In this document: in pieces, positions 1 to 64,000 of the stretch | Layout: each line of letters starts with the position of its first letter | Numbering within the stretch: the stretch's first letter is position 1 | Assembly (NCBI GenBank): GCA_017547165.1 | Contig: JAFYQK010000025.1 | Span: 62,001 to 126,000 of the forward strand | Reading direction: 5' to 3' | Source: Bacteroidaceae bacterium | Lineage (GTDB): Bacteria; Bacteroidota; Bacteroidia; Bacteroidales; Bacteroidaceae | Length of the DNA stretch: 64,000 nt | Notes under the pieces: generated by a model | The model's database searches: none | Told to the model about the DNA's origin: nothing | Seen by the model: the letters and a program-made list of their open reading frames with translations, nothing else | Position numbers and translations under genes: made by a program

Positions 1-1773
1 AACAAATACTACATTCGCAATATTGAATGGGTGGGTAACACCGTCTACAAGACAGAATATCTGGAAGCCCTCCTGAACATGAAGAAGGGAGATGTTTACA
101 ACCAGAAACACCTTGCAAAACGCTTGAGCAGCGACGATGATGCTGTTGGCAACCTGTATTACAATAATGGTTATGTATTCTATCAACTGGATCCTGTAGA
201 GATCAACATCGTGGGTGACAGCGTAGATTTGGAAATGCGCATAAGTGAAGGTCCACAAGCCCGCATCAGTCGTGTCAAGATCACTGGTAATGACCGAGTA
301 TACGAGAATGTAGTACGCCGAGAACTTAGAAATAAACCTGGTGACCTGTTCTCAAAAGAGGCTTTGGAACGTTCTTTCCGCGAAATCGGCAGCATGGGAC
401 ACTTCAATCCAGAGAATATTAACTATGACATTGACCCCGATCCATCCAGTGGAACGGTTGATCTTGGATGGGGGTTGGAATCAAAGAGCAACGATCAAGT
501 AGAGTTCTCTTTGGGTTATGGTCAAACAGGTGTAATTGGTAAAATTGGTTTGAAGTTTGCCAATTTCTGCCTTGCCAATCTCTTCAAAAAGGGTGGCATA
601 CGTCGTGGCGTGATACCTCAGGGTAATGGTGAGACATTCAGTATCAGTGGACAAACTAATGGTTCGTACTACCAGCAATATAGTATTTCATATGTCAATC
701 CTTGGTTTGGTGGTAAGCGTCCGAACACATTCTCGTTCAGTGCTTTCTATAGCAAGCAGACAGACGTGAGCGACAGGTATTACAATTCGGCATACTATGA
801 CAATTATTACAATAACTACTATGGTGGCGGTTATGGTTATGGCTATGGATACGGTGGTGGTTATGGATATGAGAACTTCTACGACCCAGACAAATATCAA
901 CAGGTATTTGGAGTTTCGATTGGTTGGGGCAAAAGATTGCGTTGGCCTGATGACTACTTCATGTTCAGCACCGAATTGTCATACACAAGATATATGATGA
1001 AGGACTGGAACTACTTCTCACTGATGACAAATGGAAACTGCAACAACCTTTCATTACGTTTGAGTTTGTCACGCAATAGCACCGACAACCAGATATACCC
1101 CCGCCGCGGTTCAGAAATCCAACTCTCGGTAGCCCTTACTCCTCCATATTCATTATGGGATGGCAAGGATTATGCAAATTTGGCCAATGACGTAAAAAGC
1201 ACCACTTATGCCAAGGAACTGCAAGAGAAGTACTCTTGGATTGAGTATCATAAATGGAAGTTCAAGGCTCGAACCTTCACAGCCCTTTCTGGTCACAACA
1301 AATGCTTTGTTTTGATGACACGCGCCGAAATTGGTTTGCTGGGTTCTTACAACAAACATAAGCCCTCACCTTTTGAGAACTACTATATGGGCGGTGATGG
1401 TACCTCTGGATATTCATCTTATTACTCTACTGAAACAATTGGTCTAAGAGGTTATGACAATGGTTCGCTTACCCCAGGAGGAAATATGGGTTATGCCTAC
1501 ACTCGCTTTACAGTAGAGTTGCGCTACCCATTCATGTTAGGAGCAAGTACCAATGTCTTCGGTCTTATATTTGCGGAAGGAGGTAATTGCTGGAGCGACA
1601 TCAGTAAGTTCAACCCATTTGATTTAAAGAAATCTGTAGGTGTCGGAGCACGCATATTCCTTCCTATGGTTGGCCTATTGGGTATAGACTGGGCATATGG
1701 TTTTGATAAGGTACAAGGTGTAAGCACATATAGCGGAAGCCACTTCCATTTTGTATTAGGTCAGGAATTCTAA
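1..1773 (+). CDS. bamA: Outer membrane assembly factor BamA (Omp85), 5'-truncated by window edge
   Basis: The frame is open from base 1, so the start lies upstream and about 590 C-terminal residues are present. BamA is the outer-membrane barrel that folds and inserts beta-barrel proteins. The first ~130 residues look like the last POTRA repeats (V-x-x-GN-x-x-Y, then VKITGNDRVYE). The rest is a surface-antigen beta-barrel with the conserved LRGY motif near nt 1441-1455 and a C-terminal aromatic ending (GQEF). Residues ~260-293 form a Tyr/Gly/Asn-rich low-complexity insertion in the barrel. Three Skp-like genes follow on the same strand, which supports the assignment. Confidence 0.93.
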   Translation, partial: NKYYIRNIEWVGNTVYKTEYLEALLNMKKGDVYNQKHLAKRLSSDDDAVGNLYYNNGYVFYQLDPVEINIVGDSVDLEMRISEGPQARISRVKITGNDRVYENVVRRELRNKPGDLFSKEALERSFREIGSMGHFNPENINYDIDPDPSSGTVDLGWGLESKSNDQVEFSLGYGQTGVIGKIGLKFANFCLANLFKKGGIRRGVIPQGNGETFSISGQTNGSYYQQYSISYVNPWFGGKRPNTFSFSAFYSKQTDVSDRYYNSAYYDNYYNNYYGGGYGYGYGYGGGYGYENFYDPDKYQQVFGVSIGWGKRLRWPDDYFMFSTELSYTRYMMKDWNYFSLMTNGNCNNLSLRLSLSRNSTDNQIYPRRGSEIQLSVALTPPYSLWDGKDYANLANDVKSTTYAKELQEKYSWIEYHKWKFKARTFTALSGHNKCFVLMTRAEIGLLGSYNKHKPSPFENYYMGGDGTSGYSSYYSTETIGLRGYDNGSLTPGGNMGYAYTRFTVELRYPFMLGASTNVFGLIFAEGGNCWSDISKFNPFDLKKSVGVGARIFLPMVGLLGIDWAYGFDKVQGVSTYSGSHFHFVLGQEF

Positions 1774-1810
1774 CACAAGATTGTGAATAATAACAAAAAA
1801 CAACACTACT

Positions 1811-2323
1811 ATGAAAAGATTATTATTATCACTTTTCGCTATCACGGCATTTGTGATTTCGACAAACGCTCAAAAGTTTGCTTTAGTAGACATGGAATAT
1901 ATTCTTAAGCATATACCAGCATATGAGCGTGCTGGAGAACAGCTCAATCAAGTGTCAAAAAAATGGCAGGCTGAAGTTGAGGTTCTTCAGGAGGAAGCAC
2001 AGGCAATGTACAAAAAATATCAGGCAGAATCGGTTTTCCTTTCTAACGAACAAAAGAAGCAAAGTGAGGATGCCATTATTGCCAAAGAAAAGGAAGCGAG
2101 TGACCTGAAGAAGAAGTATTTTGGTCCAGAAGGTGAGCTCTTCAAGAAGCGCGAGAGTCTCATGGCGCCTATTCAGGATGAAATATATAATGCAATCAAG
2201 GATATTGCTGAACTCAAAGGTTATAGTCTTATTCTTGACCGGGCTTCAGATGCAGGAATAATATTTGCCTCTCCCAAAGCAGACATATCCAATGATGTTC
2301 TCACCAAATTAGGATATAACTAA
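1811..2323 (+). CDS. Skp/OmpH-family periplasmic chaperone, copy 1
   Basis: 170 aa with a signal peptide (MKRLLLSLF..., probable cleavage after TNA) and a long Glu/Lys/Gln-rich helical segment (~45-125) typical of the Skp jellyfish arms. Skp binds unfolded outer-membrane proteins in the periplasm and hands them to BamA. It starts 37 bp after bamA, so co-transcription is likely. It is the first of three consecutive related genes; family membership is clear, the division of labour among them is not. Confidence 0.88.
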   Translation: MKRLLLSLFAITAFVISTNAQKFALVDMEYILKHIPAYERAGEQLNQVSKKWQAEVEVLQEEAQAMYKKYQAESVFLSNEQKKQSEDAIIAKEKEASDLKKKYFGPEGELFKKRESLMAPIQDEIYNAIKDIAELKGYSLILDRASDAGIIFASPKADISNDVLTKLGYN

Positions 2324-2374
2324 AATCTCTCCCCAACTTCTAAAGAACGAACAATAATATAAATAAAACAAATT

Positions 2375-2908
2375 ATGAAAAAATTTCTTTTAGCCATTTT
2401 AATGATTGCTCCATTGAGCATTATGGCACAGGTTAAGTTTGCACATTTCAACTCTGCAGACATTATTCCTAATATGAAGGAATATACCGCTGCACAAACA
2501 GAAATCCAGAACATGCAGAAGCAGTATGAGGATGACCTGAAACTGATGCAGGACGAGTTACAGAAGAAGTACGAAGACTACCAAAAGGAAGCTGCTAATT
2601 TGCTTGAAGGTGTACGTCTACGCCGTGAGCAGGAACTCAATGAGTTAGGCCAACGTTACCAGCAAAGTTTGCAAGATAGCCAAACTGCCCTACAGAAGGC
2701 AACTCAGGAAAAAATGGGAGCAATTGGTGAGTTGGTAATGACAGTTGTTAAAAAGATTGGTGAGAACGAAGGTTACATTTATATTGTTGATATCAGCACC
2801 GGCACCATTTCCTTTGTCAATTCAGCACTTAGCACAGATATTACTGAGTTGCTGAAAAAGGAATTGGGTATCACTGGTAACGCAACAAGCGTTACTCCAA
2901 CAAAATAA
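2375..2908 (+). CDS. Skp/OmpH-family periplasmic chaperone, copy 2
   Basis: 177 aa; signal peptide MKKFLLAILMIAPLSIMAQ, then VKFAHFNSADI, the usual N-terminal strand of the family, and a charged coiled-coil region (~residues 40-115). The C-terminus is Thr-rich (TSVTPTK). It lies 51 bp after copy 1 in the same orientation and probably belongs to the bamA transcript. Presumed role: periplasmic holdase for outer-membrane proteins. The two copies share architecture but differ clearly in sequence, so the duplication is not recent. Confidence 0.88.
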   Translation: MKKFLLAILMIAPLSIMAQVKFAHFNSADIIPNMKEYTAAQTEIQNMQKQYEDDLKLMQDELQKKYEDYQKEAANLLEGVRLRREQELNELGQRYQQSLQDSQTALQKATQEKMGAIGELVMTVVKKIGENEGYIYIVDISTGTISFVNSALSTDITELLKKELGITGNATSVTPTK

Positions 2909-2932
2909 AATATAATCACAACAACAAATACA

Positions 2933-2964
2933 GCATCTGCAAAGGTAGCACCATTTGCAGATGC
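2933..2964 (+). terminator. Hairpin between Skp copies 2 and 3 (possible attenuator)
   Basis: GCATCTGCAAA (2933-2943) pairs perfectly with TTTGCAGATGC (2954-2964) around a 10-nt loop; GGT/ACC inside the loop may extend the stem. It is followed by an imperfect T-rich stretch (GCATTTTATATA), not a clean U-tract. It may reduce read-through into the third Skp gene or protect the upstream 3' end. Confidence 0.5.
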
Positions 2965-2988
2965 ATGCATTTTATATAGGCAATCAAG

Positions 2989-3588
2989 ATGAGACAAGAC
3001 TACTTCGTATCTTATGCAAAGATCTTCTGTTTACTCTCGTTACTTTTTTGTGCTACATACACCGAGGCAATAGCACAGGAATCAATGACAACAGACTCCA
3101 CAAATAAAGTCACAACTGTTACGACTCAACCCCAAGCAATTGTTCTTGGGTGTATCAGTTCGAAAACAATCCTTAAACAGATGCCCCAATACAAGGCCGT
3201 AGAAAAAAATATTGCATCATTACGTGAACAATACGAGACAGAAGCCAAGAAAAGCGAACGCGACTTCCAAACCAAGTTTGAAGAATTCATGCAAGGGCAA
3301 AAAGACTTTCACAAAACCATCTTGGAGAAACGACAGAACGAACTCCAAAATATGCTCGAAACCAATGCGGCATTTAGAATTAAGGTACAGAAACTATTGA
3401 CTGAAGCAGAAACCGAAATGCTTGCTAATGTAATGGCAGAAATGCAGGATGCAATAGCGCTTGCCGCAGAAGAAAATGGAGTAAGCATTGTCTTTGACAC
3501 CGATGGCAATAGCGTACCATTCATTGTTAAGGGAGTGGCTATTGATTTAACTCCTTCTGTTCTCAAAATTCTGGGTGTAAATCAGTAA
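2989..3588 (+). CDS. Skp/OmpH-family periplasmic protein, copy 3 (divergent)
   Basis: 199 aa, longer than its two neighbours. The N-terminal hydrophobic segment (~residues 11-28) ends in EAIAQ, a plausible signal peptidase I site. A Thr-rich linker follows, then VLGCISSKTILKQMPQYK, which parallels the start of the Skp fold, and a charged helix (~75-150). The C-terminal segment VSIVFDTDGNSVPF is also family-like. It is separated from copy 2 by a hairpin and from murI by 65 bp. Probable periplasmic chaperone; a specialised client is possible but cannot be read from sequence. Confidence 0.8.
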   Translation: MRQDYFVSYAKIFCLLSLLFCATYTEAIAQESMTTDSTNKVTTVTTQPQAIVLGCISSKTILKQMPQYKAVEKNIASLREQYETEAKKSERDFQTKFEEFMQGQKDFHKTILEKRQNELQNMLETNAAFRIKVQKLLTEAETEMLANVMAEMQDAIALAAEENGVSIVFDTDGNSVPFIVKGVAIDLTPSVLKILGVNQ

Positions 3589-3653
3589 GAAGAAATAAAA
3601 ACAAATTATTGTGCTTCAAACACAAGATATAACCAACTACCTCACAAACAAAT

Positions 3654-4472
3654 ATGACTCCAATAGGTATTTTTGATAGCGGATATGGAGGTCTTACCAT
3701 ATTGCGACAAATACGACAGTTGATGCCCCAATACGACTATCTGTACTTAGGCGATAATGCTCGTGCACCATATGGAACAAGAAGTTTTGAGGTTGTGTAT
3801 GAATTCACCCTGCAAGCTGTCAAACGACTTTTCCAAGAAGGATGTCCTTTGGTTATTTTAGCATGTAACACAGCATCAGCTAAAGCATTACGTAGCATAC
3901 AGCAAAACGATTTACCTGGCATCGACCCTTCACGACGTGTATTGGGAGTTGTGCGTCCTACGGCTGAAATTGTCGGGGAAATGACAAAGACTAAACACAT
4001 AGGCATTTTTGCGACACCTGGAACAGTTCGTTCAAACACTTACGAACTTGAAATAGCCAAACTTCATCCAAAACTCAAAGTAACAGGTGTAGCATGCCCT
4101 ATGTGGGTGCCTTTGGTAGAAAATAACGAAGCGCATCTCCCTGGTGCGGACTATTTCGTAAAGAAAAAAGCAGAAGAACTTCTTGCTGCTGACCCACTTA
4201 TTGACACTGTCATTCTTGGTTGTACACACTACCCCATTCTCTTGGAGAAAATAAAAGAATTTATGCCTCAAGGAATTAATATTATTCCACAAGGTAAATA
4301 TGTGGCCGATAGTCTGCAAAATTATCTGCATCGACATCCAGACATGCAACAACGCCTTTCCCAGAACGGGACACTTCACCTGTTGACAACAGAACAGCCC
4401 TCCCAGTTCAACGAGAATGCTTCAATCTTTTTAAACAATCCCGTAGAAGCCCAAAGGATAATTTTACAGTAA
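3654..4472 (+). CDS. murI: Glutamate racemase
   Basis: 272 aa, normal family length. Converts L- to D-glutamate for peptidoglycan in the cytoplasm. The acid/base cysteines are visible: C71 in LACNTASA and C190 in GCTHYP; the N-terminal IGIFDSGYGG holds the conserved Asp. Its position after bamA/skp makes an envelope biogenesis cluster. A strong bidirectional terminator lies 30 bp downstream. Confidence 0.96.
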   Translation: MTPIGIFDSGYGGLTILRQIRQLMPQYDYLYLGDNARAPYGTRSFEVVYEFTLQAVKRLFQEGCPLVILACNTASAKALRSIQQNDLPGIDPSRRVLGVVRPTAEIVGEMTKTKHIGIFATPGTVRSNTYELEIAKLHPKLKVTGVACPMWVPLVENNEAHLPGADYFVKKKAEELLAADPLIDTVILGCTHYPILLEKIKEFMPQGINIIPQGKYVADSLQNYLHRHPDMQQRLSQNGTLHLLTTEQPSQFNENASIFLNNPVEAQRIILQ

Positions 4473-4501
4473 CTCCTATCCGATTACCTAAACACATACA
4501 G

Positions 4502-4535
4502 CAAGGGGTGCCAATAGTAATTGTGGCACCCCTTG
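4502..4535. terminator. Bidirectional intrinsic terminator between murI and tdh
   Basis: Perfect 12-bp stem CAAGGGGTGCCA (4502-4513) / TGGCACCCCTTG (4524-4535) with a 10-nt loop, located between convergent genes. Short T-rich or A-rich flanks allow use from either strand. Confidence 0.85.
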
Positions 4536-4563
4536 TTTATTAAAGTATCAAAGTTCCCCAAAA

Positions 4564-5589
4564 TTAGTCCCACTCAAGGACAACCTTACCACATTGGCCG
4601 GATTCCATAATATCAAATCCCTTCTGGAAGTCAGCGATGGGGAAACGGTGAGTGATAACAGGACTTAAATCAAGACCAGAGATAAGCATTTGCTCCATCT
4701 TGTACCATGTTTCCCACATCTCACGTCCATAGATTCCCTTAATGGTAAGGGCTTTAAAGATAATCTCACTCCAGTCAACAGTAGTAGAAGGTGGCAAAAT
4801 ACCCAACTGAGCAATCTTTGAACCATTGTACATGTTAGCTACCATATCACGGAAAGCGATTGGAGAACCAGACATCTCCAAACCAACATCAAAGCCACGG
4901 ATACCTAACTTCTCCATTGCCTGAGCAACAGTCTCACCCTTTGATGCGTTTACAGTGCATGTAGCACCCATCTTCTTGGCGATATCCAGACGGTAGTCGC
5001 TAAGGTCGGTTACAACAATATTCTTGGCTCCTGCGAACTTGGCTATGGCTGTTGCCATGGTTCCAATCAGACCTGCACCAGTAATAAGGACGTCCTCACC
5101 CAACAATGGGAAGGAGAGAGCTGTGTGTGTAGCATTGCCAAAGGGGTCCATAATAGCAGCCATGTCATCGGAGATACGCTCGTCCAACTTCACAACATTG
5201 CACTCTGGAATTGACAAGTATTCTGCAAAAGCACCATCACGATTAACACCTACACCAATGCTATTTTCACAAATATGCTGCAAACCACGACGACAGTTAC
5301 GGCAATGACCACAAGCGATATGACCTTCGCCTGTCACACGATCTCCTACTTTGATATTTCTAACACCAGGACCAACCTGTTCAACCACACCGACATATTC
5401 GTGACCAATGGTCATGGGAGTCTTAATGGTCTTCTGGCTCCATTCGTCCCATTTGTAAATATGCAAGTCTGTACCACAGATAGCGGTCTTCTTAATCTTA
5501 ATCAGGACGTCGTTAACTCCTACCACCGGCATGGGAACTTCTTCCAACCAAATACCCTTTTGGGCCTCTTTTTTTACTAAAGCTTTCAT
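4564..5589 (-). CDS. tdh: L-threonine 3-dehydrogenase, zinc-dependent
   Basis: 341 aa, the same length as E. coli Tdh. It oxidises L-threonine with NAD+ to 2-amino-3-ketobutyrate, the first step of threonine to glycine plus acetyl-CoA. Catalytic zinc ligands C38 and H63-E64 and structural zinc cysteines C93, C96, C99 and C107 fall at the expected positions; GAGLIG is the nucleotide-binding turn. A good promoter lies 55 bp upstream, so it is probably a single-gene unit. No kbl (glycine C-acetyltransferase) is adjacent. Confidence 0.94.
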
Positions 5590-5644
5590 TGTCTTTGTGT
5601 ATTAATTTTGTCTTTAATGAACAATCCCTTCAAAATTTTGTAAG

Positions 5645-5675
5645 CAAATTTACATTTTTTTCACCTCACAGCAAA
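5645..5675 (-). promoter_or_regulatory. Bacteroidetes-type promoter of tdh
   Basis: On the minus strand, TTTG (5675-5672), exactly 19 bp, then TAAATTTG (5652-5645), matching the -33/-7 consensus TTTG-N19-TAnnTTTG. It predicts a leader of about 50 nt for tdh. Confidence 0.75.
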
Positions 5676-5728
5676 GTTTTTTCTTTTGTTTTTATGACTA
5701 TTGCAACAACAAGTATTTGCCTTTCACT

Positions 5729-6058
5729 TTAGTGACAATGACAAACATCATACAAACCGCAGCAACACTTGGTACCAATCATGTCATATAGTGTATCACG
5801 ATACAATACCCACAAACTGCGATAAAGTAGCACTTGGTCCTCTAATGAATCATATATAACAAAGCGCGAATACGGCATATCAACAACAACATCCCTATGT
5901 ATATTACCCAAGAAAATGATGTATGACCAATTTTCCTGCAGTATTGACGTTTCCGACGATATTGAAATGGTTATACGCATACCACGTCCAAAATCCAAGA
6001 GGGTATTCCTGACCCATTCTGCGCAACTTTGATCAAAAGAACAAATAAGTAATCTCAT
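5729..6058 (-). CDS. Hypothetical small protein (109 aa) with Cys/His-rich tail
   Basis: Not recognised. It begins 26 bp after the comM stop on the same strand, the spacing of an operon partner, and ends before the tdh promoter. The protein has alternating hydrophobic strands (RLLICSF, YIIFLGNI, RFVIYDSL) that could form a small alpha/beta fold resembling a receiver-like domain, and ends in a cluster of Cys and His (KCCCGLYDVCHCH). No signal peptide. The ending could bind metal, but this is inference; the ORF could also be spurious. Confidence 0.45.
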   Translation of the reverse strand: MRLLICSFDQSCAEWVRNTLLDFGRGMRITISISSETSILQENWSYIIFLGNIHRDVVVDMPYSRFVIYDSLEDQVLLYRSLWVLYRDTLYDMIGTKCCCGLYDVCHCH

Positions 6059-6084
6059 TGAGATAAGTAAAAGACAAACATTTG

Positions 6085-7650
6085 TTAATTACCCCAATCT
6101 GCCCTGTCAAGGTTTCGATAACCTATAGCCTCACCTATATGATGAGAGAGAATAGTTTCTGATTCATCCAAGTCTGCTATGGTTCGAGCTACTTTTAAGA
6201 TTCTGCTATAAGCACGAGCAGACAATTGCAAACGCTCCATTGCACTACGAAGCAATTCTGTACTATCTGCGTCAAGTGTACAATATTCACGTAAGTGTTT
6301 TTCTGACATCTGAGCATTGCAATGTACCCCTGACACAGAAGCAAAACGTTGAGCCTGAATATTACGGGCATTAAGTACGCGCTGACGTATCACAGAACTC
6401 GGTTCGCCTGGTGCTGCCTTTGAAATCTCATCAAATGAAAGCGGAAGAATCTCGCATTGAATATCTATTCTATCCAACAACGGACCGCTTACCTTATTTA
6501 GATATCGGGCAATCTGCCCTGGAGTACACACACAAGGCTTAGAGGGGTGATTATAATAACCGCATGGGCATGGGTTCATCGAAGCCACAAACATAAAATT
6601 ACAAGGATAGTCAACAGTACCTTGAATACGGCTAACCGTAATGTAGCGATCTTCCAAAGGCTGTCGCAACACCTCAAGAGCCTGACGCTGAAATTCTGGT
6701 AATTCGTCAGCAAATAGGACCCCATTGTGGGCCAAAGAAATTTCTCCTGGTTGAGGATTTGAACCACCACCCACCAAGGCTGTTTGACTAATTGTATGAT
6801 GTGGACTACGGAATGGTCTGGTAGCTATCAGCGAGCAATGACGAACTCCGTCTGCTCCCACAGGAGGAACTTGCAGTTTTCCTGCCACACTATGAATCTG
6901 AGTTGTCTCCAAACTCTCTTGCAAAGTAAGGGGAGGCAAAATTGTTGGCAAGCGTTTCGCCATCATACTTTTACCACTACCCGGAGGACCAATCATTATG
7001 ACATTATGGCCTCCTGCGGCAGCCACCTCTATGGCACGTTTAACTCCCTCCTGCCCTTTGACATCCGCAAAGTCAATATCAAATTCGGATTGTCTTTCAT
7101 AGAAATCCTTTCGAGTATCTATCTGAACTGGTTCTAAGTGATGAGAACCATTCAAAAAACCAACCACCTCTGCCAAATTGCTGACTCCATAGACCTTAAT
7201 CCTGTCAACCACAGCGGCCTCCTGAATGTTTTGTATGGGGACAAATAACGATTCGTACCCTAAGGCACGCGCCTTTATGGCTATAGGCAAAGCTCCGCAG
7301 ATGGGTTGTAGAGAACCATCCAAACTTAGTTCTCCCACCATCATTATCTTTTCCAGTCGCTTTACATCAAGCTTTTCTGCAGTAGCCAATATGCCGATGG
7401 CTATTGGCAAATCGAAACCGCTACCCACCTTTCTTACATTAGCCGGAGCCAGATTAACAGTTATCTGCTTGCTGGGAAAAGGAAAACCACTATTTTCCAA
7501 TGCGGCCGTAATTCGCTCGTGACTTTCTTTTACCGCATTATCGGGCAAACCGACAAGCACAAAGCGTATTCCTCGAGAACTATTAACCTCAATAGTTACC
7601 CGTTGGGCGTCCAAGCCTTGAACCGAAGCACTGTAAACCTTTGCCAGCAT
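6085..7650 (-). CDS. comM: YifB/ComM-family Mg-chelatase-like AAA+ ATPase
   Basis: 521 aa, full length. Domains in order: ChlI-like N-terminal domain (~20-165), AAA+ core with Walker A GPPGSGKS (221-228) and Walker B-like VLFADELPEF, then a C-terminal Mg-chelatase domain with Cys-rich segment CPCGYYNHPSKPCVC. In Gram-negative bacteria ComM is a hexameric helicase that promotes branch migration during natural transformation; in this phylum the gene is widespread and its role less certain. It is in a minus-strand run with rbfA, an O-methyltransferase and aroQ. Confidence 0.93.
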   Translation of the reverse strand: MLAKVYSASVQGLDAQRVTIEVNSSRGIRFVLVGLPDNAVKESHERITAALENSGFPFPSKQITVNLAPANVRKVGSGFDLPIAIGILATAEKLDVKRLEKIMMVGELSLDGSLQPICGALPIAIKARALGYESLFVPIQNIQEAAVVDRIKVYGVSNLAEVVGFLNGSHHLEPVQIDTRKDFYERQSEFDIDFADVKGQEGVKRAIEVAAAGGHNVIMIGPPGSGKSMMAKRLPTILPPLTLQESLETTQIHSVAGKLQVPPVGADGVRHCSLIATRPFRSPHHTISQTALVGGGSNPQPGEISLAHNGVLFADELPEFQRQALEVLRQPLEDRYITVSRIQGTVDYPCNFMFVASMNPCPCGYYNHPSKPCVCTPGQIARYLNKVSGPLLDRIDIQCEILPLSFDEISKAAPGEPSSVIRQRVLNARNIQAQRFASVSGVHCNAQMSEKHLREYCTLDADSTELLRSAMERLQLSARAYSRILKVARTIADLDESETILSHHIGEAIGYRNLDRADWGN

Positions 7651-7688
7651 GGGTGTTATGTAGTATTATCTTGTATTAACTATCTGAT

Positions 7689-8021
7689 TCATTTCAGCAA
7701 TTCACCAATATGTTCATCGTAGTCGAGACTATCGTCCACGAAAAACTTCAATTCTGGAATGATACGCAATTGCATACGTACACGGTTGCCTAATTCAAAA
7801 CGCACAGATTTGACATTAGCATTAATATTGCTGACTATTTCCCCTGCCTTGGCGCTTGGGAATACACTCAAATATGCACGGCACACACTCATGTCGGGAC
7901 TGATGCGACATGCGCTCACACTAACAAGCACGCCACGCATGCCCGCAGTCTGCTTTTGAAACATATCGCTTAGTTCCTTCTGTATCAGTCTTGCAATTTT
8001 CTGTTGTCTTGTTGTTTCCAT
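7689..8021 (-). CDS. rbfA: 30S ribosome-binding factor A
   Basis: 110 aa, typical length. A KH-like fold protein needed for 16S rRNA 5'-end maturation and 30S assembly. Family signatures: N-terminal RQQKIARLIQKELSDMF and later RVRMQLRIIPELKFFVDDS. The start is 10 bp from the end of the upstream O-methyltransferase gene, indicating translational coupling; comM follows after 38 bp. Confidence 0.93.
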   Translation of the reverse strand: METTRQQKIARLIQKELSDMFQKQTAGMRGVLVSVSACRISPDMSVCRAYLSVFPSAKAGEIVSNINANVKSVRFELGNRVRMQLRIIPELKFFVDDSLDYDEHIGELLK

Positions 8022-8031
8022 AATATATATT

Positions 8032-8667
8032 TCATTTCTTCCTGATTATTGTAAGTCCATCCCTTAAAGGCAAAATAACCTTTTCTACCCTGTCATCACG
8101 TGCAACCAAATCATTAAAACGTTGCAAACCGATGGTCTGCAAATCACTATCCCTTACTTTCTGGACAATACGACCATACCACAAAGTGTTATCGGCTAGA
8201 ATATATCCCCCCTTACGCAAACGGGGGAGAATCATTTCATAATACTCAACATACTCACGTTTATCCGCATCTATAAAGGCCATATCCCACATCACATCCA
8301 TCTGTGGCACCAACTGCTTTGCATCTCCAATATGTATGTGAACAAAGTGTCCATAGGGACTTCCCTCTATCCAAGGACGGGCAAAATCCTCCATTTCATC
8401 AAAAACCTCGAAAGTATGCAACTCCGCCCCTTGCTCCAATCCTTCTGCCATACTCAAGGCCGAGTATCCACTGAACATCCCCAATTCAAGAACACGTTTG
8501 GGACGAATCATTTGCACCAGCATCTTCAACAGACGTCCCTGCAAGTGTCCGCTAGCCATCTGGCCATATGACAATTTTAACTGAGTTGCTCGCCAAAGGT
8601 TATGCAGATGCTCACCCTCTGGATCTATATGCGAGAGTATATAGGAATCTAACTCGTTCAATTGCAA
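8032..8667 (-). CDS. Class I SAM-dependent O-methyltransferase (family 3, CCoAOMT/COMT-like)
   Basis: 211 aa. SAM-binding motif I VLELGMFSGYSAL and the acidic FIDADKREY motif place it in the methyltransferase_3 family, which in plants methylates catechols and in bacteria has mostly unknown substrates. No signal peptide, so it is cytoplasmic. It lies between aroQ and rbfA on the same strand; the tight link to rbfA reflects an operon and does not reveal the substrate. Confidence 0.88.
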   Translation of the reverse strand: MQLNELDSYILSHIDPEGEHLHNLWRATQLKLSYGQMASGHLQGRLLKMLVQMIRPKRVLELGMFSGYSALSMAEGLEQGAELHTFEVFDEMEDFARPWIEGSPYGHFVHIHIGDAKQLVPQMDVMWDMAFIDADKREYVEYYEMILPRLRKGGYILADNTLWYGRIVQKVRDSDLQTIGLQRFNDLVARDDRVEKVILPLRDGLTIIRKK

Positions 8668-8754
8668 ATATTTTCTTAACTATGTTTATATATTATATAT
8701 TATCTGTTTTATCACGCCTTTCTGTCTTAGCGACGAGCAAAAGGATTTCAGATT

Positions 8755-9177
8755 TCAGATTTTAGCTTTCAAAGCCTCAATTGCCAATCGGTAACTATCA
8801 AGTCCGAACCCACATATCACTCCCTTGCACGCAGAACTTATTATACTATGATGACGGAATTCCTCACGCCGATGTACATTACTGATATGCACTTCTATAA
8901 CGGGCGATTTAACTCCTTTAATAGCATCAAGCAAAGCTATACTGTAATGTGTATAAGCCCCCGCATTCAATACTATGCCGTCATACAAGAAACCAATCTC
9001 GTGAATTTTATTAATTAACTCACCCTCAACATTACTTTGAAAGCATTCAAACTCAATATCGGGGTAAATCCCGCGCAAAACATCCATATACTCCTCAAAA
9101 CTCTTTTGACCATATATTTCCGGTTCTCTTTTACCCAAAAGATTTAAATTAGGACCATTGATGATTTGAATTCTCAT
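8755..9177 (-). CDS. aroQ: Type II 3-dehydroquinate dehydratase
   Basis: 140 aa, normal for type II enzymes. Catalyses dehydration of 3-dehydroquinate to 3-dehydroshikimate in aromatic amino-acid synthesis. The family start INGPNLNLLGKREPEIYG contains the catalytic Tyr (Y22); NAGAYTHYS and EVHISNVHRREEFR hold the other active-site residues. First gene of the minus-strand run and preceded by a near-perfect promoter at 9202-9232, divergent from xerD. Confidence 0.95.
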   Translation of the reverse strand: MRIQIINGPNLNLLGKREPEIYGQKSFEEYMDVLRGIYPDIEFECFQSNVEGELINKIHEIGFLYDGIVLNAGAYTHYSIALLDAIKGVKSPVIEVHISNVHRREEFRHHSIISSACKGVICGFGLDSYRLAIEALKAKI

Positions 9178-9201
9178 ATTATTTACTTATTTTTGCGAGT
9201 C

Positions 9202-9232
9202 CAAAGATATAAAAAATTACTCTCTTTGCAAA
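9202..9232 (-). promoter_or_regulatory. Bacteroidetes-type promoter of the aroQ operon
   Basis: On the minus strand TTTG (9232-9229), 19 bp, TATCTTTG (9209-9202): a full match to the -33/-7 consensus, with the -7 box 24 bp before the aroQ ATG. Confidence 0.8.
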
Positions 9233-9312
9233 ACAATTAATTAGTTAGCGGACAAAAACATATAAACATATCAACTGGCGGCATAAAATTGACAAACAAA
9301 GATCAGACTTCG

Positions 9313-10245
9313 ATGGCACACATTGCCAATTGCGGAACTATCTCCACTGATATAGTCCGCCGTTACTTCCAATACCTGCGTCTAGAGCGCTCGTATAGTC
9401 AAAATACCCTTGATGCATACAGTCGTGACCTGCAAAAACTATTCAACTACTATACCGACAAAAGCATTAACTTCCGCAATGTAACCCTAAACGACCTAGA
9501 CCTTTTCGCCGGTCAATTAAGAGAAAACGGAATTTCCGCACGCAGTTTGGCCCGCATTCTAAGCGGCATACGCTCCTTCTACCGTTTTCTTGTAATCGAA
9601 AAAGAAATACAACAAGATCCCACAGAATTACTTGAATCACCAAAAATTGGACTTCAATTACCAAATGTATTATCGGTAGAAGAAATCGATGATATTCTCT
9701 CTGTCATTGATTTGAGCAAGCCAGAAGGAATTCGCGACCATTGCATAATAGAAATTTTGTATAGTTGTGGACTGCGTATCAGCGAATTGACAGAATTACT
9801 AATTTCCAACCTTTTTCTTGAAGAAGGATTCATCAGGGTTTTAGGAAAGGGGAAGAAGGAAAGACTTGTTCCCATTTCTTCGCGGGCCACACAAGAATTA
9901 CGCACTTGGCTGGACGTTAGAAAGCATTTGGACATAAAAAAGGGATTCGAAGATCATGTTTTTGTCTCACGCACCAGAGGAAAAGCCCTCTCACGCATTT
10001 CACTTTTCATTTTCATTCAACAATATGCTACCCAAGCAGGTATAAACAAAGTTATTTCACCCCATACCTTTAGGCACAGTTTTGCCACACATCTGCTTAA
10101 GGGCGGAGCCAACTTGCGTGCTATCCAGGACATGCTTGGCCACGAAAGTCTAAGCACAACCGAAATATATATGAATATTGACAACACTCATCTGCGCGAG
10201 CAAATGATACTATGCCACCCAAGGAACAAATCCCAAAAGGAATAA
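9313..10245 (+). CDS. xerD: Tyrosine recombinase XerD-like
   Basis: 310 aa from the ATG at 9313; a TTG at 9289 would add eight residues but is less likely. N-terminal SAM-like DNA-binding domain (LRLERSYSQNTLDAYSRDL), C-terminal catalytic domain with Arg in CGLRISELTEL, Lys in GKGKKERLVP, HTFRHSFATHLL, GHESLSTTEIY and nucleophile Tyr in EIYMNID. The full catalytic set and length fit the chromosome-dimer resolvase acting with XerC at dif, not a phage integrase. No att-like repeats flank it. Confidence 0.9.
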   Translation: MAHIANCGTISTDIVRRYFQYLRLERSYSQNTLDAYSRDLQKLFNYYTDKSINFRNVTLNDLDLFAGQLRENGISARSLARILSGIRSFYRFLVIEKEIQQDPTELLESPKIGLQLPNVLSVEEIDDILSVIDLSKPEGIRDHCIIEILYSCGLRISELTELLISNLFLEEGFIRVLGKGKKERLVPISSRATQELRTWLDVRKHLDIKKGFEDHVFVSRTRGKALSRISLFIFIQQYATQAGINKVISPHTFRHSFATHLLKGGANLRAIQDMLGHESLSTTEIYMNIDNTHLREQMILCHPRNKSQKE

Positions 10246-10313
10246 ATCTTTAAATTTTAATGTTTTTTATACTTGCAAAGCTTATAATTACTGATTAACT
10301 CAGAAAAAAAATG

Positions 10314-10321
10314 TATCTTTG
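10314..10321 (+). promoter_or_regulatory. Promoter -7 box upstream of the TPR lipoprotein gene
   Basis: TATCTTTG fits TAnnTTTG and lies 42 bp before the ATG at 10364. No convincing TTG is found 19 bp upstream, so only the -7 element is claimed. Confidence 0.55.
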
Positions 10322-10363
10322 CACGCGTAATTGTAATTCATTGATAAAACTATAAATAAACAA

Positions 10364-12055
10364 ATGAAAAAGAACATTCTTTTTATGATGACCATAGTTG
10401 GTTCTATGGCTATTGTTTCTTGCGGTAAGTTGGGCAATCTCAGCGCTGATAACTTCAAGGCTACCCCAACTCCACTTGAGGCTATTGGAGGTGAAGTTCC
10501 CGCAACAATCAACGGTATCTTCCCCGAGAAATATATGAAGAAGAAGGCTGTTGTAACTGTCACTCCCGTACTTAAGTACGAAGGAGGAGAAGCTGTTGGC
10601 CAAAGCGTAACTTTCCAAGGCGAGAAGGTTGAAGGCAATGGTACAGAAATCAGCTACAAAGTTGGCGGCACATACACAATGAAGACAAACTTCAAGTATG
10701 TTCCTGCAATGATTTCTAGCGATCTTTACGCACGTTTCGACGCCAAATTGGGCAAGAAAAGCGTTTCCATTCCAGAAGTAAAGATAGGATATGGTGTTTT
10801 AGCAACTAGCGACCTGCTGTCACAGTGCACTATTACTGCCAGCACCGCCCAAGATGCATTTCAGCGCGTCATCGAACAGAAGCAAGAGGCTAGCATCAAG
10901 TTCCTTATTGGCCAGGCTAACCTCCGCGCTAGTGAACTTTCAAGCCTTAGCATCAAGGACCTGGTAAATATTCTAAAGGAAATCAATGACATGCAAGAGG
11001 AGCGTGCGCTCCAAAGCATTGAGGTTAGTGCTTATGCAAGTCCCGATGGCAGTTATGCTGTTAACGAGCGTTTGGCAGAAAGACGTCAGGATGTTTCTTC
11101 TGATTATATGAAGAAGGAACTGAAGAAAATCAATATGGAGGCCGACATCGACACAAAGTTCACCGCTGAAGACTGGGAAGGTTTCCAAGAACTTATCAGC
11201 AAGAGCAATCTTCAAGACAAGGATGTGATCTTGCGTGTTCTCTCGATGTACCAAGATCCAGAAGAACGTGAGCAGCAGATTCGTAACATGAGTAGTGTAT
11301 TTACGGAGATTGCCGAAGGTATTTTGCCTGAATTGCGCCGCGCACGCCTCATCGTAAGTTACGAAGTTATCGGACGCAGTGACGAGCAGATTCTTGCTCA
11401 ATACAACCAAGATGCAAGCGTTCTCAGCCTTGAAGAGCTGATCTATGGCTCCAATATGTTGGTAGAGGATGCCACAACCCGCAAGCAGTGGTACGAGAAT
11501 ATTATTAAGCTTCACCCCAACGACTATCGCGCATACAACAATCTTGCGCAGATGGCAATCATGGAAAACAACAACTCTGCCGCACAAAACTGGCTTCAAA
11601 AGGCACAAGCAATAAATGCCAAGGCTCCTGAAACAAATGCAAACTTAGCCATCTTGGCTATAAAGAACAATGACATTGCCAATGCAGAAACATGCATGGG
11701 CAAGGCAAGTGGCAGCGACACATTCAACGAAATTCTTGGTAACTTGAATATTGCCAAGGGCAACTATACCCAAGCACAACAAAACCTCAGCAAAACTAAC
11801 ACAAATAGTGCCGCTCTTGCCCAGATTCTTTGCAAAGACTATGCTAAAGCACAGGCGACTCTTAGTGCGATCAAGTCTCCTGATGCTATCACAAGTTACC
11901 TAAAGGCCATTTTGGCAGCTCGTACCAGCGACACAGGTGCTCTGAAAACCAACCTCAAGGCAGCAATCACCAGTGATGCTTCCCTTAAGGATCGTGCAGC
12001 AAACGACCTTGAATTTGCTCAATACAAAAGCACTATTGCAGAATTGGTAAAGTAA
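10364..12055 (+). CDS. Lipoprotein with OmpA-like segment and C-terminal TPR repeats
   Basis: 563 aa. Lipoprotein signal peptide with lipobox IVSC (Cys at ~20). The first ~200 residues are unassigned and Gly/Lys-rich beta-like. Residues ~220-255 (EVSAYASPDGSYAVNERLAERR) resemble the peptidoglycan-binding OmpA C-terminal region. The last ~190 residues are helical Ala/Asn-rich repeats that read as TPRs (DYRAYNNLAQMAIMENNN, then APETNANLAILAIKNND). Probably attached to the outer membrane facing the periplasm, as a scaffold. Exact function unknown; related proteins are common in Bacteroidales. Confidence 0.82.
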   Translation: MKKNILFMMTIVGSMAIVSCGKLGNLSADNFKATPTPLEAIGGEVPATINGIFPEKYMKKKAVVTVTPVLKYEGGEAVGQSVTFQGEKVEGNGTEISYKVGGTYTMKTNFKYVPAMISSDLYARFDAKLGKKSVSIPEVKIGYGVLATSDLLSQCTITASTAQDAFQRVIEQKQEASIKFLIGQANLRASELSSLSIKDLVNILKEINDMQEERALQSIEVSAYASPDGSYAVNERLAERRQDVSSDYMKKELKKINMEADIDTKFTAEDWEGFQELISKSNLQDKDVILRVLSMYQDPEEREQQIRNMSSVFTEIAEGILPELRRARLIVSYEVIGRSDEQILAQYNQDASVLSLEELIYGSNMLVEDATTRKQWYENIIKLHPNDYRAYNNLAQMAIMENNNSAAQNWLQKAQAINAKAPETNANLAILAIKNNDIANAETCMGKASGSDTFNEILGNLNIAKGNYTQAQQNLSKTNTNSAALAQILCKDYAKAQATLSAIKSPDAITSYLKAILAARTSDTGALKTNLKAAITSDASLKDRAANDLEFAQYKSTIAELVK

Positions 12056-12089
12056 TATACATAGCTCAGCCATGCGTTATGCATTGAGT

Positions 12090-13007
12090 ATGAAAAACTG
12101 CATATTAGCAATCATCACCCTTTTTGCCCTCACATCATGTGGTGGTAGAAAGGGTGAATTGCGTATAACCGGCACCTTTAAAGGACTTAACAACTCCGAC
12201 CTTATCATCTTCAGTCAAGATGGCGTTATTCCCGCCATAGACACCCTACATATACGAGAAGAAAAAATAGATTGGACTTGCCCATATGACAAAGATGGGG
12301 GCACAATTACCATAGTATACCCCACATACTCCACCCTTACTCTTTTTGTCAATTCTGGAGATGTCATAAAAATAAATGGCGACGCCAAACAACTCAACGC
12401 AACAAAAGTCAGTGGCAACCCAGAAAATGAAGCATACACTCTGTTGCGTCAGCAGTTCAAAAACGCATCACCACAAGAAGTTGATAGTATAAAGAAAGCC
12501 TTCTATGCTTCGTTTCCAGAATCCCCCGTCACCCAGTACCTACAATTACAAGATCTTGAGAAACAAAAACCATCTTCCCTTGAAGTGGGAGAAGACTTGC
12601 CCCCATTCTCCATTGTCACGAGAAAGGGAGACACTATAAATACCGATAGTCTCCGCGGTAAGTACACCCTTATTGCTTTTTGGGCAAACTGGAAAGGTGG
12701 CACAAACACCATGAACATTCGCATCCGCAAATTACGCCGCCAAACTAAAGAGAAACTGACGTGCATATCATACAACATGGATGTCAATAGTGTTAATCTA
12801 TCACACATAGAAAAAGCAGATACTATCACATGGCACAGCTATGGTGACCAAAAGGCATTTCAATCCGAACTGGTTGCAAGGTTAGGCATTCGCGAAGTCC
12901 CCTATTACATTCTCACAGACACTACATGCAACATCATAGCAACAGGATCCGATTGGGACAAAGATATTAAAAAATCAATTGAAAAATTCCTTCTACCTAA
13001 AAAATAA
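12090..13007 (+). CDS. Thioredoxin-fold lipoprotein with DUF4369-like N-terminus, redox cysteines missing
   Basis: 305 aa from ATG 12090; an ATG at 12072 is possible but the signal peptide fits MKNCILAIITLFALTSC better (lipobox LTSC). The N-terminal half (GELRITGTFKGLNNSDLIIF) resembles DUF4369, found before AhpC/TSA-thioredoxin domains in Bacteroidales. The thioredoxin half has LRGKYTLIAFWANWKGG and the cis-Pro loop REVPYYILTD, but where WCGPC is expected it reads WKGG, so no CxxC is present. Probably a non-redox binding or structural protein. It follows the TPR lipoprotein by 34 bp. Confidence 0.78.
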   Translation: MKNCILAIITLFALTSCGGRKGELRITGTFKGLNNSDLIIFSQDGVIPAIDTLHIREEKIDWTCPYDKDGGTITIVYPTYSTLTLFVNSGDVIKINGDAKQLNATKVSGNPENEAYTLLRQQFKNASPQEVDSIKKAFYASFPESPVTQYLQLQDLEKQKPSSLEVGEDLPPFSIVTRKGDTINTDSLRGKYTLIAFWANWKGGTNTMNIRIRKLRRQTKEKLTCISYNMDVNSVNLSHIEKADTITWHSYGDQKAFQSELVARLGIREVPYYILTDTTCNIIATGSDWDKDIKKSIEKFLLPKK

Positions 13008-13031
13008 GTACTATCTTCGCTTACTACAAAA

Positions 13032-14240
13032 ATGACATTTGAATTTCTCATTGCGCGGAGATATCTTTTCTCCAAAAAGAGTCATAATGCCATCAATATT
13101 ATCTCCGCAATTTCGGTGGTGGGAATTGGAGTAGCAACAATGGCATTAGTTATTGTCATGAGTGTATTCAATGGATTCCAAGGACTTGTGGCCGATCTCT
13201 TCTCTGGCTTTGATGCAGAATTACGAATCACACCCATTCAAGGATCACACATCGATTTGCAAGACACAACTTTCAGTATTCTCCAACAATCAAGTGACGT
13301 TGCCATTGCCTCACCAATATACGAAGCTCAAGCATTAGCCATAGTTGGAAATCAGCAGAAAGTCATCACACTCAAAGGTGTCGATAACAATTTTCTTCTG
13401 CAATCAAACATAAAGGATTTTCTTCATGGAGACGCAGACCCTATTCTTCATATTGATGTCATCGAATATTGCATACCAGGCATCGGTATCTGCAACCAAC
13501 TTTCACTACCACTTAATTTCCCCGATCCGATACAGATATATGTCCCCAAACATGGCGAACGCGTAAACATAGCGACCCCCCAAAGCAGCTTCATTCAGGA
13601 AGAACTATATGCCTCTGGACTCTGCTTCAATGTCAACCAATCAAAGTACGACTCCGAATATATACTATGTTCGCTGAATTTTGCCCAAAGAATCTACGGA
13701 CACCCTAACAAATCAACCGCCATCGAAATAAAACTTGCTCATGAAGGAAAACAGGAAAACATCAAAAAAATGGTGGGTAAAAATTTCAATGTTCACAATC
13801 GATACGAGCAGCAAGAAGACATTTTCCGTGTCATGCAGATAGAAAAACTCATTTCCTATGCATTTCTCTGTTTTATCCTTTTTGTTGCATGCCTAAACAT
13901 CATGGGCAGTCTCAGCATGCTTATTATTGAGAAAAAAGACAACATACGTACAATATCCGCTTTGGGAGCTAGCACACTTCAAATCAGGAAAATATTTATA
14001 TTCGAAGGTCTTCAAATAATTTTGGGTGGAGCATTCATAGGATTGTTGATTGGTCTCTGCCTATGTCTTATACAAGAACACTTCGGACTTATACGCATGG
14101 GACAAAGCGAAGGAAGTTTTATTGTAGACGCATATCCAGTAATTGTCAACTATACAGATTTGTTATATATTATTCTCACTGTGATCGCTCTTGGTTTTTT
14201 TAGCGTTCTCTGGGCAACAAGGAACCTGAAGACTCAGTAA
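13032..14240 (+). CDS. LolC/LolE-like ABC transporter permease (FtsX family)
   Basis: 402 aa. One transmembrane helix near the N-terminus (~18-45), a large periplasmic domain (~50-270) and three C-terminal helices (~275-395), the classic MacB-periplasmic core plus FtsX layout. The first residues FEFLIARRYLFSKKSHNAINIIS match LolC/E starts. With LolD this complex releases lipoproteins from the inner membrane. No ATPase gene is adjacent. The two preceding lipoprotein genes on the same strand fit an envelope role. Confidence 0.87.
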   Translation: MTFEFLIARRYLFSKKSHNAINIISAISVVGIGVATMALVIVMSVFNGFQGLVADLFSGFDAELRITPIQGSHIDLQDTTFSILQQSSDVAIASPIYEAQALAIVGNQQKVITLKGVDNNFLLQSNIKDFLHGDADPILHIDVIEYCIPGIGICNQLSLPLNFPDPIQIYVPKHGERVNIATPQSSFIQEELYASGLCFNVNQSKYDSEYILCSLNFAQRIYGHPNKSTAIEIKLAHEGKQENIKKMVGKNFNVHNRYEQQEDIFRVMQIEKLISYAFLCFILFVACLNIMGSLSMLIIEKKDNIRTISALGASTLQIRKIFIFEGLQIILGGAFIGLLIGLCLCLIQEHFGLIRMGQSEGSFIVDAYPVIVNYTDLLYIILTVIALGFFSVLWATRNLKTQ

Positions 14241-14365
14241 AACCTAGTGACATACCCATTCAATTATATAATAAGCGGTGAGTACACTCTTTTCTTTTCA
14301 CAAGCATAACATAAGAACTAATCTAACCGCACCTATATTTTCATGTAATAAATATATCATTTATA

Positions 14366-14408
14366 AATAAGTAATGCCCGAAACCTTTGATTTCGGGCAT
14401 TACTTATT
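14366..14408. terminator. Bidirectional terminator between the LolC/E-like gene and the DsbD-like gene
   Basis: 18-bp perfect stem (14366-14383 with 14391-14408; GTAATGCCCGAAA arms) and a 7-nt loop CCTTTGA, between convergent genes. The A/T-rich outer pairs serve as U-tract on both strands. Confidence 0.9.
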
Positions 14409-14440
14409 CATAGGCGACATTAGTGGAAAGCCATACCTAT

Positions 14441-16432
14441 TTACTTCAAACCACTATTGAGCCATTCAACGAACGAATCCACATCCTCGTTAAAACTGTA
14501 GGTGGGGGCAAGAGGCTTACCTTCAGAATTGAGGAGAACATAGAAAGGTTGGGCATTAGCACCGAATTTGTAGCGTTGCAAATAGCTCCAACGGTCGCCC
14601 ACAGTGCGAAGTTTACGCTCTTGACCATTCTCATTTACAATGATAGGTTCTGACAAAGGAGTCTTATCATCAACATGAAGGGTAACAAGAATGTACTTAT
14701 TATTGATGATGTCAGCGACTTGTGGGTCTGTCCAAACTGCAGCCTCCATCTTGCGGCAATTTACACAACCATAACCGGTAAAGTCTAGCATCACTGGCAT
14801 TTTATTTTCTTTTGCATATGCCATTGCCTTATCATAATCGTCAAACCTTGGATGCACTTCCTGACTATAGAGGTTGAAATCCTGGGTGTTCATAGGGGGA
14901 GCGAATGCGCTAACTGCCTTACATGGAGCTCCCCAAAGTCCGGGAACCATATAGAGAGCAAACGCAAGAGATAGCATACCAACAACAAGGCGTGTGATAC
15001 CTGTACGAGGACGCACAACTATATTACCCTCCTCATCATACTCGTCCTCATCATGAGGCAGACGAATGATGTTTAGCATATAGAGTCCCATTAAAATGAA
15101 CAGGACTATCCAAAGGCAGAGGAACACCTCACGGTCAAGTATGCCCCAACCATAAGAAAGATCGGCAACAGATAGGAATTTGAACGAGAAGGCAAGTTCC
15201 AAGAAACCGAGCATCACCTTGATACTATTCATCCAGTTACCGCTACGAGGAGCACTCTTTAACATTGTTGGAAAAAGTGCAAACAGCGTAAATGGCAAAG
15301 CAAGCGCAATGGCAAACCCAAGCATACCCATTGTAGGCGCAAGTATAGAACCACTGGAACCTACTTCAACAAGCAGAAAACCGATAATAGGACCAGTACA
15401 TGAGAAGCTTACCAAAGTGAGCGTGAATGCCATCAGAAAAATGCTAAGTAAACCTGTTGTCTTCTCGGCTTTAGTGTCTACAGCATTACTCCACGATGAA
15501 GGCAAAGTGAGTTCGAAACCTCCCAAGAAGCTCATACCAAATACTACAAGAAGAAAGAAGAAAAAGATGTTGAAAACAGCATTGGTACTCATTGCATTAA
15601 GAGCACTTGCTCCGAAGAAAAGTGTTACCAACAGTCCCAAACCAACATAAATTACAATGATGGAGATACCATAGGTAATTGCGTCCTGTATACCTTTGCG
15701 GCGGTTATCCTTACTGCGTTTAAGAAAGAAACTAACTGTCATGGGGATAATAGGCCACACACATGGTGTTAACAAAGCAAGAAGACCTCCGACTATTCCC
15801 ATTAAAAATATCCACAAGATGGAAGAATCTTCCTGATTAGCCATATTTTCGTTCATATTGAGCATATTGGTAACGGGTGCCCATAATTCATTGGTAATTG
15901 TGGTAATATCATTTGTCTGCTTCTCTGCAGACGCATGAGTCACTAGAGTGGAATCGGTGGTTGGCGATGAATTTACAATTGTATTACCTTTAAAACTGAA
16001 GTCAACCGTTGTGGGAGGTATGCAGTTTTCATCGTTGCAAGCCCCATAAGTAAGATAACCGCTGACATCATACGAATTGTCTGTAATATCATATGTCTGG
16101 ACAAATGTAACATCTCCTTCAATTGTTTCCACTTCAATGCCAAACATTGGATCTGTTCCACGATGAATGTCTCCCAAAGCCTTAAGGGTTCCTGAGGGAG
16201 TAACCCCAAACTGTTTCTCAAGAGTAATAGTCGCACGTGTGGGACCTCCATCATCGAAGTTTGTTCCATATACATGCCACCCCTCGTCAACACTACCATG
16301 GAAAGAAATCTCTAGTTGCCCTTTGTCGTTTATTTTCTCCTTTACAGTAAAACGGACAGGTTCGGCCAACTGCGCCATACTGCTTACTGCAGCAAGAATA
16401 ATAATAAAAAAGGTGTGAATTCGTTTAGTCAT
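14441..16432 (-). CDS. Thiol:disulfide interchange protein DsbD-like
   Basis: 663 aa from the ATG at 16432, where a signal peptide begins (MTKRIHTFFIIILAAVSSMA); an upstream start would run into the promoter. Domains: DsbD-alpha-like periplasmic domain (~20-170; FTVKEKINDKG), eight-helix CcdA/DsbD membrane core (~210-500) with TPCVWPIIPMT and FSCTGPIIGF cysteines, C-terminal thioredoxin domain (~545-663) with FTGYGCVNC. It carries electrons from cytoplasmic thioredoxin to periplasmic disulfides, for isomerases or cytochrome maturation. Confidence 0.92.
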   Translation of the reverse strand: MTKRIHTFFIIILAAVSSMAQLAEPVRFTVKEKINDKGQLEISFHGSVDEGWHVYGTNFDDGGPTRATITLEKQFGVTPSGTLKALGDIHRGTDPMFGIEVETIEGDVTFVQTYDITDNSYDVSGYLTYGACNDENCIPPTTVDFSFKGNTIVNSSPTTDSTLVTHASAEKQTNDITTITNELWAPVTNMLNMNENMANQEDSSILWIFLMGIVGGLLALLTPCVWPIIPMTVSFFLKRSKDNRRKGIQDAITYGISIIVIYVGLGLLVTLFFGASALNAMSTNAVFNIFFFFLLVVFGMSFLGGFELTLPSSWSNAVDTKAEKTTGLLSIFLMAFTLTLVSFSCTGPIIGFLLVEVGSSGSILAPTMGMLGFAIALALPFTLFALFPTMLKSAPRSGNWMNSIKVMLGFLELAFSFKFLSVADLSYGWGILDREVFLCLWIVLFILMGLYMLNIIRLPHDEDEYDEEGNIVVRPRTGITRLVVGMLSLAFALYMVPGLWGAPCKAVSAFAPPMNTQDFNLYSQEVHPRFDDYDKAMAYAKENKMPVMLDFTGYGCVNCRKMEAAVWTDPQVADIINNKYILVTLHVDDKTPLSEPIIVNENGQERKLRTVGDRWSYLQRYKFGANAQPFYVLLNSEGKPLAPTYSFNEDVDSFVEWLNSGLK

Positions 16433-16456
16433 ATTATATAGTTTCGTTTTCGCGTA

Positions 16457-16487
16457 CAAAGATACAAATATGTATGCGTAGAACAAA
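16457..16487 (-). promoter_or_regulatory. Bacteroidetes-type promoter of the DsbD-like gene
   Basis: On the minus strand TTTG (16487-16484), 19 bp, TATCTTTG (16464-16457), ending 24 bp before the chosen start at 16432. Its position excludes starts farther upstream. Confidence 0.8.
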
Positions 16488-16607
16488 ATAACAGAACTCA
16501 TTTTTCATTTTTTGAAAGAAAACAAGCATTGCTGTGTAAAAAAACGAAAAAAAATGCACACACAACTACAAAGCGAGCAAAAAAACAGAAGTTTTTACTT
16601 CATTTTC

Positions 16608-16638
16608 TTGCTAATCTCCGCAAAATGTCTTTACTTTG
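16608..16638 (+). promoter_or_regulatory. Likely promoter of acpP-fabF
   Basis: TTG (16608-16610), 20 bp, TTACTTTG (16631-16638; one mismatch to TAnnTTTG), about 53 bp before the acpP ATG. Confidence 0.5.
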
Positions 16639-16691
16639 CAACGCAGAATTTGAAAATGATTTAGAATTTATTTAACTTTAAAATTAAGAAT

Positions 16692-16925
16692 ATGTCTGAA
16701 ATCGAAGCTAAAGTAAAAGAGATTATCGTAGACAAGTTGGGTGTTGATGAGGCTGATGTAGTGCCCGAGGCAAGCTTCACTAATGATCTTGGTGCAGACT
16801 CTTTGGATACTGTTGAGTTGATTATGGAGTTTGAGAAGACCTTTGATATCTCTATTCCCGATGACAAGGCTGAGAAGATCTCAACCGTTGCTGATGCTAT
16901 CGCTTATATTGAGAGCAACAAGTAA
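16692..16925 (+). CDS. acpP: Acyl carrier protein
   Basis: 77 aa, very acidic, with the phosphopantetheine attachment serine in [12 protein letters not shown]. It carries growing acyl chains on a 4'-phosphopantetheine arm in fatty-acid synthesis. fabF follows 87 bp later, the usual pairing. Codon use is skewed to common codons, as expected for an abundant protein. Confidence 0.97.
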
Positions 16926-17012
16926 TCAAAAGTTTTATACTACTTTAATTTATAATAGTTGTCGGGTGGGCTTGCCATAGGGAAGACCACAAGGCAACTA
17001 TTTACCTTTTAT

Positions 17013-18278
17013 ATGGAACTGAAGAGAGTTGTAGTAACAGGAATGGGTGCAGTATCACCTATTGGCAATACTGCCGAAGAGACTTGGCAGAATATGTTGG
17101 CGGGGGTTAGTGGCGCCGCAAAAATCACACGTTTCAATGTAGAGAATTTCAAAACCCAATTTGCTTGCGAAGTGAAGGGGTTTGATATTTCAAAGTACGT
17201 AGATCGTAAAGAGGCACGCAAGATGGACCCTTATTGCCAGTATGCTTTTGCTGCTGCACAAATGGCAGTTGAGGATAGTGGAATTGACAATGATTCACTT
17301 GACAGAAACCGAGTTGGTGTGGTTTTAGGAGTAGGCATTGGTGGCATGAAAACTTTCGAGGATGAAGTTGTATCTTATGCAAAGTTACCAGAGGGTAGCG
17401 CTCCAAAATTCAATCCGTTCTTTGTGCCCAAGATGATTGTAGATATTTGTGCCGGTCACGTAAGCATCAAATATGGTTTTCATGGTCCCAACTACATCAC
17501 CTCCAGTGCATGTGCCAGTAGCACAAATGCCTTGGCTGACGCTTTTAATTTAATTAGACTTGGCAAAGCCAATGCTGTTATTAGTGGTGGAGCAGAATCA
17601 GCAATGACAGTAGCTGGCGTAGGTGGATTCGTTGCCATGCACGCCTTAAGCACACGTAACGATTCTCCCGAAACCGCAAGCCGTCCATTCAGCGCAAGTC
17701 GTGATGGTTTCGTTATTGCAGAAGGTGCAGCATGCCTTATTCTTGAAGAACTGGAACATGCCAAAGCGCGTGGTGCCAAAATATACGCAGAAATGGTTGG
17801 TGCAGGCATGAGCGCAGACGCTCATCACATTACAGCCTCTCACCCCGAAGGTTTAGGTGCCATACTGGTGATGCAGAACGCCTTGGAGGATGCAGGAATG
17901 CAACCCGAGGACATTGACTACATCAATGTACATGGTACAAGCACACCAGTGGGTGATATTAGCGAGGTTAAGGCTATTAAATCACTCTTTGGCGAACATG
18001 CCTACAAATTGAATATCAGCAGTACTAAGTCAATGACCGGACACCTGCTTGGAGCAGCAGGAGCCATTGAGGCAATGGCGAGCATCATGGCTGTTAAAGA
18101 GAATATCGTCCCACCAACCATCAATCATGAGGAGGGCGATGAAGACCCCGAGATAGACTACAAACTGAACTTCACTTTTGGCAAAGCTCAGAAACGTGAG
18201 GTACGTGCTGCATTGAGCAACACCTTTGGCTTTGGAGGCCACAATGCTTGCGTAATCTTTAAGAAATACGCAGAATAA
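17013..18278 (+). CDS. fabF: 3-oxoacyl-[ACP] synthase II
   Basis: 421 aa from the ATG at 17013 (MELKRVVVTGMG); an in-frame ATG at 16959 would add 18 residues foreign to the family. Elongates acyl-ACP with malonyl-ACP. Catalytic triad visible: Cys in SSACASSTNA, His in VHGTSTPVGD and His in FGFGGHNAC. Lies between acpP and rnc, an arrangement widely conserved in bacteria. Confidence 0.96.
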   Translation: MELKRVVVTGMGAVSPIGNTAEETWQNMLAGVSGAAKITRFNVENFKTQFACEVKGFDISKYVDRKEARKMDPYCQYAFAAAQMAVEDSGIDNDSLDRNRVGVVLGVGIGGMKTFEDEVVSYAKLPEGSAPKFNPFFVPKMIVDICAGHVSIKYGFHGPNYITSSACASSTNALADAFNLIRLGKANAVISGGAESAMTVAGVGGFVAMHALSTRNDSPETASRPFSASRDGFVIAEGAACLILEELEHAKARGAKIYAEMVGAGMSADAHHITASHPEGLGAILVMQNALEDAGMQPEDIDYINVHGTSTPVGDISEVKAIKSLFGEHAYKLNISSTKSMTGHLLGAAGAIEAMASIMAVKENIVPPTINHEEGDEDPEIDYKLNFTFGKAQKREVRAALSNTFGFGGHNACVIFKKYAE

Positions 18279-18311
18279 GGAAATTCCTTTTTTGACGAAC
18301 CATTTATAACT

Positions 18312-19151
18312 GTGAAAGCAGGTAATATAATAGATGCGATAAGGTTGCCTTTCAGAAAAGACAGGCAGCTTTATCGCTCTTTTTATGGCATATTGGGTTT
18401 TTACCCAAGAAAAATTGATCTCTACAGACTGGCGCTAACACATAAAAGTGCTGTAGGCAATACGTCCAAAGGGAATCATTATAATAATGAACGCCTTGAG
18501 TATTTGGGAGATGCCATACTAGACGCAGTGGTTGGTGACATACTATACAATCATTTCCTGGGCAAGAAGGAGGGATTCTTGACAAGTGTGAGAAGCAGAA
18601 TGGTGCAACGCGAAACACTTGGACGACTGGCAGACGAAATGGGATTGACAGATTTGATAGACAGCAATCTCGTCGGCCAAACCCACAACAGTTATATGGC
18701 AGGCAATGCTTTCGAAGCTCTTGTCGGAGCAGTATACCTTGACCGCGGCTACGAAAAATGCAAGTGGTTTGTTAGAAATCGCATTTTAAACAAGCATATA
18801 AACCTTGACCAGTTAGCATCAAACGACTCTAATTATAAAAGCCGCTTTTTGGAGTGGTGTCAGAGATATCATTTAGAAGCCACGTTCGAACTTCTTGAAG
18901 AAACACGAGAAGCAATAACCCTGTCACCAAAATTCCTGACAAGGATTTGTGTTGCAGGCATAGAATGCGGGCGTGGACTAGGCTATAGCAAGAAGGAAAG
19001 CCATCAGTTGGCAGCGCAGGAGGCTTTAGCCAGAGTGAGCAAGAATTCAACTTTGAGGAAGAAAATTTTAATTGCAAATAATAAACCGAAAGATGTCAAT
19101 AACATCAATAATACAACCTCTGTTTGCGTCAAGGAGGAAGGAACTGAATAA
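18312..19151 (+). CDS. rnc: Ribonuclease III
   Basis: 279 aa from a GTG at 18312; no suitable ATG precedes the conserved start. Cleaves double-stranded RNA in rRNA and mRNA processing; in type II CRISPR systems host RNase III also processes crRNA:tracrRNA duplexes. RNase III signature NNERLEYLGDAILDAVV (~55-71), then a C-terminal dsRNA-binding domain (~185-255; GRGLGYSKKESHQLAAQEAL). The 3' end overlaps the next gene by 59 bp in another frame. Confidence 0.95.
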   Translation: MKAGNIIDAIRLPFRKDRQLYRSFYGILGFYPRKIDLYRLALTHKSAVGNTSKGNHYNNERLEYLGDAILDAVVGDILYNHFLGKKEGFLTSVRSRMVQRETLGRLADEMGLTDLIDSNLVGQTHNSYMAGNAFEALVGAVYLDRGYEKCKWFVRNRILNKHINLDQLASNDSNYKSRFLEWCQRYHLEATFELLEETREAITLSPKFLTRICVAGIECGRGLGYSKKESHQLAAQEALARVSKNSTLRKKILIANNKPKDVNNINNTTSVCVKEEGTE

Positions 19152-20598
19152 ATATCAGACACAAGCAGAACAATTACAGATGCAGGTGCTGAAGCGATTA
19201 GTGAAAAAGGCGGAAAATACCGAATGGGGAAAGCTGCATTGCTTTTCTAATATAAAGTCTTACGAGGATTTTGCCCATTCTTCCAAAATAAACACATACG
19301 AGGAACTGAAGCATTTCATCGACCGCATGCGCCAGGGCGAAAAGGATGTTCTTTGGCCAGGCATGGTGCGCTGGTATGCCAAGTCAAGCGGAACCACCAA
19401 TGACAAGAGCAAGTTTATTCCTGTAAGCAAGGACGCACTAAAGGACACACATTATTCTGGTGGCAGAGATGCTGTGGCATGGTATTTAGGCAATAACCCT
19501 AAAAGTCGGATTTTTGATGGCAAAGCCTTGATTTTAGGAGGTAGCCATGCCCCCAACTACAATACAAAAAATTCTTTGGTAGGAGACCTTAGCGCCATAC
19601 TTATAGAGAACATCAATCCTTTGGTGAATTTGATTCGTGTACCAAAGAAATCAACTGCACTACTCTCTGACTTTGAGATAAAAAGAGAACGTATAGCCCG
19701 AGAAGCCATAAGGCAGAATGTTAGCAACTTAAGCGGTGTACCCTCATGGATGTTGTCTGTTATGAACTGTGTACTGGATATCACTGGCAAAAACAATCTG
19801 GTTGAAGTATGGCCAAATCTCGAAATGTTCTTCCATGGCGGTGTTGCTTTTGGTCCATACAGAGAACAATATAAAAGATTGATTCCTTCGAATAATATGC
19901 ATTATATGGAAACATACAATGCCAGCGAAGGTTTTTTTGGTGTACAGAGCGAACCAACAGACGTTGCAATGAACCTAATGGTAGACTATGGTGTGTTCTA
20001 TGAGTTCATCCCCATGGACGAGCTCGACTCTTCCAATCCTATGGTCGTTCCATTATGGGGAGTGGAAGTCAGCAAGAACTATGCTATGGTAATCTCCACT
20101 TCAAGTGGATTGTGGCGCTATATGATTGGAGACACAATACGCTTCACAAGCACGAATCCTTATAAGTTCATTATTACTGGACGAACAAAATTCTTCATCA
20201 ATGCCTTTGGAGAAGAGCTGATAGTAGACAATGCATCTAAGGGACTTGCTGAAGCTTGCAAGCAAACAGGAGCCGAATTGCTCGAATATACCGCAGCTCC
20301 GGTATTTATGGATGGAGATGGAAAATGCCGCCATCAGTGGCTGATAGAGTTCTCGAAAATGCCTGACGATGTTGAATGTTTCGCGGAAATATTAGACAAA
20401 ACTCTTCAGGAGGTTAATTCCGACTATGAGGCAAAACGATACAAGGACATTACACTGCAAAGACTTGAACTTACGATAGCACGCAAGGGGTTGTTTAATG
20501 AATGGCTGGCATCTAAAGGAAAATTGGGTGGGCAGCACAAAGTTCCCCGCTTGTCAAACAACAGAGTTTATATAGACGAAATGTTGCAATTGAACTAA
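19093..20598 (+). CDS. GH3-family acyl-acid-amido synthetase-like protein
   Basis: 501 aa from the ATG at 19093 (MSITSIIQPLF), inside the end of rnc. The ATP/AMP-binding motif YAKSSGTTNDKSKFIPVS, YNASEGFFGVQ and GLWRYMIGDTIRF match the GH3 adenylating superfamily. Plant GH3 enzymes conjugate amino acids to jasmonate or auxin; bacterial members' substrates are mostly unknown. The overlap with rnc implies coupled translation. An acyl-substrate role next to acpP/fabF is tempting but unproven. Confidence 0.87.
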   Translation: MSITSIIQPLFASRRKELNKYQTQAEQLQMQVLKRLVKKAENTEWGKLHCFSNIKSYEDFAHSSKINTYEELKHFIDRMRQGEKDVLWPGMVRWYAKSSGTTNDKSKFIPVSKDALKDTHYSGGRDAVAWYLGNNPKSRIFDGKALILGGSHAPNYNTKNSLVGDLSAILIENINPLVNLIRVPKKSTALLSDFEIKRERIAREAIRQNVSNLSGVPSWMLSVMNCVLDITGKNNLVEVWPNLEMFFHGGVAFGPYREQYKRLIPSNNMHYMETYNASEGFFGVQSEPTDVAMNLMVDYGVFYEFIPMDELDSSNPMVVPLWGVEVSKNYAMVISTSSGLWRYMIGDTIRFTSTNPYKFIITGRTKFFINAFGEELIVDNASKGLAEACKQTGAELLEYTAAPVFMDGDGKCRHQWLIEFSKMPDDVECFAEILDKTLQEVNSDYEAKRYKDITLQRLELTIARKGLFNEWLASKGKLGGQHKVPRLSNNRVYIDEMLQLN

Positions 20599-20615
20599 AA
20601 CTTTTTTTGAACAGA

Positions 20616-22577
20616 ATGAGAAGTATCGCCATACTCATACTATCGTTGTTCGCAACCGCCGTTTTGGTGGCATCTTGTGCAAATATCGGTTCACCAGACG
20701 GAGGACGCTTTGACGAGGAACCACCCGAAGTGGTGAGAGCCCAGCCTGCGGACCGTGCCGTTGACGTTAAGACAAAGAGAATAAGTATTCTGTTTAATGA
20801 ATTTATAAAATTGTCTAATGTCAACGAGAAGGTAATCATTTCCCCTCCACAACTCGAGGCGGCCAACGTGAGAGCTGACGGCAAGCGCGTGAGAGTTACA
20901 CTATACGATTCTCTTCAAAGCAACACTACATATACAATTGACTTCGGTGATGCCATAGAGGACAACAACGAGGGCAATCCTATGGGATTCTATACCTATA
21001 GTTTCAGTACGGGAACTGAAATTGATACAATGGAAATTTCGGGATATGTCATCGCTGCAGAGGATTTGGAACCAGTAAAAGGCATCCTTGTGGGACTGCA
21101 TCGAGTAGATAGCCTGTATGACGATAGTTTGTTCAAAACCAAACCCTTCATTAGGGTTGCACGTACAAACGGAAGCGGACAATTTTGCATTAAAGGCGTT
21201 GCGGGTGGATGCAGTTATAGGATTTTTGCTCTCCAGGATGGTGATGGAGATTTTAAATTCAGCCAAAAGTCCGAAGCCATAGCATTTGACACCACCATAT
21301 ACGTTCCATCTTCTATGCCAGACCTGCGTATGGATACTTGCTGGAGAGACTCTATCTACTATGACTCAATCCGCGTTGTTCCATATATACACTATTTACC
21401 AGATGATATCATTTTACGCCCTTTTCTTGAAGGAAAGCAGGATTTACATCTCTTGAAAACAGAAAGAACACATCCAGATTGGTTCCGCCTATATTTTACT
21501 GCGCCAATGGACACTTTACCCATAATAGAAGGATTGAACTTTAACGATTCTTGTCTGCGCGTTGAGGCTACACAATTTCAGGATACTATAACTTATTGGA
21601 TTACAGACACCGCATTCACACATAGCACTGATACGGCAGAGTTTGTGCTTAAACATTTGGATACCGACTCATTGGGCAATCTGGTGTGGGTTACAGACAC
21701 ACAAACCTTAGTATCAAGAAACACGTGGACAAAAATTAAGGACGAACGCCAGAAAAAGATAGACGATTGGTATAAACAACGTGAAAAGAGGGCAAAGAAA
21801 AGCAAAAAGCCCTTGCCACACGAGGACAATCCTCACGAAAAAGAGTTTCTTGATGTTAAACTCTCACCAACAGGTGCAATGGCTCCCAATCAGAATCTTA
21901 GTTTCATCACCAACGAACCTATCATTTCAGTGGATAGCACAGCCATACACTTGTATTTGGTAAAAGACTCCAATCTATACGAAGAACCATTCATTATAGA
22001 ACCCACTCCATTTAATGCAAAATCATACACATTATATGCAGAATGGCAACCTGGTTTAAAATATGCCGTTCTTTTGGACTCTATGGCTCTACAGGGTGCC
22101 ATGGGACATTTCAATAAAAAGGTGCGTTCAGAATTTGTCATACGTACTTTGGACGAATTTGGAGCGCTTTTTGTAAACATCATTGCTCCAGATACATCTG
22201 TAGTCATTCAATTACTGAACTCTTCAGACAAAGTGGTAAAAGAAATGAAAGCCTCTCCCGAGGGTAAAGCCGAATTCTACTTCCTTAAGCCCGAAATATA
22301 TTATATGCGATGTTTTGTTGATAAGAACTTTAATGACAAATGGGACCCAGGAGAATATGATTCGCAGAAACAGGCAGAACCCGTATTTTACTTTCCAAAA
22401 CCGATGAACGTAAGAGCAGGATGGGATGTGGAACAGGAATGGGATATCTATGGCATTCCATCGCAAGATCAAAAGCCTAAAAATCTTATAAAACAAAAGG
22501 CTGACCGTAAGCGCACACCAAGCGACCGCAACAAAGAGCGAGAGCAAGAGAAAGCTAAGAGAAAGCAAAAAAAATAA
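20616..22577 (+). CDS. Ig-like (SbsA-type) domain lipoprotein
   Basis: 653 aa from ATG 20616. Lipobox VASC follows a clear signal helix. Residues ~35-130 (EEPPEVVRAQPADRAVDVKTKRISILFNEFIKL) match the bacterial Ig-like fold of SbsA, often annotated in Bacteroidetes gliding or envelope lipoproteins. The middle and C-terminal parts are beta-rich with carboxypeptidase-regulatory-like segments; the last ~50 residues are very basic and Lys/Arg/Gln-rich (KREREQEKAK-type). Likely an outer-membrane lipoprotein of unknown function. It begins 17 bp after the GH3 gene. Confidence 0.8.
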   Translation: MRSIAILILSLFATAVLVASCANIGSPDGGRFDEEPPEVVRAQPADRAVDVKTKRISILFNEFIKLSNVNEKVIISPPQLEAANVRADGKRVRVTLYDSLQSNTTYTIDFGDAIEDNNEGNPMGFYTYSFSTGTEIDTMEISGYVIAAEDLEPVKGILVGLHRVDSLYDDSLFKTKPFIRVARTNGSGQFCIKGVAGGCSYRIFALQDGDGDFKFSQKSEAIAFDTTIYVPSSMPDLRMDTCWRDSIYYDSIRVVPYIHYLPDDIILRPFLEGKQDLHLLKTERTHPDWFRLYFTAPMDTLPIIEGLNFNDSCLRVEATQFQDTITYWITDTAFTHSTDTAEFVLKHLDTDSLGNLVWVTDTQTLVSRNTWTKIKDERQKKIDDWYKQREKRAKKSKKPLPHEDNPHEKEFLDVKLSPTGAMAPNQNLSFITNEPIISVDSTAIHLYLVKDSNLYEEPFIIEPTPFNAKSYTLYAEWQPGLKYAVLLDSMALQGAMGHFNKKVRSEFVIRTLDEFGALFVNIIAPDTSVVIQLLNSSDKVVKEMKASPEGKAEFYFLKPEIYYMRCFVDKNFNDKWDPGEYDSQKQAEPVFYFPKPMNVRAGWDVEQEWDIYGIPSQDQKPKNLIKQKADRKRTPSDRNKEREQEKAKRKQKK

Positions 22578-22659
22578 CTCTAACGCATTAAGCACATAGC
22601 AGTTGCAAAGTTAACATAGCAAAAGCCCATTCTCAGATATTAATTATTATTAAACATAC

Positions 22660-22689
22660 TTGTTTTTTCAAGATAATATATTATATTTG
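22660..22689 (+). promoter_or_regulatory. Bacteroidetes-type promoter of pckA
   Basis: TTG (22660-22662), exactly 19 bp, TATATTTG (22682-22689); the leader to the ATG is about 45 nt. Confidence 0.8.
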
Positions 22690-22740
22690 CAGAAGAAAAA
22701 CTGAGAAAACCAAACTTTTAATTTATAAACACAAACTACA

Positions 22741-24342
22741 ATGGCAACATTAGATTTGACACAGTATGGCATCACTGGTTCTACCGTGATTGCACACAAC
22801 CCCTCTTATGAGCAGTTGTTCGCTGAGGAGACCAAGGAGTGTCTTCAGGGTTACGAGAAGGGTCAGAACACCGAGTTGGATGCAGTTAACGTAATGACTG
22901 GCGTTTACACCGGCCGTTCACCTAAGGATAAGTTTATCGTAATGGATGAAAACTCAAAGGATACCGTATGGTGGACTTCTGAGGACTACAAGAACGACAA
23001 CAAGCCCATTACTGAGGAGGCTTGGGCAGCTCTTAAGGATATCGCTAAGAACGAGCTTTCTAACAAGAACCTTTATGTTGTTGACTGCTTCTGCGGTGCA
23101 AACCCCGACACCCGTATGGCTGTTCGTTTCATCGTTGAGGTTGCTTGGCAGGCTCACTTCGTTACCAACATGTTCATCCAGCCCACAGCTGAGGAGTTGG
23201 CTAACTTCGAGCCCAACTTCGTTGTTTACAACGCTTCTAAGGCTAAGGTTGAGAACTGGAAGGAACTCGGCATCAACTCTGAGACTTGTGTGGCATTCAA
23301 TATCACCAGTCGCGAGCAAGTTATCATCAACACATGGTACGGTGGTGAGATGAAGAAGGGTATGTTCTCTATGATGAACTACTACTTGCCTCTCCAGGGT
23401 ATCGCTTCTATGCACTGCTCTGCAAACTGCGACATGAACGGTGAGAACACCGCTATCTTCTTTGGTCTCTCTGGTACAGGTAAGACCACTTTGTCAACTG
23501 ACCCCAAGCGTCGCCTTATTGGTGATGACGAGCACGGTTGGGACGACAACGGTGTGTTCAACTTCGAGGGTGGTTGCTACGCTAAGGTTATCGGCCTTTC
23601 TAAGGAGCACGAACCCGACATCTATGGTGCTATTAAGCGCAACGCTCTTCTCGAGAACGTAACTGTTGCTGAGGATGGTTCTATCGACTTCAACGATAAG
23701 AGCGCAACAGAGAACACTCGCGTTTCTTACCCCATCAACCATATCGCTAACATCCAGCCTGGTGGTTCTGCCCCCGCAGCTAAGAATGTTATCTTCTTGT
23801 CTGCTGATGCATTCGGCGTATTGCCTCCCGTATCTATCCTGACTCCCGAGCAATGTCAGTACTACTTCTTGAGCGGCTTCACTGCTAAGCTGGCAGGTAC
23901 AGAGCGTGGTATCACTGAGCCCACTCCCACCTTCTCTGCTTGCTTCGGTCAGGCATTCTTGGAGTTGCACCCCACAAAGTATGCTGAGGAGTTGGTTAAG
24001 AAGATGAACGTTTCTGGCGCTAAGGCTTACTTGGTTAACACTGGTTGGAATGGTACTGGCAAGCGTATCTCAATCCCTGATACACGTGGTATCATCGATG
24101 CTATTCTCGATGGTAGCATCTTGAAGGCAGAGACCAAGAAGATTCCTATGTTCGACTTCGAGGTTCCCACCGCTCTGCCCAACGTAAATCCTGCTATCCT
24201 CGATCCTCGCGACACTTATGCTTCTGCTACTGAGTGGGAGGAGAAGGCTAAGGATTTGGCTGCTCGCTTCATCAAGAACTTCGCTAAGTACACCACCAAC
24301 GAAGCTGGTAAGGCTCTCGTTGCAGCTGGTCCTCAGTTGTAA
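22741..24342 (+). CDS. pckA: Phosphoenolpyruvate carboxykinase (ATP)
   Basis: 533 aa, standard length. It interconverts oxaloacetate and PEP with ATP/ADP; in anaerobic Bacteroidales it usually runs toward oxaloacetate to feed succinate and propionate formation, conserving ATP. Kinase-type P-loop [22 protein letters not shown] and the metal-binding DDEHGWDD region are present. Codon use is strongly biased (AAC, AAG, GGT, CGC), far more than in neighbours, indicating very high expression. Own promoter and own terminator. Confidence 0.97.
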
Positions 24343-24368
24343 TTCTTTTAAAAGATTATACAATCATC

Positions 24369-24402
24369 AAAGGGATGTACCACTCGAGTGGTACATCCCT
24401 TT
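24369..24402 (+). terminator. pckA intrinsic terminator
   Basis: Perfect 34-bp palindrome centred on CTCGAG (arms AAAGGGATGTACCACTC and complement) running into TTTT, 27 bp after the pckA stop. Confidence 0.92.
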
Positions 24403-24861
24403 TCTATACAGCTTCGTATTAACTTCAGAAAGACCTATAACTACATTTTTTACAACATCATAGGAGCTGCGTTCATATATCAGCAAAGCCACTCTATCTA
24501 TTCTTAATAGGTAAAATTCCTATGATATCTAATCTGGAGAACATAGTGATTACCTCACTTCGTTTTTTTGCCACGTTAACAATCTTTTTATGATACATCA
24601 ACAATTCTTTTATGATGATCATAAATAATTTTATACCACATCATAAAACCATATATCCTAGATTAAACCCTAATCGGTCATTAGCATTATATGATAATAC
24701 CCATTATTTTTGAATAAATATTTTGTCGCTTTGAAGTTGCAATAGGATTCCATTGTAACCGAGAAGCAAGGAAACAGATGACATAGAAAGGATTTTATTA
24801 GTCCGTTACAATCTAATAACCGATTTGAGTTAAGCTATAAAGAAAAGCAATGATAAAGAAA
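24403..24861. other. Long AT-rich intergenic region without a recognisable gene
   Basis: No plausible coding frame on either strand. One AT-rich inverted repeat is visible (TTTTATGATG 24608-24617 with CATCATAAAA 24639-24648, 21-nt loop). No promoter with correct spacing was found. It may be decayed coding DNA or host a small RNA; nothing seen decides. Confidence 0.6.
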
Positions 24862-24885
24862 GGCAATGAGCACATGCTCATCGCC
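24862..24885 (-). terminator. Terminator of the sulfatase gene
   Basis: Hairpin of two arms (GGCaATGAGCA / TGCTCATcGCC) followed on the minus strand by TTTCTTT; 63 bp after the gene's stop. Confidence 0.65.
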
Positions 24886-24947
24886 CTATTCATGTATGAA
24901 CAATTAAAAACTACCTTTCTATTTTGCTTAAAAACACAATGAATAGC

Positions 24948-26846
24948 TTACATAGCCTGTGGGATGGTTTCGTATGACTTCTGAAGCATTACACGCAGAT
25001 GATGCTGGCGTTTTTCGCAGGAGCAAGGATCCTCGGTCATAATATAACCAGACTGGGTGTCAATGATAGTTTTGCCACTATTATCAACGAAAAGAGCTCC
25101 TGCTGGATAATTGCTATAAGCGAAAGGATAGTCGTAATTACGACTCAACACGTTGCGACTCCATGGGAACTCCTGGTTATGCGGTATACCCAACTGACTT
25201 AAAATTGTAGCGACAATATCGTTCTGTGATATTATAGTATCAATATTTTTGATCTTCTTTACAGCACCACCAACAAGGAATAGGGGAATATGAAAGAACT
25301 CAGGATTGTCAAAAGTGAGGTTATAAGTATGTCCATGATCAGCAAAAACAACCACAAGCAAGTTGTCCCACAAAGGGGTGCGGCTCAAACTATCGAGGAA
25401 CTGACCTACACAATGGTCGGTATATGCAAAAGCATTGTACACCTTATTATCCAAGCGGTGATAAGGCACTTCCCAAGGTTCATGGCTACTGATAGTCTGG
25501 CATCCCCAATAAAATGGTTTGCCAGTACCATTCTCCTCTTTGGTCTGCATCATCAATCGAAGCATACGATTCATTGCTATGCTGTCGTTAGCACCCCACA
25601 CATCACGCTCCTGTTTGTCAACATCGATGTCTTCTATGTCCCAAACCTTGTAACCAACAGCCTCGAGATACTTACGCTTGTTCATATGGTTGGCATTACC
25701 ACTATACATATAGTCAGCGGTGTATCCGTACACCTTCAAGGTCTTGGCCAAGCTTGGTAACAAGGGCAGACACGAATCTGTCATCATCAGTGAGGTGGTG
25801 GGATAGGATGGATAGCCTGATAGAACACTTACAGTTCCACGATCGGTACGAAAACTTGTTGCCCAGGCGTTAGTGAAGTTGACTCCTCGACGCATCCATT
25901 GGCATATCTCTGGAGTAACCCCCTTAGGTCCACCCATACTCTCTATAAAGGGAGCTCCCATGCTCTCAAGCTGCAAAGTAAGGATGTCAGGACGAATAGT
26001 GGTTAGCAATGTGTCTGTAATATCCTCAGTTTCGGTAGGGAAGATTTGCACAAACACCGAGTCACACTCCTCCTTGGGCATCAGTTGAAATTGTTGGTCA
26101 AGAGGTTTTCTGTAGGCACAGATGGATCGTGCCATATGGCCCACGGGATTGATGGTTGCGTGATTCAGCATAAGTTTCTCGCTATGAAAGGCACTCAGTT
26201 CCTCTACCCTCTTACCGTTTATTCCCCAGAGCATCAAAACCAAAAGCAGACCGGTTAGCATATAGGGAATGCGGTATTGCGGTGTCTGATTTAACTTGCT
26301 GCGATTTCTATTGGTACCCTTGGTCTGACAAATACGTTTTGGAGTGATTTGCACCGACAAAGAGGAGAGCAGGATGGCCGAGAGCAGTATTAGTCCGATG
26401 CGAGTGACTATGTAGTAGGTCGACGCACTGGCACCAGCATTGCCCGGCGAAGACATATAACTGAACACCGAGGCATCGAGCAAGAACTTCCAGTTCTCAT
26501 ACATTATGATAGTGCCACCGGTGTTGCATGTCATCAGGAACACCACTATAGCTAGGTATGGACCTGCTATCCAACGCAATGGCATTGCAGGCCATTTGAA
26601 GGTGAGTAGGGTTATCAACCATACAGGCAACACGACTGTTGCCACTGTATTAAAATCCAGAGGCAATCCGTACCAGAGAACCTGAAACAGTTCTTGCATG
26701 GTGAAAAAGGTGATATCTCGGTTATAGGCCAAAAACTCCACCTTTCCCAAAAGAGTGGCTAGCAGCAACAATGCTGTCAGTGCAAGAATATATCGTGTTC
26801 TTTTCAATGTAGTGCTTTTTTTACAATTGTTATTGACAGAAAACAA
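24948..26846 (-). CDS. LTA synthase-family membrane sulfatase (phosphoethanolamine/phosphoglycerol transferase type)
   Basis: 632 aa. Five transmembrane helices in the first ~215 residues, then a large periplasmic alkaline-phosphatase-fold domain. Metal site: Glu in LQLESMGAPF, nucleophile Thr in the TDRGTVS segment, and FADHGHTYN. The family transfers phosphoglycerol or phosphoethanolamine from lipids to envelope polymers. Gram-negative Bacteroidales lack lipoteichoic acid, so the acceptor is more likely lipid A, a polysaccharide or a glycan; this is inference. Stands alone. Confidence 0.85.
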   Translation of the reverse strand: MFSVNNNCKKSTTLKRTRYILALTALLLLATLLGKVEFLAYNRDITFFTMQELFQVLWYGLPLDFNTVATVVLPVWLITLLTFKWPAMPLRWIAGPYLAIVVFLMTCNTGGTIIMYENWKFLLDASVFSYMSSPGNAGASASTYYIVTRIGLILLSAILLSSLSVQITPKRICQTKGTNRNRSKLNQTPQYRIPYMLTGLLLVLMLWGINGKRVEELSAFHSEKLMLNHATINPVGHMARSICAYRKPLDQQFQLMPKEECDSVFVQIFPTETEDITDTLLTTIRPDILTLQLESMGAPFIESMGGPKGVTPEICQWMRRGVNFTNAWATSFRTDRGTVSVLSGYPSYPTTSLMMTDSCLPLLPSLAKTLKVYGYTADYMYSGNANHMNKRKYLEAVGYKVWDIEDIDVDKQERDVWGANDSIAMNRMLRLMMQTKEENGTGKPFYWGCQTISSHEPWEVPYHRLDNKVYNAFAYTDHCVGQFLDSLSRTPLWDNLLVVVFADHGHTYNLTFDNPEFFHIPLFLVGGAVKKIKNIDTIISQNDIVATILSQLGIPHNQEFPWSRNVLSRNYDYPFAYSNYPAGALFVDNSGKTIIDTQSGYIMTEDPCSCEKRQHHLRVMLQKSYETIPQAM

Positions 26847-26901
26847 GTATCGGTTTCACCTTTCTGTTTTTAATCTGACTGAGTCGTTTTTTTCCTCCAT
26901 G

Positions 26902-27010
26902 CAAGGCATAGTCAGCAAGTTCTCTCTGCTATGTTGTACTTTGTTGAACCTACTCACACTCGGCATAGTTCAAACAAGTTTGACCTCTGCTCTCGCTTAA
27001 TCGCAAATTT
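26902..27010. repeat. Dispersed intergenic repeat, partial copy
   Basis: Shares CAAGGCATAGT (26902-26912), CTCGGCATA and the 19-bp CTCGCTTAATCGCAAATTT (26992-27010) in the same order with the element between cysS and leuS (53647-53787). It lies in the gap between the RNase H gene end and the sulfatase start. Confidence 0.65.
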
Positions 27011-27039
27011 CGAGCATCGTTTCCAGTTTTCCGTTAGCT

Positions 27040-27447
27040 CTACTTCCTTCCGAAATCGGCAGGAATCTCTCCCCAGTTTTCGGTGTCCCACTTCAGGACA
27101 GGAACCTTTATGGAGTGTGTCTTAAGCCAGTTCTCTGCCCTAACCACTAGGTCCAAAGCCTTTTCTGTATCTGGCGTGCGTGCCAGTGTGGTCTTGGCTT
27201 TCTTGTTTCTGACCCATGCCTGTCCGCTGACACTATCGCTATAAATGGGCATGCTGATACCCTTCTGCTCCATCAGAGCCAACGCATGCACTATGGCCAG
27301 AAACTCGCCAATATTGTTTGTACCCTGTATGGGGCCGAAGCGGAAAACCTCCTTGCCACTTGGTAAGTGCACTCCACGGTATTCCATGGGACCGGGATTT
27401 CCGCTGCAAGCGGCATCCACACAGAGCGCTTCCTTGATTTCGTCCAT
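27040..27447 (-). CDS. RNase H-like protein
   Basis: 135 aa from ATG 27447 (MDEIKEALCVDAACSGNPG). RNase HI fold with the four expected acidic residues: Asp in VDAACSGNPG, Glu in NIGEFLAIVHAL, Asp in IYSDSVSGQAW and a C-terminal Asp in the WDTENWGEIPADFGRK stretch. Degrades RNA in RNA:DNA hybrids, or is a variant of that fold with the shortened form common in Bacteroidetes. It starts 22 bp after the argS stop, so likely co-transcribed. Confidence 0.82.
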   Translation of the reverse strand: MDEIKEALCVDAACSGNPGPMEYRGVHLPSGKEVFRFGPIQGTNNIGEFLAIVHALALMEQKGISMPIYSDSVSGQAWVRNKKAKTTLARTPDTEKALDLVVRAENWLKTHSIKVPVLKWDTENWGEIPADFGRK

Positions 27448-27469
27448 TCTAAAAAATAAGAGAGTTGCT

Positions 27470-29269
27470 TTACATTCTCTCAGGAACCTCAATACCCAGG
27501 AGCGACATACCATTCTTCACCACCTTGGCCACGGCAGAACTCAATGCCAGACGCACGGTCTGCTTGTCGGCATTCTCCTCGCGGAGCACGCTGAAATCGT
27601 GATAGAACTGATTGTACTCCTTCACCAACTCATAGCAGTAGTTTGCTATTGATGCGGGATTATAGTCGGCACCAGCCTGACGCAAGGTGGCGGTGAATCC
27701 GTTCAAGTGCTGAATCAGACTGATTTCCTTCTCGCTCAACTCGGTATTTGTGGGCAATACCTCGGGGATAGAGATACCCTGCTCTGCTGCCTTGCGAAGG
27801 ATGCTGCGAATACGAGCATAAGTGTACTGGATGAAAGGACCAGTGTTACCGTTGAAATCGATACTCTCCTCAGGATCGAATAGCATGTTCTTGCGTGCGT
27901 CGACCTTCAGGATGAAGTACTTCAGGGCACCCATACCCACGATGCGTGCTATGTCGCGTGTCTCCTCCTCGGTAATGCCTTCAAGCTTCTTTATCTTATC
28001 TTCAGACATTTTATATGCGTCCTCAATCATTGTTGCCACCAGATCGTCGGCATCAACAACGGTACCCTCGCGAGACTTCATCTTGCCGTTGGGCAGTTCC
28101 ACCATGCCATAGCTGAAGTGAACGAGGTCCTTACCCCACTTGAAACCAAGCTTGTCCAATAGGATAGATAGCACCTGGAAGTGGTAGTTCTGCTCGTTGC
28201 CCACAACATATATCATCTTGTCGATGGGGAAGTCCTGGAAACGCAACTTGGCTGTACCGATGTCCTGGGTCATATACACAGAGGTACCATCGCTACGCAG
28301 AAGCAACTTCTCGTCCAAACCCTCCTTGGTTAGGTCGGCCCAAACCGAACCATCCTCGCGGCGATAGAAGAAACCTTTCTCCAAACCTTCCTCAACCTTC
28401 TCGCGGCCCTCAAGGTAGGTGTCGCTTTCGTAATAGATCTTGTCGAAAGCAACTCCAAGAGCCTTATATGTCTCGTCGAAACCGGCATAAACCCAATCAT
28501 TCATGGTCTTCCAAAGACCGCGCACCTCTGGATCGTTCTGCTCCCAACGCACCAGCATCTCGTGAGCCTCCTTGATAAGTGGAGCCTCCTGCTTGGCCTT
28601 CTCCTCGTCCATGCCCTCGGCAACCAACTGCTTCACCTCTTCGCGATAGTGTTTGTCGAAAGCAACATAATAGTCGCCAATCAGGTGGTCGCCCTTCTTA
28701 CCGCTTGTTTCGGGAGTTTCGCCATTGCCATACTTCTGCCATGCCAGCATGCTCTTGCAAATGTGTATGCCACGGTCGTTAACGATATTGGTCTTCACCA
28801 CACGGTTGCCGTTGGCCTCCATCACCTGTGCCAGAGCCCAGCCAAGCAGGTTGTTGCGCACATGACCAAGATGCAGGGGTTTGTTGGTGTTAGGACTTGA
28901 ATACTCAATCATCACCAATGGAGACTCATCGGTAACAGGCACGAAACCGAACTTGGGATCGTGCTCAATCTCCTCCAGCAACTTGATCCACTGCTCGGTG
29001 GCGATAGAGAGGTTCAGGAAACCCTTAACCACATTGAACTTGCTTATCAACTCGGGGCACTTTGCGGTCAGGTACTCACCCATATCCTGGGCTGTAGTCT
29101 CGGGCGATTTCTTGCTAGTCTTCAACAAGGGGAAAACCACCAATGTCAATTCTCCTTCAAATTCAGGACGAGTCTCCTGCACCTGAATCATCTTCTCTGG
29201 CAACTCAGCGCCATAGAGTTCCTTCACACCGCTCAGCGCGGCAGATATCAACTTTTCCTGTATGCTCAT
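27470..29269 (-). CDS. argS: Arginyl-tRNA synthetase
   Basis: 599 aa from ATG 29269. Charges tRNA-Arg. N-terminal Add-1 domain (~1-95), class I catalytic core with the HIGH variant HLGH in NTNKPLHLGHVRNN, the degenerate KMSKS region MKSREGTVV, and a C-terminal DALR anticodon-binding domain (~480-599). In-frame codons upstream of 29269 lack a better start. Confidence 0.96.
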   Translation of the reverse strand: MSIQEKLISAALSGVKELYGAELPEKMIQVQETRPEFEGELTLVVFPLLKTSKKSPETTAQDMGEYLTAKCPELISKFNVVKGFLNLSIATEQWIKLLEEIEHDPKFGFVPVTDESPLVMIEYSSPNTNKPLHLGHVRNNLLGWALAQVMEANGNRVVKTNIVNDRGIHICKSMLAWQKYGNGETPETSGKKGDHLIGDYYVAFDKHYREEVKQLVAEGMDEEKAKQEAPLIKEAHEMLVRWEQNDPEVRGLWKTMNDWVYAGFDETYKALGVAFDKIYYESDTYLEGREKVEEGLEKGFFYRREDGSVWADLTKEGLDEKLLLRSDGTSVYMTQDIGTAKLRFQDFPIDKMIYVVGNEQNYHFQVLSILLDKLGFKWGKDLVHFSYGMVELPNGKMKSREGTVVDADDLVATMIEDAYKMSEDKIKKLEGITEEETRDIARIVGMGALKYFILKVDARKNMLFDPEESIDFNGNTGPFIQYTYARIRSILRKAAEQGISIPEVLPTNTELSEKEISLIQHLNGFTATLRQAGADYNPASIANYCYELVKEYNQFYHDFSVLREENADKQTVRLALSSAVAKVVKNGMSLLGIEVPERM

Positions 29270-29277
29270 TTTTAATG

Positions 29278-29632
29278 TTTTTGTTTTGGGTGTAAAGTTA
29301 CAAAAAACGCGAGACTTTGCCAAAAATTACAGTAATTTCCTAAAGGAAAAGCGTCTTTAAAGCACTTTGACTTCCCAAACAAGGATAATGACATTGTCGC
29401 ATAACTTTGCTGAGAAGAAAAACTACAGAACACGAGTCAACAAGTAGCAAGACGTGTAAAAGTGCTGATTACCGAGCAAACTGAGAAATCAAACTTCTAT
29501 AACAATAGACAGACTTGTCTATAAAACCTATCTGTCCATTTGCTTTAGACAATACTTTGTTTGAGGTCATTCGTCGTAATGTTTTGCCTCAAAGAAAGTA
29601 ATGTTTCAGGCAAAAGAATATGGTAAAAGAAA
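29278..29632. other. Intergenic region between argS start and rpsO terminator
   Basis: No gene seen. A weak minus-strand promoter for argS may sit at 29293-29323 (TAACTTTA with a TTG 20 bp upstream). A small hairpin ATAGACA-gact-TGTCTAT occurs at 29505-29522, and a TAACTTTG box on the plus strand (29402-29409) has no downstream gene in that direction. Confidence 0.5.
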
Positions 29633-29668
29633 AAGAGGGGATACCTCGTTAAAAAGGTACACCCTCTT
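29633..29668 (-). terminator. rpsO intrinsic terminator
   Basis: Two-part stem: AAGAGGG/CCCTCTT outer and TACCT/AGGTA inner with an 8-nt loop; on the minus strand it is followed by TTTTTCTTTT. It ends rpsO transcripts about 40 nt after the stop. Confidence 0.88.
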
Positions 29669-29707
29669 GTGTCAGTTACTTCTGTTTTCAGAAGACCTAA
29701 AAGTGCA

Positions 29708-29977
29708 TTACTTACGCAAGCCAAGAGCCTTGATAATAGCACGGTAGCGGTTGATATCGCGGCTCTTCAAGTAGTTGAGGAGGGCACGACGCTTACCTAC
29801 CAAACCAGTCAAAGCACGCTCTGTGCTATGATCCTTACGGTTCTGCTTCATGTGCTCGGTGAGGTTCTTGATGCGGAATGTAAACAATGCAATCTGGCTC
29901 TCAGCGCTACCTGTATCGGTTGCACCCTTGCCATAGGTGGTGAAGAGCTCGGTCTTCTTCTCTGAATTCAAATACAT
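29708..29977 (-). CDS. rpsO: 30S ribosomal protein S15
   Basis: 89 aa from ATG 29977 (MYLNSEKKTELF); a GTG at 30040 would add 21 residues outside the family. The S15 signature is complete (TGSAESQIALFTFRIKNLTEHMK, KDHSTERAL, RALLNYL). Binds 16S rRNA helices 20-22 early in 30S assembly. A monocistronic gene with its own terminator. Confidence 0.97.
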   Translation of the reverse strand: MYLNSEKKTELFTTYGKGATDTGSAESQIALFTFRIKNLTEHMKQNRKDHSTERALTGLVGKRRALLNYLKSRDINRYRAIIKALGLRK

Positions 29978-30062
29978 AGTGTTTGTAGAATTTTGAATTA
30001 TGTAACTTGTTTGCCGTGCAGCTTCCATTCGTTCGGGCACTGCCTCCGGTCAAATGCGGATG

Positions 30063-30091
30063 CAAAGGTAAGAAAAAGTATTGGAAATCAA
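30063..30091 (-). promoter_or_regulatory. Likely rpsO promoter
   Basis: On the minus strand TTG (30091-30089), 18 bp, TACCTTTG (30070-30063), giving a leader of roughly 80 nt that could hold the S15 autoregulatory site. Confidence 0.55.
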
Positions 30092-30177
30092 TATAGATAG
30101 TTTAAAGTTTTTTATCCGTTTGGAGCATATTTGCTGTTTTTAGACTGTATTTTAAGTATAGATTCCTTTATTATATG

Positions 30178-30185
30178 TACCTTTG
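30178..30185 (+). promoter_or_regulatory. Promoter -7 box of typA
   Basis: TACCTTTG (TAnnTTTG), 44 bp before the typA ATG. No clear -33 partner at the usual distance. Confidence 0.5.
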
Positions 30186-30229
30186 TACGCATTTATAGCA
30201 TAAAAAGTTCATAGAAAAACTTCAATAAT

Positions 30230-32029
30230 ATGCAAGACATTCGTAATATTGCAATCATAGCACACGTAGACCATGGCAAGACCACATTGGTGGATAAAAT
30301 GCTATTGGCCGGAAACTTGTTCCGCGAGAACCAACAGTCGGGCGAACTGATGCTCGATAACAACGAGTTGGAGCGCGAGCGTGGCATCACCATTCTATCC
30401 AAGAACGTATCAATAGTTTACCGCGACACTAAGATTAACATCATCGACACTCCGGGGCACTCGGACTTTGGCGGAGAGGTGGAACGCGTACTCAACATGG
30501 CCGACGGTTGCATCCTGCTGGTTGATGCTTTTGAGGGTCCCATGCCACAAACACGCTTTGTATTGCAGAAAGCTTTGGAGATTGGACTGAAACCTCTGGT
30601 GGTAGTGAACAAGGTTGACAAGCCCAACTGCCGTCCCGAGGAGGTTTACGAGATGGTCTTTGACCTGATGTGTGACCTCAATGCCACTGAGGGACAATTG
30701 GATTTCCCCGTTATCTATGGTTCGGCGAAAAACAACTGGATGGGTGAAGACTTCAATTCTCCAACACAAGATATCACATATTTATTGGACCAGATTCTAG
30801 AGCATGTGCCCGCTCCCGAGAAGTTGGATGGCACCCCACAGATGCTGATAACTAGTCTGGACTACTCTAACTATACTGGCCGTATAGCTGTGGGCCGCAT
30901 TCATCGTGGCACCTTGCGCGAAGGCATGAATGTGACTATAATTCATCGTGACGGAAGCAAAGAAAAAACCAAGATTAAAGAGGTGCACACCTTCACCGGC
31001 ATGGGCCGAATGAAAACAACCGAAGCTGGTAGTGGTGACATCTGTGCGCTGATTGGATTGGAGCGTTTCGAAATAGGCGACACCATCTGCGATTACGAGA
31101 ATCCAGAAGCTCTGCCAAGCATCAACATCGACGAGCCCACCATGTCCATGCTCTTCACCATCAACGATTCTCCTTTCTTTGGCAAGGAGGGCAAGTTCTG
31201 CACAAGTCGCCACATTCAAGAGCGTTTGGATAAGGAGTTGGAAAAGAATCTAGCTTTGCGAGTATCTACTATAGAAGGTTATACCGACCGATGGATAGTA
31301 AGTGGTCGTGGTGTGTTGCACCTTTCCGTATTGGTGGAAACCATGCGACGCGAAGGTTATGAGTTACAGGTAGGCCAGCCTCAGGTTATCTACAAGGAGA
31401 TTGACGGCGTCCGATGTGAACCTATAGAGGAACTGACAATCAATGTGCCAGAGGAGTTCAGCAGCAAGATGATTGACATGGTAACACGTCGCAAAGGCGA
31501 GATGACAAGTATGGAAAGTCAAGGCGAGCGTGTGAACATTGAGTTCAACATTCCATCACGTGGCATCATCGGTTTACGCACCAATGTACTGACCGCCTCA
31601 CAGGGCGAGGCCATAATGGCACACCGTTTCAAAGAGTACCAACCCTTTAAAGGCGAGATAAACCGTCGCACCAACGGTTCTCTAATATCCTTGGAAAGCG
31701 GAAATGCATTTGCCTATGCTATTGACCATTTGCAAGACCGTGGCAAGTTCTTCATTGAGCCACAGGATCAGGTTTATGCCGGCCAGGTGATTGGCGAACA
31801 TGTGCATGACATCGACTTGGTAATCAATGTTTGCAAAGCAAAACAGCTGACCAATGTGCGCGCCAGCGGAACAGATGAGAAGGCACGCATTATCCCTGCT
31901 ACAATCTTCTCACTCGAGGAGGCATTAGAATATATCAAGGCCGACGAATATGTTGAGGTTACACCTCAGTCAATGCGTCTGCGCAAGGTGATTTTGGACC
32001 ATTTGGAGAGAAAACGCGCAGGACGATAA
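30230..32029 (+). CDS. typA: Ribosome-associated GTPase TypA/BipA
   Basis: 599 aa, usual length. A translational GTPase that helps 50S assembly and stress adaptation. G motifs: [14 protein letters not shown] (G1), RGITI (G2), [15 protein letters not shown] (G3), NKVDKP (G4) and SAK (G5) near residue 164. Domain II and the BipA-specific C-terminal domain follow ([20 protein letters not shown]). Divergent from rpsO. Confidence 0.96.
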
Positions 32030-32162
32030 ACGGACTGAAGTCAAGCTTGATGAGCGAAGGCGACTGCTTTAGCTTCATGAACCAAAGTAAATAATAAAGG
32101 TAATAACTATTTATAGAACATAATTTCTACAGCATCTATACTCTCTATAGCATCTATAAATT

Positions 32163-34718
32163 ATGAAAAACTACAAGAAATATTTAACCGAAGTTGGTGT
32201 AGTGGCATTGTTTGCACTAATCAGCATGGTTTACTTCTGGGAACCCATTCAACAAGGCAAGGTTCTCTCTGGTCACGACCACACTGGTGCCGTTGGCTCC
32301 AGCATAGAAATGCAGGAGTATCGAGAGAAACATAATGGCGAACGCACCCGTTGGACCAACACCCTGTTCTCAGGCATGCCAACATATCAAATGGCACCAG
32401 CCTATGAAAGCACCGAGACTTTAGCCGTGATTCAAAAATGGTATAGCCTTTATTTGCCTCAAGTAGCTTCATATGTGTTTATCATGCTTCTTGGTTTCTA
32501 CATTATGCTACGATGCTTCAACTTCAAGGTATGGATGTCGGCTTTAGGTGCCATTTTATGGGCATTCTCAAGCTATTATTTCATAATCATTGCCGCAGGT
32601 CATATTTGGAAACTTTACACTTTGGCTTTCATTCCTCCTACAATAGGTGGTATGGCTTTGTGTTATAGAGGAAAACGCGGTTGGGGTGTTGTTGTGAGTG
32701 GCATATTTATGGCGTTGCAGATAGTCTCCAACCATGTACAGATGACATACTACTTCCTGCTGCCCATATTTGCCATATCTTTAGGTTGGCTCCTTTCGGA
32801 CCTGAAACAAAAGAAGGGCGTTGTACATTGGATTAAGGGAAGTATTGCCTTTGCTATCGGTTGCATCCTTGGTGTTGCGGTGAACATATCAAATCTGTAT
32901 CACACTTGGGAATACAGCAAGGAGAGTATGCGTGGCAAAAGCGAACTGACTCACAAGACAAAGAATCCGGCCGACCAAACATCAAGCGGTCTTGAACGCA
33001 GCTACATCACAGCATGGAGTTATGGCATTGGCGAGACATGGACTCTGCTGGTTCCCAACACCAAAGGCGGTGCAAGCATGCCTTTAGCACACAGCGAAAC
33101 AGCAATGTCAAAAGCTGATAGTCAGTATCGCCCCATATACAATCAATTAGGTCAATATTGGGGAGAACAACCCGGTACAAGCGGACCTGTATATGTTGGT
33201 GCATTTGTGTGTATGCTATTTGTATTATGTCTTCTTATTGTCAGAGGACCGATATGCTGGGCCTTATTGCTGGCAACAATGCTTTCGGTAGCCTTGTCAT
33301 GGGGTAAGAATTTCATGTGGTTTACCGACCTATTCCTGGATTATGTGCCAATGTACGACAAGTTCCGCACAGTGGCATCTATTCTTGTGATAGCAGAGTT
33401 TACTATACCCTTGATGGCAATGATGGCATTGAAGAAGTTTGTTGAAGACCCTTCAAGCGTTATACTAAATGTTCCCGTTATTAATAAGAAGGTTAATGCC
33501 CTGTGGTTGAGTTTCATTATCACTGGCGGCATATGTTTCCTCTTCTGGCTCACACCTGATGCATTCTTTGGTAATTATGTTTCTTCGAACGAGCATCAAG
33601 GAATTCAGTCGTTGGCAAGTGCTGGGTATGTTGACCAATCGTTTGTTAATGGTTTATTGGATAACCTTAACGAAATGCGCCGTTATGTGTTTACCACAGA
33701 TGCCATGCGCTCCTTATGCGTTATATTTATTGGCACAGTACTAATGGTATTACATTACTTTAACAAGCTCAAAGCATTGCCCATGACATTGCTCATTATG
33801 GTACTTTGTCTGACAGATATGTGGAACGTAAATAAGCGCTATCTCAATGATACCATGTTTGTTTATCCACGCCCCACAGAACAATCTTTTGAACGCACAC
33901 AGGCTGACGACGTAATCCTGCTTGACCCTACAGAGTATCATCGCGTGTTAGATCTTACAGAAAACACCTTCAACAGCAATACCGCCTCTTATTGGCATAA
34001 GAGTATTGGCGGATATCATGCAGCCAAATTGCGCCGCTACCAAGAGGTGATTGAGGAGCACATCTCGCCAGAAATCCATCGTTTGCGTAATTCCATCATT
34101 GAGACTCGTGGCAACCTGCAGGTTGCAAAAGGCGACAGCTTGTACCCTGTCTTGAATATGCTCAACATGAGATATGTGATGGTGAAAACCAAGGAAGGAG
34201 CCAAGGAAACTGTATTCAATCCATCTGCTATGGGAAATGCTTGGTTTGTATCAGAGATAAAGTGGGTTGACAATGCAGATGATGAAATAAAGGCTATCGG
34301 TGAAGTAAATCTGCACAAGACAGCGGTGGTTGACAGAAAATTCCAAGCAGATATTTCTGATTTGCATACTAACGCAGATAGCTGTAAGAAAGACATCAAA
34401 TTGGTGGAATACGAAGCCAACAAACTCCGATATGAAGTTGAATCCGAAAAAGGCGGAGTTGTAGTATTCTCCGATATATATTATCCAGGATGGACTGCTA
34501 CAATTTCCGGTAAGGAGATTCCTGTTGCTCGCGCCAACTACATACTGCGAGCCATACAAGTACCTTCCGGCAAGCATGAGGTGGTAATGGAATTTGATCC
34601 CCAAACCGTCCATACTACCGAAACAATTGGTTATACAGCATTGTCAATTTTAGGTTTGGCTATGATAGGAATGATAATAGTAACAATAATAATAAACAGA
34701 AAAAAATGCCAGAAGTAG
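32163..34718 (+). CDS. YfhO-family multi-span membrane protein
   Basis: 851 aa. About a dozen hydrophobic helices, starting at residues ~8-25 and dense between ~95 and 570, then an extracytoplasmic beta-rich tail (~590-820) and a last helix. The early motif LSGHDHTGAVGSS and LFSGMPTYQ are typical of Bacteroidetes YfhO proteins. In Firmicutes YfhO is a GT-C-like enzyme that glycosylates lipoteichoic acid; here it could be a polyprenyl-sugar-dependent glycosyltransferase. It overlaps a GT2 gene by 13 bp, supporting a glycan role. Confidence 0.82.
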   Translation: MKNYKKYLTEVGVVALFALISMVYFWEPIQQGKVLSGHDHTGAVGSSIEMQEYREKHNGERTRWTNTLFSGMPTYQMAPAYESTETLAVIQKWYSLYLPQVASYVFIMLLGFYIMLRCFNFKVWMSALGAILWAFSSYYFIIIAAGHIWKLYTLAFIPPTIGGMALCYRGKRGWGVVVSGIFMALQIVSNHVQMTYYFLLPIFAISLGWLLSDLKQKKGVVHWIKGSIAFAIGCILGVAVNISNLYHTWEYSKESMRGKSELTHKTKNPADQTSSGLERSYITAWSYGIGETWTLLVPNTKGGASMPLAHSETAMSKADSQYRPIYNQLGQYWGEQPGTSGPVYVGAFVCMLFVLCLLIVRGPICWALLLATMLSVALSWGKNFMWFTDLFLDYVPMYDKFRTVASILVIAEFTIPLMAMMALKKFVEDPSSVILNVPVINKKVNALWLSFIITGGICFLFWLTPDAFFGNYVSSNEHQGIQSLASAGYVDQSFVNGLLDNLNEMRRYVFTTDAMRSLCVIFIGTVLMVLHYFNKLKALPMTLLIMVLCLTDMWNVNKRYLNDTMFVYPRPTEQSFERTQADDVILLDPTEYHRVLDLTENTFNSNTASYWHKSIGGYHAAKLRRYQEVIEEHISPEIHRLRNSIIETRGNLQVAKGDSLYPVLNMLNMRYVMVKTKEGAKETVFNPSAMGNAWFVSEIKWVDNADDEIKAIGEVNLHKTAVVDRKFQADISDLHTNADSCKKDIKLVEYEANKLRYEVESEKGGVVVFSDIYYPGWTATISGKEIPVARANYILRAIQVPSGKHEVVMEFDPQTVHTTETIGYTALSILGLAMIGMIIVTIIINRKKCQK

Positions 34719-35584
34719 ATCCTGCCTCGCCTGTGCCTCCGTCGAGCACAGAGGCGCAACAAAAATGTTTTGATGGAACATTTTTTCCAAAGTTCACGGT
34801 TATAACCGTTACTTACAACGCGGAACAAACCCTAGAACGCACGCTGAAAAGCGTTGCCTCGCAAACCTATCCCAATATCGAGCATGTTATCGTGGATGGG
34901 GTAAGTAACGACGGAACCTTATCCTTGATTCAAGAGTATGCCGAAGACAATTCGGTATGCGAGCATCAGCATGAAATATGTTTTATCCGTGAACCTGACA
35001 GAGGCTTGTATGATGCCATGAATAAGGCCATCGACGCTGCCAATGGAGACTATTTGATTTTCCTTAATGCCGGTGACAAGTTCCATTCACCTGACACTCT
35101 GTCAAAAGTCGTTGAGAGTGTCGGAACTTACACAAATTTAACTTCTGAAGAATGCGAACAAAGGCCAGCCGTATTATATGGAGAAACCGATTTGGTAGAC
35201 GAAAATGGTTCTTTTGTACGACACCGCCGCCTACAGGCTCCTACACACCTTACTTGGAGAAGTTTCTTGAATGGAATGCTTGTTTGTCACCAAAGTTTCT
35301 ATGTACGCACAGAACTTGCCAAAGATTTTCACTATGACTTGAACTATAGGTTTAGTGCAGATTTTGATTGGTGCGTGCGTATAATGAAGTATGCTGAAGC
35401 AAAACAAATGCTACTGCATAACACTCAAGAAATCCTAACCGATTATTTATCGGAAGGCATGACAACAAAAAATAAGCGCAAATCACTTTTCGAGCGCTTG
35501 CGCATTATGTGTCGCCACTATGGGTGCCTTGCAGCTATCAGACAGCATCTATGGTTTGTAGTGAGAGCCATAACCAAGCCATAA
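34706..35584 (+). CDS. Family 2 glycosyltransferase
   Basis: 292 aa. GT-A fold: FTVITVTYNAEQTLERTLKSVASQTYP (~32-58), VDGVSNDGT as the nucleotide-binding Asp motif, EPDRGLYDAMNKAI, GDYLIFLNAGDKF (DxD equivalent) and the acceptor-side SADFDWCVR. Close in pattern to WcaE/WbbD-type enzymes for surface polysaccharide. The first ~28 residues are Pro/Ser-rich, so a slightly later start is possible, but no nearby ATG exists. Overlaps the YfhO gene, so translation is coupled. Confidence 0.88.
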   Translation: MPEVDPASPVPPSSTEAQQKCFDGTFFPKFTVITVTYNAEQTLERTLKSVASQTYPNIEHVIVDGVSNDGTLSLIQEYAEDNSVCEHQHEICFIREPDRGLYDAMNKAIDAANGDYLIFLNAGDKFHSPDTLSKVVESVGTYTNLTSEECEQRPAVLYGETDLVDENGSFVRHRRLQAPTHLTWRSFLNGMLVCHQSFYVRTELAKDFHYDLNYRFSADFDWCVRIMKYAEAKQMLLHNTQEILTDYLSEGMTTKNKRKSLFERLRIMCRHYGCLAAIRQHLWFVVRAITKP

Positions 35585-35643
35585 GGTCAATATTATAGTC
35601 TTATTAAATACAGTATATCTAATAACCCTACTACCCTCTCCTT

Positions 35644-36048
35644 TCAACGCTTAAAGGCCAAGCGAAATATGAGCAGAAGAGCAAAGGCACAGAGGGCACC
35701 GAAACTATTTGCCCACACATCCAACCAGTCACCATGGCGAGAGGTTGTAAGGTATGCCTGACCTAATTCCATCAAACCGCCATAGAGCGATGCAAACACA
35801 GATATCAAGAGGAATTGCCAAAAGGCTGTTCCTCTTTTTCTTTTTGTTAGGTTACCGTTTTTATGCGGAAAGATTATGAATTCTATCCCCATAACCAAGG
35901 TCACAAATCCATACATCAACCAATGCGCCCACTTGTCGGCAAATTGCACATCTACCTGTGGGAACTCTTGTGCAGGCATCAGGCTGAGCGTAGTGATTAA
36001 AAGAATAGTCAGAATGGAAAATATATGATAACGAAGTATTCTTTTCAT
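35644..36048 (-). CDS. VanZ-like membrane protein
   Basis: 134 aa with four predicted transmembrane segments: ~10-25, ~42-60, ~75-95 and ~110-130. VanZ-family features: FADKWAHWLMYGFVTL and MELGQAY...DWLDVWANSFGALCAF. Original VanZ confers low-level teicoplanin resistance; in Bacteroidetes the family is common and of unknown function. It starts inside the stop codon of the preceding glycosyltransferase (TAATG), so both are translated together. Confidence 0.82.
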   Translation of the reverse strand: MKRILRYHIFSILTILLITTLSLMPAQEFPQVDVQFADKWAHWLMYGFVTLVMGIEFIIFPHKNGNLTKRKRGTAFWQFLLISVFASLYGGLMELGQAYLTTSRHGDWLDVWANSFGALCAFALLLIFRLAFKR

Positions 36049-37301
36049 TATTTATCGTTAATAAGTCCTTGATATAATGCGATGTATTTTTGAGCGATGA
36101 CTTCACCAGAATACTTATTAAGTACCTCATCCCTTAAATTATTCTTGTTGATTGAGTCACCTTTTATAAAAGCCCACTTTATGCCTTCAGCCAGACTTTG
36201 GACAGAAAGATAATCTGCCATGAAACCATTAAGCTTATGAGTGATAATGTCAGTCTGTCCACTATTACCAAAAGAGACAGGAATACAACCACAAGCCTGT
36301 GCTTCAATTAGTGTTTGTCCAAAAGTTTCGTACAACGATGCAGAAATGGAAACATCAGCCGCCGAATATAGACACGACAGAATGGCATTATCTCCAACCC
36401 ATCCCATATCAGTATGCGTAACAGGAATATAAGGTTTCTCCTTCTTGAACTTTCCGAAAGTGATAAGATGCAGTTGCTCGGCGGTATATATTTTGCTGTC
36501 TATCAAATATTGAATAGCCTGTATTACCATACCGAAACCTTTAATGGGATCATCTATTCTTACCGCACCGAAAATGATCACCTTCTTATTTTGGGCAATA
36601 CCCAATTGCTCCCGACATTTATTTTTATCCTTTATTTGAAAATCCGATAGGGAGAGAGTATTAGGAATTACTTGAGTAGGACAATACCTTGATAAAGCGC
36701 TTTCCTTAACTTGCCTTTCCAACCATCGGCTTACAGTTACGATACTGATGCCGCTACGCTCGAAGAGTTTTTGTTTTTTCAGGAAAACTTTATTTGAAAG
36801 ATCTTTCTTATGGGGAAGAAAAAGGAAAGGACACTCCATACATTCCGTTTTGAACTTGTCACACGAATATGCATGATGGCAAATACCGGTACATTGCCAC
36901 ATGTCGTGCATGGTCCATACTATCTTTTTACCAGAACGGATGATTTTCTGCAGACAGTCCAATGAGAGCATTCCTTGATTGGTCCAATGAAGGTGCACTA
37001 TGTCAGCCTCAGCAAATTCTTTTGTTTGGGTAATGTCATATCCCGTATTTGCGATAGAAACTTTAAACAGATTTTTAATGCAGAACAGATTATTGCACCA
37101 TATAACAAAGCGTTCCCATACAAATCGCCATACATCAAACTTGCTTTGTTTGAGGGCAATAACCGACGGGTGGTTCGTTTGACGATCACGAACCATCATT
37201 TTTGCATTGATACCAGCTTCTTCAAGAGCGATTAAAAGACGACGAGCTGCTATTGCCCCGCCACCAGCACTTTCTGTGGTCGAAATAAGTAAAACATTCA
37301 T
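36048..37301 (-). CDS. Family 4 glycosyltransferase with a Cys cluster
   Basis: 417 aa, GT-B fold. N-terminal AGGGAIAARRLLIALEEAGI acceptor-side motif; C-terminal ADVSISASLYETFGQTLIEAQACGCIPVSF is the GT4 donor-binding E-x7-E motif. Residues ~125-160 (TMHDMWQCTGICHHAYSC, ECMECPF) hold a six-Cys cluster seen in WcaC-like enzymes, perhaps structural. Cytoplasmic or membrane-associated, acting in surface polysaccharide synthesis. In an operon with the preceding glycosyltransferase and VanZ-like gene. Confidence 0.88.
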   Translation of the reverse strand: MNVLLISTTESAGGGAIAARRLLIALEEAGINAKMMVRDRQTNHPSVIALKQSKFDVWRFVWERFVIWCNNLFCIKNLFKVSIANTGYDITQTKEFAEADIVHLHWTNQGMLSLDCLQKIIRSGKKIVWTMHDMWQCTGICHHAYSCDKFKTECMECPFLFLPHKKDLSNKVFLKKQKLFERSGISIVTVSRWLERQVKESALSRYCPTQVIPNTLSLSDFQIKDKNKCREQLGIAQNKKVIIFGAVRIDDPIKGFGMVIQAIQYLIDSKIYTAEQLHLITFGKFKKEKPYIPVTHTDMGWVGDNAILSCLYSAADVSISASLYETFGQTLIEAQACGCIPVSFGNSGQTDIITHKLNGFMADYLSVQSLAEGIKWAFIKGDSINKNNLRDEVLNKYSGEVIAQKYIALYQGLINDK

Positions 37302-37314
37302 CTTGGCACCAGTC

Positions 37315-38370
37315 TCAATTATACTCCTTTTTGCCCATCCATTTCTTTATCCTGTTTTTCAATGCCGTTTTTATGGCAGAAGCACTGCCATATCGGATAT
37401 TAAGCAAAAGTTCCTCAAAACTTCGCGCAATTTTAACCCATGGACACATCCACCCCAGGATGCGATAAGCACGATGTCTGTAGGATATGTTTTCAATAAT
37501 ATATTTGGGATGAATCAATGGTTTATGAGTTTCCGCATCAGCACTATAAGCATCAAATTCAAAACGTTTCATCGTAAAGATACGACGGAACCCACGGGGC
37601 AAGGTGTTCAGATTCGATCCATAATGTGTACTATCAGCCGTAGCCCCAAGATTATTTATTAGATTTCGCTTTGGAGTGATGCATAGACCATTATTAAGCA
37701 TCAGATACGACCAAAAAATACTTTCGTAGAAAGCTTTATGCTGATCTTTATGACGTCGACTCATTAGTAAAAAGTCGTCTCTTATGCCTCGCTCCTTAAT
37801 ATGCTCCTTAAGTTGCCTTATTGCCTGCTCATCTTCAAGCCAAGTGTAATGTTCATCCCATTGGTCAAGTACTCTGCGCCACGATGCCCAACCCCATATG
37901 CACAGATGTGCACTAAAGAAATAATCTTCCTTTATGTCCTTGGTCTCCTCCTCAAGATTGAAGCCAGTAATCATCGTTATGCGGGGATCGTGTTCATATT
38001 TGTCAAGCATCTCCTTGCAAAAATGAAAGAAACTGACCGACGGGATACTGTCATCCTCAAGTGCTATACATTTGTCAGAAATGGAGAAAGCCCATTTCTG
38101 TGCCAGATAATTTGATGGATCACATCCAGAGTTTTTTTCCTGGAACGAAGTATGGACCTCGCATTCCCAATCAATATCCCTAACAATCTCCCTACAAGCC
38201 ATGATGCCTGGCAAATCTTTTTCGTTGCGAGGACCATCCTGATACAGGAACAAACGAGAAGGACGCGCCTTCCTCACCTGTTCAAACACCTGTCCCAATT
38301 GCTTGGGTCTGTTAAAAAACAAGATCAGCACAGAAACATCTACCAAAGCCTCTTTCATGTCCGTATTCAT
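37315..38370 (-). CDS. Glycosyltransferase (GT2/GNT-I-like nucleotide-sugar transferase)
   Basis: 351 aa. VSVLILFFNRPKQLGQVFEQV at the N-terminus, RLFLYQDGPRNEKD, and CIALEDDSIPSVSFFHFCKEML (the EDD serving as DxD metal motif) match bacterial proteins related to N-acetylglucosaminyltransferase I. The conserved GWASWRRVLDQWD segment is typical of the same group. First gene of a three-gene minus operon (then GT4, VanZ-like); a promoter lies just upstream, so the true leader is very short or translation begins at Met5 (38358). Confidence 0.82.
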   Translation of the reverse strand: MNTDMKEALVDVSVLILFFNRPKQLGQVFEQVRKARPSRLFLYQDGPRNEKDLPGIMACREIVRDIDWECEVHTSFQEKNSGCDPSNYLAQKWAFSISDKCIALEDDSIPSVSFFHFCKEMLDKYEHDPRITMITGFNLEEETKDIKEDYFFSAHLCIWGWASWRRVLDQWDEHYTWLEDEQAIRQLKEHIKERGIRDDFLLMSRRHKDQHKAFYESIFWSYLMLNNGLCITPKRNLINNLGATADSTHYGSNLNTLPRGFRRIFTMKRFEFDAYSADAETHKPLIHPKYIIENISYRHRAYRILGWMCPWVKIARSFEELLLNIRYGSASAIKTALKNRIKKWMGKKEYN

Positions 38371-38383
38371 GGGTTTATCGAAT

Positions 38384-38414
38384 CAAAGGTAAGAAGATAT
38401 TGTGAGATATCAAA
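38384..38414 (-). promoter_or_regulatory. Bacteroidetes-type promoter of the glycosyltransferase operon
   Basis: On the minus strand TTTG (38414-38411), 19 bp, TACCTTTG (38391-38384). The -7 box is only 13 bp before the annotated ATG. Confidence 0.75.
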
Positions 38415-38423
38415 ATTAAAGTG

Positions 38424-38431
38424 TAACTTTG
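38424..38431 (+). promoter_or_regulatory. Promoter -7 box of the ispD-like gene
   Basis: TAACTTTG, divergent from the glycosyltransferase promoter. It overlaps an in-frame TTG codon at 38429, which rules that codon out and favours ATG 38453. Confidence 0.55.
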
Positions 38432-38452
38432 TCTGTGACAAAACAAGTAGAT

Positions 38453-39139
38453 ATGCAGGATTCTAAGGTTATAGCCATACTTTTGGCAGGAGGCAGTGGC
38501 AGTCGTTTTGGCGCAGACAGGCCCAAGCAATTCCTTGAGGTTAACGGATGCACTGTACTGGAGCATAGTATCAAAGCCTTCAACCGGTCATCTTTAGTGG
38601 ATGAGATAGTTATAGTTACCCGACAGGATTTTATTTTAGAGGTTACCTCCATTGCTTCTGCCTATCCCAAGGTCAAGCATGTCTGCACAGGAGGCAAAGA
38701 ACGCTATCATAGCACCCTCTCTGCATTGGAGGTGTGCTATAGTGGAGACAATATTTTATTAATCCATGATGCTGTTCGCCCTTTGGTAAGTGAAAACATC
38801 ATTAAAAGATGTGTGGAGGCACTGAACGAATACGATGCCGTAGGGGTTGCCGTACCCAGCACAGATACTATTGTGCGTGTTGATGCCAACGAGTGCATTG
38901 TGGAATCATTGCCCCGCGTTGCCCTTCGAAACATGCAAACACCACAAGGATTTCGCCAAAGAGTGCTACGCAAAGCATTTGATATTGGTTTGCAAGACCC
39001 ATGTTTTGCCCCTACCGACGATTGTGGTGTGGTGCGGACATATCTGCCCCATGTGCCCATCCGTATAGTGGAAGGTGAGGTTACCAACATCAAGATAACC
39101 TATCCCAAAGACCTGGAGATGATAAGGGGAGGGCGTTGA
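38453..39139 (+). CDS. ispD: 2-C-methyl-D-erythritol 4-phosphate cytidylyltransferase (IspD family)
   Basis: 228 aa from ATG 38453. CTP-binding loop LLAGGSGSRFGADRPKQFLEV, HDAVRPLV, VPSTDTIV and TDDCGVV fit IspD, third step of the MEP isoprenoid pathway. The related TarI-type enzymes make CDP-ribitol for polysaccharides; the location among glycosyltransferases leaves that open, but the motifs and length fit IspD well. Divergent from the glycosyltransferase operon and convergent with the flippase. Confidence 0.85.
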   Translation: MQDSKVIAILLAGGSGSRFGADRPKQFLEVNGCTVLEHSIKAFNRSSLVDEIVIVTRQDFILEVTSIASAYPKVKHVCTGGKERYHSTLSALEVCYSGDNILLIHDAVRPLVSENIIKRCVEALNEYDAVGVAVPSTDTIVRVDANECIVESLPRVALRNMQTPQGFRQRVLRKAFDIGLQDPCFAPTDDCGVVRTYLPHVPIRIVEGEVTNIKITYPKDLEMIRGGR

Positions 39140-39218
39140 TAACGAGAGGCTTCATTCTCCTGTTCGCATCCCTTTTGTATTGTCGTTTTCGACCTCTTCT
39201 TTTCTCTTTACAAGGAGG

Positions 39219-39283
39219 TTCCAGTTTCCTATTGGAGAACTCCAGTACTCTCATAAGAAAACTCCAGTTCTCTCGTAGGAGGA
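39219..39283. repeat. Three degenerate 21-22 bp tandem repeats
   Basis: Units at 39219-39239, 39240-39261 and 39262-39283 share TCCAGT-TCTC (variants TCCAGTTTCC, TCCAGTACTC, TCCAGTTCTC) and end in A/G-rich GAGAA, GAAAA, GGAGGA. They fill the gap between the convergent ispD and flippase genes. Confidence 0.75.
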
Positions 39284-39328
39284 CTGCCCTGATGCTGTGA
39301 TGTGATGCAAAGGCAGATGTGATAAGGC

Positions 39329-40777
39329 TTAGGATTTCTTGTGCAGGAGGTAGCCTATGGTCTCGCGCATTATTTTTGCGCCACTTATCCACATCAAACC
39401 TATATAAAGGACCACAGACAGACTTATACGCGATAGCATCAACAACCAAAGATTCTCTATCGGTTGTGTTACCCACCAAACAGATATCAATATGGCCAGA
39501 GTAAACAGCAGGAATGGCAATATATCCATTATGGCCCAATGCCATTTCAAATCGATGAGGCGCTTTGCCCACCATTGCCAAATGCCAAGCCATAGTACAT
39601 TTAAGGTTATGAAATAGATAACCATCTCAATCATGCCATACCCGTAAAGATGCAACATTATGAGACCAATCCAAACGGCCAGACATTGTCCTATGGTACA
39701 AGCCATATTTACCCCACTGTGCCCACGACTGATTGCCAGATAGCTATAGAGTGTATTCAATGGAAAAAATGCTCCATGTATACATAACATTGCAAGTATC
39801 TTGCCACTTTCAGCCCATTTTTCGCCACCCACGATAAGTATGAATTCCTCGGCAATCATTCCCAATCCCAAGAGCGCGGGGAAACTTACAAAACATACAA
39901 ATCTCAACATTTTTCGGAACACCTGAACATACCGACCTGTATCATGGACCACATGCGCCAAAGTGGGTTGAGCAACAGCTATCACCATGCCGTTTATTGT
40001 TCCAGCAGCCATATCGTCCCACTTACGAGCCGTTCCATATATACCAGCAAGTCTGTTTCCGAAATATTTGCCCAATAAAACGCTGAAAGCATGATTGTTA
40101 AGAATATTGAAAATATAGGTTATCAGGAGTTTGCTACTGAAGCCGAACATCTCCAAAGCTGGGCGTAAATCAATATTTAACGAGGGGCGCCATTTTGAAT
40201 AATACCAATTCATGGCCTGAACAACAACAACAAATGTAAGTGTTTGACTTGCTATGCCCCAATGCGCAAAACCCATGTAGGCCAAACTTACACCAACAAG
40301 TCCAGAAACAAGCATTGCCGTAACGCCGCAAATACTGGTTTCACGCACCATCATATGACCATAGAGGTAAGCCCTCTGCACGGTTCCGAAACTTGCAAAA
40401 ACAAAACTCAAAAACAGGAATCGTGCTAATGGAACAAGGTCCGGTTCATTATAGAAATTCGCAATAAAAGGAGCAGAAAACCATAGTATTACATACAATA
40501 CAGCACTTACCAGTATATTGAACCAAAACACTGCATTATATTCTCGGTGAGTGGGTTCTTTCTTATTACATAAAGCTACCGAAAAACCACTTTCCTGAAT
40601 GGCGCTGGCCAATGTTGCGAAGATGTTGAGCATGTACACCTTACCCCAATCACCAGGGGTGAGCAATCTCATCAAAGCCAATCCAAACAAGGCTCCAAGC
40701 AACTGCATTGTACCATTGCTCAATCCTCCCCACAACAACCCTTTGGCCGTTCGCTCTTTTAGAGATTTTTCTTCCAT
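39329..40777 (-). CDS. Polysaccharide flippase (Wzx/MOP superfamily)
   Basis: 482 aa from ATG 40777 (MEEKSLKERTAKGLLWGG). About 12-14 hydrophobic helices spread along the whole protein; the N-terminal pattern SLKERT-x-KG-x-x-W and GFSVALCNKKEPTHREYNAVFWFN are typical of lipopolysaccharide/O-unit exporters in this phylum. It moves lipid-linked oligosaccharides across the inner membrane. Its neighbourhood of glycosyltransferases agrees. A TAnnTTTG-like box (40793-40786) almost abuts the ATG; whether it is used is unclear. Confidence 0.88.
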   Translation of the reverse strand: MEEKSLKERTAKGLLWGGLSNGTMQLLGALFGLALMRLLTPGDWGKVYMLNIFATLASAIQESGFSVALCNKKEPTHREYNAVFWFNILVSAVLYVILWFSAPFIANFYNEPDLVPLARFLFLSFVFASFGTVQRAYLYGHMMVRETSICGVTAMLVSGLVGVSLAYMGFAHWGIASQTLTFVVVVQAMNWYYSKWRPSLNIDLRPALEMFGFSSKLLITYIFNILNNHAFSVLLGKYFGNRLAGIYGTARKWDDMAAGTINGMVIAVAQPTLAHVVHDTGRYVQVFRKMLRFVCFVSFPALLGLGMIAEEFILIVGGEKWAESGKILAMLCIHGAFFPLNTLYSYLAISRGHSGVNMACTIGQCLAVWIGLIMLHLYGYGMIEMVIYFITLNVLWLGIWQWWAKRLIDLKWHWAIMDILPFLLFTLAILISVWWVTQPIENLWLLMLSRISLSVVLYIGLMWISGAKIMRETIGYLLHKKS

Positions 40778-40899
40778 ATCGTTGTCAAAGTTACAAAATA
40801 TTGCGGTGATAAACACGATTTCTATCTCGTTAATAACATTTTGTAAGATAAAAGACAAAAATGCTTCATATGCGCGCGTTATTCTTCATATCTTTTTGC

Positions 40900-40907
40900 T
40901 ATCTTTG
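40900..40907 (+). promoter_or_regulatory. Promoter -7 box of the V-ATPase operon
   Basis: TATCTTTG, 60 bp before the first ATG (40968). No TTG at the ideal distance, so the -33 element is weak or absent. Confidence 0.55.
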
Positions 40908-40967
40908 CCATGTTTTAGTGCCATTTTATGGTGTTTTCAAGGAAAAATAATATTAAAAACTAAAATA

Positions 40968-41555
40968 ATGGAAAAAATTCAAGAACTCACCGAGAAGATT
41001 TATCGTGAAGGTGTAGAAAAGGGTCAGGCTGAAGCTGAGCGTATCATTCAGCAAGCGAAGGAGTCGGCCGCTCAAATCATTGCTGAGGCCAAAAAGAAGG
41101 CTGCAGAGATCGAAGCAGCCGGCAAGAAGTCTGCAACAGAAATAGAAACAAACACCAAGAACGAGCTGAAGTTGTATACAGCCCAGTCATTGAGCGCATT
41201 GAAGAGCGAGATTGCAAATGTTCTCACATCAACAACCGTTGGCCAAGCCGTAGACAAGCTGGTTGCCGACAAGGAGTTCCTGTGCAAGTTCACCGTTGCC
41301 TTGGCAAGCAAATGGGTTGAGAATGAACCCATCATCATCGAGGCAGCAGATGCAGATGTGTTGAAGTCTTATTTTGCCAAAGAGGCCAAGAGCGTGCTCG
41401 ACAAGGGTGTAAGCATTGAGAAGGTAAACGGCCGTTCGGCCCTCTTCACCATTCAGCCCGAAGACGGAAGCTACAAGGTAAGTTTCGGCAAGGAAGAGTT
41501 CGAGGATTACTTCAAGTCATTCCTCCGTCCTCAGTTGGTGCAAATGTTGTTCTAA
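40968..41555 (+). CDS. V-type ATP synthase subunit E (peripheral stalk)
   Basis: 195 aa from ATG 40968; the frame is open farther upstream, but only as antisense of the flippase. Residues ~10-75 form a continuous Ala/Glu/Lys/Gln helix (AEAERIIQQAKESAAQIIAEAKKKAAEIE), the stator coiled coil, followed by a globular C-terminal domain. First of seven genes E-DUF2764-A-B-D-I-K. No separate G/H-type stalk gene is seen here. Confidence 0.87.
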   Translation: MEKIQELTEKIYREGVEKGQAEAERIIQQAKESAAQIIAEAKKKAAEIEAAGKKSATEIETNTKNELKLYTAQSLSALKSEIANVLTSTTVGQAVDKLVADKEFLCKFTVALASKWVENEPIIIEAADADVLKSYFAKEAKSVLDKGVSIEKVNGRSALFTIQPEDGSYKVSFGKEEFEDYFKSFLRPQLVQMLF

Positions 41556-41564
41556 TATTAGGAG

Positions 41565-42431
41565 ATGGCTAATTACTATTGTCTTATAGCTGGTTTGCCA
41601 GACATAGACTTGGCTGATGCTCAGCCAGGCTATCCTATGGAGGAGTTCGTAGAGCAATTGCACGACTCTCTCTCCTTTTTGGATGCCCGCTTAATGGCAA
41701 ACTATTTCTTCCTGCAACGAGATTGCCAGAACCTTGTCGGTTTCCTGAAGAATCCCGAGGCAGAACTGAAGTACGTAGGTTCTTATACCAAGGAACAGTT
41801 TACCGACCTTGTGAAGAGCGCAACAGAGATGAACTTCAATGTTCACCGCTATCCACAATTTATGAGCATCTTTGCTCGTGAGTGGTCATTCAACAAGGAC
41901 AAGAAGGGATATTATCCCGAGGATGAAATCCTTTATCTGTTCTACAAGTATGCCATTGATACCTGTTCCAACAGTTTTGTTCGCGAATGGTATCAGATGA
42001 ATATGAACATAAACAATGTTCTCACTGCCCTTTTAGCCCGCAAATATGGTTGGAATGTGTCCGACTACATCAAGGGAGAGGGCGAGGTGCAAGACAAATT
42101 GCGCGAAGAGAACAGTGCCGACTTCGATCTCTCACGCGATTTGGATTACCTTAAAGAGCTCATTCATATCGCCGAGCAGGAAGACCCCGTGAAAAAGGAA
42201 AAGATGATCGATGCCTTGAAGTGGATTTGGTTGGATGAAAACACATTCTTTGAACCCTTCGGCATAGAGGCAGTGTTTGCTTATATGTGCAAGTTGGAGA
42301 TTCAGTACCGCTGGGCCAACCTGGACGTAGAGAAGGGCAAGGAGAGTTTCGAGCAGATTGTAGAAAATCTGCGAGGAGAAGCCCGAGTGCCCGACGAATA
42401 TAAGGTGCAGAGTGCATTTGCTGTAAAATAA
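41565..42431 (+). CDS. DUF2764-family V-ATPase-associated protein
   Basis: 288 aa. Begins MANYYCLIAGLPDIDL, the hallmark of DUF2764, found next to V-ATPase genes in Bacteroidetes, Chlamydiae and spirochaetes. Mostly helical, no membrane segment. Its position is where subunit C (NtpC, the axle-to-ring collar) would be expected and no other C candidate exists in this operon, so it probably serves as the C subunit; that is inference from context. Ten bp after subunit E. Confidence 0.82.
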   Translation: MANYYCLIAGLPDIDLADAQPGYPMEEFVEQLHDSLSFLDARLMANYFFLQRDCQNLVGFLKNPEAELKYVGSYTKEQFTDLVKSATEMNFNVHRYPQFMSIFAREWSFNKDKKGYYPEDEILYLFYKYAIDTCSNSFVREWYQMNMNINNVLTALLARKYGWNVSDYIKGEGEVQDKLREENSADFDLSRDLDYLKELIHIAEQEDPVKKEKMIDALKWIWLDENTFFEPFGIEAVFAYMCKLEIQYRWANLDVEKGKESFEQIVENLRGEARVPDEYKVQSAFAVK

Positions 42432-42596
42432 AAAGGTTTTTTCAGACATAGTGGTGTCTGATGCCAAACATTACTTTGATTGAGTACAAACATTATTGTG
42501 TTTCACCCTTGACAAAGTGTTATCTTTTTTGAAAGAGCAAAAACATCTCACGCACAAGGAAGAGAGAATAACCGAAAAGAATAAATAAAACAAAAT

Positions 42597-44336
42597 ATGA
42601 CAAAAGGAATTGTTAGTGGCGTTGTCTCCAACATGGTCACCCTCCGCGTGGATGGTCCTGTGTTACAAGGCGAGATATGCTACATTACAACTGGCGGCGA
42701 CCGTCTGATGGCCGAGGTTATCAAGGTTGTGGGCAGTGATGTGTATGTTCAGGTGTTTGAAAGTACACGTGGTTTGAAGGTTGGCTCCCAGGCCGAATTC
42801 ACCGGACATCAGTTGGAAATCCAGCTGGGCCCCGGTATGTTGAGTAAGAACTACGATGGTCTGCAGAACGACCTCGACAAGATGGATGGTGTGTTCTTGC
42901 GCCGTGGCCAGTACACCGAGCCTTTGGACACCGACCGTCTGTGGGATTTCGAGCCCATCGTCAAGGCTGGCGACCGCGTAGAGAGCAGTGCATGGTTGGG
43001 TAAGGTGGAAGAAAACCACCAGCCCCTGAAGATTATGGCACCATTCCAGATGGAGGGAACTGCCGTGGTAAAGAGCATCGTGCCTGCTGGTCAATACAAG
43101 GTCAACGACACCATCGCCGTGCTCACCACCGAGGCTGGCGAGGACATCAATGTCACCATGGTACAGCACTGGCCAGTTAAGTTTGCTATGACAAACTACA
43201 AGGAAAAGCCCCGTCCATTCAAGTTGCTGGAAACTGGTGTGCGCACCATTGACACTTTCAACCCCATCGTTGAGGGTGGCACAGGTTTCATCCCTGGTCC
43301 CTTCGGTACTGGTAAGACCGTGCTTCAGCATGCCATCTCAAAGCAGGCAGAGGCCGACATCGTTATCATCGCAGCTTGTGGTGAACGTGCTAACGAGGTT
43401 GTAGAAATCTTCACCGAGTTCCCCGAACTCATCGACCCACATACAGGTCGCAAACTGATGGAGCGTACCATCATTATTGCCAATACATCAAACATGCCCG
43501 TTGCTGCCCGTGAGGCATCTGTATACACCGCAATGACCATGGCAGAGTACTACCGTTCTATGGGTTTGCGCGTTCTGCTCATGGCCGACTCTACTTCTCG
43601 TTGGGCACAAGCTCTGCGTGAGATGAGTAACCGTATGGAGGAGTTGCCTGGTCCCGATGCTTTCCCCATGGACTTGGGTGCTTTGGTAGCAAACTTCTAT
43701 GGTCGTGCCGGTTATGTATATCTGAAGAATGGTGAGGTGGGTTCTGTAACCTTCCTCGGCACAGTATCACCCGCCGGTGGTAACCTGAAGGAGCCTGTGA
43801 CAGAGAACACCAAGAAGGTAGCACGTTGCTTCTACGCTTTGGAGCAGGACCGCGCCGACAAGAAGCGCTACCCCGCCGTCAACCCCATTGACTCTTACTC
43901 AAAATACCTCGAATATCCCGAGTTCGCTGAGTATATCAAGGGCCATATCAACGAGGAGTGGATTCCAAAGGTATTGGCATTAAAGACACGTATGCTCCGC
44001 GGTAAGGAAATTGCCGAGCAAATCAACATCCTTGGCGATGACGGTGTACCCGTAGAATATCATGTTATCTTCTGGAAGTCTGAAATTATCGACTATGTCA
44101 TCCTTCAGCAGGATGCCTTCGACGAGATTGACGCCGTAACTCCTTTGGAGCGTCAGGAGGAAATTCTCAACCTTGTTACCGCAATCTGCAACAAGGAGGA
44201 TTATAAGTTTGACACCTTCCTTGATGTGGTAAGTTATTTCAAGAAGATGATCAACCTATGCAAGCAGATGAACTACTCCGAGTACAAGAGCGAGCAGTAC
44301 TACGACTTCAAGCAACAGGTTGAAGCAATGTTATAA
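42597..44336 (+). CDS. V-type ATP synthase subunit A (catalytic)
   Basis: 579 aa. Catalytic subunit: P-loop GPFGTGKTVLQH (~234-245), the non-homologous insertion between the N-terminal barrel and the P-loop, GERANEVVEIFTEFPEL and the SRWAQALREMSNRMEELPG signature. Hydrolyses or makes ATP at the A/B interfaces. The gap of 165 bp before this gene, larger than elsewhere in the operon, may contain processing or extra regulation. Codon use indicates high expression. Confidence 0.96.
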   Translation: MTKGIVSGVVSNMVTLRVDGPVLQGEICYITTGGDRLMAEVIKVVGSDVYVQVFESTRGLKVGSQAEFTGHQLEIQLGPGMLSKNYDGLQNDLDKMDGVFLRRGQYTEPLDTDRLWDFEPIVKAGDRVESSAWLGKVEENHQPLKIMAPFQMEGTAVVKSIVPAGQYKVNDTIAVLTTEAGEDINVTMVQHWPVKFAMTNYKEKPRPFKLLETGVRTIDTFNPIVEGGTGFIPGPFGTGKTVLQHAISKQAEADIVIIAACGERANEVVEIFTEFPELIDPHTGRKLMERTIIIANTSNMPVAAREASVYTAMTMAEYYRSMGLRVLLMADSTSRWAQALREMSNRMEELPGPDAFPMDLGALVANFYGRAGYVYLKNGEVGSVTFLGTVSPAGGNLKEPVTENTKKVARCFYALEQDRADKKRYPAVNPIDSYSKYLEYPEFAEYIKGHINEEWIPKVLALKTRMLRGKEIAEQINILGDDGVPVEYHVIFWKSEIIDYVILQQDAFDEIDAVTPLERQEEILNLVTAICNKEDYKFDTFLDVVSYFKKMINLCKQMNYSEYKSEQYYDFKQQVEAML

Positions 44337-44375
44337 TACTAATTTATAGAACCTACCATAATATATATATAAGGT

Positions 44376-45701
44376 ATGGCAACAGCATTTCAAAAAGTAT
44401 ATACAAAAATAAGCCAGATTACCAAAGCCACTTGTTCGCTAAAAGCAAGAGGTGTTGGTTATGACGAACTGGCAACCATCAACGGCCGTTTGGCTCAGGT
44501 GGTAAAAATTGTGGGCGACGATGTTACTCTTCAGGTGTTTGAGGGTACAGGAGGTATTCCCACCAATGCCGAGGTGACATTCCTTGGCAAAGCTCCCTCA
44601 TTGAAGGTGAGTGACGACCTTGCAGGCCGTTTCTTCAATGCCTATGGTCACCCCATTGATGGAGGTCCAGAGATCGAGGGAAAGGAAGTGGAGATTGGCG
44701 GTCCCTCAGTTAACCCAGTCCGCCGTAAACAGCCCAGCGAACTCATCGCTACCGGTATTGCTGGTATCGACCTGAACAATACTCTGGTGTCTGGTCAGAA
44801 GATTCCTTTCTTTGCAGACCCCGACCAACCCTTCAACGAGGTGATGGCAATGGTGGCCATGCGCGCCAAGGCCGACAAGATCATCTTGGGTGGTATGGGT
44901 ATGACAAACGACGACTACTACTTCTTCCGCAACACCTTCTCCAACGCTGGTGCATTAGACCGTATCATCTCGTTCATCAACACCACCGAGGACCCAGCCG
45001 TAGAGCGTCTGTTGATTCCCGACATGGCCCTCACCGCAGCCGAGTACTTTGCCGTTGAGAAGCACGAGACAGTATTGGTTCTTCTTACCGACATGACATC
45101 ATATGCCGACTCACTCTCTATCGTGAGCAACCGTATGGATCAGATTCCTTCCAAGGACTCAATGCCTGGTTCTCTTTACTCTGACCTGGCCAAAATCTAC
45201 GAGAAGGCAGTACAGTTCCCCGAGAGTGTAGGTGGCGGTTCTATCACCATCATTGCCGTGACAACTTTGAGCGGTGGCGACATCACACATGCCGTACCCG
45301 ATAACACCGGTTATATCACCGAGGGTCAGCTTTATTTGCGTCGTGACAGCGATGTGGGCAAGGTTGTTGTCGATCCCTTCCGTTCACTCTCTCGTTTGAA
45401 GCAGTTGGTTGCAGGTAAGAAGACCCGTAAGGACCACTCTCAGGTAATGAATGCAGCTATCCGCCTCTATGCCGATGCCGCAAATGCAAAGACCAAGCTG
45501 GAGAATGGTTTCGACCTTACAGACTACGACAACCGTTGCTTGAAGTTTGCCAAGGACTATGCAGAAAAACTTCTTGCCATCGACGTGAACCTCGATACCG
45601 AGGAGATGCTCGACGTTACATGGGAACTCTTCCGTAACCACTTCAGCATCGAAGAAGTCAATATTAAGAAGGAATTCACCGATCAGTATTGGACAAAGTA
45701 A
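44376..45701 (+). CDS. V-type ATP synthase subunit B (regulatory)
   Basis: 441 aa. Non-catalytic nucleotide-binding partner of A. Lacks a true P-loop (GQKIPFFADPDQPFNEV at that place), and has LTDMTSYADSLSIVSNRMDQIPSKDSMPGSLYSDLAKIYE, the B-subunit signature. Lies 39 bp after A and 41 bp before D. Confidence 0.96.
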   Translation: MATAFQKVYTKISQITKATCSLKARGVGYDELATINGRLAQVVKIVGDDVTLQVFEGTGGIPTNAEVTFLGKAPSLKVSDDLAGRFFNAYGHPIDGGPEIEGKEVEIGGPSVNPVRRKQPSELIATGIAGIDLNNTLVSGQKIPFFADPDQPFNEVMAMVAMRAKADKIILGGMGMTNDDYYFFRNTFSNAGALDRIISFINTTEDPAVERLLIPDMALTAAEYFAVEKHETVLVLLTDMTSYADSLSIVSNRMDQIPSKDSMPGSLYSDLAKIYEKAVQFPESVGGGSITIIAVTTLSGGDITHAVPDNTGYITEGQLYLRRDSDVGKVVVDPFRSLSRLKQLVAGKKTRKDHSQVMNAAIRLYADAANAKTKLENGFDLTDYDNRCLKFAKDYAEKLLAIDVNLDTEEMLDVTWELFRNHFSIEEVNIKKEFTDQYWTK

Positions 45702-45742
45702 TAATCCCAAATACTTGTCCAGTTTGATAAAGGTCATACATT

Positions 45743-46387
45743 ATGGCAATAAAATATCAGTTTAATAAAACATCCTTGCAGGCTCTCGAAAAGAACCTGA
45801 AGATGCGTCAGCGCACCTTGCCCATCATCAAGAGCAAGGAGACTGCCCTGCGTCTTGAGGTAAAGAAATGCAAGGAGGAGGCCGACATTCTGGAGGAGAA
45901 ACTCAAGCAGCAGATTGCTGGATACGAATCGATGTATGCTCTGTGGGGAGAATTTGACGCTTCACTTGTATCTCTTGAGGGAGTACAACTCGACAGCAAG
46001 AAGATAGCAGGCGTGAATGTCCCTATTCTGGTCAACATCAGTCTTAGCGTCAAACCCTTTGGTCTGTTCTCTGCGCCAAAGTGGTATTTCGATGGTATCA
46101 ACCTGTTGCAAGGTTTGGCAAAAACCGCTGTAGAGCGTGAGTTCGTGCTGGCCAAGCTGAATCTTCTCGACCGTGCCCGTCGCAAGACAACACAAAAGGT
46201 AAACCTTTTTGAGAAAGTCCAGATTCCTGGTTTCCAGGAGGCAATCCGCAAGATTAAGCGCTTTATGGAAGATGAAGAGAACCTCTCAAAGTCAAGTCAA
46301 AAGATTTTGAAGAGTCTTCAAGCCAAACGTGCCCAGAATGTAGAATCAGAACCCTATGAAATAGAGGAGGTAGAGGCTTATGATTGA
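45743..46387 (+). CDS. V-type ATP synthase subunit D (central rotor shaft)
   Basis: 214 aa. Two long helices, N-terminal (FNKTSLQALEKNLKMRQRTLPIIKSKE) and C-terminal (~130-205), form the axle coiled coil typical of subunit D/NtpD. Its stop codon overlaps the start of subunit I by 8 bp. No subunit F gene lies next to it, although F normally binds D. Confidence 0.92.
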   Translation: MAIKYQFNKTSLQALEKNLKMRQRTLPIIKSKETALRLEVKKCKEEADILEEKLKQQIAGYESMYALWGEFDASLVSLEGVQLDSKKIAGVNVPILVNISLSVKPFGLFSAPKWYFDGINLLQGLAKTAVEREFVLAKLNLLDRARRKTTQKVNLFEKVQIPGFQEAIRKIKRFMEDEENLSKSSQKILKSLQAKRAQNVESEPYEIEEVEAYD

Positions 46388-48272
46388 AAAAATGAAGAAG
46401 TTCACCTTTTTGGTGACAGATCGTGAATACGAGGGATTCATTGACTCTATCCGTGAGTTAGGGGTTGTTCATGTGACACAACTGGCACAGGGAGCAACCA
46501 GTCCCCACCTTCAGGAAGCTATCCAAAAGGAAGCCGACTACCGCCGTGCCTTGGATTTCCTCTGCATAGTAGCCGAAAAGTACAAGAAAAAGAGTGCTCA
46601 AAAAGAATTAGAAGGTCATGCCATTAAGGCGCCTCAAATTTCTGACCCAGCAGAATTGCTCTCGGAAATAGAAAAACTGCAAAGTACAGAGAACAATCTC
46701 TTACACGAAATTGACGAACTGCGTACTGAGGAACGCTTGCTGGCACCTTGGGGAGAATTCAGTCCAGAACAAATCGACCGCTTCACCAACGCAACTGGTT
46801 TGAAGATTCATTTCTTCTCCTGCCAGGCCAAAAAGTTTGGTGCAGAGTGGGCCAAAGCTTGTTATGCGACAGAAATATCTGAAGAAAAGAAAAAGGTGTA
46901 CTTTGTAACCTTCTCAAAAGATTGTCCCGACATACCTGCCGAGCAGATCTTCCTTCCACGCAAGTCATATTCACAGGTTCTCACCGAGTTAGAAGAAGCA
47001 AAGAACCGACTTTACGATGTGCGTGCGGAAATGATAGCCATCAACGAAGGACTTCGCCATGTCCTCCAACAAGGACAAACCGCTATGCTCAACGAGATTT
47101 CACTTAACAAGGTGCACCTGAGCAGCGAACGCACATGCGGAGATGTTCTGCGCCTCATGATGGGTTGGGTGCGTGCCGACTCGACAGAAGCACTTGTATC
47201 ATACCTTGACGAAGCTCACATCTACTACGAAATGACAGATCCTGCATACGAAGACGACGTGCCTGTTAAAATCACCAACGGTCGTTTCTCTCGTCTGTTT
47301 GAACCCATCCTCAAGATGTATTCTCTACCTAACTACAACGACTTGGATCCAACAACATTCTTTGCGCCCTTCTTCATGCTGTTCTTCGGATTGTGCATGG
47401 GCGACGCAGGCTATGGTGTACTTATTTCAATTGTAGGTCTTCTATTAGCCTTTAAGGGAAATGAAGAAATGCGTCCAATGGGTAAACTCGCCGTTTGTTT
47501 AGGCGGTTCTACTATCCTCTGTGGTTTAGCAATGGGATCTGTCTTTGGTGTAGATATCAGCGCTCAAGATTGGGAATTCATACAACCTCTGAAGCCATAT
47601 TTCCTCAATGACAACGGAGTTGGTCCTATGTTCGGTTATAGCCCAATGATGGTCCTTTCTGTTATTATCGGAATGATACAGGTACTCCTTGGCATGATAC
47701 TCAAGGGATGTAAAGCAATGAAAAACTATGGATGGCCCTATGCTGTTGGCACCTTCTCATGGGTTGTGGCGCTTATTGCCGCTATCGCCCTTTACGGTCT
47801 TCCTGCTTGCGAGATAGCACTCCCCATGTGGGCCGAATACACACTACTTGCCATCATCGGTATTTGTGGCATAGGCATCTTCCTCTACAACTCCCCCGCT
47901 AGTTACAAGCGTCCTGCATTGGGTCTGTTGAGTAACATCGGCGGTGGTATTTGGGCCACTTATGGTATGGCAACAGGTTTGCTTGGCGACCTTTTGAGTT
48001 ATATCCGACTCTTTGCCCTTGGTCTTACAGGTGGTGTGCTCGGAGGCGTATTCAACTCATTGGCCGTAGACATGTCTTCAAACTTGGGTTTAGGCTTTAG
48101 AATCATAGTAATGGTGCTCATTCTCCTGTTGGGACATGCCGTGACCTTTGGTCTTAGTTTGATTAGTGCCTTTGTACATCCTATGCGTCTCACCTTTGTA
48201 GAGTTCTTTAAGAACGCAGATTTCGGTGGTGGAGGCAAGGAATACGATCCCTTCCGCGAGATTAAGAACTAA
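46380..48272 (+). CDS. V-type ATP synthase subunit I (membrane stator, a-subunit)
   Basis: 630 aa. The soluble N-terminal half (~1-310) is charged and coiled-coil-rich; the C-terminal half has about seven or eight transmembrane helices starting with FFAPFFMLFFGLCMGDAGYG. The conserved Arg of the half-channel is probably the one in LLSYIRLFALGLTGG. It holds the proton or sodium half-channels against the c-ring. An alternative start at 46392 (MKKFTFLV) would remove the overlap with D. Confidence 0.93.
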   Translation: MIEKMKKFTFLVTDREYEGFIDSIRELGVVHVTQLAQGATSPHLQEAIQKEADYRRALDFLCIVAEKYKKKSAQKELEGHAIKAPQISDPAELLSEIEKLQSTENNLLHEIDELRTEERLLAPWGEFSPEQIDRFTNATGLKIHFFSCQAKKFGAEWAKACYATEISEEKKKVYFVTFSKDCPDIPAEQIFLPRKSYSQVLTELEEAKNRLYDVRAEMIAINEGLRHVLQQGQTAMLNEISLNKVHLSSERTCGDVLRLMMGWVRADSTEALVSYLDEAHIYYEMTDPAYEDDVPVKITNGRFSRLFEPILKMYSLPNYNDLDPTTFFAPFFMLFFGLCMGDAGYGVLISIVGLLLAFKGNEEMRPMGKLAVCLGGSTILCGLAMGSVFGVDISAQDWEFIQPLKPYFLNDNGVGPMFGYSPMMVLSVIIGMIQVLLGMILKGCKAMKNYGWPYAVGTFSWVVALIAAIALYGLPACEIALPMWAEYTLLAIIGICGIGIFLYNSPASYKRPALGLLSNIGGGIWATYGMATGLLGDLLSYIRLFALGLTGGVLGGVFNSLAVDMSSNLGLGFRIIVMVLILLLGHAVTFGLSLISAFVHPMRLTFVEFFKNADFGGGGKEYDPFREIKN

Positions 48273-48334
48273 AAAAACTCTCCCCCACTTCATCTCTTAC
48301 AATAAAAAAGAAAAATAAAAACAATAACAATTAA

Positions 48335-48790
<456 letters not shown>

Positions 48791-48836
48791 TACACCAATC
48801 AATTTCAGATTAAAAATCTGATTTAATATAAAAAGC

Positions 48837-48874
48837 AAAAGAAGCGAGGTGCATATGAGCACCTCGCTTCTTTT
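48837..48874 (+). terminator. V-ATPase operon terminator
   Basis: 16-bp stem (48837-48852 / 48859-48874) with core GAAGCGAGGTGC and 6-nt loop ATATGA, ending in TTTTT. It can also serve the convergent glnN from the other side through its A-run. Confidence 0.93.
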
Positions 48875-48918
48875 TATAGTTTTTGGTTTAATTCAGTACC
48901 TTGCACGAACTTATATCC

Positions 48919-51111
48919 TTATCTTATAAAGAGCATCTCACGGTATTTAGGCAAAGGCCAAAGTTCGTCGTCAACTATCATTTCAAGTTTGTCAACAGCA
49001 ACACGTATATCCTCTATTAGTGGCGCAACATTATCGTGATAGGCTATAGCCTTGGCGCGCTCTGACTCCAAACGGTTAGCCACCTTACGTGCACCAATGA
49101 GCGAATATACATGCTCGGTGATGAATGCGGTATTCTCTGCTATCTTTTCGATAAGTGACAGGTTAGTAGCATTCATTGTCTTGGCTTGCTCGGAGGGGAA
49201 TACCTGAGCAACCTTTGTCACATTATCCAATAACTGACTCTGATAACGTGTTGCCACAGGGATTATGTGATTGAGGCAAAGATCGCCCAAGATACGGGCC
49301 TCGATTTGAATCTTCTTAGTGTAAGTCTCAAGTTTTATCTCGTTTCGTGCCTCCAACTCCGCCTTGCTCAAAACATTCATTCGTGTAAACATTCCCACTG
49401 TCTCGGGTGTGAGATAATGATCGAGAATAATGGGAATACTGCTTTCTACATCAAGTCCGCGGCGTTCTGCCTCCTGTTTCCACTCCTCACTATATCCATT
49501 GCCATCGAAGTGAATGGGCTTGCATGTCTTGATATCTTCACGCAAAGTTATCAGTATAGCCTTTACCATATCAATACCCGAAGATATGAGCTTGTCCACA
49601 CGCTGCTTAAAGTCGGTTAACTGCTCTGCCACAGCGGTGTTAAGCACTATCATCGATGCGGCACAACTTGCCTGCGAACCTACAGCGCGAAATTCAAAAC
49701 GATTACCTGTAAACGCAAAGGGAGAGGTGCGATTGCGATCGGTATTATCCACCAACAGTTCGGGAATCTGCGGAATGTCCAACATCACACTCTGGCGGGT
49801 TGAGAGGTTGAAGATATCGTTATCCTCGCTTGTCTCCAGTTTCTCAAGCACATCTGCCAACTGACTTCCAAGGAACGAACTGATGATAGCAGGAGGCGCT
49901 TCATGGGCACCTAGACGATGTGCGTTGGTAGCACTAACTATAGAAGCCTTCAGCAATCCATTGTGACGATATACCGCCATAAGTGTCTCTACAATGAAGG
50001 TGATGAAACGCAGGTTGTCCATCGGGGTCTTGCCCGGCGCATGCAAGAGTATACCTGTATTTGTAGATAGACTCCAGTTGTTGTGCTTACCACTACCATT
50101 GATACCCTTGAAAGGTTTCTCATGCAATAGGCAACGGAAACCATGTTTGCGAGCAACCTTCTTCATCAGTGCCATAATGAGCATATTATGATCGATAGCA
50201 AGGTTCATCTCCTCAAAGATAGGAGCCAGTTCAAACTGGTTCGGAGCCACCTCATTGTGACGGGTCTTGCATGGGATTCCAAGTTCCAAGGCCTGAATCT
50301 CCAAATCCTTCATAAAGGATACGACACGCGAGGGAATAGAACCGAAATAATGATCGTCCATCTGTTGGTTCTTCGCCGAATCATGTCCCATAAGGGTGCG
50401 ACCTGTCATAAGCAAATCAGGACGGGCAGAATAGAAACTCTCGTCAACGAGGAAATATTCCTGCTCCCAACCTAAGTTGCTCTTCACGCTGCTTATCTCT
50501 GGATAGAACATACGCGCCACATCAAGTGCTGCCTTACCAACAGCTTTGATGGATTTTTTCAGCGGAGCTTTGTAGTCAAGAGCTTCTCCGGTATAGGAGA
50601 TAAATACGGTAGGAATCATTAGTGTGTCTCCCATCACGAAGACAGGACTGGCAGGATCCCATGCGCTATAGCCACGCGCCTCGAAAGTGGAGCGTATACC
50701 ACCGCTGGGGAAACTGCTTGCGTCAGGTTCCTGTTGCACCAATTGCTTGCCACAGAACTCTTCCAGCATGCCACCCTTGCCATCGTGCTCCACAAATCCG
50801 TCGTGCTTCTCAGCGGTACCCTCAGTAAGAGGTTGGAACCAGTGTGTGGTATGTGTAACACCCAGTTCCATAGCCCAGCGCTTCATACCCTCTGCCACTG
50901 CATCGGCAGTCTTCAGGTCAAGCGTTGTGCCACGATCAATGACATCGCACATCTTTTCATACACATCGGCAGGAAGATACTTGAACATCTTCTGCTTGTT
51001 GAAAACATATTTGGCAAAGAACTCGCTTGGACGTTCCTTGGGTGTTGGCACATCAATGGCCTTCTTGCCGAAAGCCTCTTCTACTACCTTGAATCTTAAT
51101 GTTGCAGGCAT
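48919..51111 (-). CDS. glnN: Glutamine synthetase type III
   Basis: 730 aa from ATG 51111 (MPATLRFKVVEEAFGKKA), the family's start; a farther ATG at 51150 lies inside the flanking repeat. GSIII makes glutamine from glutamate, ammonia and ATP as a dodecamer. Signatures: THTTHWFQPLTEGTAEKHDG, GWEQEYFLVDE (metal-binding Glu), TRHNEVAPNQFELAP and NGSGKHNNWSLST. Typical main GS of Bacteroidales. No consensus promoter was found upstream; the MITE-like element directly precedes it. Confidence 0.96.
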   Translation of the reverse strand: MPATLRFKVVEEAFGKKAIDVPTPKERPSEFFAKYVFNKQKMFKYLPADVYEKMCDVIDRGTTLDLKTADAVAEGMKRWAMELGVTHTTHWFQPLTEGTAEKHDGFVEHDGKGGMLEEFCGKQLVQQEPDASSFPSGGIRSTFEARGYSAWDPASPVFVMGDTLMIPTVFISYTGEALDYKAPLKKSIKAVGKAALDVARMFYPEISSVKSNLGWEQEYFLVDESFYSARPDLLMTGRTLMGHDSAKNQQMDDHYFGSIPSRVVSFMKDLEIQALELGIPCKTRHNEVAPNQFELAPIFEEMNLAIDHNMLIMALMKKVARKHGFRCLLHEKPFKGINGSGKHNNWSLSTNTGILLHAPGKTPMDNLRFITFIVETLMAVYRHNGLLKASIVSATNAHRLGAHEAPPAIISSFLGSQLADVLEKLETSEDNDIFNLSTRQSVMLDIPQIPELLVDNTDRNRTSPFAFTGNRFEFRAVGSQASCAASMIVLNTAVAEQLTDFKQRVDKLISSGIDMVKAILITLREDIKTCKPIHFDGNGYSEEWKQEAERRGLDVESSIPIILDHYLTPETVGMFTRMNVLSKAELEARNEIKLETYTKKIQIEARILGDLCLNHIIPVATRYQSQLLDNVTKVAQVFPSEQAKTMNATNLSLIEKIAENTAFITEHVYSLIGARKVANRLESERAKAIAYHDNVAPLIEDIRVAVDKLEMIVDDELWPLPKYREMLFIR

Positions 51112-51128
51112 GGGAATAATATGTATCA

Positions 51129-51324
51129 GACCCTCCTCCGCCCCCTCCACAAGGGAAGGGAGTATATTGTATTTATTGATGAGGGATTTATGGGTCCTAA
51201 TTAATAGATTTCGATTAAAAGATTATTCCCCGGTCCATCTATAAAAGAGTGGAGTGTTACTGTGACCATGTCCACAAATTGGTAGTAACTACTCCCCTCC
51301 CTTATGGAGGACTGGGGGAGGGTC
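51129..51324. repeat. MITE-like element with ~35-bp terminal inverted repeats
   Basis: Left arm 51129-51164 (begins GACCCTCCTCCGCCCCCTCC) is an imperfect inverted copy of right arm 51290-51324 (ends GGACTGGGGGAGGGTC). The total is 196 bp with no ORF inside. It exactly fills the space between the cysS stop (51330) and the glnN start (51111). No clear target-site duplication was seen. Confidence 0.65.
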
Positions 51325-51329
51325 TTTTA

Positions 51330-52829
51330 TTACTTGTTCAGCGACCAAGCGAAGCCGTCCTTGGTATCCTTCACCTCAAAACCGAGGGCAGAGAGGTCAT
51401 CGCGTATCTTATCTGACAAGGCCCAGTTCTTATCTGCCTTGGCCTGCTGACGCTGTTCCAGCACGATATCAACCACCTTACCAAAAGCCTCTTCGCGTGC
51501 CTTGTTGCTTCCATCCTTCTCCTCTGAAAGACCAAGGATTTCAAATGCAAAGGTATGGAACACCTCCGTGAGTGCTGCCACTACATCCTCCTTGATGCTG
51601 GCCTTCTTGTCCATAACGGTGTTGAGCACACGGCATGCGTCGAATAGATGGCTGATAACCATGGGCGAAGCCATATCATCATTCATAGCATCGTAGCAGT
51701 TCTGGCGCAAGGTGTCCACATAACTCATCTCTATCTGTGGCTGACCCTTCACCTTCTGGCCCTCCTTCAAGCGCTTCAGTGCCTTCCACGCGTCCATCAG
51801 TCGTGCCAAACCCTTCTCTGCACTTTGCAAAGCCTCATTGCTGAAGTCTACGGTACTACGATAATGTGCCTGAAGTATGAAGAAGCGGATGGTCATAGGA
51901 GAATATCCGCGCTCCAAACGCTCATGCTCACCAGCGAAGAACTGAGGCAGCGTGATGAAATTGTTATATGACTTACCCATCTTCTTGCCGTCGATGGTAA
52001 TCATGTTGTTATGCATCCAGTAGGTAACCATAGGATGTCCCTGACTTGCCTGTGCCTGTGCTATCTCACACTCGTGGTGGGGGAAGACAAGATCAAGACC
52101 GCCTCCATGAATATCAAACCTCTCACCCAGATACTTCTTGCCCATTGCCGTGCACTCGCAATGCCAGCCGGGGAAACCCTCGCTCCATGGACTTGGCCAA
52201 TGCATGATGTGTTCTGGGCTTGCCTTCTTCCAAAGAGCAAAGTCAGCCTGATTGCGTTTTTCGCCCACACCAGCCAGGGTGTCGCGACTTGCATCCTTGA
52301 TGTTCTCCAAAGAACGACCGCTCAATATGCCATACTTATGGTCCTGGTTGTAACGCTCAATATCAAAGTAGATAGAACCATTGCTCTCATAGGCATAACC
52401 GTTGTCCATAATCTGCTGAACCAACTGTTGCTGCTCAATAATATGACCTGTGGCATGAGGCTCGATGCTGGGAGGCAAACAGTTCAGTGCTGCCATGGCA
52501 TCGTGGAAACGGTTGGTATAGTACTGAGCCACCTCCATAGGTTCCAACTGCTCCAGACGAGCCTTCTTGGCAATCTTGTCCTCACCCTCGTCGGCATCAT
52601 GCTCCAGATGGCCCACATCGGTAATGTTGCGCACATAACGCACTTTATATCCCTGATGCTTCAGATAGCGGAACAACAAGTCGAAGGTAATGGCAGGACG
52701 AGCATGTCCCAAGTGTGCATCGCCATATACGGTAGGACCGCACACATACATTCCCACACGCCCCTCCACCAAAGGACGAAACAACTCCTTTTGGCGAGTC
52801 AAAGTATTGTAAATCAAAAATGGTTGCAT
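51330..52829 (-). CDS. cysS: Cysteinyl-tRNA synthetase
   Basis: 499 aa. Class I synthetase with zinc ligand C30 in [14 protein letters not shown] (39-42, HIGH motif), the second zinc region [10 protein letters not shown] and [12 protein letters not shown] as KMSKS. Charges tRNA-Cys. Its promoter seems to be in the left arm of the palindromic element at 52855-52886. Confidence 0.96.
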
Positions 52830-52854
52830 AGTTATTTCCTTAATATTTTGCTTG

Positions 52855-52886
52855 CAAAATTACGAATAAGCGAGCGAAATACCAAA
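52855..52886 (-). promoter_or_regulatory. Probable cysS promoter inside the left inverted arm
   Basis: On the minus strand TTTG (52886-52883), 20 bp, TAATTTTG (52862-52855), 26 bp before the cysS ATG. The mirror copy serves leuS. Confidence 0.6.
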
Positions 52887-53044
52887 TATATTTGAGTATT
52901 TCCGAGCGAGAGTAATTTAGAGCGAGAGGTCAATGTTACGAATAAGCGAGCCAAATACCCCAATAAAGTCTCTATTTATTTAACAATTTCCGATGCAGAA
53001 ATTTTATTTTTCCATGCACACCTAATTATACAAAGATATTCAAT

Positions 53045-53207
53045 GCGATGCTCACTGAACCTACATTGACACTCGCAGATATGAAAGAGAAAACGGGTAT
53101 CAGCATCGCAGCCATTCAAAAAAAAACAACTTGACCAACTCATTCAAAAGAAATATGTTGAACGTGGTGAAAGAGATGGTAGTTGGAGAGTATTTGTGAC
53201 ACAATAA
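53045..53207 (+). pseudogene. Broken C-terminal fragment of an ATP-binding/winged-helix (RecG-like, AlbA_2-type) protein
   Basis: The frame reads LTLADMKEKTGISIAAIQKK, then a run of nine A (53118-53126) shifts into TT-stop; removing one A restores QLDQLIQKKYVERGERDGSW, ending at TAA 53205-53207. This is the winged-helix tail common at the end of AlbA_2/HATPase_c_4 proteins of Bacteroidetes. No N-terminal part is nearby, so it is a remnant. A sequencing slip in the homopolymer could mimic the frameshift, but the missing rest argues for decay. Confidence 0.6.
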
Positions 53208-53400
53208 ATGATAGTATCCGATGATTATTACATATGAATGGTCTTCCAAATGGAATATAATTTATTATAATGAACAGAAAGTATCATTTACATTGTTCGA
53301 AATCTATGAACCAACCGCCAATTATAAAAATGCTAACCATTGATATGTATAAGGTAAAAGATTGGATATTATAAGCAAAAAGAACGGAAAATATAATTGA

Positions 53401-53460
53401 GACACAATATTCGGGAGCATTGTCCCTAATGTTATGTCTATATATACCAAGTATTGTGTC
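53401..53460. repeat. Small inverted repeat
   Basis: GACACAATA (53401-53409) and TATTGTGTC (53452-53460) are exact inverted copies; another ATATTGTGTA follows at about 53473. Meaning unknown. Confidence 0.5.
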
Positions 53461-53784
53461 TATATGTACATAATATTGTGTACATTTTTGCAATCATGTA
53501 TCTCGGGTGTTTATTTAGCAACGCAAATACTTTTATTACGGCAAGAAATGTAATTTGTCTTCAGTTTCTTTTCGCTCACTTATTCGTAACATTGAAACTT
53601 TCGTTTCTAAATTACTCACGTTGACCTTCGGTCTTCCTCCTCCTTACAAGGCATAGTATGCGAGCATCCTCTGCTCTTGTTGCGCGCGTCGGTTCGGAAA
53701 TACTCAAATAAATTTGACCTAACGGTCGAATTTGCTCCCGCTCGGCATAAAAAATATAATTTTCTACACTCGCTTAATCGCAAA

Positions 53785-53816
53785 TTTGGTTTTTCGCTCG
53801 CTTATTCGTAATTTTG
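53785..53816 (+). promoter_or_regulatory. Probable leuS promoter inside the right inverted arm
   Basis: TTTG (53785-53788), 20 bp, TAATTTTG (53809-53816), 25 bp before the leuS ATG; exact mirror of the cysS arrangement. Confidence 0.6.
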
Positions 53817-53840
53817 TCTGCAAAATAAATAAAATTAACA

Positions 53841-56681
53841 ATGAGAGAATACGATTTTAGAAAGATTGAAGAGAAGTGGCGTGCCCAATGGGTGGCCAAC
53901 AAGACATATCATGTTGTAGAGGATGAGACAAAGAAGAAGTTCTATGTCCTGAACATGTTCCCCTACCCCAGCGGTGCAGGTTTGCATGTAGGTCATCCTC
54001 TGGGTTACATTGCAAGCGATATCTATGCGCGCTTCAAGCGTCAGCAGGGCTATAATGTGCTGAACCCTATGGGATATGACTCATACGGTCTGCCTGCCGA
54101 GCAGTATGCCATCCAGACAGGTCAGCACCCCGAAAAGACTACATTCCAGAACATCGACCGCTATCGTGAGCAGTTGGACAAGATTGGTTTCTGCTTCGAT
54201 TGGGATCGCGAGGTGCGCACCTGTGCTCCTGGTTATTACCATTGGACTCAGTGGGCCTTCCAGAAGATGTTCAACTCATACTTTGACAACACTCTTGGCA
54301 AGGCTCAGCCCATAGAGCAACTCATTGCCAATTTCGAGGCAAAGGGCACAGAGGGCATTGATGCCGCTGGTTCGGAAGAACTCCGTTTCACCGCCGAAGA
54401 GTGGAAGGCTATGAGCGAGCAGGAGAAGAGCCAGACTTTGATGAACTATCGTATCGCCTTCTTGGGTGAAACAATGGTGAACTGGTGTCCCAAATTGGGT
54501 ACCGTACTGGCCAACGATGAGGTTATCGATGGTGTGAGCGAGCGTGGCGGATACCCCGTGGAGCAGAAGAAGATGCGCCAATGGTGTCTGCGTGTCAGCG
54601 CTTATGCCCAGCGCCTTCTGGATGGTTTGCAGACCATAGACTGGAGCGATAGCATCAAGGAGACACAGAAGAACTGGATTGGCAGAAGCGAAGGTGCCGA
54701 GGTGCAGATAAAGGTGGCAGATAGCGATATCGACTTCACCATCTTCACCACTCGTGCCGACACAATGTTTGGTGTGACGTTCTTCGTTCTGGCTCCTGAG
54801 AGCGAGTTGGTGGCACAACTGACCACTGCCGAGCAGAAGGAGGAGGTTGACAAGTACCTGACTTATGTTAAGAGCCGCACCGAGCGCGAGCGTCAGATAG
54901 ACCGCACCGTGACAGGTGTGTTCTCTGGTTCATACGGTATCAACCCCATCACCGGAGAGAAGTGCCCCATCTACATTGCCGAGTATGTCCTCTCTGGTTA
55001 TGGTACAGGTGCCATCATGGCAGTACCTGCACATGACTCCCGCGACTATGCCTTTGCTCGTCACTTCAACCTGCCCATCATCCCATTGGTGGAGGGTGCC
55101 GACGTAAGCGAGGAGAGCTACGATGCCAAGGAAGGTATTGTGATGAACTCTCCCATGGAGGGCAAGTCATCGCTGAATGGCTTCAGTCTGAACGGTTTAA
55201 CCATCAAGGAAGCCATCGAGGCAACAAAGAAGTTTGTTAGCGAGAATGGTCTTGGTCGTGTAAAGGTGAACTTCCGCCTTCGCGATGCCATCTTCTCTCG
55301 CCAGAGATATTGGGGTGAGCCCTTCCCCGTTTACTATAAGCAGGGCATCCCTTGCATGATTCCCGAGGAATGTCTGCCCGTGGAACTACCACAGGTAGAG
55401 AACTTCCTTCCCACCGAGAGTGGCGAGCCCCCATTGGGCAATGCGCAGATGTGGGCATGGGACGAGGCTAACCGCAAGATTGTGGATAAGGCACTCATCG
55501 ACGAGAAGACCGTCTTCCCCATCGAACTTTTCACCATGCCTGGCTTTGCCGGTTCAAGTGCATACTATCTGCGCTACATGGACCCCAACAATGCGGAGGC
55601 TCTCGTTGGCGAGAAGGTTTCGGAGTACTGGCAGAATGTTGACCTCTATGTAGGTGGTAGCGAGCATGCCACAGGTCACCTCATCTACTCTCGCTTCTGG
55701 AACAAGTTCCTCTTCGACCTCGGAGTGAGCAAGAAGGAAGAACCCTTCCAGAAACTCATCAATCAGGGTATGATTCAGGGCCGAAGCAACTTCGTTTACC
55801 GTATCAAAGACACCAACACCTTCGTCAGCCTCGGTTTGAAAGACCAGTACGACACCACTCCCATCCATGTAGATGTGAACATCGTGAAGAACGATGTGCT
55901 GGACGTAGAGGCCTTCAAGGCATGGCGCCCAGAGTATGAGACCGCCGAGTTCATCCTGGAGGACGACAAGTATATTTGCGGATGGGCCGTGGAGAAGATG
56001 TCCAAGAGCATGTTCAATGTGGTTAACCCCGATATGATTGTGGAGCGCTATGGTGCCGACACCTTACGTCTTTACGAAATGTTCCTCGGTCCCGTGGAGC
56101 AAAGCAAGCCCTGGGATACCAATGGTATTGACGGATGCCATCGCTTCCTGAAAAAGTTGTGGCAGCTCTTCTGGGACAAGGACGGCAACCTGCAGGTAGA
56201 TGCCACAGAACCCACCGCTGACAACATGAAGTCTCTGCACAAACTCATCAAGAAGGTAAGTGCCGACATAGAGGAATTCTCATACAACACCTCTATCTCT
56301 GCCTTCATGGTGGCAACAAACGAGTTGACCGCACAGAAGTGCCGTAGCCGCGAGGTGATGACACAGATTGTTGCTCTGCTGGCTCCATTTGCACCTCATG
56401 TGGCAGAGGAGTTATGGGAAGCACTTGGTCAGGAAGGCAGTGTATGCGATGCACAGTGGCCAGAGTTCGACGAGAAGTACCTTGTGGAAAGCAGTGTACA
56501 GTTAGGTGTTCAGTTCAATGGCAAGGTTCGTTTCTCTATGCTCTTCCCTGCCGACGCAACTCCCGAGCAGATGGTGGAGATGGCACTGGCAGCACCCGAG
56601 GCACAGAAGCACATCGAGGGCAAGCAGATAGTAAAGACCATCGCCGTGCCCAAGCGCATCGTTAACATCGTAGTAAAATAA
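53841..56681 (+). CDS. leuS: Leucyl-tRNA synthetase
   Basis: 946 aa. Class I synthetase charging tRNA-Leu, with HVGH (49-52) in [16 protein letters not shown], the CP1 editing domain (~240-450; [19 protein letters not shown] is the editing signature), KMSKS near residue 719 ([11 protein letters not shown]) and the C-terminal anticodon region. Length is slightly above the E. coli enzyme (860 aa), as is usual in Bacteroidetes. Followed by a hairpin. Confidence 0.97.
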
Positions 56682-56690
56682 TAGTGTGAA

Positions 56691-56716
56691 TGAGAGAGGG
56701 CGGCATCCCTCTCTCA
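56691..56716 (+). terminator. Hairpin after leuS
   Basis: TGAGAGAGGG / CCCTCTCTCA, 10-bp perfect stem with loop CGGCAT, 9 bp after the leuS stop. No U-tract follows, so it may be an attenuator or RNA-stability element ahead of the YitT gene. Confidence 0.55.
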
Positions 56717-56755
56717 CCTCCGTTAACCCTCCATAAAACACAACAACATTGTCTT

Positions 56756-57691
56756 ATGAAATCAAAAGTCAACCTGACAGAGCAGCGCGAGAAATTACAA
56801 AATCGTCTGCGCAGATATCACATCTGGGACTTGATAAAAGACTTGATTTTCATTAATCTTGGTATGGCCATCTACGATGTTGGATGGGCCCTGTTCCTCC
56901 TTCCATACAAAATCACCACAGGCGGTGGAGCCGGTATGTGTGCCATCATTCAGTATGCCACCGACTTTCCCATGCAATACAGTCTGCTTATCGTAAACAC
57001 GGTACTTCTGCTCTTGGCTTGGTGGCAACTGGGTTTCAAGTTCGCCCTCAAGACACTCTATGCCGTCTTGTCACTCACTTTTTATCTCGAGGTGGGACAA
57101 GAAATCGTATCTAACGAGTCATATGGTTTATGGCAAGTGCTTGGTGATAATCAAGAAGGCATGGCATGTATCCTTGGAGCCATTCTCAACGGCATAGGCA
57201 TAGGCATGGTATTCATGAGCGGCGGATGCACCGGCGGTTGGGATATCATAGCTTCAGTCATCAACAAGTACAAGAATGTCAGCATAGGCCGTGTGCTCCT
57301 CTATCTCGATCTCTTTGTCATCGGATGCTGTTACTTCCTGTTCCACAGCTGGCAGATGGTGGTGTTCGGTTATGTCACACTGGTTATCTACACCTTTGCC
57401 GTCGACACCATGATAAACTCATCCAAGCAGGATATCCAGTTCACCATCTACACCAAGCACCACGACACTATGGTTGAATCCATCCGCACCAAGACGGGCC
57501 ACACCGCTACCCTGCTCTTTGCCAAAGGCGGTTTCACCCACGACCAGCTCAAAGTGGTGGTGACCATAGTGCACAAGAGCGAGCAGGTAGAGATGCTCCG
57601 TCTCATCCGCGACACCGACACCGACGCCTTTGTCACTTTCCATCGCGTGGAGGGAGCCTTTGGCAAGGGATTCAATGTAATTAGAGCATAG
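56756..57691 (+). CDS. YitT-family (DUF161/DUF2179) membrane protein, copy 1
   Basis: 311 aa from ATG 56756 (MKSKVNLTEQ). Five or six hydrophobic helices between ~40 and 215 with the family motifs ITTGGGAGMCAIIQ and MSGGCTGGWDIIASVINKYKNVSIGRVL, then a cytosolic DUF2179 domain (~230-311) ending VEGAFGKGFNVI. Function unknown; suggested as a transporter. The next gene is a paralog 15 bp downstream, so the two products may form a pair. Confidence 0.87.
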   Translation: MKSKVNLTEQREKLQNRLRRYHIWDLIKDLIFINLGMAIYDVGWALFLLPYKITTGGGAGMCAIIQYATDFPMQYSLLIVNTVLLLLAWWQLGFKFALKTLYAVLSLTFYLEVGQEIVSNESYGLWQVLGDNQEGMACILGAILNGIGIGMVFMSGGCTGGWDIIASVINKYKNVSIGRVLLYLDLFVIGCCYFLFHSWQMVVFGYVTLVIYTFAVDTMINSSKQDIQFTIYTKHHDTMVESIRTKTGHTATLLFAKGGFTHDQLKVVVTIVHKSEQVEMLRLIRDTDTDAFVTFHRVEGAFGKGFNVIRA

Positions 57692-57706
57692 AAAAATATA
57701 TTCACA

Positions 57707-58597
57707 ATGGGTAATATTACATTTAAAGAGATTATGCATCAGTGCAAGGATGTACTGATGATAGCTGGTGGTCTGATTATTTTTGCCATAGGCTATGCGT
57801 GCTTCATTCTTCCCTACAATATGACAAGTGGCGGTGTTTCTGGTATCGGTGCTCTTATCTTCTATGTCACTGGTTTCCCACCATCATACACATACTTTAT
57901 CATCAACTTAGCTCTGTTGGTTTTTGCCCTCAAGATATTGGGTGTTAAGTACACCGTAAAAACCCTTCTCGGCACAGTTCTCGTCTCTCTCTTCATCGGT
58001 ATAGCACAAAGCCTTGTCACCATGGACGATGGCACCATGTATAAAGTCATTGGCGAGGAGAAGTTTATGGCTTGCGTGCTTGGTGGTCTCACCGAAGGCA
58101 TAGGCTTGGGTCTTGTATTCCTCTCGGGTGGAAGCACAGGCGGTTCCGACATCATTGCCTCCATTATCAACAAATACAAGACCATCAGCATTGGTCGTGC
58201 CCTCTTCATGGTCGACATCTTTATCGTAGGTCTGAACTGGTTTGTTATTCGCGATGTTGAAACTCTGGTAATGAGCTACTGTATGATGTTCATCGCCATC
58301 AACATGGTCGACTATGTTATCAATGGTTCGCGCCAAAGCATCCAGTTCCTTATCGTATCCGAGAAGTACGAAGAGATAGCCACACGCATCAACCACGATC
58401 TTGAGCGCGGTTGCACCGTTCTCGAAGGTCACGGTTGGTATAGCAAGCAGAAACGCCCCGTACTCCTGGTTATGGCAAAGAAGTTTGAGCGCAAGGCAAT
58501 CTTTGACCTCATCCATCAGGTCGACCCCAAAGCCTTCGTTTCCATGTCAAATGTTGAGGGTGTCTTTGGTGAAGGATTTGACCCAATTAAGAAATAA
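57707..58597 (+). CDS. YitT-family (DUF161/DUF2179) membrane protein, copy 2
   Basis: 296 aa, same architecture as copy 1: MTSGGVSGIGALI, SGGSTGGSDIIASIINKYKTISIGRAL and C-terminal DUF2179 ending VEGVFGEGFDPI. The two differ in the glycine motif (GGGAG versus SGGVSG). Probably arose by tandem duplication and are co-transcribed. Function unknown. Confidence 0.87.
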   Translation: MGNITFKEIMHQCKDVLMIAGGLIIFAIGYACFILPYNMTSGGVSGIGALIFYVTGFPPSYTYFIINLALLVFALKILGVKYTVKTLLGTVLVSLFIGIAQSLVTMDDGTMYKVIGEEKFMACVLGGLTEGIGLGLVFLSGGSTGGSDIIASIINKYKTISIGRALFMVDIFIVGLNWFVIRDVETLVMSYCMMFIAINMVDYVINGSRQSIQFLIVSEKYEEIATRINHDLERGCTVLEGHGWYSKQKRPVLLVMAKKFERKAIFDLIHQVDPKAFVSMSNVEGVFGEGFDPIKK

Positions 58598-58623
58598 GCG
58601 AGACTTATTTCGAACTGAAATGT

Positions 58624-58684
58624 GAAAGGTTAAAACGGAAAACTGATTTCTCCTTTAGTTTTACGTTTTCCGTTTTAACCTTTC
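58624..58684. terminator. Long inverted repeat after the YitT pair
   Basis: 20-bp perfect arms: 58624-58643 (GAAAGGTTAAAACGGAAAAC) and 58665-58684, with a 21-nt loop. The following 50 bp repeat the TTCCGTTTT core three more times. Likely terminates or stabilises the yitT transcript; the repeated core is unusual. Confidence 0.6.
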
Positions 58685-58739
58685 CGTTTTAAATAGTTTT
58701 CCGTTTTCACCTTTCACCTTTCCGTTTTCCGTTTAAAAC

Positions 58740-59363
58740 ATGGTATTTGCAACAAATAACGAGCATAAGCTCCGTGAGGTCAGCCAAATAGTTGGCGACA
58801 AAATAGAGATTCTGTCATTGGCCCAGATAGGATGCACCGAGGATATTCCCGAGGATGCAGACACCCTCGAGGGTAACGCCCTTCAGAAGGCGCGCTATGT
58901 GGCCCAAAAGTATGGTGTCGACTGCTTTGCCGATGACACCGGTTTGCATGTTGATGCTCTCGATGGAGGGCCCGGTGTATTCACCGCACGCTTTGGAACT
59001 ATGAATGGTTTTGGCGATAGCCACGATGCCACCGCCAACATCCGTTGTCTGCTCTCCAAGATGGAGGGAAAAGAGAATCGTCAGTGCCGCTTCCGCACTG
59101 TTATAGCCTTGGTATGCCACAACGCCGACGGCTCGCTCCAGGAACACCTTTTCGAAGGTATTGTCGAGGGCAGCGTTGTCACCGAGTTGCGTGGCGAGAA
59201 TGGTTTCGGATATGATCCCGTGTTCGAGGTTGAGGAAACCGGTCTCACCTTTGCCGAGATGGGTCCCGAGGGCAAGAATGCCGTTTCACACCGCGCCCGT
59301 GCCGTTGCAAAATTGGCAAAATTCATACAAACGGAACCGAAGGTCGACGCGCAAGGAGGCTGA
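58740..59363 (+). CDS. rdgB: Non-canonical purine NTP pyrophosphatase (RdgB/HAM1 family)
   Basis: 207 aa. Hydrolyses dITP and XTP to keep damaged purines out of DNA. Signatures: [14 protein letters not shown] (NTP-binding T/N-N-x-x-K), [26 protein letters not shown] and [18 protein letters not shown]. The ATG at 58740 follows immediately after the TTCCGTTT repeats and has no room for a long leader. Confidence 0.95.
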
Positions 59364-59391
59364 AACCTGGGGTAATGTTAAAACAGGAGAT

Positions 59392-59898
59392 ATGAAACTC
59401 CCACCTTGTAATATCGAGCGTGTTAGAGAATTTGCCCAAGAGGGATGGACCCTTGGAGAAACACACGGCATATATCATTGGCGGCGTGTGGAGCGCAATG
59501 CTATAGTACTTGCTACCGACAACGGAGTGTTGCGTCGCGATGTCAACATCAAGGTGGTACGCTATTTTGCCTATCTGCACGATAAGTGGCGCCACGACGA
59601 CGGCTGGGATCTTGAACATGGTCCGCGAGCAGCAGAGATGATTTCTACCATACGCCACACAATCCTTAGTGACTTAACCGACGAAGAGGTTTGCTTGCTT
59701 CAACAGGCCTGCCGCTATCACACCTCCAAGCATCGCACCGGCAATGCCACCATCGACACCTGCTTCGATGCCGACCGCCTCGATCTCGGCAGAGTAGGCA
59801 TCACTCCTGATCCACTCCGCATGGCAAGTCAGCAGGGAGCTTACTATGCCAACAATCTCCAACTTTTAAAGAGAATAAAGATTACGGACAACCTCTGA
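59392..59898 (+). CDS. HD-domain phosphohydrolase-like protein
   Basis: 168 aa from ATG 59392; the same frame is open upstream inside rdgB. YHWRRVERNAIVLA, then LHDKWRHDDGWDLEHGPRAA carries an HD pair, and CRYHTSKHRTG plus FDADRLDLGRVGI complete an HD metal site, as in small putative metal-dependent phosphohydrolases. Substrate unknown. It is 28 bp after rdgB, possibly a second nucleotide-cleaning function. Confidence 0.78.
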   Translation: MKLPPCNIERVREFAQEGWTLGETHGIYHWRRVERNAIVLATDNGVLRRDVNIKVVRYFAYLHDKWRHDDGWDLEHGPRAAEMISTIRHTILSDLTDEEVCLLQQACRYHTSKHRTGNATIDTCFDADRLDLGRVGITPDPLRMASQQGAYYANNLQLLKRIKITDNL

Positions 59899-59910
59899 GA
59901 AAGTCAGAAT

Positions 59911-59973
59911 ATTCCGAATACTCCGACCACTCCGACCACTCAGATTACTCAGATTACTCCGATCACTCAGAAC
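59911..59973. repeat. Seven tandem 9-bp repeats
   Basis: Consensus ACTC(C/A)GA(C/T)(C/T): ATTCCGAAT, ACTCCGACC twice, ACTCAGATT twice, ACTCCGATC, ACTCAGAAC. Lies in the gap between the convergent HD-domain and CapA-like genes, starting 12 bp after the HD-domain gene's stop. Confidence 0.85.
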
Positions 59974-59987
59974 CTACCTCAATAATA

Positions 59988-61016
59988 TCACTTACGTTTA
60001 ATGCTACCTGCCTCCGAAATACTTATGGGGGTATTAGGCACATCAAGTTCCGTGAGGCGCTTTATCTCCTTTGCCACAATGTTATCAGCATCGGGCAACG
60101 GACCCTCGCCACGCTGCTGTATGAAAGAGTGAATTTGTCCGTCTACAAAAGTTCCATCGGCAAGCACTCTTACGGTAATCACCGGAGCATAACCATTCAC
60201 GCTTCTTACATTGATGCCATAAGGCGTGCAGAAGTTGCCCAAACTATAAGCAATGAACTTACCCTTGTAAACCTCTACCGCACGCAATACATGCGGACCA
60301 TGGCCATAAACCACATCGGCACCCTCGTCTATACACATGTGGGCCAATTCGCGAATCGAACCTCTATTCTCACCAACGAAAGTCTCTGGTCCGTAAGGCA
60401 AGCGGCTATGTGTAGCACCCTCGGCGCCACCATGAAACGAAACTATCACAAAGTCAGCATTCTTACGCAACTCCGCCAATATGCGGCGCACCGTTTCCTT
60501 ATCGCGATGGTCACAAGTCTTCTTGTTATGACTGAATGCACAATAACCATATTTCCTGCCGTTCTTCTCTAGTACACTCCATTCGCACACACCCAGTATG
60601 CCAGCATACTTGATGCCAATGCTATCCAGAGCCGACATGGTAGACTTGATACCATAGTCGCCAAAATCGTTCACATGATTGTTAGCTAAGCTCAGCATAT
60701 CATAGCCAGCCTTGCTCAGCAAGGGAGCATAACTCACAGGAGTGCGAAAAGCGTAGCACACCTTTGATATGCGCTTTGTTGTTGTACCGCCATCGGCCAA
60801 ACATCCCTCCAGATTACCAGCTGCAATATCGGCCTTGCTCAATATCGGAGCAACATGCTTGAACAACTTGGTGCCATTCTCTGCAGGCAATTGGGTAGTT
60901 GGGAATGTAGTACCCATCATTATATCACCCGTAAAAGCCAATGTTATGGTATCCGAAGCCTGTGCCGACACCAAGCGTGTCATCATCAGCAATACCAAAA
61001 AAGAAAAAAATCTCAT
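59988..61016 (-). CDS. CapA-family (PGA_cap) metallophosphatase-like protein, exported
   Basis: 342 aa. Signal peptide MRFFSFLVLLMMTRLVSAQA, then the CapA fold: TLAFTGDIMMG (metal-binding Asp), GNLEGCL, LANNHVNDFGDYG and SFHGGAEG, GHGPHVLRAVEVYKG. Founding members help make poly-gamma-glutamate capsule in Bacillus; in Bacteroidetes most are of unknown role, perhaps cell-wall modification. It follows the NlpC/P60 gene by 11 bp, so the two form a periplasmic pair. Confidence 0.85.
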   Translation of the reverse strand: MRFFSFLVLLMMTRLVSAQASDTITLAFTGDIMMGTTFPTTQLPAENGTKLFKHVAPILSKADIAAGNLEGCLADGGTTTKRISKVCYAFRTPVSYAPLLSKAGYDMLSLANNHVNDFGDYGIKSTMSALDSIGIKYAGILGVCEWSVLEKNGRKYGYCAFSHNKKTCDHRDKETVRRILAELRKNADFVIVSFHGGAEGATHSRLPYGPETFVGENRGSIRELAHMCIDEGADVVYGHGPHVLRAVEVYKGKFIAYSLGNFCTPYGINVRSVNGYAPVITVRVLADGTFVDGQIHSFIQQRGEGPLPDADNIVAKEIKRLTELDVPNTPISISEAGSIKRK

Positions 61017-61027
61017 AGACTATTAGT

Positions 61028-61627
61028 TTAAAGTTTATCCTCAATAATGCGGCGTGCTCCCAGATATCTACCCCTATAGTAAGTCGAGGTAGACTCGTCC
61101 ACTATAACACCTCTGCGGCAAGCATGCACAAATTTAAACACCTTGTTTGCCGGATCTACATCGGTCACAATGCCCACATGTCCCACTCTGCGTGGATTTT
61201 TAGGACTTCCAAAGAAAACAAGGTCACCCTTCTTCAGTTCGCACACATCCTCCACCTTCATACCCTGTGTAAATTGCGAATACGAAGTGCGCAGGATATT
61301 GATATTCTCCTTTTTGAAAACAAACGAAGTGAATCCTGAGCAATCGAACACCGTAGGTCCCATCGAGCCCCTGCGATATCTTGCTCCCAGATATTGCATT
61401 GCCGTCATCACAATGCTATCGCCTTTGCTCAGTGCCTTTTTGCCCCATACCTCAACATCCTCGGTCTCCATCATCAAGGCAACCTCAGGAGAGATGCACG
61501 CCGGTGGCAATGTTGCAAACACGGCATTCCCCGAGAGCACAATATCCATGCCCACTACAATCAATACCGCCAAGGTTCGCAATAAAGCACTCTTCATCTT
61601 CCCTATTTTCATCGGAAATACTATCAT
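61028..61627 (-). CDS. NlpC/P60 family cell-wall peptidase
   Basis: 199 aa. Start at 61627 chosen because GAGGAGG stands 9 bp upstream, rare in this window; in-frame ATGs at 61612 and 61597 are alternatives. N-terminal hydrophobic export signal (~16-35), then the NlpC/P60 domain (~68-199): catalytic Cys in TVFDCSGFTSFVF, His in GHVGIVTDVD and a third polar residue in FVHACRRG. Cleaves D-Glu-gamma-meso-DAP-type bonds in peptidoglycan stem peptides. Confidence 0.87.
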   Translation of the reverse strand: MIVFPMKIGKMKSALLRTLAVLIVVGMDIVLSGNAVFATLPPACISPEVALMMETEDVEVWGKKALSKGDSIVMTAMQYLGARYRRGSMGPTVFDCSGFTSFVFKKENINILRTSYSQFTQGMKVEDVCELKKGDLVFFGSPKNPRRVGHVGIVTDVDPANKVFKFVHACRRGVIVDESTSTYYRGRYLGARRIIEDKL

Positions 61628-61801
61628 TTTACCTCGCCTCCTCTCTATTGTTATCTATCTACCCAAGGGTAGCAAGCAATATGTCGGTGCAAAATTACTC
61701 ATTTTTTCACACAATTCGGTACTCTTCATTGCTAAATTTCACATAATCAAACCATTTTGAAGAATAATCAACTGATGCAGAGTGAATAGGAATATAGATA
61801 T

Positions 61802-62435
61802 TTAGTATCTTTGCATAGGTAAAAACAGTTGTGGCTTGCAGATTTGCTTCATCAAGATTGTTGTGAATTGCTTTCGAATTAGTATCTTTGCATAGGTAAA
61901 AACAGTGGACCAACCCATAATTATTATTAAGTAAAAGTTGTGAATTGCTTTCGAATTAGTATCTTTGCATAGGTAAAAACAGTCCGATATATGCTTATCT
62001 TAACAGCCTAATGTTGTGAATTGCTTTCGAATTAGTATCTTTGCATAGGTAAAAACAGTGAGATACGATGTTAACTATTTGTTGTGAATTGCTTTCGAAT
62101 TAGTATCTTTGCATAGGTAAAAACAGTTTTGTAGTTGTTCGGGAGTATAGGTATTTAGTTGTGAATTGCTTTCGAATTAGTATCTTTGCATAGGTAAAAA
62201 CAGTTTTCAAATAAAAAATCTTTCACAATTATTTGTTGTGAATTGCTTTCGAATTAGTATCTTTGCATAGGTAAAAACAGTAAAAAGCTTTCGCAATTGA
62301 AAAAAAACAGTGTTGTGAATTGCTTTCGAATTAGTATCTTTGCATAGGTAAAAACAGTTTAATAAATTATTTAATTTCGTTCGTTATAGTTGTGAATTGC
62401 TTTCGAATTAGTATCTTTGCATAGGTAAAAACAGT
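61802..62435 (+). CRISPR. Type II-C CRISPR array, 8 full 47-bp repeats plus one degenerate repeat, 8 spacers
   Basis: Repeat begins GTTGTGAATTGCTTTCGAAT and ends GCATAGGTAAAAACAGT. Full identical copies start at 61860, 61937, 62013, 62081, 62158, 62235, 62312 and 62389. A degenerate copy at the left keeps only the last 28 bp (61802-61829). Spacers are 30, 30, 29, 21, 30, 30, 30 and 30 bp. Each full repeat contains TTG-N19-TATCTTTG, a complete Bacteroidetes promoter pointing right, so crRNA is probably read on the plus strand, convergent with cas2. The decayed repeat marks the old end, and new spacers would enter near 62435. Confidence 0.97.
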
Positions 62436-62552
62436 ATGGTTGTATTAAAAGGTTATTAACCAACTGTTTGCGTGAGATATTAGAAAAGAAAAAACAATTA
62501 GTTTTTACCCTAACAATAGGATGGTTGCCGTGAAAAGCACCATCCTATTTTT
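62436..62552 (+). ncRNA. Possible small RNA or tracrRNA candidate after the last repeat
   Basis: The promoter in the last repeat (TTG 62390-62392, TATCTTTG 62412-62419) would start an RNA near 62424 that ends at the terminator 62515-62552, about 125 nt, with no further repeat to make it a crRNA. It contains ACTGTTT, AGATATTAG (62475-62483) and CAATT (62495-62499), partly complementary to the CRISPR repeat in the right order. Pairing to the first bases of the repeat (GTTGTG) is poor, so a tracrRNA role is doubtful; the true tracrRNA may be beyond the window. Confidence 0.3.
62515..62552 (+). terminator. Intrinsic terminator after the CRISPR array
   Basis: AATAGGATGGT (62515-62525) pairs with ACCATCCTATT (62539-62549), then TTT. 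It points rightward, so it ends transcripts coming out of the array before they run antisense into cas2. Confidence 0.85.
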
Positions 62553-62565
62553 GATAATATCGAAA

Positions 62566-62898
62566 TTAGAATAGTTCCAATTGTACTCCATTGGCAAGAT
62601 TTGGCATTGTCTTTTGTCCGTGAAATAAAAGCATTGCACCAAATTGCTTGTCCGTTATGGTCATTATACCTACCTTGCCATATTCTGGCAACATCGTCCT
62701 TACACGTTTAACATGAGCTTCTGCGTTTTCACAACTGGCACAATGTCTGATATAGATGGAGAATTGGAACATAGTAAAACCATCGCGTTGTAAGTCTTTA
62801 CGGAATTTCAATGCAGCTTTTTTGTCACGCTTAGTTTCCGTAGGAAGATCGAAGAATACAAGTACCCACATGACTCTATACTGACTAAAACGATCCAT
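62566..62898 (-). CDS. cas2: CRISPR-associated endonuclease Cas2, type II
   Basis: 110 aa. Ferredoxin-like Cas2 fold: [21 protein letters not shown] with the metal Asp in [22 protein letters not shown] and a C-terminal strand ending ANGVQLELF. The dimer bridges two Cas1 dimers in the spacer-integration complex. It begins 21 bp after the cas1 stop and ends beside the array. Confidence 0.95.
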
Positions 62899-62919
62899 CT
62901 TTTTCTGTGATTATTAATA

Positions 62920-63858
62920 TTACTTTTCTGGATAAGCCACCTTGCGCAACTCTCCGCTAAAGCATTTATAGAGCGAAGCTGTTGTTTGGGTTACTCCAAC
63001 CATCAATGGACTCTTCTTGCCACTGATAACAACATCCAATGTAGGGATAAGCAGAAGCTCTGCTTTCCATGCCTTGGTCAATTCTTCTGGTGGCATACCA
63101 AGCCTACCAATAATTTGAACAATATATTCATCAACATAGGGACGATAAGGTTCCATAATGTCATCGGCAAGGCAATAAGCATTATAACGATTGTGGTGGT
63201 GTATGCCCAAGGTTGGGAGCATGCCACTAGACACCAAGGCACGAGCCACAATGGCTCGCAAAATTGCATAACCATAGTTCAGTGCATTGTTGGGTGGCAC
63301 TCCATCGCGGTCGCGTGTAAATCCCTCTATATGCTCACCAAACATACATCGCCAATAATATGCCGCGGCACGGCCCTCAAAATTGTCAGGGTCTCCACTA
63401 CGCACATCCCTTGCCCATGCTCGCATGCATCCAATCTCAACACCACGACAGGCAGATAGTACAGAGGCTTGATTACTGATTTTTGCCTGTATGGTTTGTT
63501 GCCATAGTTGTTTCTTCAATGGCAAGGACGCATCTATCTGATTACGGAAACGCTCGCTCTGGGTGGTATTACCACATAGTGGTAGTATCAAACCCGATGG
63601 CATGCTACGATGGTCACAAGTAATGATGGCACAATTGTTTTCAAGCAATGCCTCAATAGCACCTGTGGTGATAGTGATGCGCTGATTGTCGAGCACCACC
63701 ACACCTATGTCCTCAATGGGTTTTGTTACCTGTGTTTGCACTTTGAAAGAATCTGGAAGAGTTTCATTTTTCTCCACCTCTGGTATTTTTATTACCAATT
63801 GTGCGTTCTTTAACGACAGATACGCAGGATTACCAAAATAAATGGTTTTCTTAATCAT
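62920..63858 (-). CDS. cas1: CRISPR-associated endonuclease Cas1, type II-C
   Basis: 312 aa. Integrase of the spacer-acquisition complex. Metal site: E161 in NFEGRAAAYYW, His of GIHHHNRYNAY (220-222) and acidic residues of LADDIMEPYRP (E236). The N-terminal beta domain starts MIKKTIYFGNPAYLSLKNAQL, as in type II-C Cas1. Its 5' side is separated by a hairpin from the cas9 end; no csn2 or cas4 is present, fitting subtype II-C. Confidence 0.96.
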   Translation of the reverse strand: MIKKTIYFGNPAYLSLKNAQLVIKIPEVEKNETLPDSFKVQTQVTKPIEDIGVVVLDNQRITITTGAIEALLENNCAIITCDHRSMPSGLILPLCGNTTQSERFRNQIDASLPLKKQLWQQTIQAKISNQASVLSACRGVEIGCMRAWARDVRSGDPDNFEGRAAAYYWRCMFGEHIEGFTRDRDGVPPNNALNYGYAILRAIVARALVSSGMLPTLGIHHHNRYNAYCLADDIMEPYRPYVDEYIVQIIGRLGMPPEELTKAWKAELLLIPTLDVVISGKKSPLMVGVTQTTASLYKCFSGELRKVAYPEK

Positions 63859-63893
63859 AACGCTAAGTGTTTAAGTGAAACCTATATAAAAAC

Positions 63894-63929
63894 ATTGTGA
63901 GCCATTGCATAAGGGCAACGGCTCACAAT
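63894..63929 (-). terminator. Hairpin between cas9 and cas1
   Basis: ATTGTGAGCC (63894-63903) pairs with GGCTCACAAT (63920-63929); inner TTGC/GCAA extends it. On the minus strand it is followed by GTTTTTATA, so it looks like a true intrinsic terminator 14 bp after the cas9 stop and 35 bp before cas1. It may partly uncouple cas1-cas2 from cas9. Confidence 0.75.
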
Positions 63930-63943
63930 CTGTATTCGATACA

Positions 63944-64000
63944 TTAATATTCTCCTACTTGAACTATTTGACCAAGATGGTCGAGGCGGACTTTTACTAT
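63944..64000 (-). CDS. cas9: Probable Cas9 C-terminus (cut by window edge)
   Basis: The minus strand reads IVKVRLDHLGQIVQVGEY then TAA (63946-63944), 18 codons open to the window end. The position directly upstream of cas1-cas2 in a type II-C layout, and the short beta-strand ending with an aromatic residue, point to Cas9. The sequence alone is too short to prove it. Confidence 0.65.
   Translation of the reverse strand: MVKVRLDHLGQIVQVGEY

Follow-up and report, generated by a model that had tools for sequence, protein, structure and literature searches.

Which promoter reads the CRISPR array near the end of the 64,000-nucleotide stretch of Bacteroidaceae DNA analysed here (the window)? The array (61860..62435, + strand) consists of eight identical 47-nt repeats, starting at 61860, 61937, 62013, 62081, 62158, 62235, 62312, and 62389, and seven spacers. 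One of the spacers (62060-62080) is just 21 nt in length, and the remaining spacers are 29-30 nt. At the oldest end of the array, a half-decayed ninth repeat was found at 61783..61829 (+), followed by the oldest spacer of 30 nt (61830..61859, +). Positions 1-18 of this ninth repeat are largely lost, while positions 19-47 are essentially intact with one difference at position 20. On the other side lie cas2 (62566..62898, - strand, TIGR01573), a type II cas1 (62920..63858, - strand, TIGR03639), and cas9 (- strand, mostly beyond the window, with an open frame of 1452 codons, TIGR01865). There is no space for a further gene such as csn2 or cas4 between cas9, cas1, cas2, and the array. With its cas9, type II cas1, cas2, and candidate tracrRNA, the locus is a type II-C CRISPR-Cas system.

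The earlier note on this DNA had claimed that every repeat is a complete promoter, in which TTG at repeat positions 2-4 is followed after 19 bp by TATCTTTG at positions 24-31. This arrangement is indeed present in all eight full repeats. In repeat 1, TTG lies at 61861..61863 (+), 19 bp 5′ of the 8-nt TATCTTTG box at 61883..61890 (+), and in repeats 2-8 the box begins at 61960, 62036, 62104, 62181, 62258, 62335, and 62412. The decayed ninth repeat has lost TTG and retains TATCTTTG at 61806-61813. Thus, a sequence matching TAnnTTTG, the -7 box of the host's main sigma factor, is found within every repeat on the crRNA strand, in eight of the eight full copies and in the decayed one. The TTG-N19-TAnnTTTG pattern occurs 14 times in the window, eight times in the array and six times elsewhere, against 1.07 expected from dinucleotide shuffles of the whole window. 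With ORFs of 150 aa or more considered, four of the six non-array sites sit 13-117 bp 5′ of a start ATG; of the other two, one has no ORF of that size within 400 bp and the second is within a sense ORF. Promoter scans without the Bacteroidota consensus can miss the box, as does an E. coli-type scan of the array region (seven matches versus 6.1 by chance). Since the repeats are copied from each other, the eight box copies are one observation, and independent evidence must come from other species.

I therefore turned to other species. Type II Cas1 was searched in 395 Bacteroidota genomes and in 201 genomes of the window's family, and 120 stretches were taken. The first draw contributed every Cas1 match over the cut-off and one below it (L124), and the second contributed 60 of 71 new matches, the 11 omitted ones being among the lower-scoring and including two second copies. 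Adding the locus of the window makes 121 loci. Arrays were found de novo in 107 of them; 14 have no array, with between one and three repeat-like copies in three of the 14. L124 does not belong to type II, and its removal leaves 106 type II cas1 loci; it is excluded from the box, leader, tree, tracrRNA, end-anchored decay, and terminator counts, and is still among the 95 loci of the decay count with distant remnants. The comparison loci were chosen by type II Cas1 alone, and cas9 and csn2 were not checked locus by locus. Repeats were oriented by their GTTGTG end, and this orientation was compared with the cas1 strand. A second scan took the best 80 of 582 named loci, with record titles including Bacteroides, Phocaeicola, Parabacteroides, Prevotella, Alistipes, and Dysgonomonas, and gave 65 arrays, seven already in the first set and 58 new. 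L240 (mis-anchored) and L191 (trimmed repeat) were left out of the decayed-repeat, tracrRNA, and terminator counts and of part of the variant counts.

Is the box conserved? All but three of the 39 distinct long repeats that face the cas genes in the window's family have the strict TAnnTTTG on the crRNA strand (36 repeats), and in 33 it stands exactly N19 after TTG. On the opposite strand it occurs in none of the 39, against 0.53 expected from shuffles of position 12 to the end. The second scan added 53 distinct repeats from arrays that face the cas genes; the strict box is present in 47 of them, at N19 in 37. In an alignment of II-C repeats, a check that the earlier note had suggested, the box (positions 24-31) has 1.52 bits per position and stands above the bases that follow it (0.56 for 32-36 and 0.45 for 37-41); positions 1-12 have 1.85 bits, 13-23 have 1.25, and 42-47 have 1.29 (37 family repeats of 47 nt). 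Outside the family, in the phylum-wide set, the strict box is found in five of 26 distinct long repeats and four of 22 distinct short repeats. The looser TAnnTT is found in 21 of the 26 long repeats (10.8 expected), and [TG]AnnTT in all 22 short repeats (7.0 expected). In short II-C repeats outside the family (L088, L100, L111, L120), [TG]AnnTT often lies at positions 31-36 and TTG at 9-11, as judged by eye; this 3′-end [TG]AnnTT may be a -7 box for which the start of the first spacer supplies the last bases. Taken as sequence evidence, which is indirect, these data argue strongly for TAnnTTTG in the repeat as a promoter element. Interior repeat variants (26 changes in 1385 repeats) are too few for a test of selection. 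Across repeats, a pyrimidine at +4 and a purine at +5 follow the box, and this step is weak in gene promoters; an initiator-like YR step in the latter was inflated by tracrRNA promoters and undetected repeat copies, and the cleaned values are 0.40 and 0.41 at neighbouring steps. One box-carrying II-C array (L232) is in a metagenome-assembled genome titled Eubacteriales with its Cas1 among those of Bacteroidales, indicating mis-binning or transfer.

Repeat-internal anchors for integration exist in other CRISPR types. The block at 24-31 might likewise be where Cas1-Cas2 or a host factor docks on the DNA when a spacer is integrated, and the conserved 3′ end of the repeat (42-47, 1.29 bits) fits such a role. 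However, the same motif stands in leaders beside other cas1 types and upstream of tracrRNA, and I consider a docking site very improbable as the reason for its conservation.

Which strand of the array gives crRNA? A candidate tracrRNA lies beside the 5′ end of cas9 on the + strand, where a TATATTTG box is followed by five bases and then by AATTCGAAGCAATTCACAA. The latter is complementary to repeat positions 2-21 with one bulge, and a hairpin and a T-run are found further 3′. In a laxer pairing walk, the pairing of this tracrRNA reaches repeat position 26. Since it is the + strand of the repeat that pairs with the tracrRNA, the crRNA is on the + strand and runs from the decayed repeat to cas2. 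The earlier note had counted crRNA read from the opposite strand among the findings that would overturn its proposal, and the tracrRNA complementarity places crRNA on the same strand as the box.

For 74 of the 93 loci that carry the box and face the cas genes, the tracrRNA was located. Its pairing ends at repeat positions 24-26 in 49 of the 74 loci, earlier in 12, and later in 13 (at 28 or beyond in 11). Thus, the duplex mostly stops about where the crRNA box begins. A TAnnTTTG of the tracrRNA's own lies within 70 nt upstream in 64 of the 74 loci, and 19-23 nt before CACAA in 57, so that the tracrRNA transcript probably starts at the duplex end. Could the box be conserved through anti-repeat pairing rather than as a promoter? 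TA at 24-25 is within reach of the anti-repeat in many loci, and the 11 loci with pairing to 28 or beyond would suit this explanation. However, pairing ends at or before 26 in 61 of the 74 loci and leaves TTTG unpaired, the tracrRNA's own upstream box suggests a transcript start at the duplex end, and 12 leader-driven arrays, described below, have no box in the repeat. It is hardly credible that pairing alone maintains the box; T24 and A25 may be shared with the tracrRNA pairing, and TTTG mostly would not be. In L003 (G000:C24, about 130295-130321, - strand), the sequence preceding cas9 looks like the 3′ half of a repeat, including the box (TATATTTG), as if the pre-cas9 promoter and the repeat promoter were related or convergent.

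In which direction does the array grow? Among the arrays facing the cas genes, the first repeat is degenerate (at least three differences) in 30 of 94 loci and the last repeat in none of 94. When more distant remnants are counted, the first repeat is decayed in 35 of 95 loci, L124 being one of the 95. Riemerella anatipestifer has a II-C array described with 47-bp repeats and 30-bp spacers like those of the window (PMC5006608, PMC6008519), and its new spacers are reported to be inserted at the cas2 end (PMC6008519). By the decay polarity and the insertion end of this relative, the leader or acquisition end of the window array is the stretch from the array to cas2 (62436..62565, no strand assigned), and the array is read toward its acquisition end with the oldest repeat 5′. 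Because the crRNA strand runs toward the acquisition end, a leader promoter points the wrong way and cannot drive the array. Therefore, the driver sits either within the array or beyond its old end.

A single promoter beyond the old end could read the whole array and leave the repeat boxes idle or as a weak backup, since transcription through several units would also yield usable crRNA. Of 74 loci facing the cas genes, nine have an inward box in the 150 nt that precede the first repeat. In the second scan, five of the eight loci with an upstream box have it at -54 or -55, the expected site of the box of a decayed repeat. However, an inward upstream box is missing from 65 of the 74 loci, and with outward boxes in 10 of the 74 there is no excess of inward ones; in the window, no TAnnTTTG is found on the + strand at 61483-61782. 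Furthermore, idle boxes would be unlikely to stay conserved above the bases after them. An external promoter is thus an improbable sole driver, and promoters within the repeats are the preferred explanation. On the leader side of arrays facing the cas genes, a box reading inward was found in two of 73.

Does the oldest repeat retain its box? An end-anchored recount was limited to the 60 box-carrying arrays preceded by 120 nt or more of sequence (for another 35 the upstream stretch is shorter). A decayed end copy was found in 24 of the 60, of which 19 have kept the box and five have lost it. A search of the same kind on the leader side gave a decayed copy in one of 162. With uniform breakpoints, an estimated 16 or so of the 24 would keep the box, and therefore 19 of 24 is not significant alone. 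In L148, L173, and L196, the in-box changes are solely at its two free positions (by eye). Such retention would be expected if the promoter of the oldest spacer were under selection, though it does not prove this; as the oldest repeat is unused in integration, the retention also speaks, weakly when taken alone, against the docking site considered above. The raw mismatches of decayed first repeats (317/692 in the handle, 14/280 in the box, and 40/477 after the box) were set aside, because outward truncation and the detection threshold favour this contrast. In another report, the extra II-C repeat is said to mutate mainly in its first 15 nt, and the suggestion is made that it may have to retain its promoter (PMC12080349).

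The other half of the claimed promoter, the TTG, fared differently. After arrays, tracrRNA regions, and repeat-like copies were removed, TTG was found 5′ of intergenic TAnnTTTG in the family loci at N19 in 30 and at N20 in 40 of 336 sites, while the remaining spacings from N10 to N30 account for 0.9-4.2% each, N12 excepted. The first spacing profile had been inflated by tracrRNA promoters and undetected repeat copies, and the N19/N20 preference stands after cleaning. Outside the family this preference is slight, as TTG stands at N19 in 12 of 196 sites, at N20 in 13, and at N13 in 12. TTG is also enriched 12 bp 5′ of the intergenic box in the family loci (21/336, 6.2%). In the repeat, TTG at positions 2-4 (61861..61863 in repeat 1) belongs to the GTTGTG end that pairs with the tracrRNA. 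The repeats of the 12 leader-driven II-C loci begin with GTTG although they have no box, and TTG at N18-N20 is present in three of 22 decayed repeats in which the box survives and six or more bases of the handle are gone. No TTG was listed at N17-N22 of the leader boxes in the 12 loci of the leader-driven clade. Since TTG is part of the tracrRNA handle, is present without the box, and is seldom kept after decay, it is not independent evidence of a -33 box. It is at the right distance, but it is the handle that holds it there; it may contribute and is probably dispensable. Of the "complete promoter" of the earlier note, the -7 box stands as conserved, strand-specific, and mostly in one register, and the N19 spacing is enriched, while TTG may or may not be a selected -33 box.

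If promoters lie in the repeats of arrays facing the cas genes, where are they in other arrays? In the family, 12 II-C loci have short repeats (36 nt, one trimmed to 28) and are read along the cas genes. None of the 12 has a box in the repeat. Instead, an inward box lies within 150 nt before the first repeat in 11 of the 12, at -90 to -92 in eight, and an outward box in the same upstream stretch was found in none of the 12. Several of these leader boxes directly follow the apparent stop codon of cas2, as seen by eye. The last repeat is decayed in five of the 12, at the 3′ side, and the first in none. On the Cas1 tree (163 proteins, quick method, midpoint root), the leader-driven loci form one group among the loci facing the cas genes (SH-aLRT 87; 95 for 11 of them). 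Because they are one clade, the recurring box distance may be due to shared descent, and because the root is the midpoint, the tree does not show in which direction the layout changed.

The box was also assessed beside other cas1 types. Twenty non-type-II cas1 loci of the family have 18 arrays, and the box is present, on either strand, in the repeat of one of these. A flank box within 200 nt reads inward in 15 of the 18 and outward in five, at recurring distances of -17 to -21 (seven arrays), -107 (three), and -58 (three). In L268, L271, L273-L276, and L278, whose repeats I take to be Cas12a-like, TAnnTTTG is found only 17-21 nt 5′ of the first repeat. Thus, in this sample, the box normally precedes the array and is found within the repeat in II-C arrays facing the cas genes, as read from the sequences.

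Five exceptions to the rule that an array with a repeat box faces the cas genes were found in the second scan, namely L240, L225 (at a contig end, with four repeats), and L255-L257, all of which run with the cas genes. L255, L256, and L257, which are from Paludibacteraceae, have a II-C array whose orientation relative to the cas genes is reversed. The decayed repeat is nevertheless the 5′ one in L255 (10 mismatches) and L256 (11), as though array and leader had undergone one joint inversion. It seems reasonably likely that Bacteroidota II-C arrays have two layouts that switch as a package, the promoter having moved as the polarity of acquisition changed relative to the crRNA strand. One layout would have a promoter in each repeat, an array facing the cas genes with its old end 5′, and a terminator before cas2. 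The other would have a leader promoter just 3′ of the cas2 stop codon and an array along the cas genes with its old end 3′, and no terminator is seen in it. If this model is true, it helps explain why orientation tools disagree on II-C arrays.

The terminator of the first layout is suggested by a hairpin followed by a T-run at 62512..62552 (+), between the array and cas2, with z = -4.0. A stock terminator scan lists none for this stretch; it allows loops of 3-8 only, and the loop here is 13. Among box-carrying loci that face the cas genes, a sense hairpin was found 3′ of the array in 65 of 92 and 5′ of it in seven of 57. Of the loci with this orientation that lack the strict box, 15 of 53 have it 3′ of the array. 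In the leader-driven loci, a hairpin stands before the array in none of 12 (sense) and one of 12 (antisense), and after the array in none of 10. An antisense hairpin is nearly as common 3′ of the box-carrying arrays (53 of 92), and hence the hairpins may serve the cas operon. A hairpin at this position would fit a pair of converging transcripts, but it could just as well terminate that of the cas genes.

Taken together, the most probable answer to the question, to which I give a probability of about 0.86, is that each repeat is a crRNA handle combined with a Bacteroidota -7 box that would start one transcript per spacer. The repeat would have two parts. The first, from position 1 up to about 24, is the handle by which crRNA pairs with the tracrRNA; in the second, at positions 24-31, TAnnTTTG would serve as the -7 box of the Bacteroidota primary sigma factor. 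RNA polymerase is predicted to start about 5 nt after the box, near repeat position 36 (± 2 nt) in every unit, which is 61895 (+) in repeat 1. The transcript would read through the spacer into the next repeat, toward cas2. Such a primary transcript would consist of about 12 nt of repeat, the spacer, and the next handle, and would be trimmed by tracrRNA pairing and RNase III. The hairpin would stop array transcripts before they run antisense into cas2 and cas1. Since acquisition at the cas2 end adds a repeat along with every spacer, each spacer would have its own promoter behind it. Transcription itself, its start position, the single primary transcript per spacer, and its processing are what I infer from the DNA. 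If the repeat is a promoter, every new spacer brings its own and the supply of crRNA need not fall along the array, while one repeat mutation could silence one memory only. The box also provides a sequence rule for orienting Bacteroidota II-C arrays, which are inconsistently oriented by published tools.

The idea of a repeat promoter is itself already known from Campylobacter and Neisseria and has been proposed for Flavobacterium. In the II-C system of Campylobacter jejuni, each repeat is described as carrying the promoter of the following spacer (Dugar 2013, PMC3656092). There, as proposed here, tracrRNA and RNase III trim the 3′ end. The C. jejuni repeat ends with GGTAAAAT, which is extended -10-like, and transcripts are reported to start at spacer position 5 (PMC3656092), whereas TAnnTTTG here lies at positions 24-31 of a 47-nt repeat and the predicted start is within the repeat. 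According to accounts of Zhang 2013, Neisseria meningitidis II-C has a promoter in each repeat, read toward the variable end as here (PMC5006608, PMC8092290, PMC10309648), but its sigma consensus differs from the Bacteroidota box. For the II-C arrays of Flavobacterium columnare and F. psychrophilum, a repeat promoter was proposed from TTG alone, located 33 or 35 bp before the spacer, and eight within-array reads toward the leader are given for F. columnare (PMC8092290, PMC10309648). In the accessible parts of these reports, no -7 box is identified in the repeat and TAnnTTTG is named only for cas9, whereas here the box is in the repeat. For R. anatipestifer, a repeat promoter was reported absent and leader promoters were predicted with the BDGP neural-network tool, as far as the parts seen of the reports go (PMC5006608, PMC6008519). 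Among the literature matches listed, which are excerpts from open PubMed Central only, TAnnTTTG is not named in II-C repeats. New in this analysis are the -7 box, together with its register and how widely it occurs, the lesser weight given to TTG, and the alternation between leader and repeat.

Further copies of a similar pattern with N20 spacing were found elsewhere in the window. A 44-nt inverted repeat (52844-52887 and 53784-53827), the arms of which are 91% complementary, has TTG-N20-TAnnTTTG in each arm. The arms lie 24-25 bp 5′ of two ORFs, 51330-52829 (-) and 53841-56681 (+), which are tRNA-synthetase-like (named by eye). Related arms are also present at 52930-52959 and 53570-53597.
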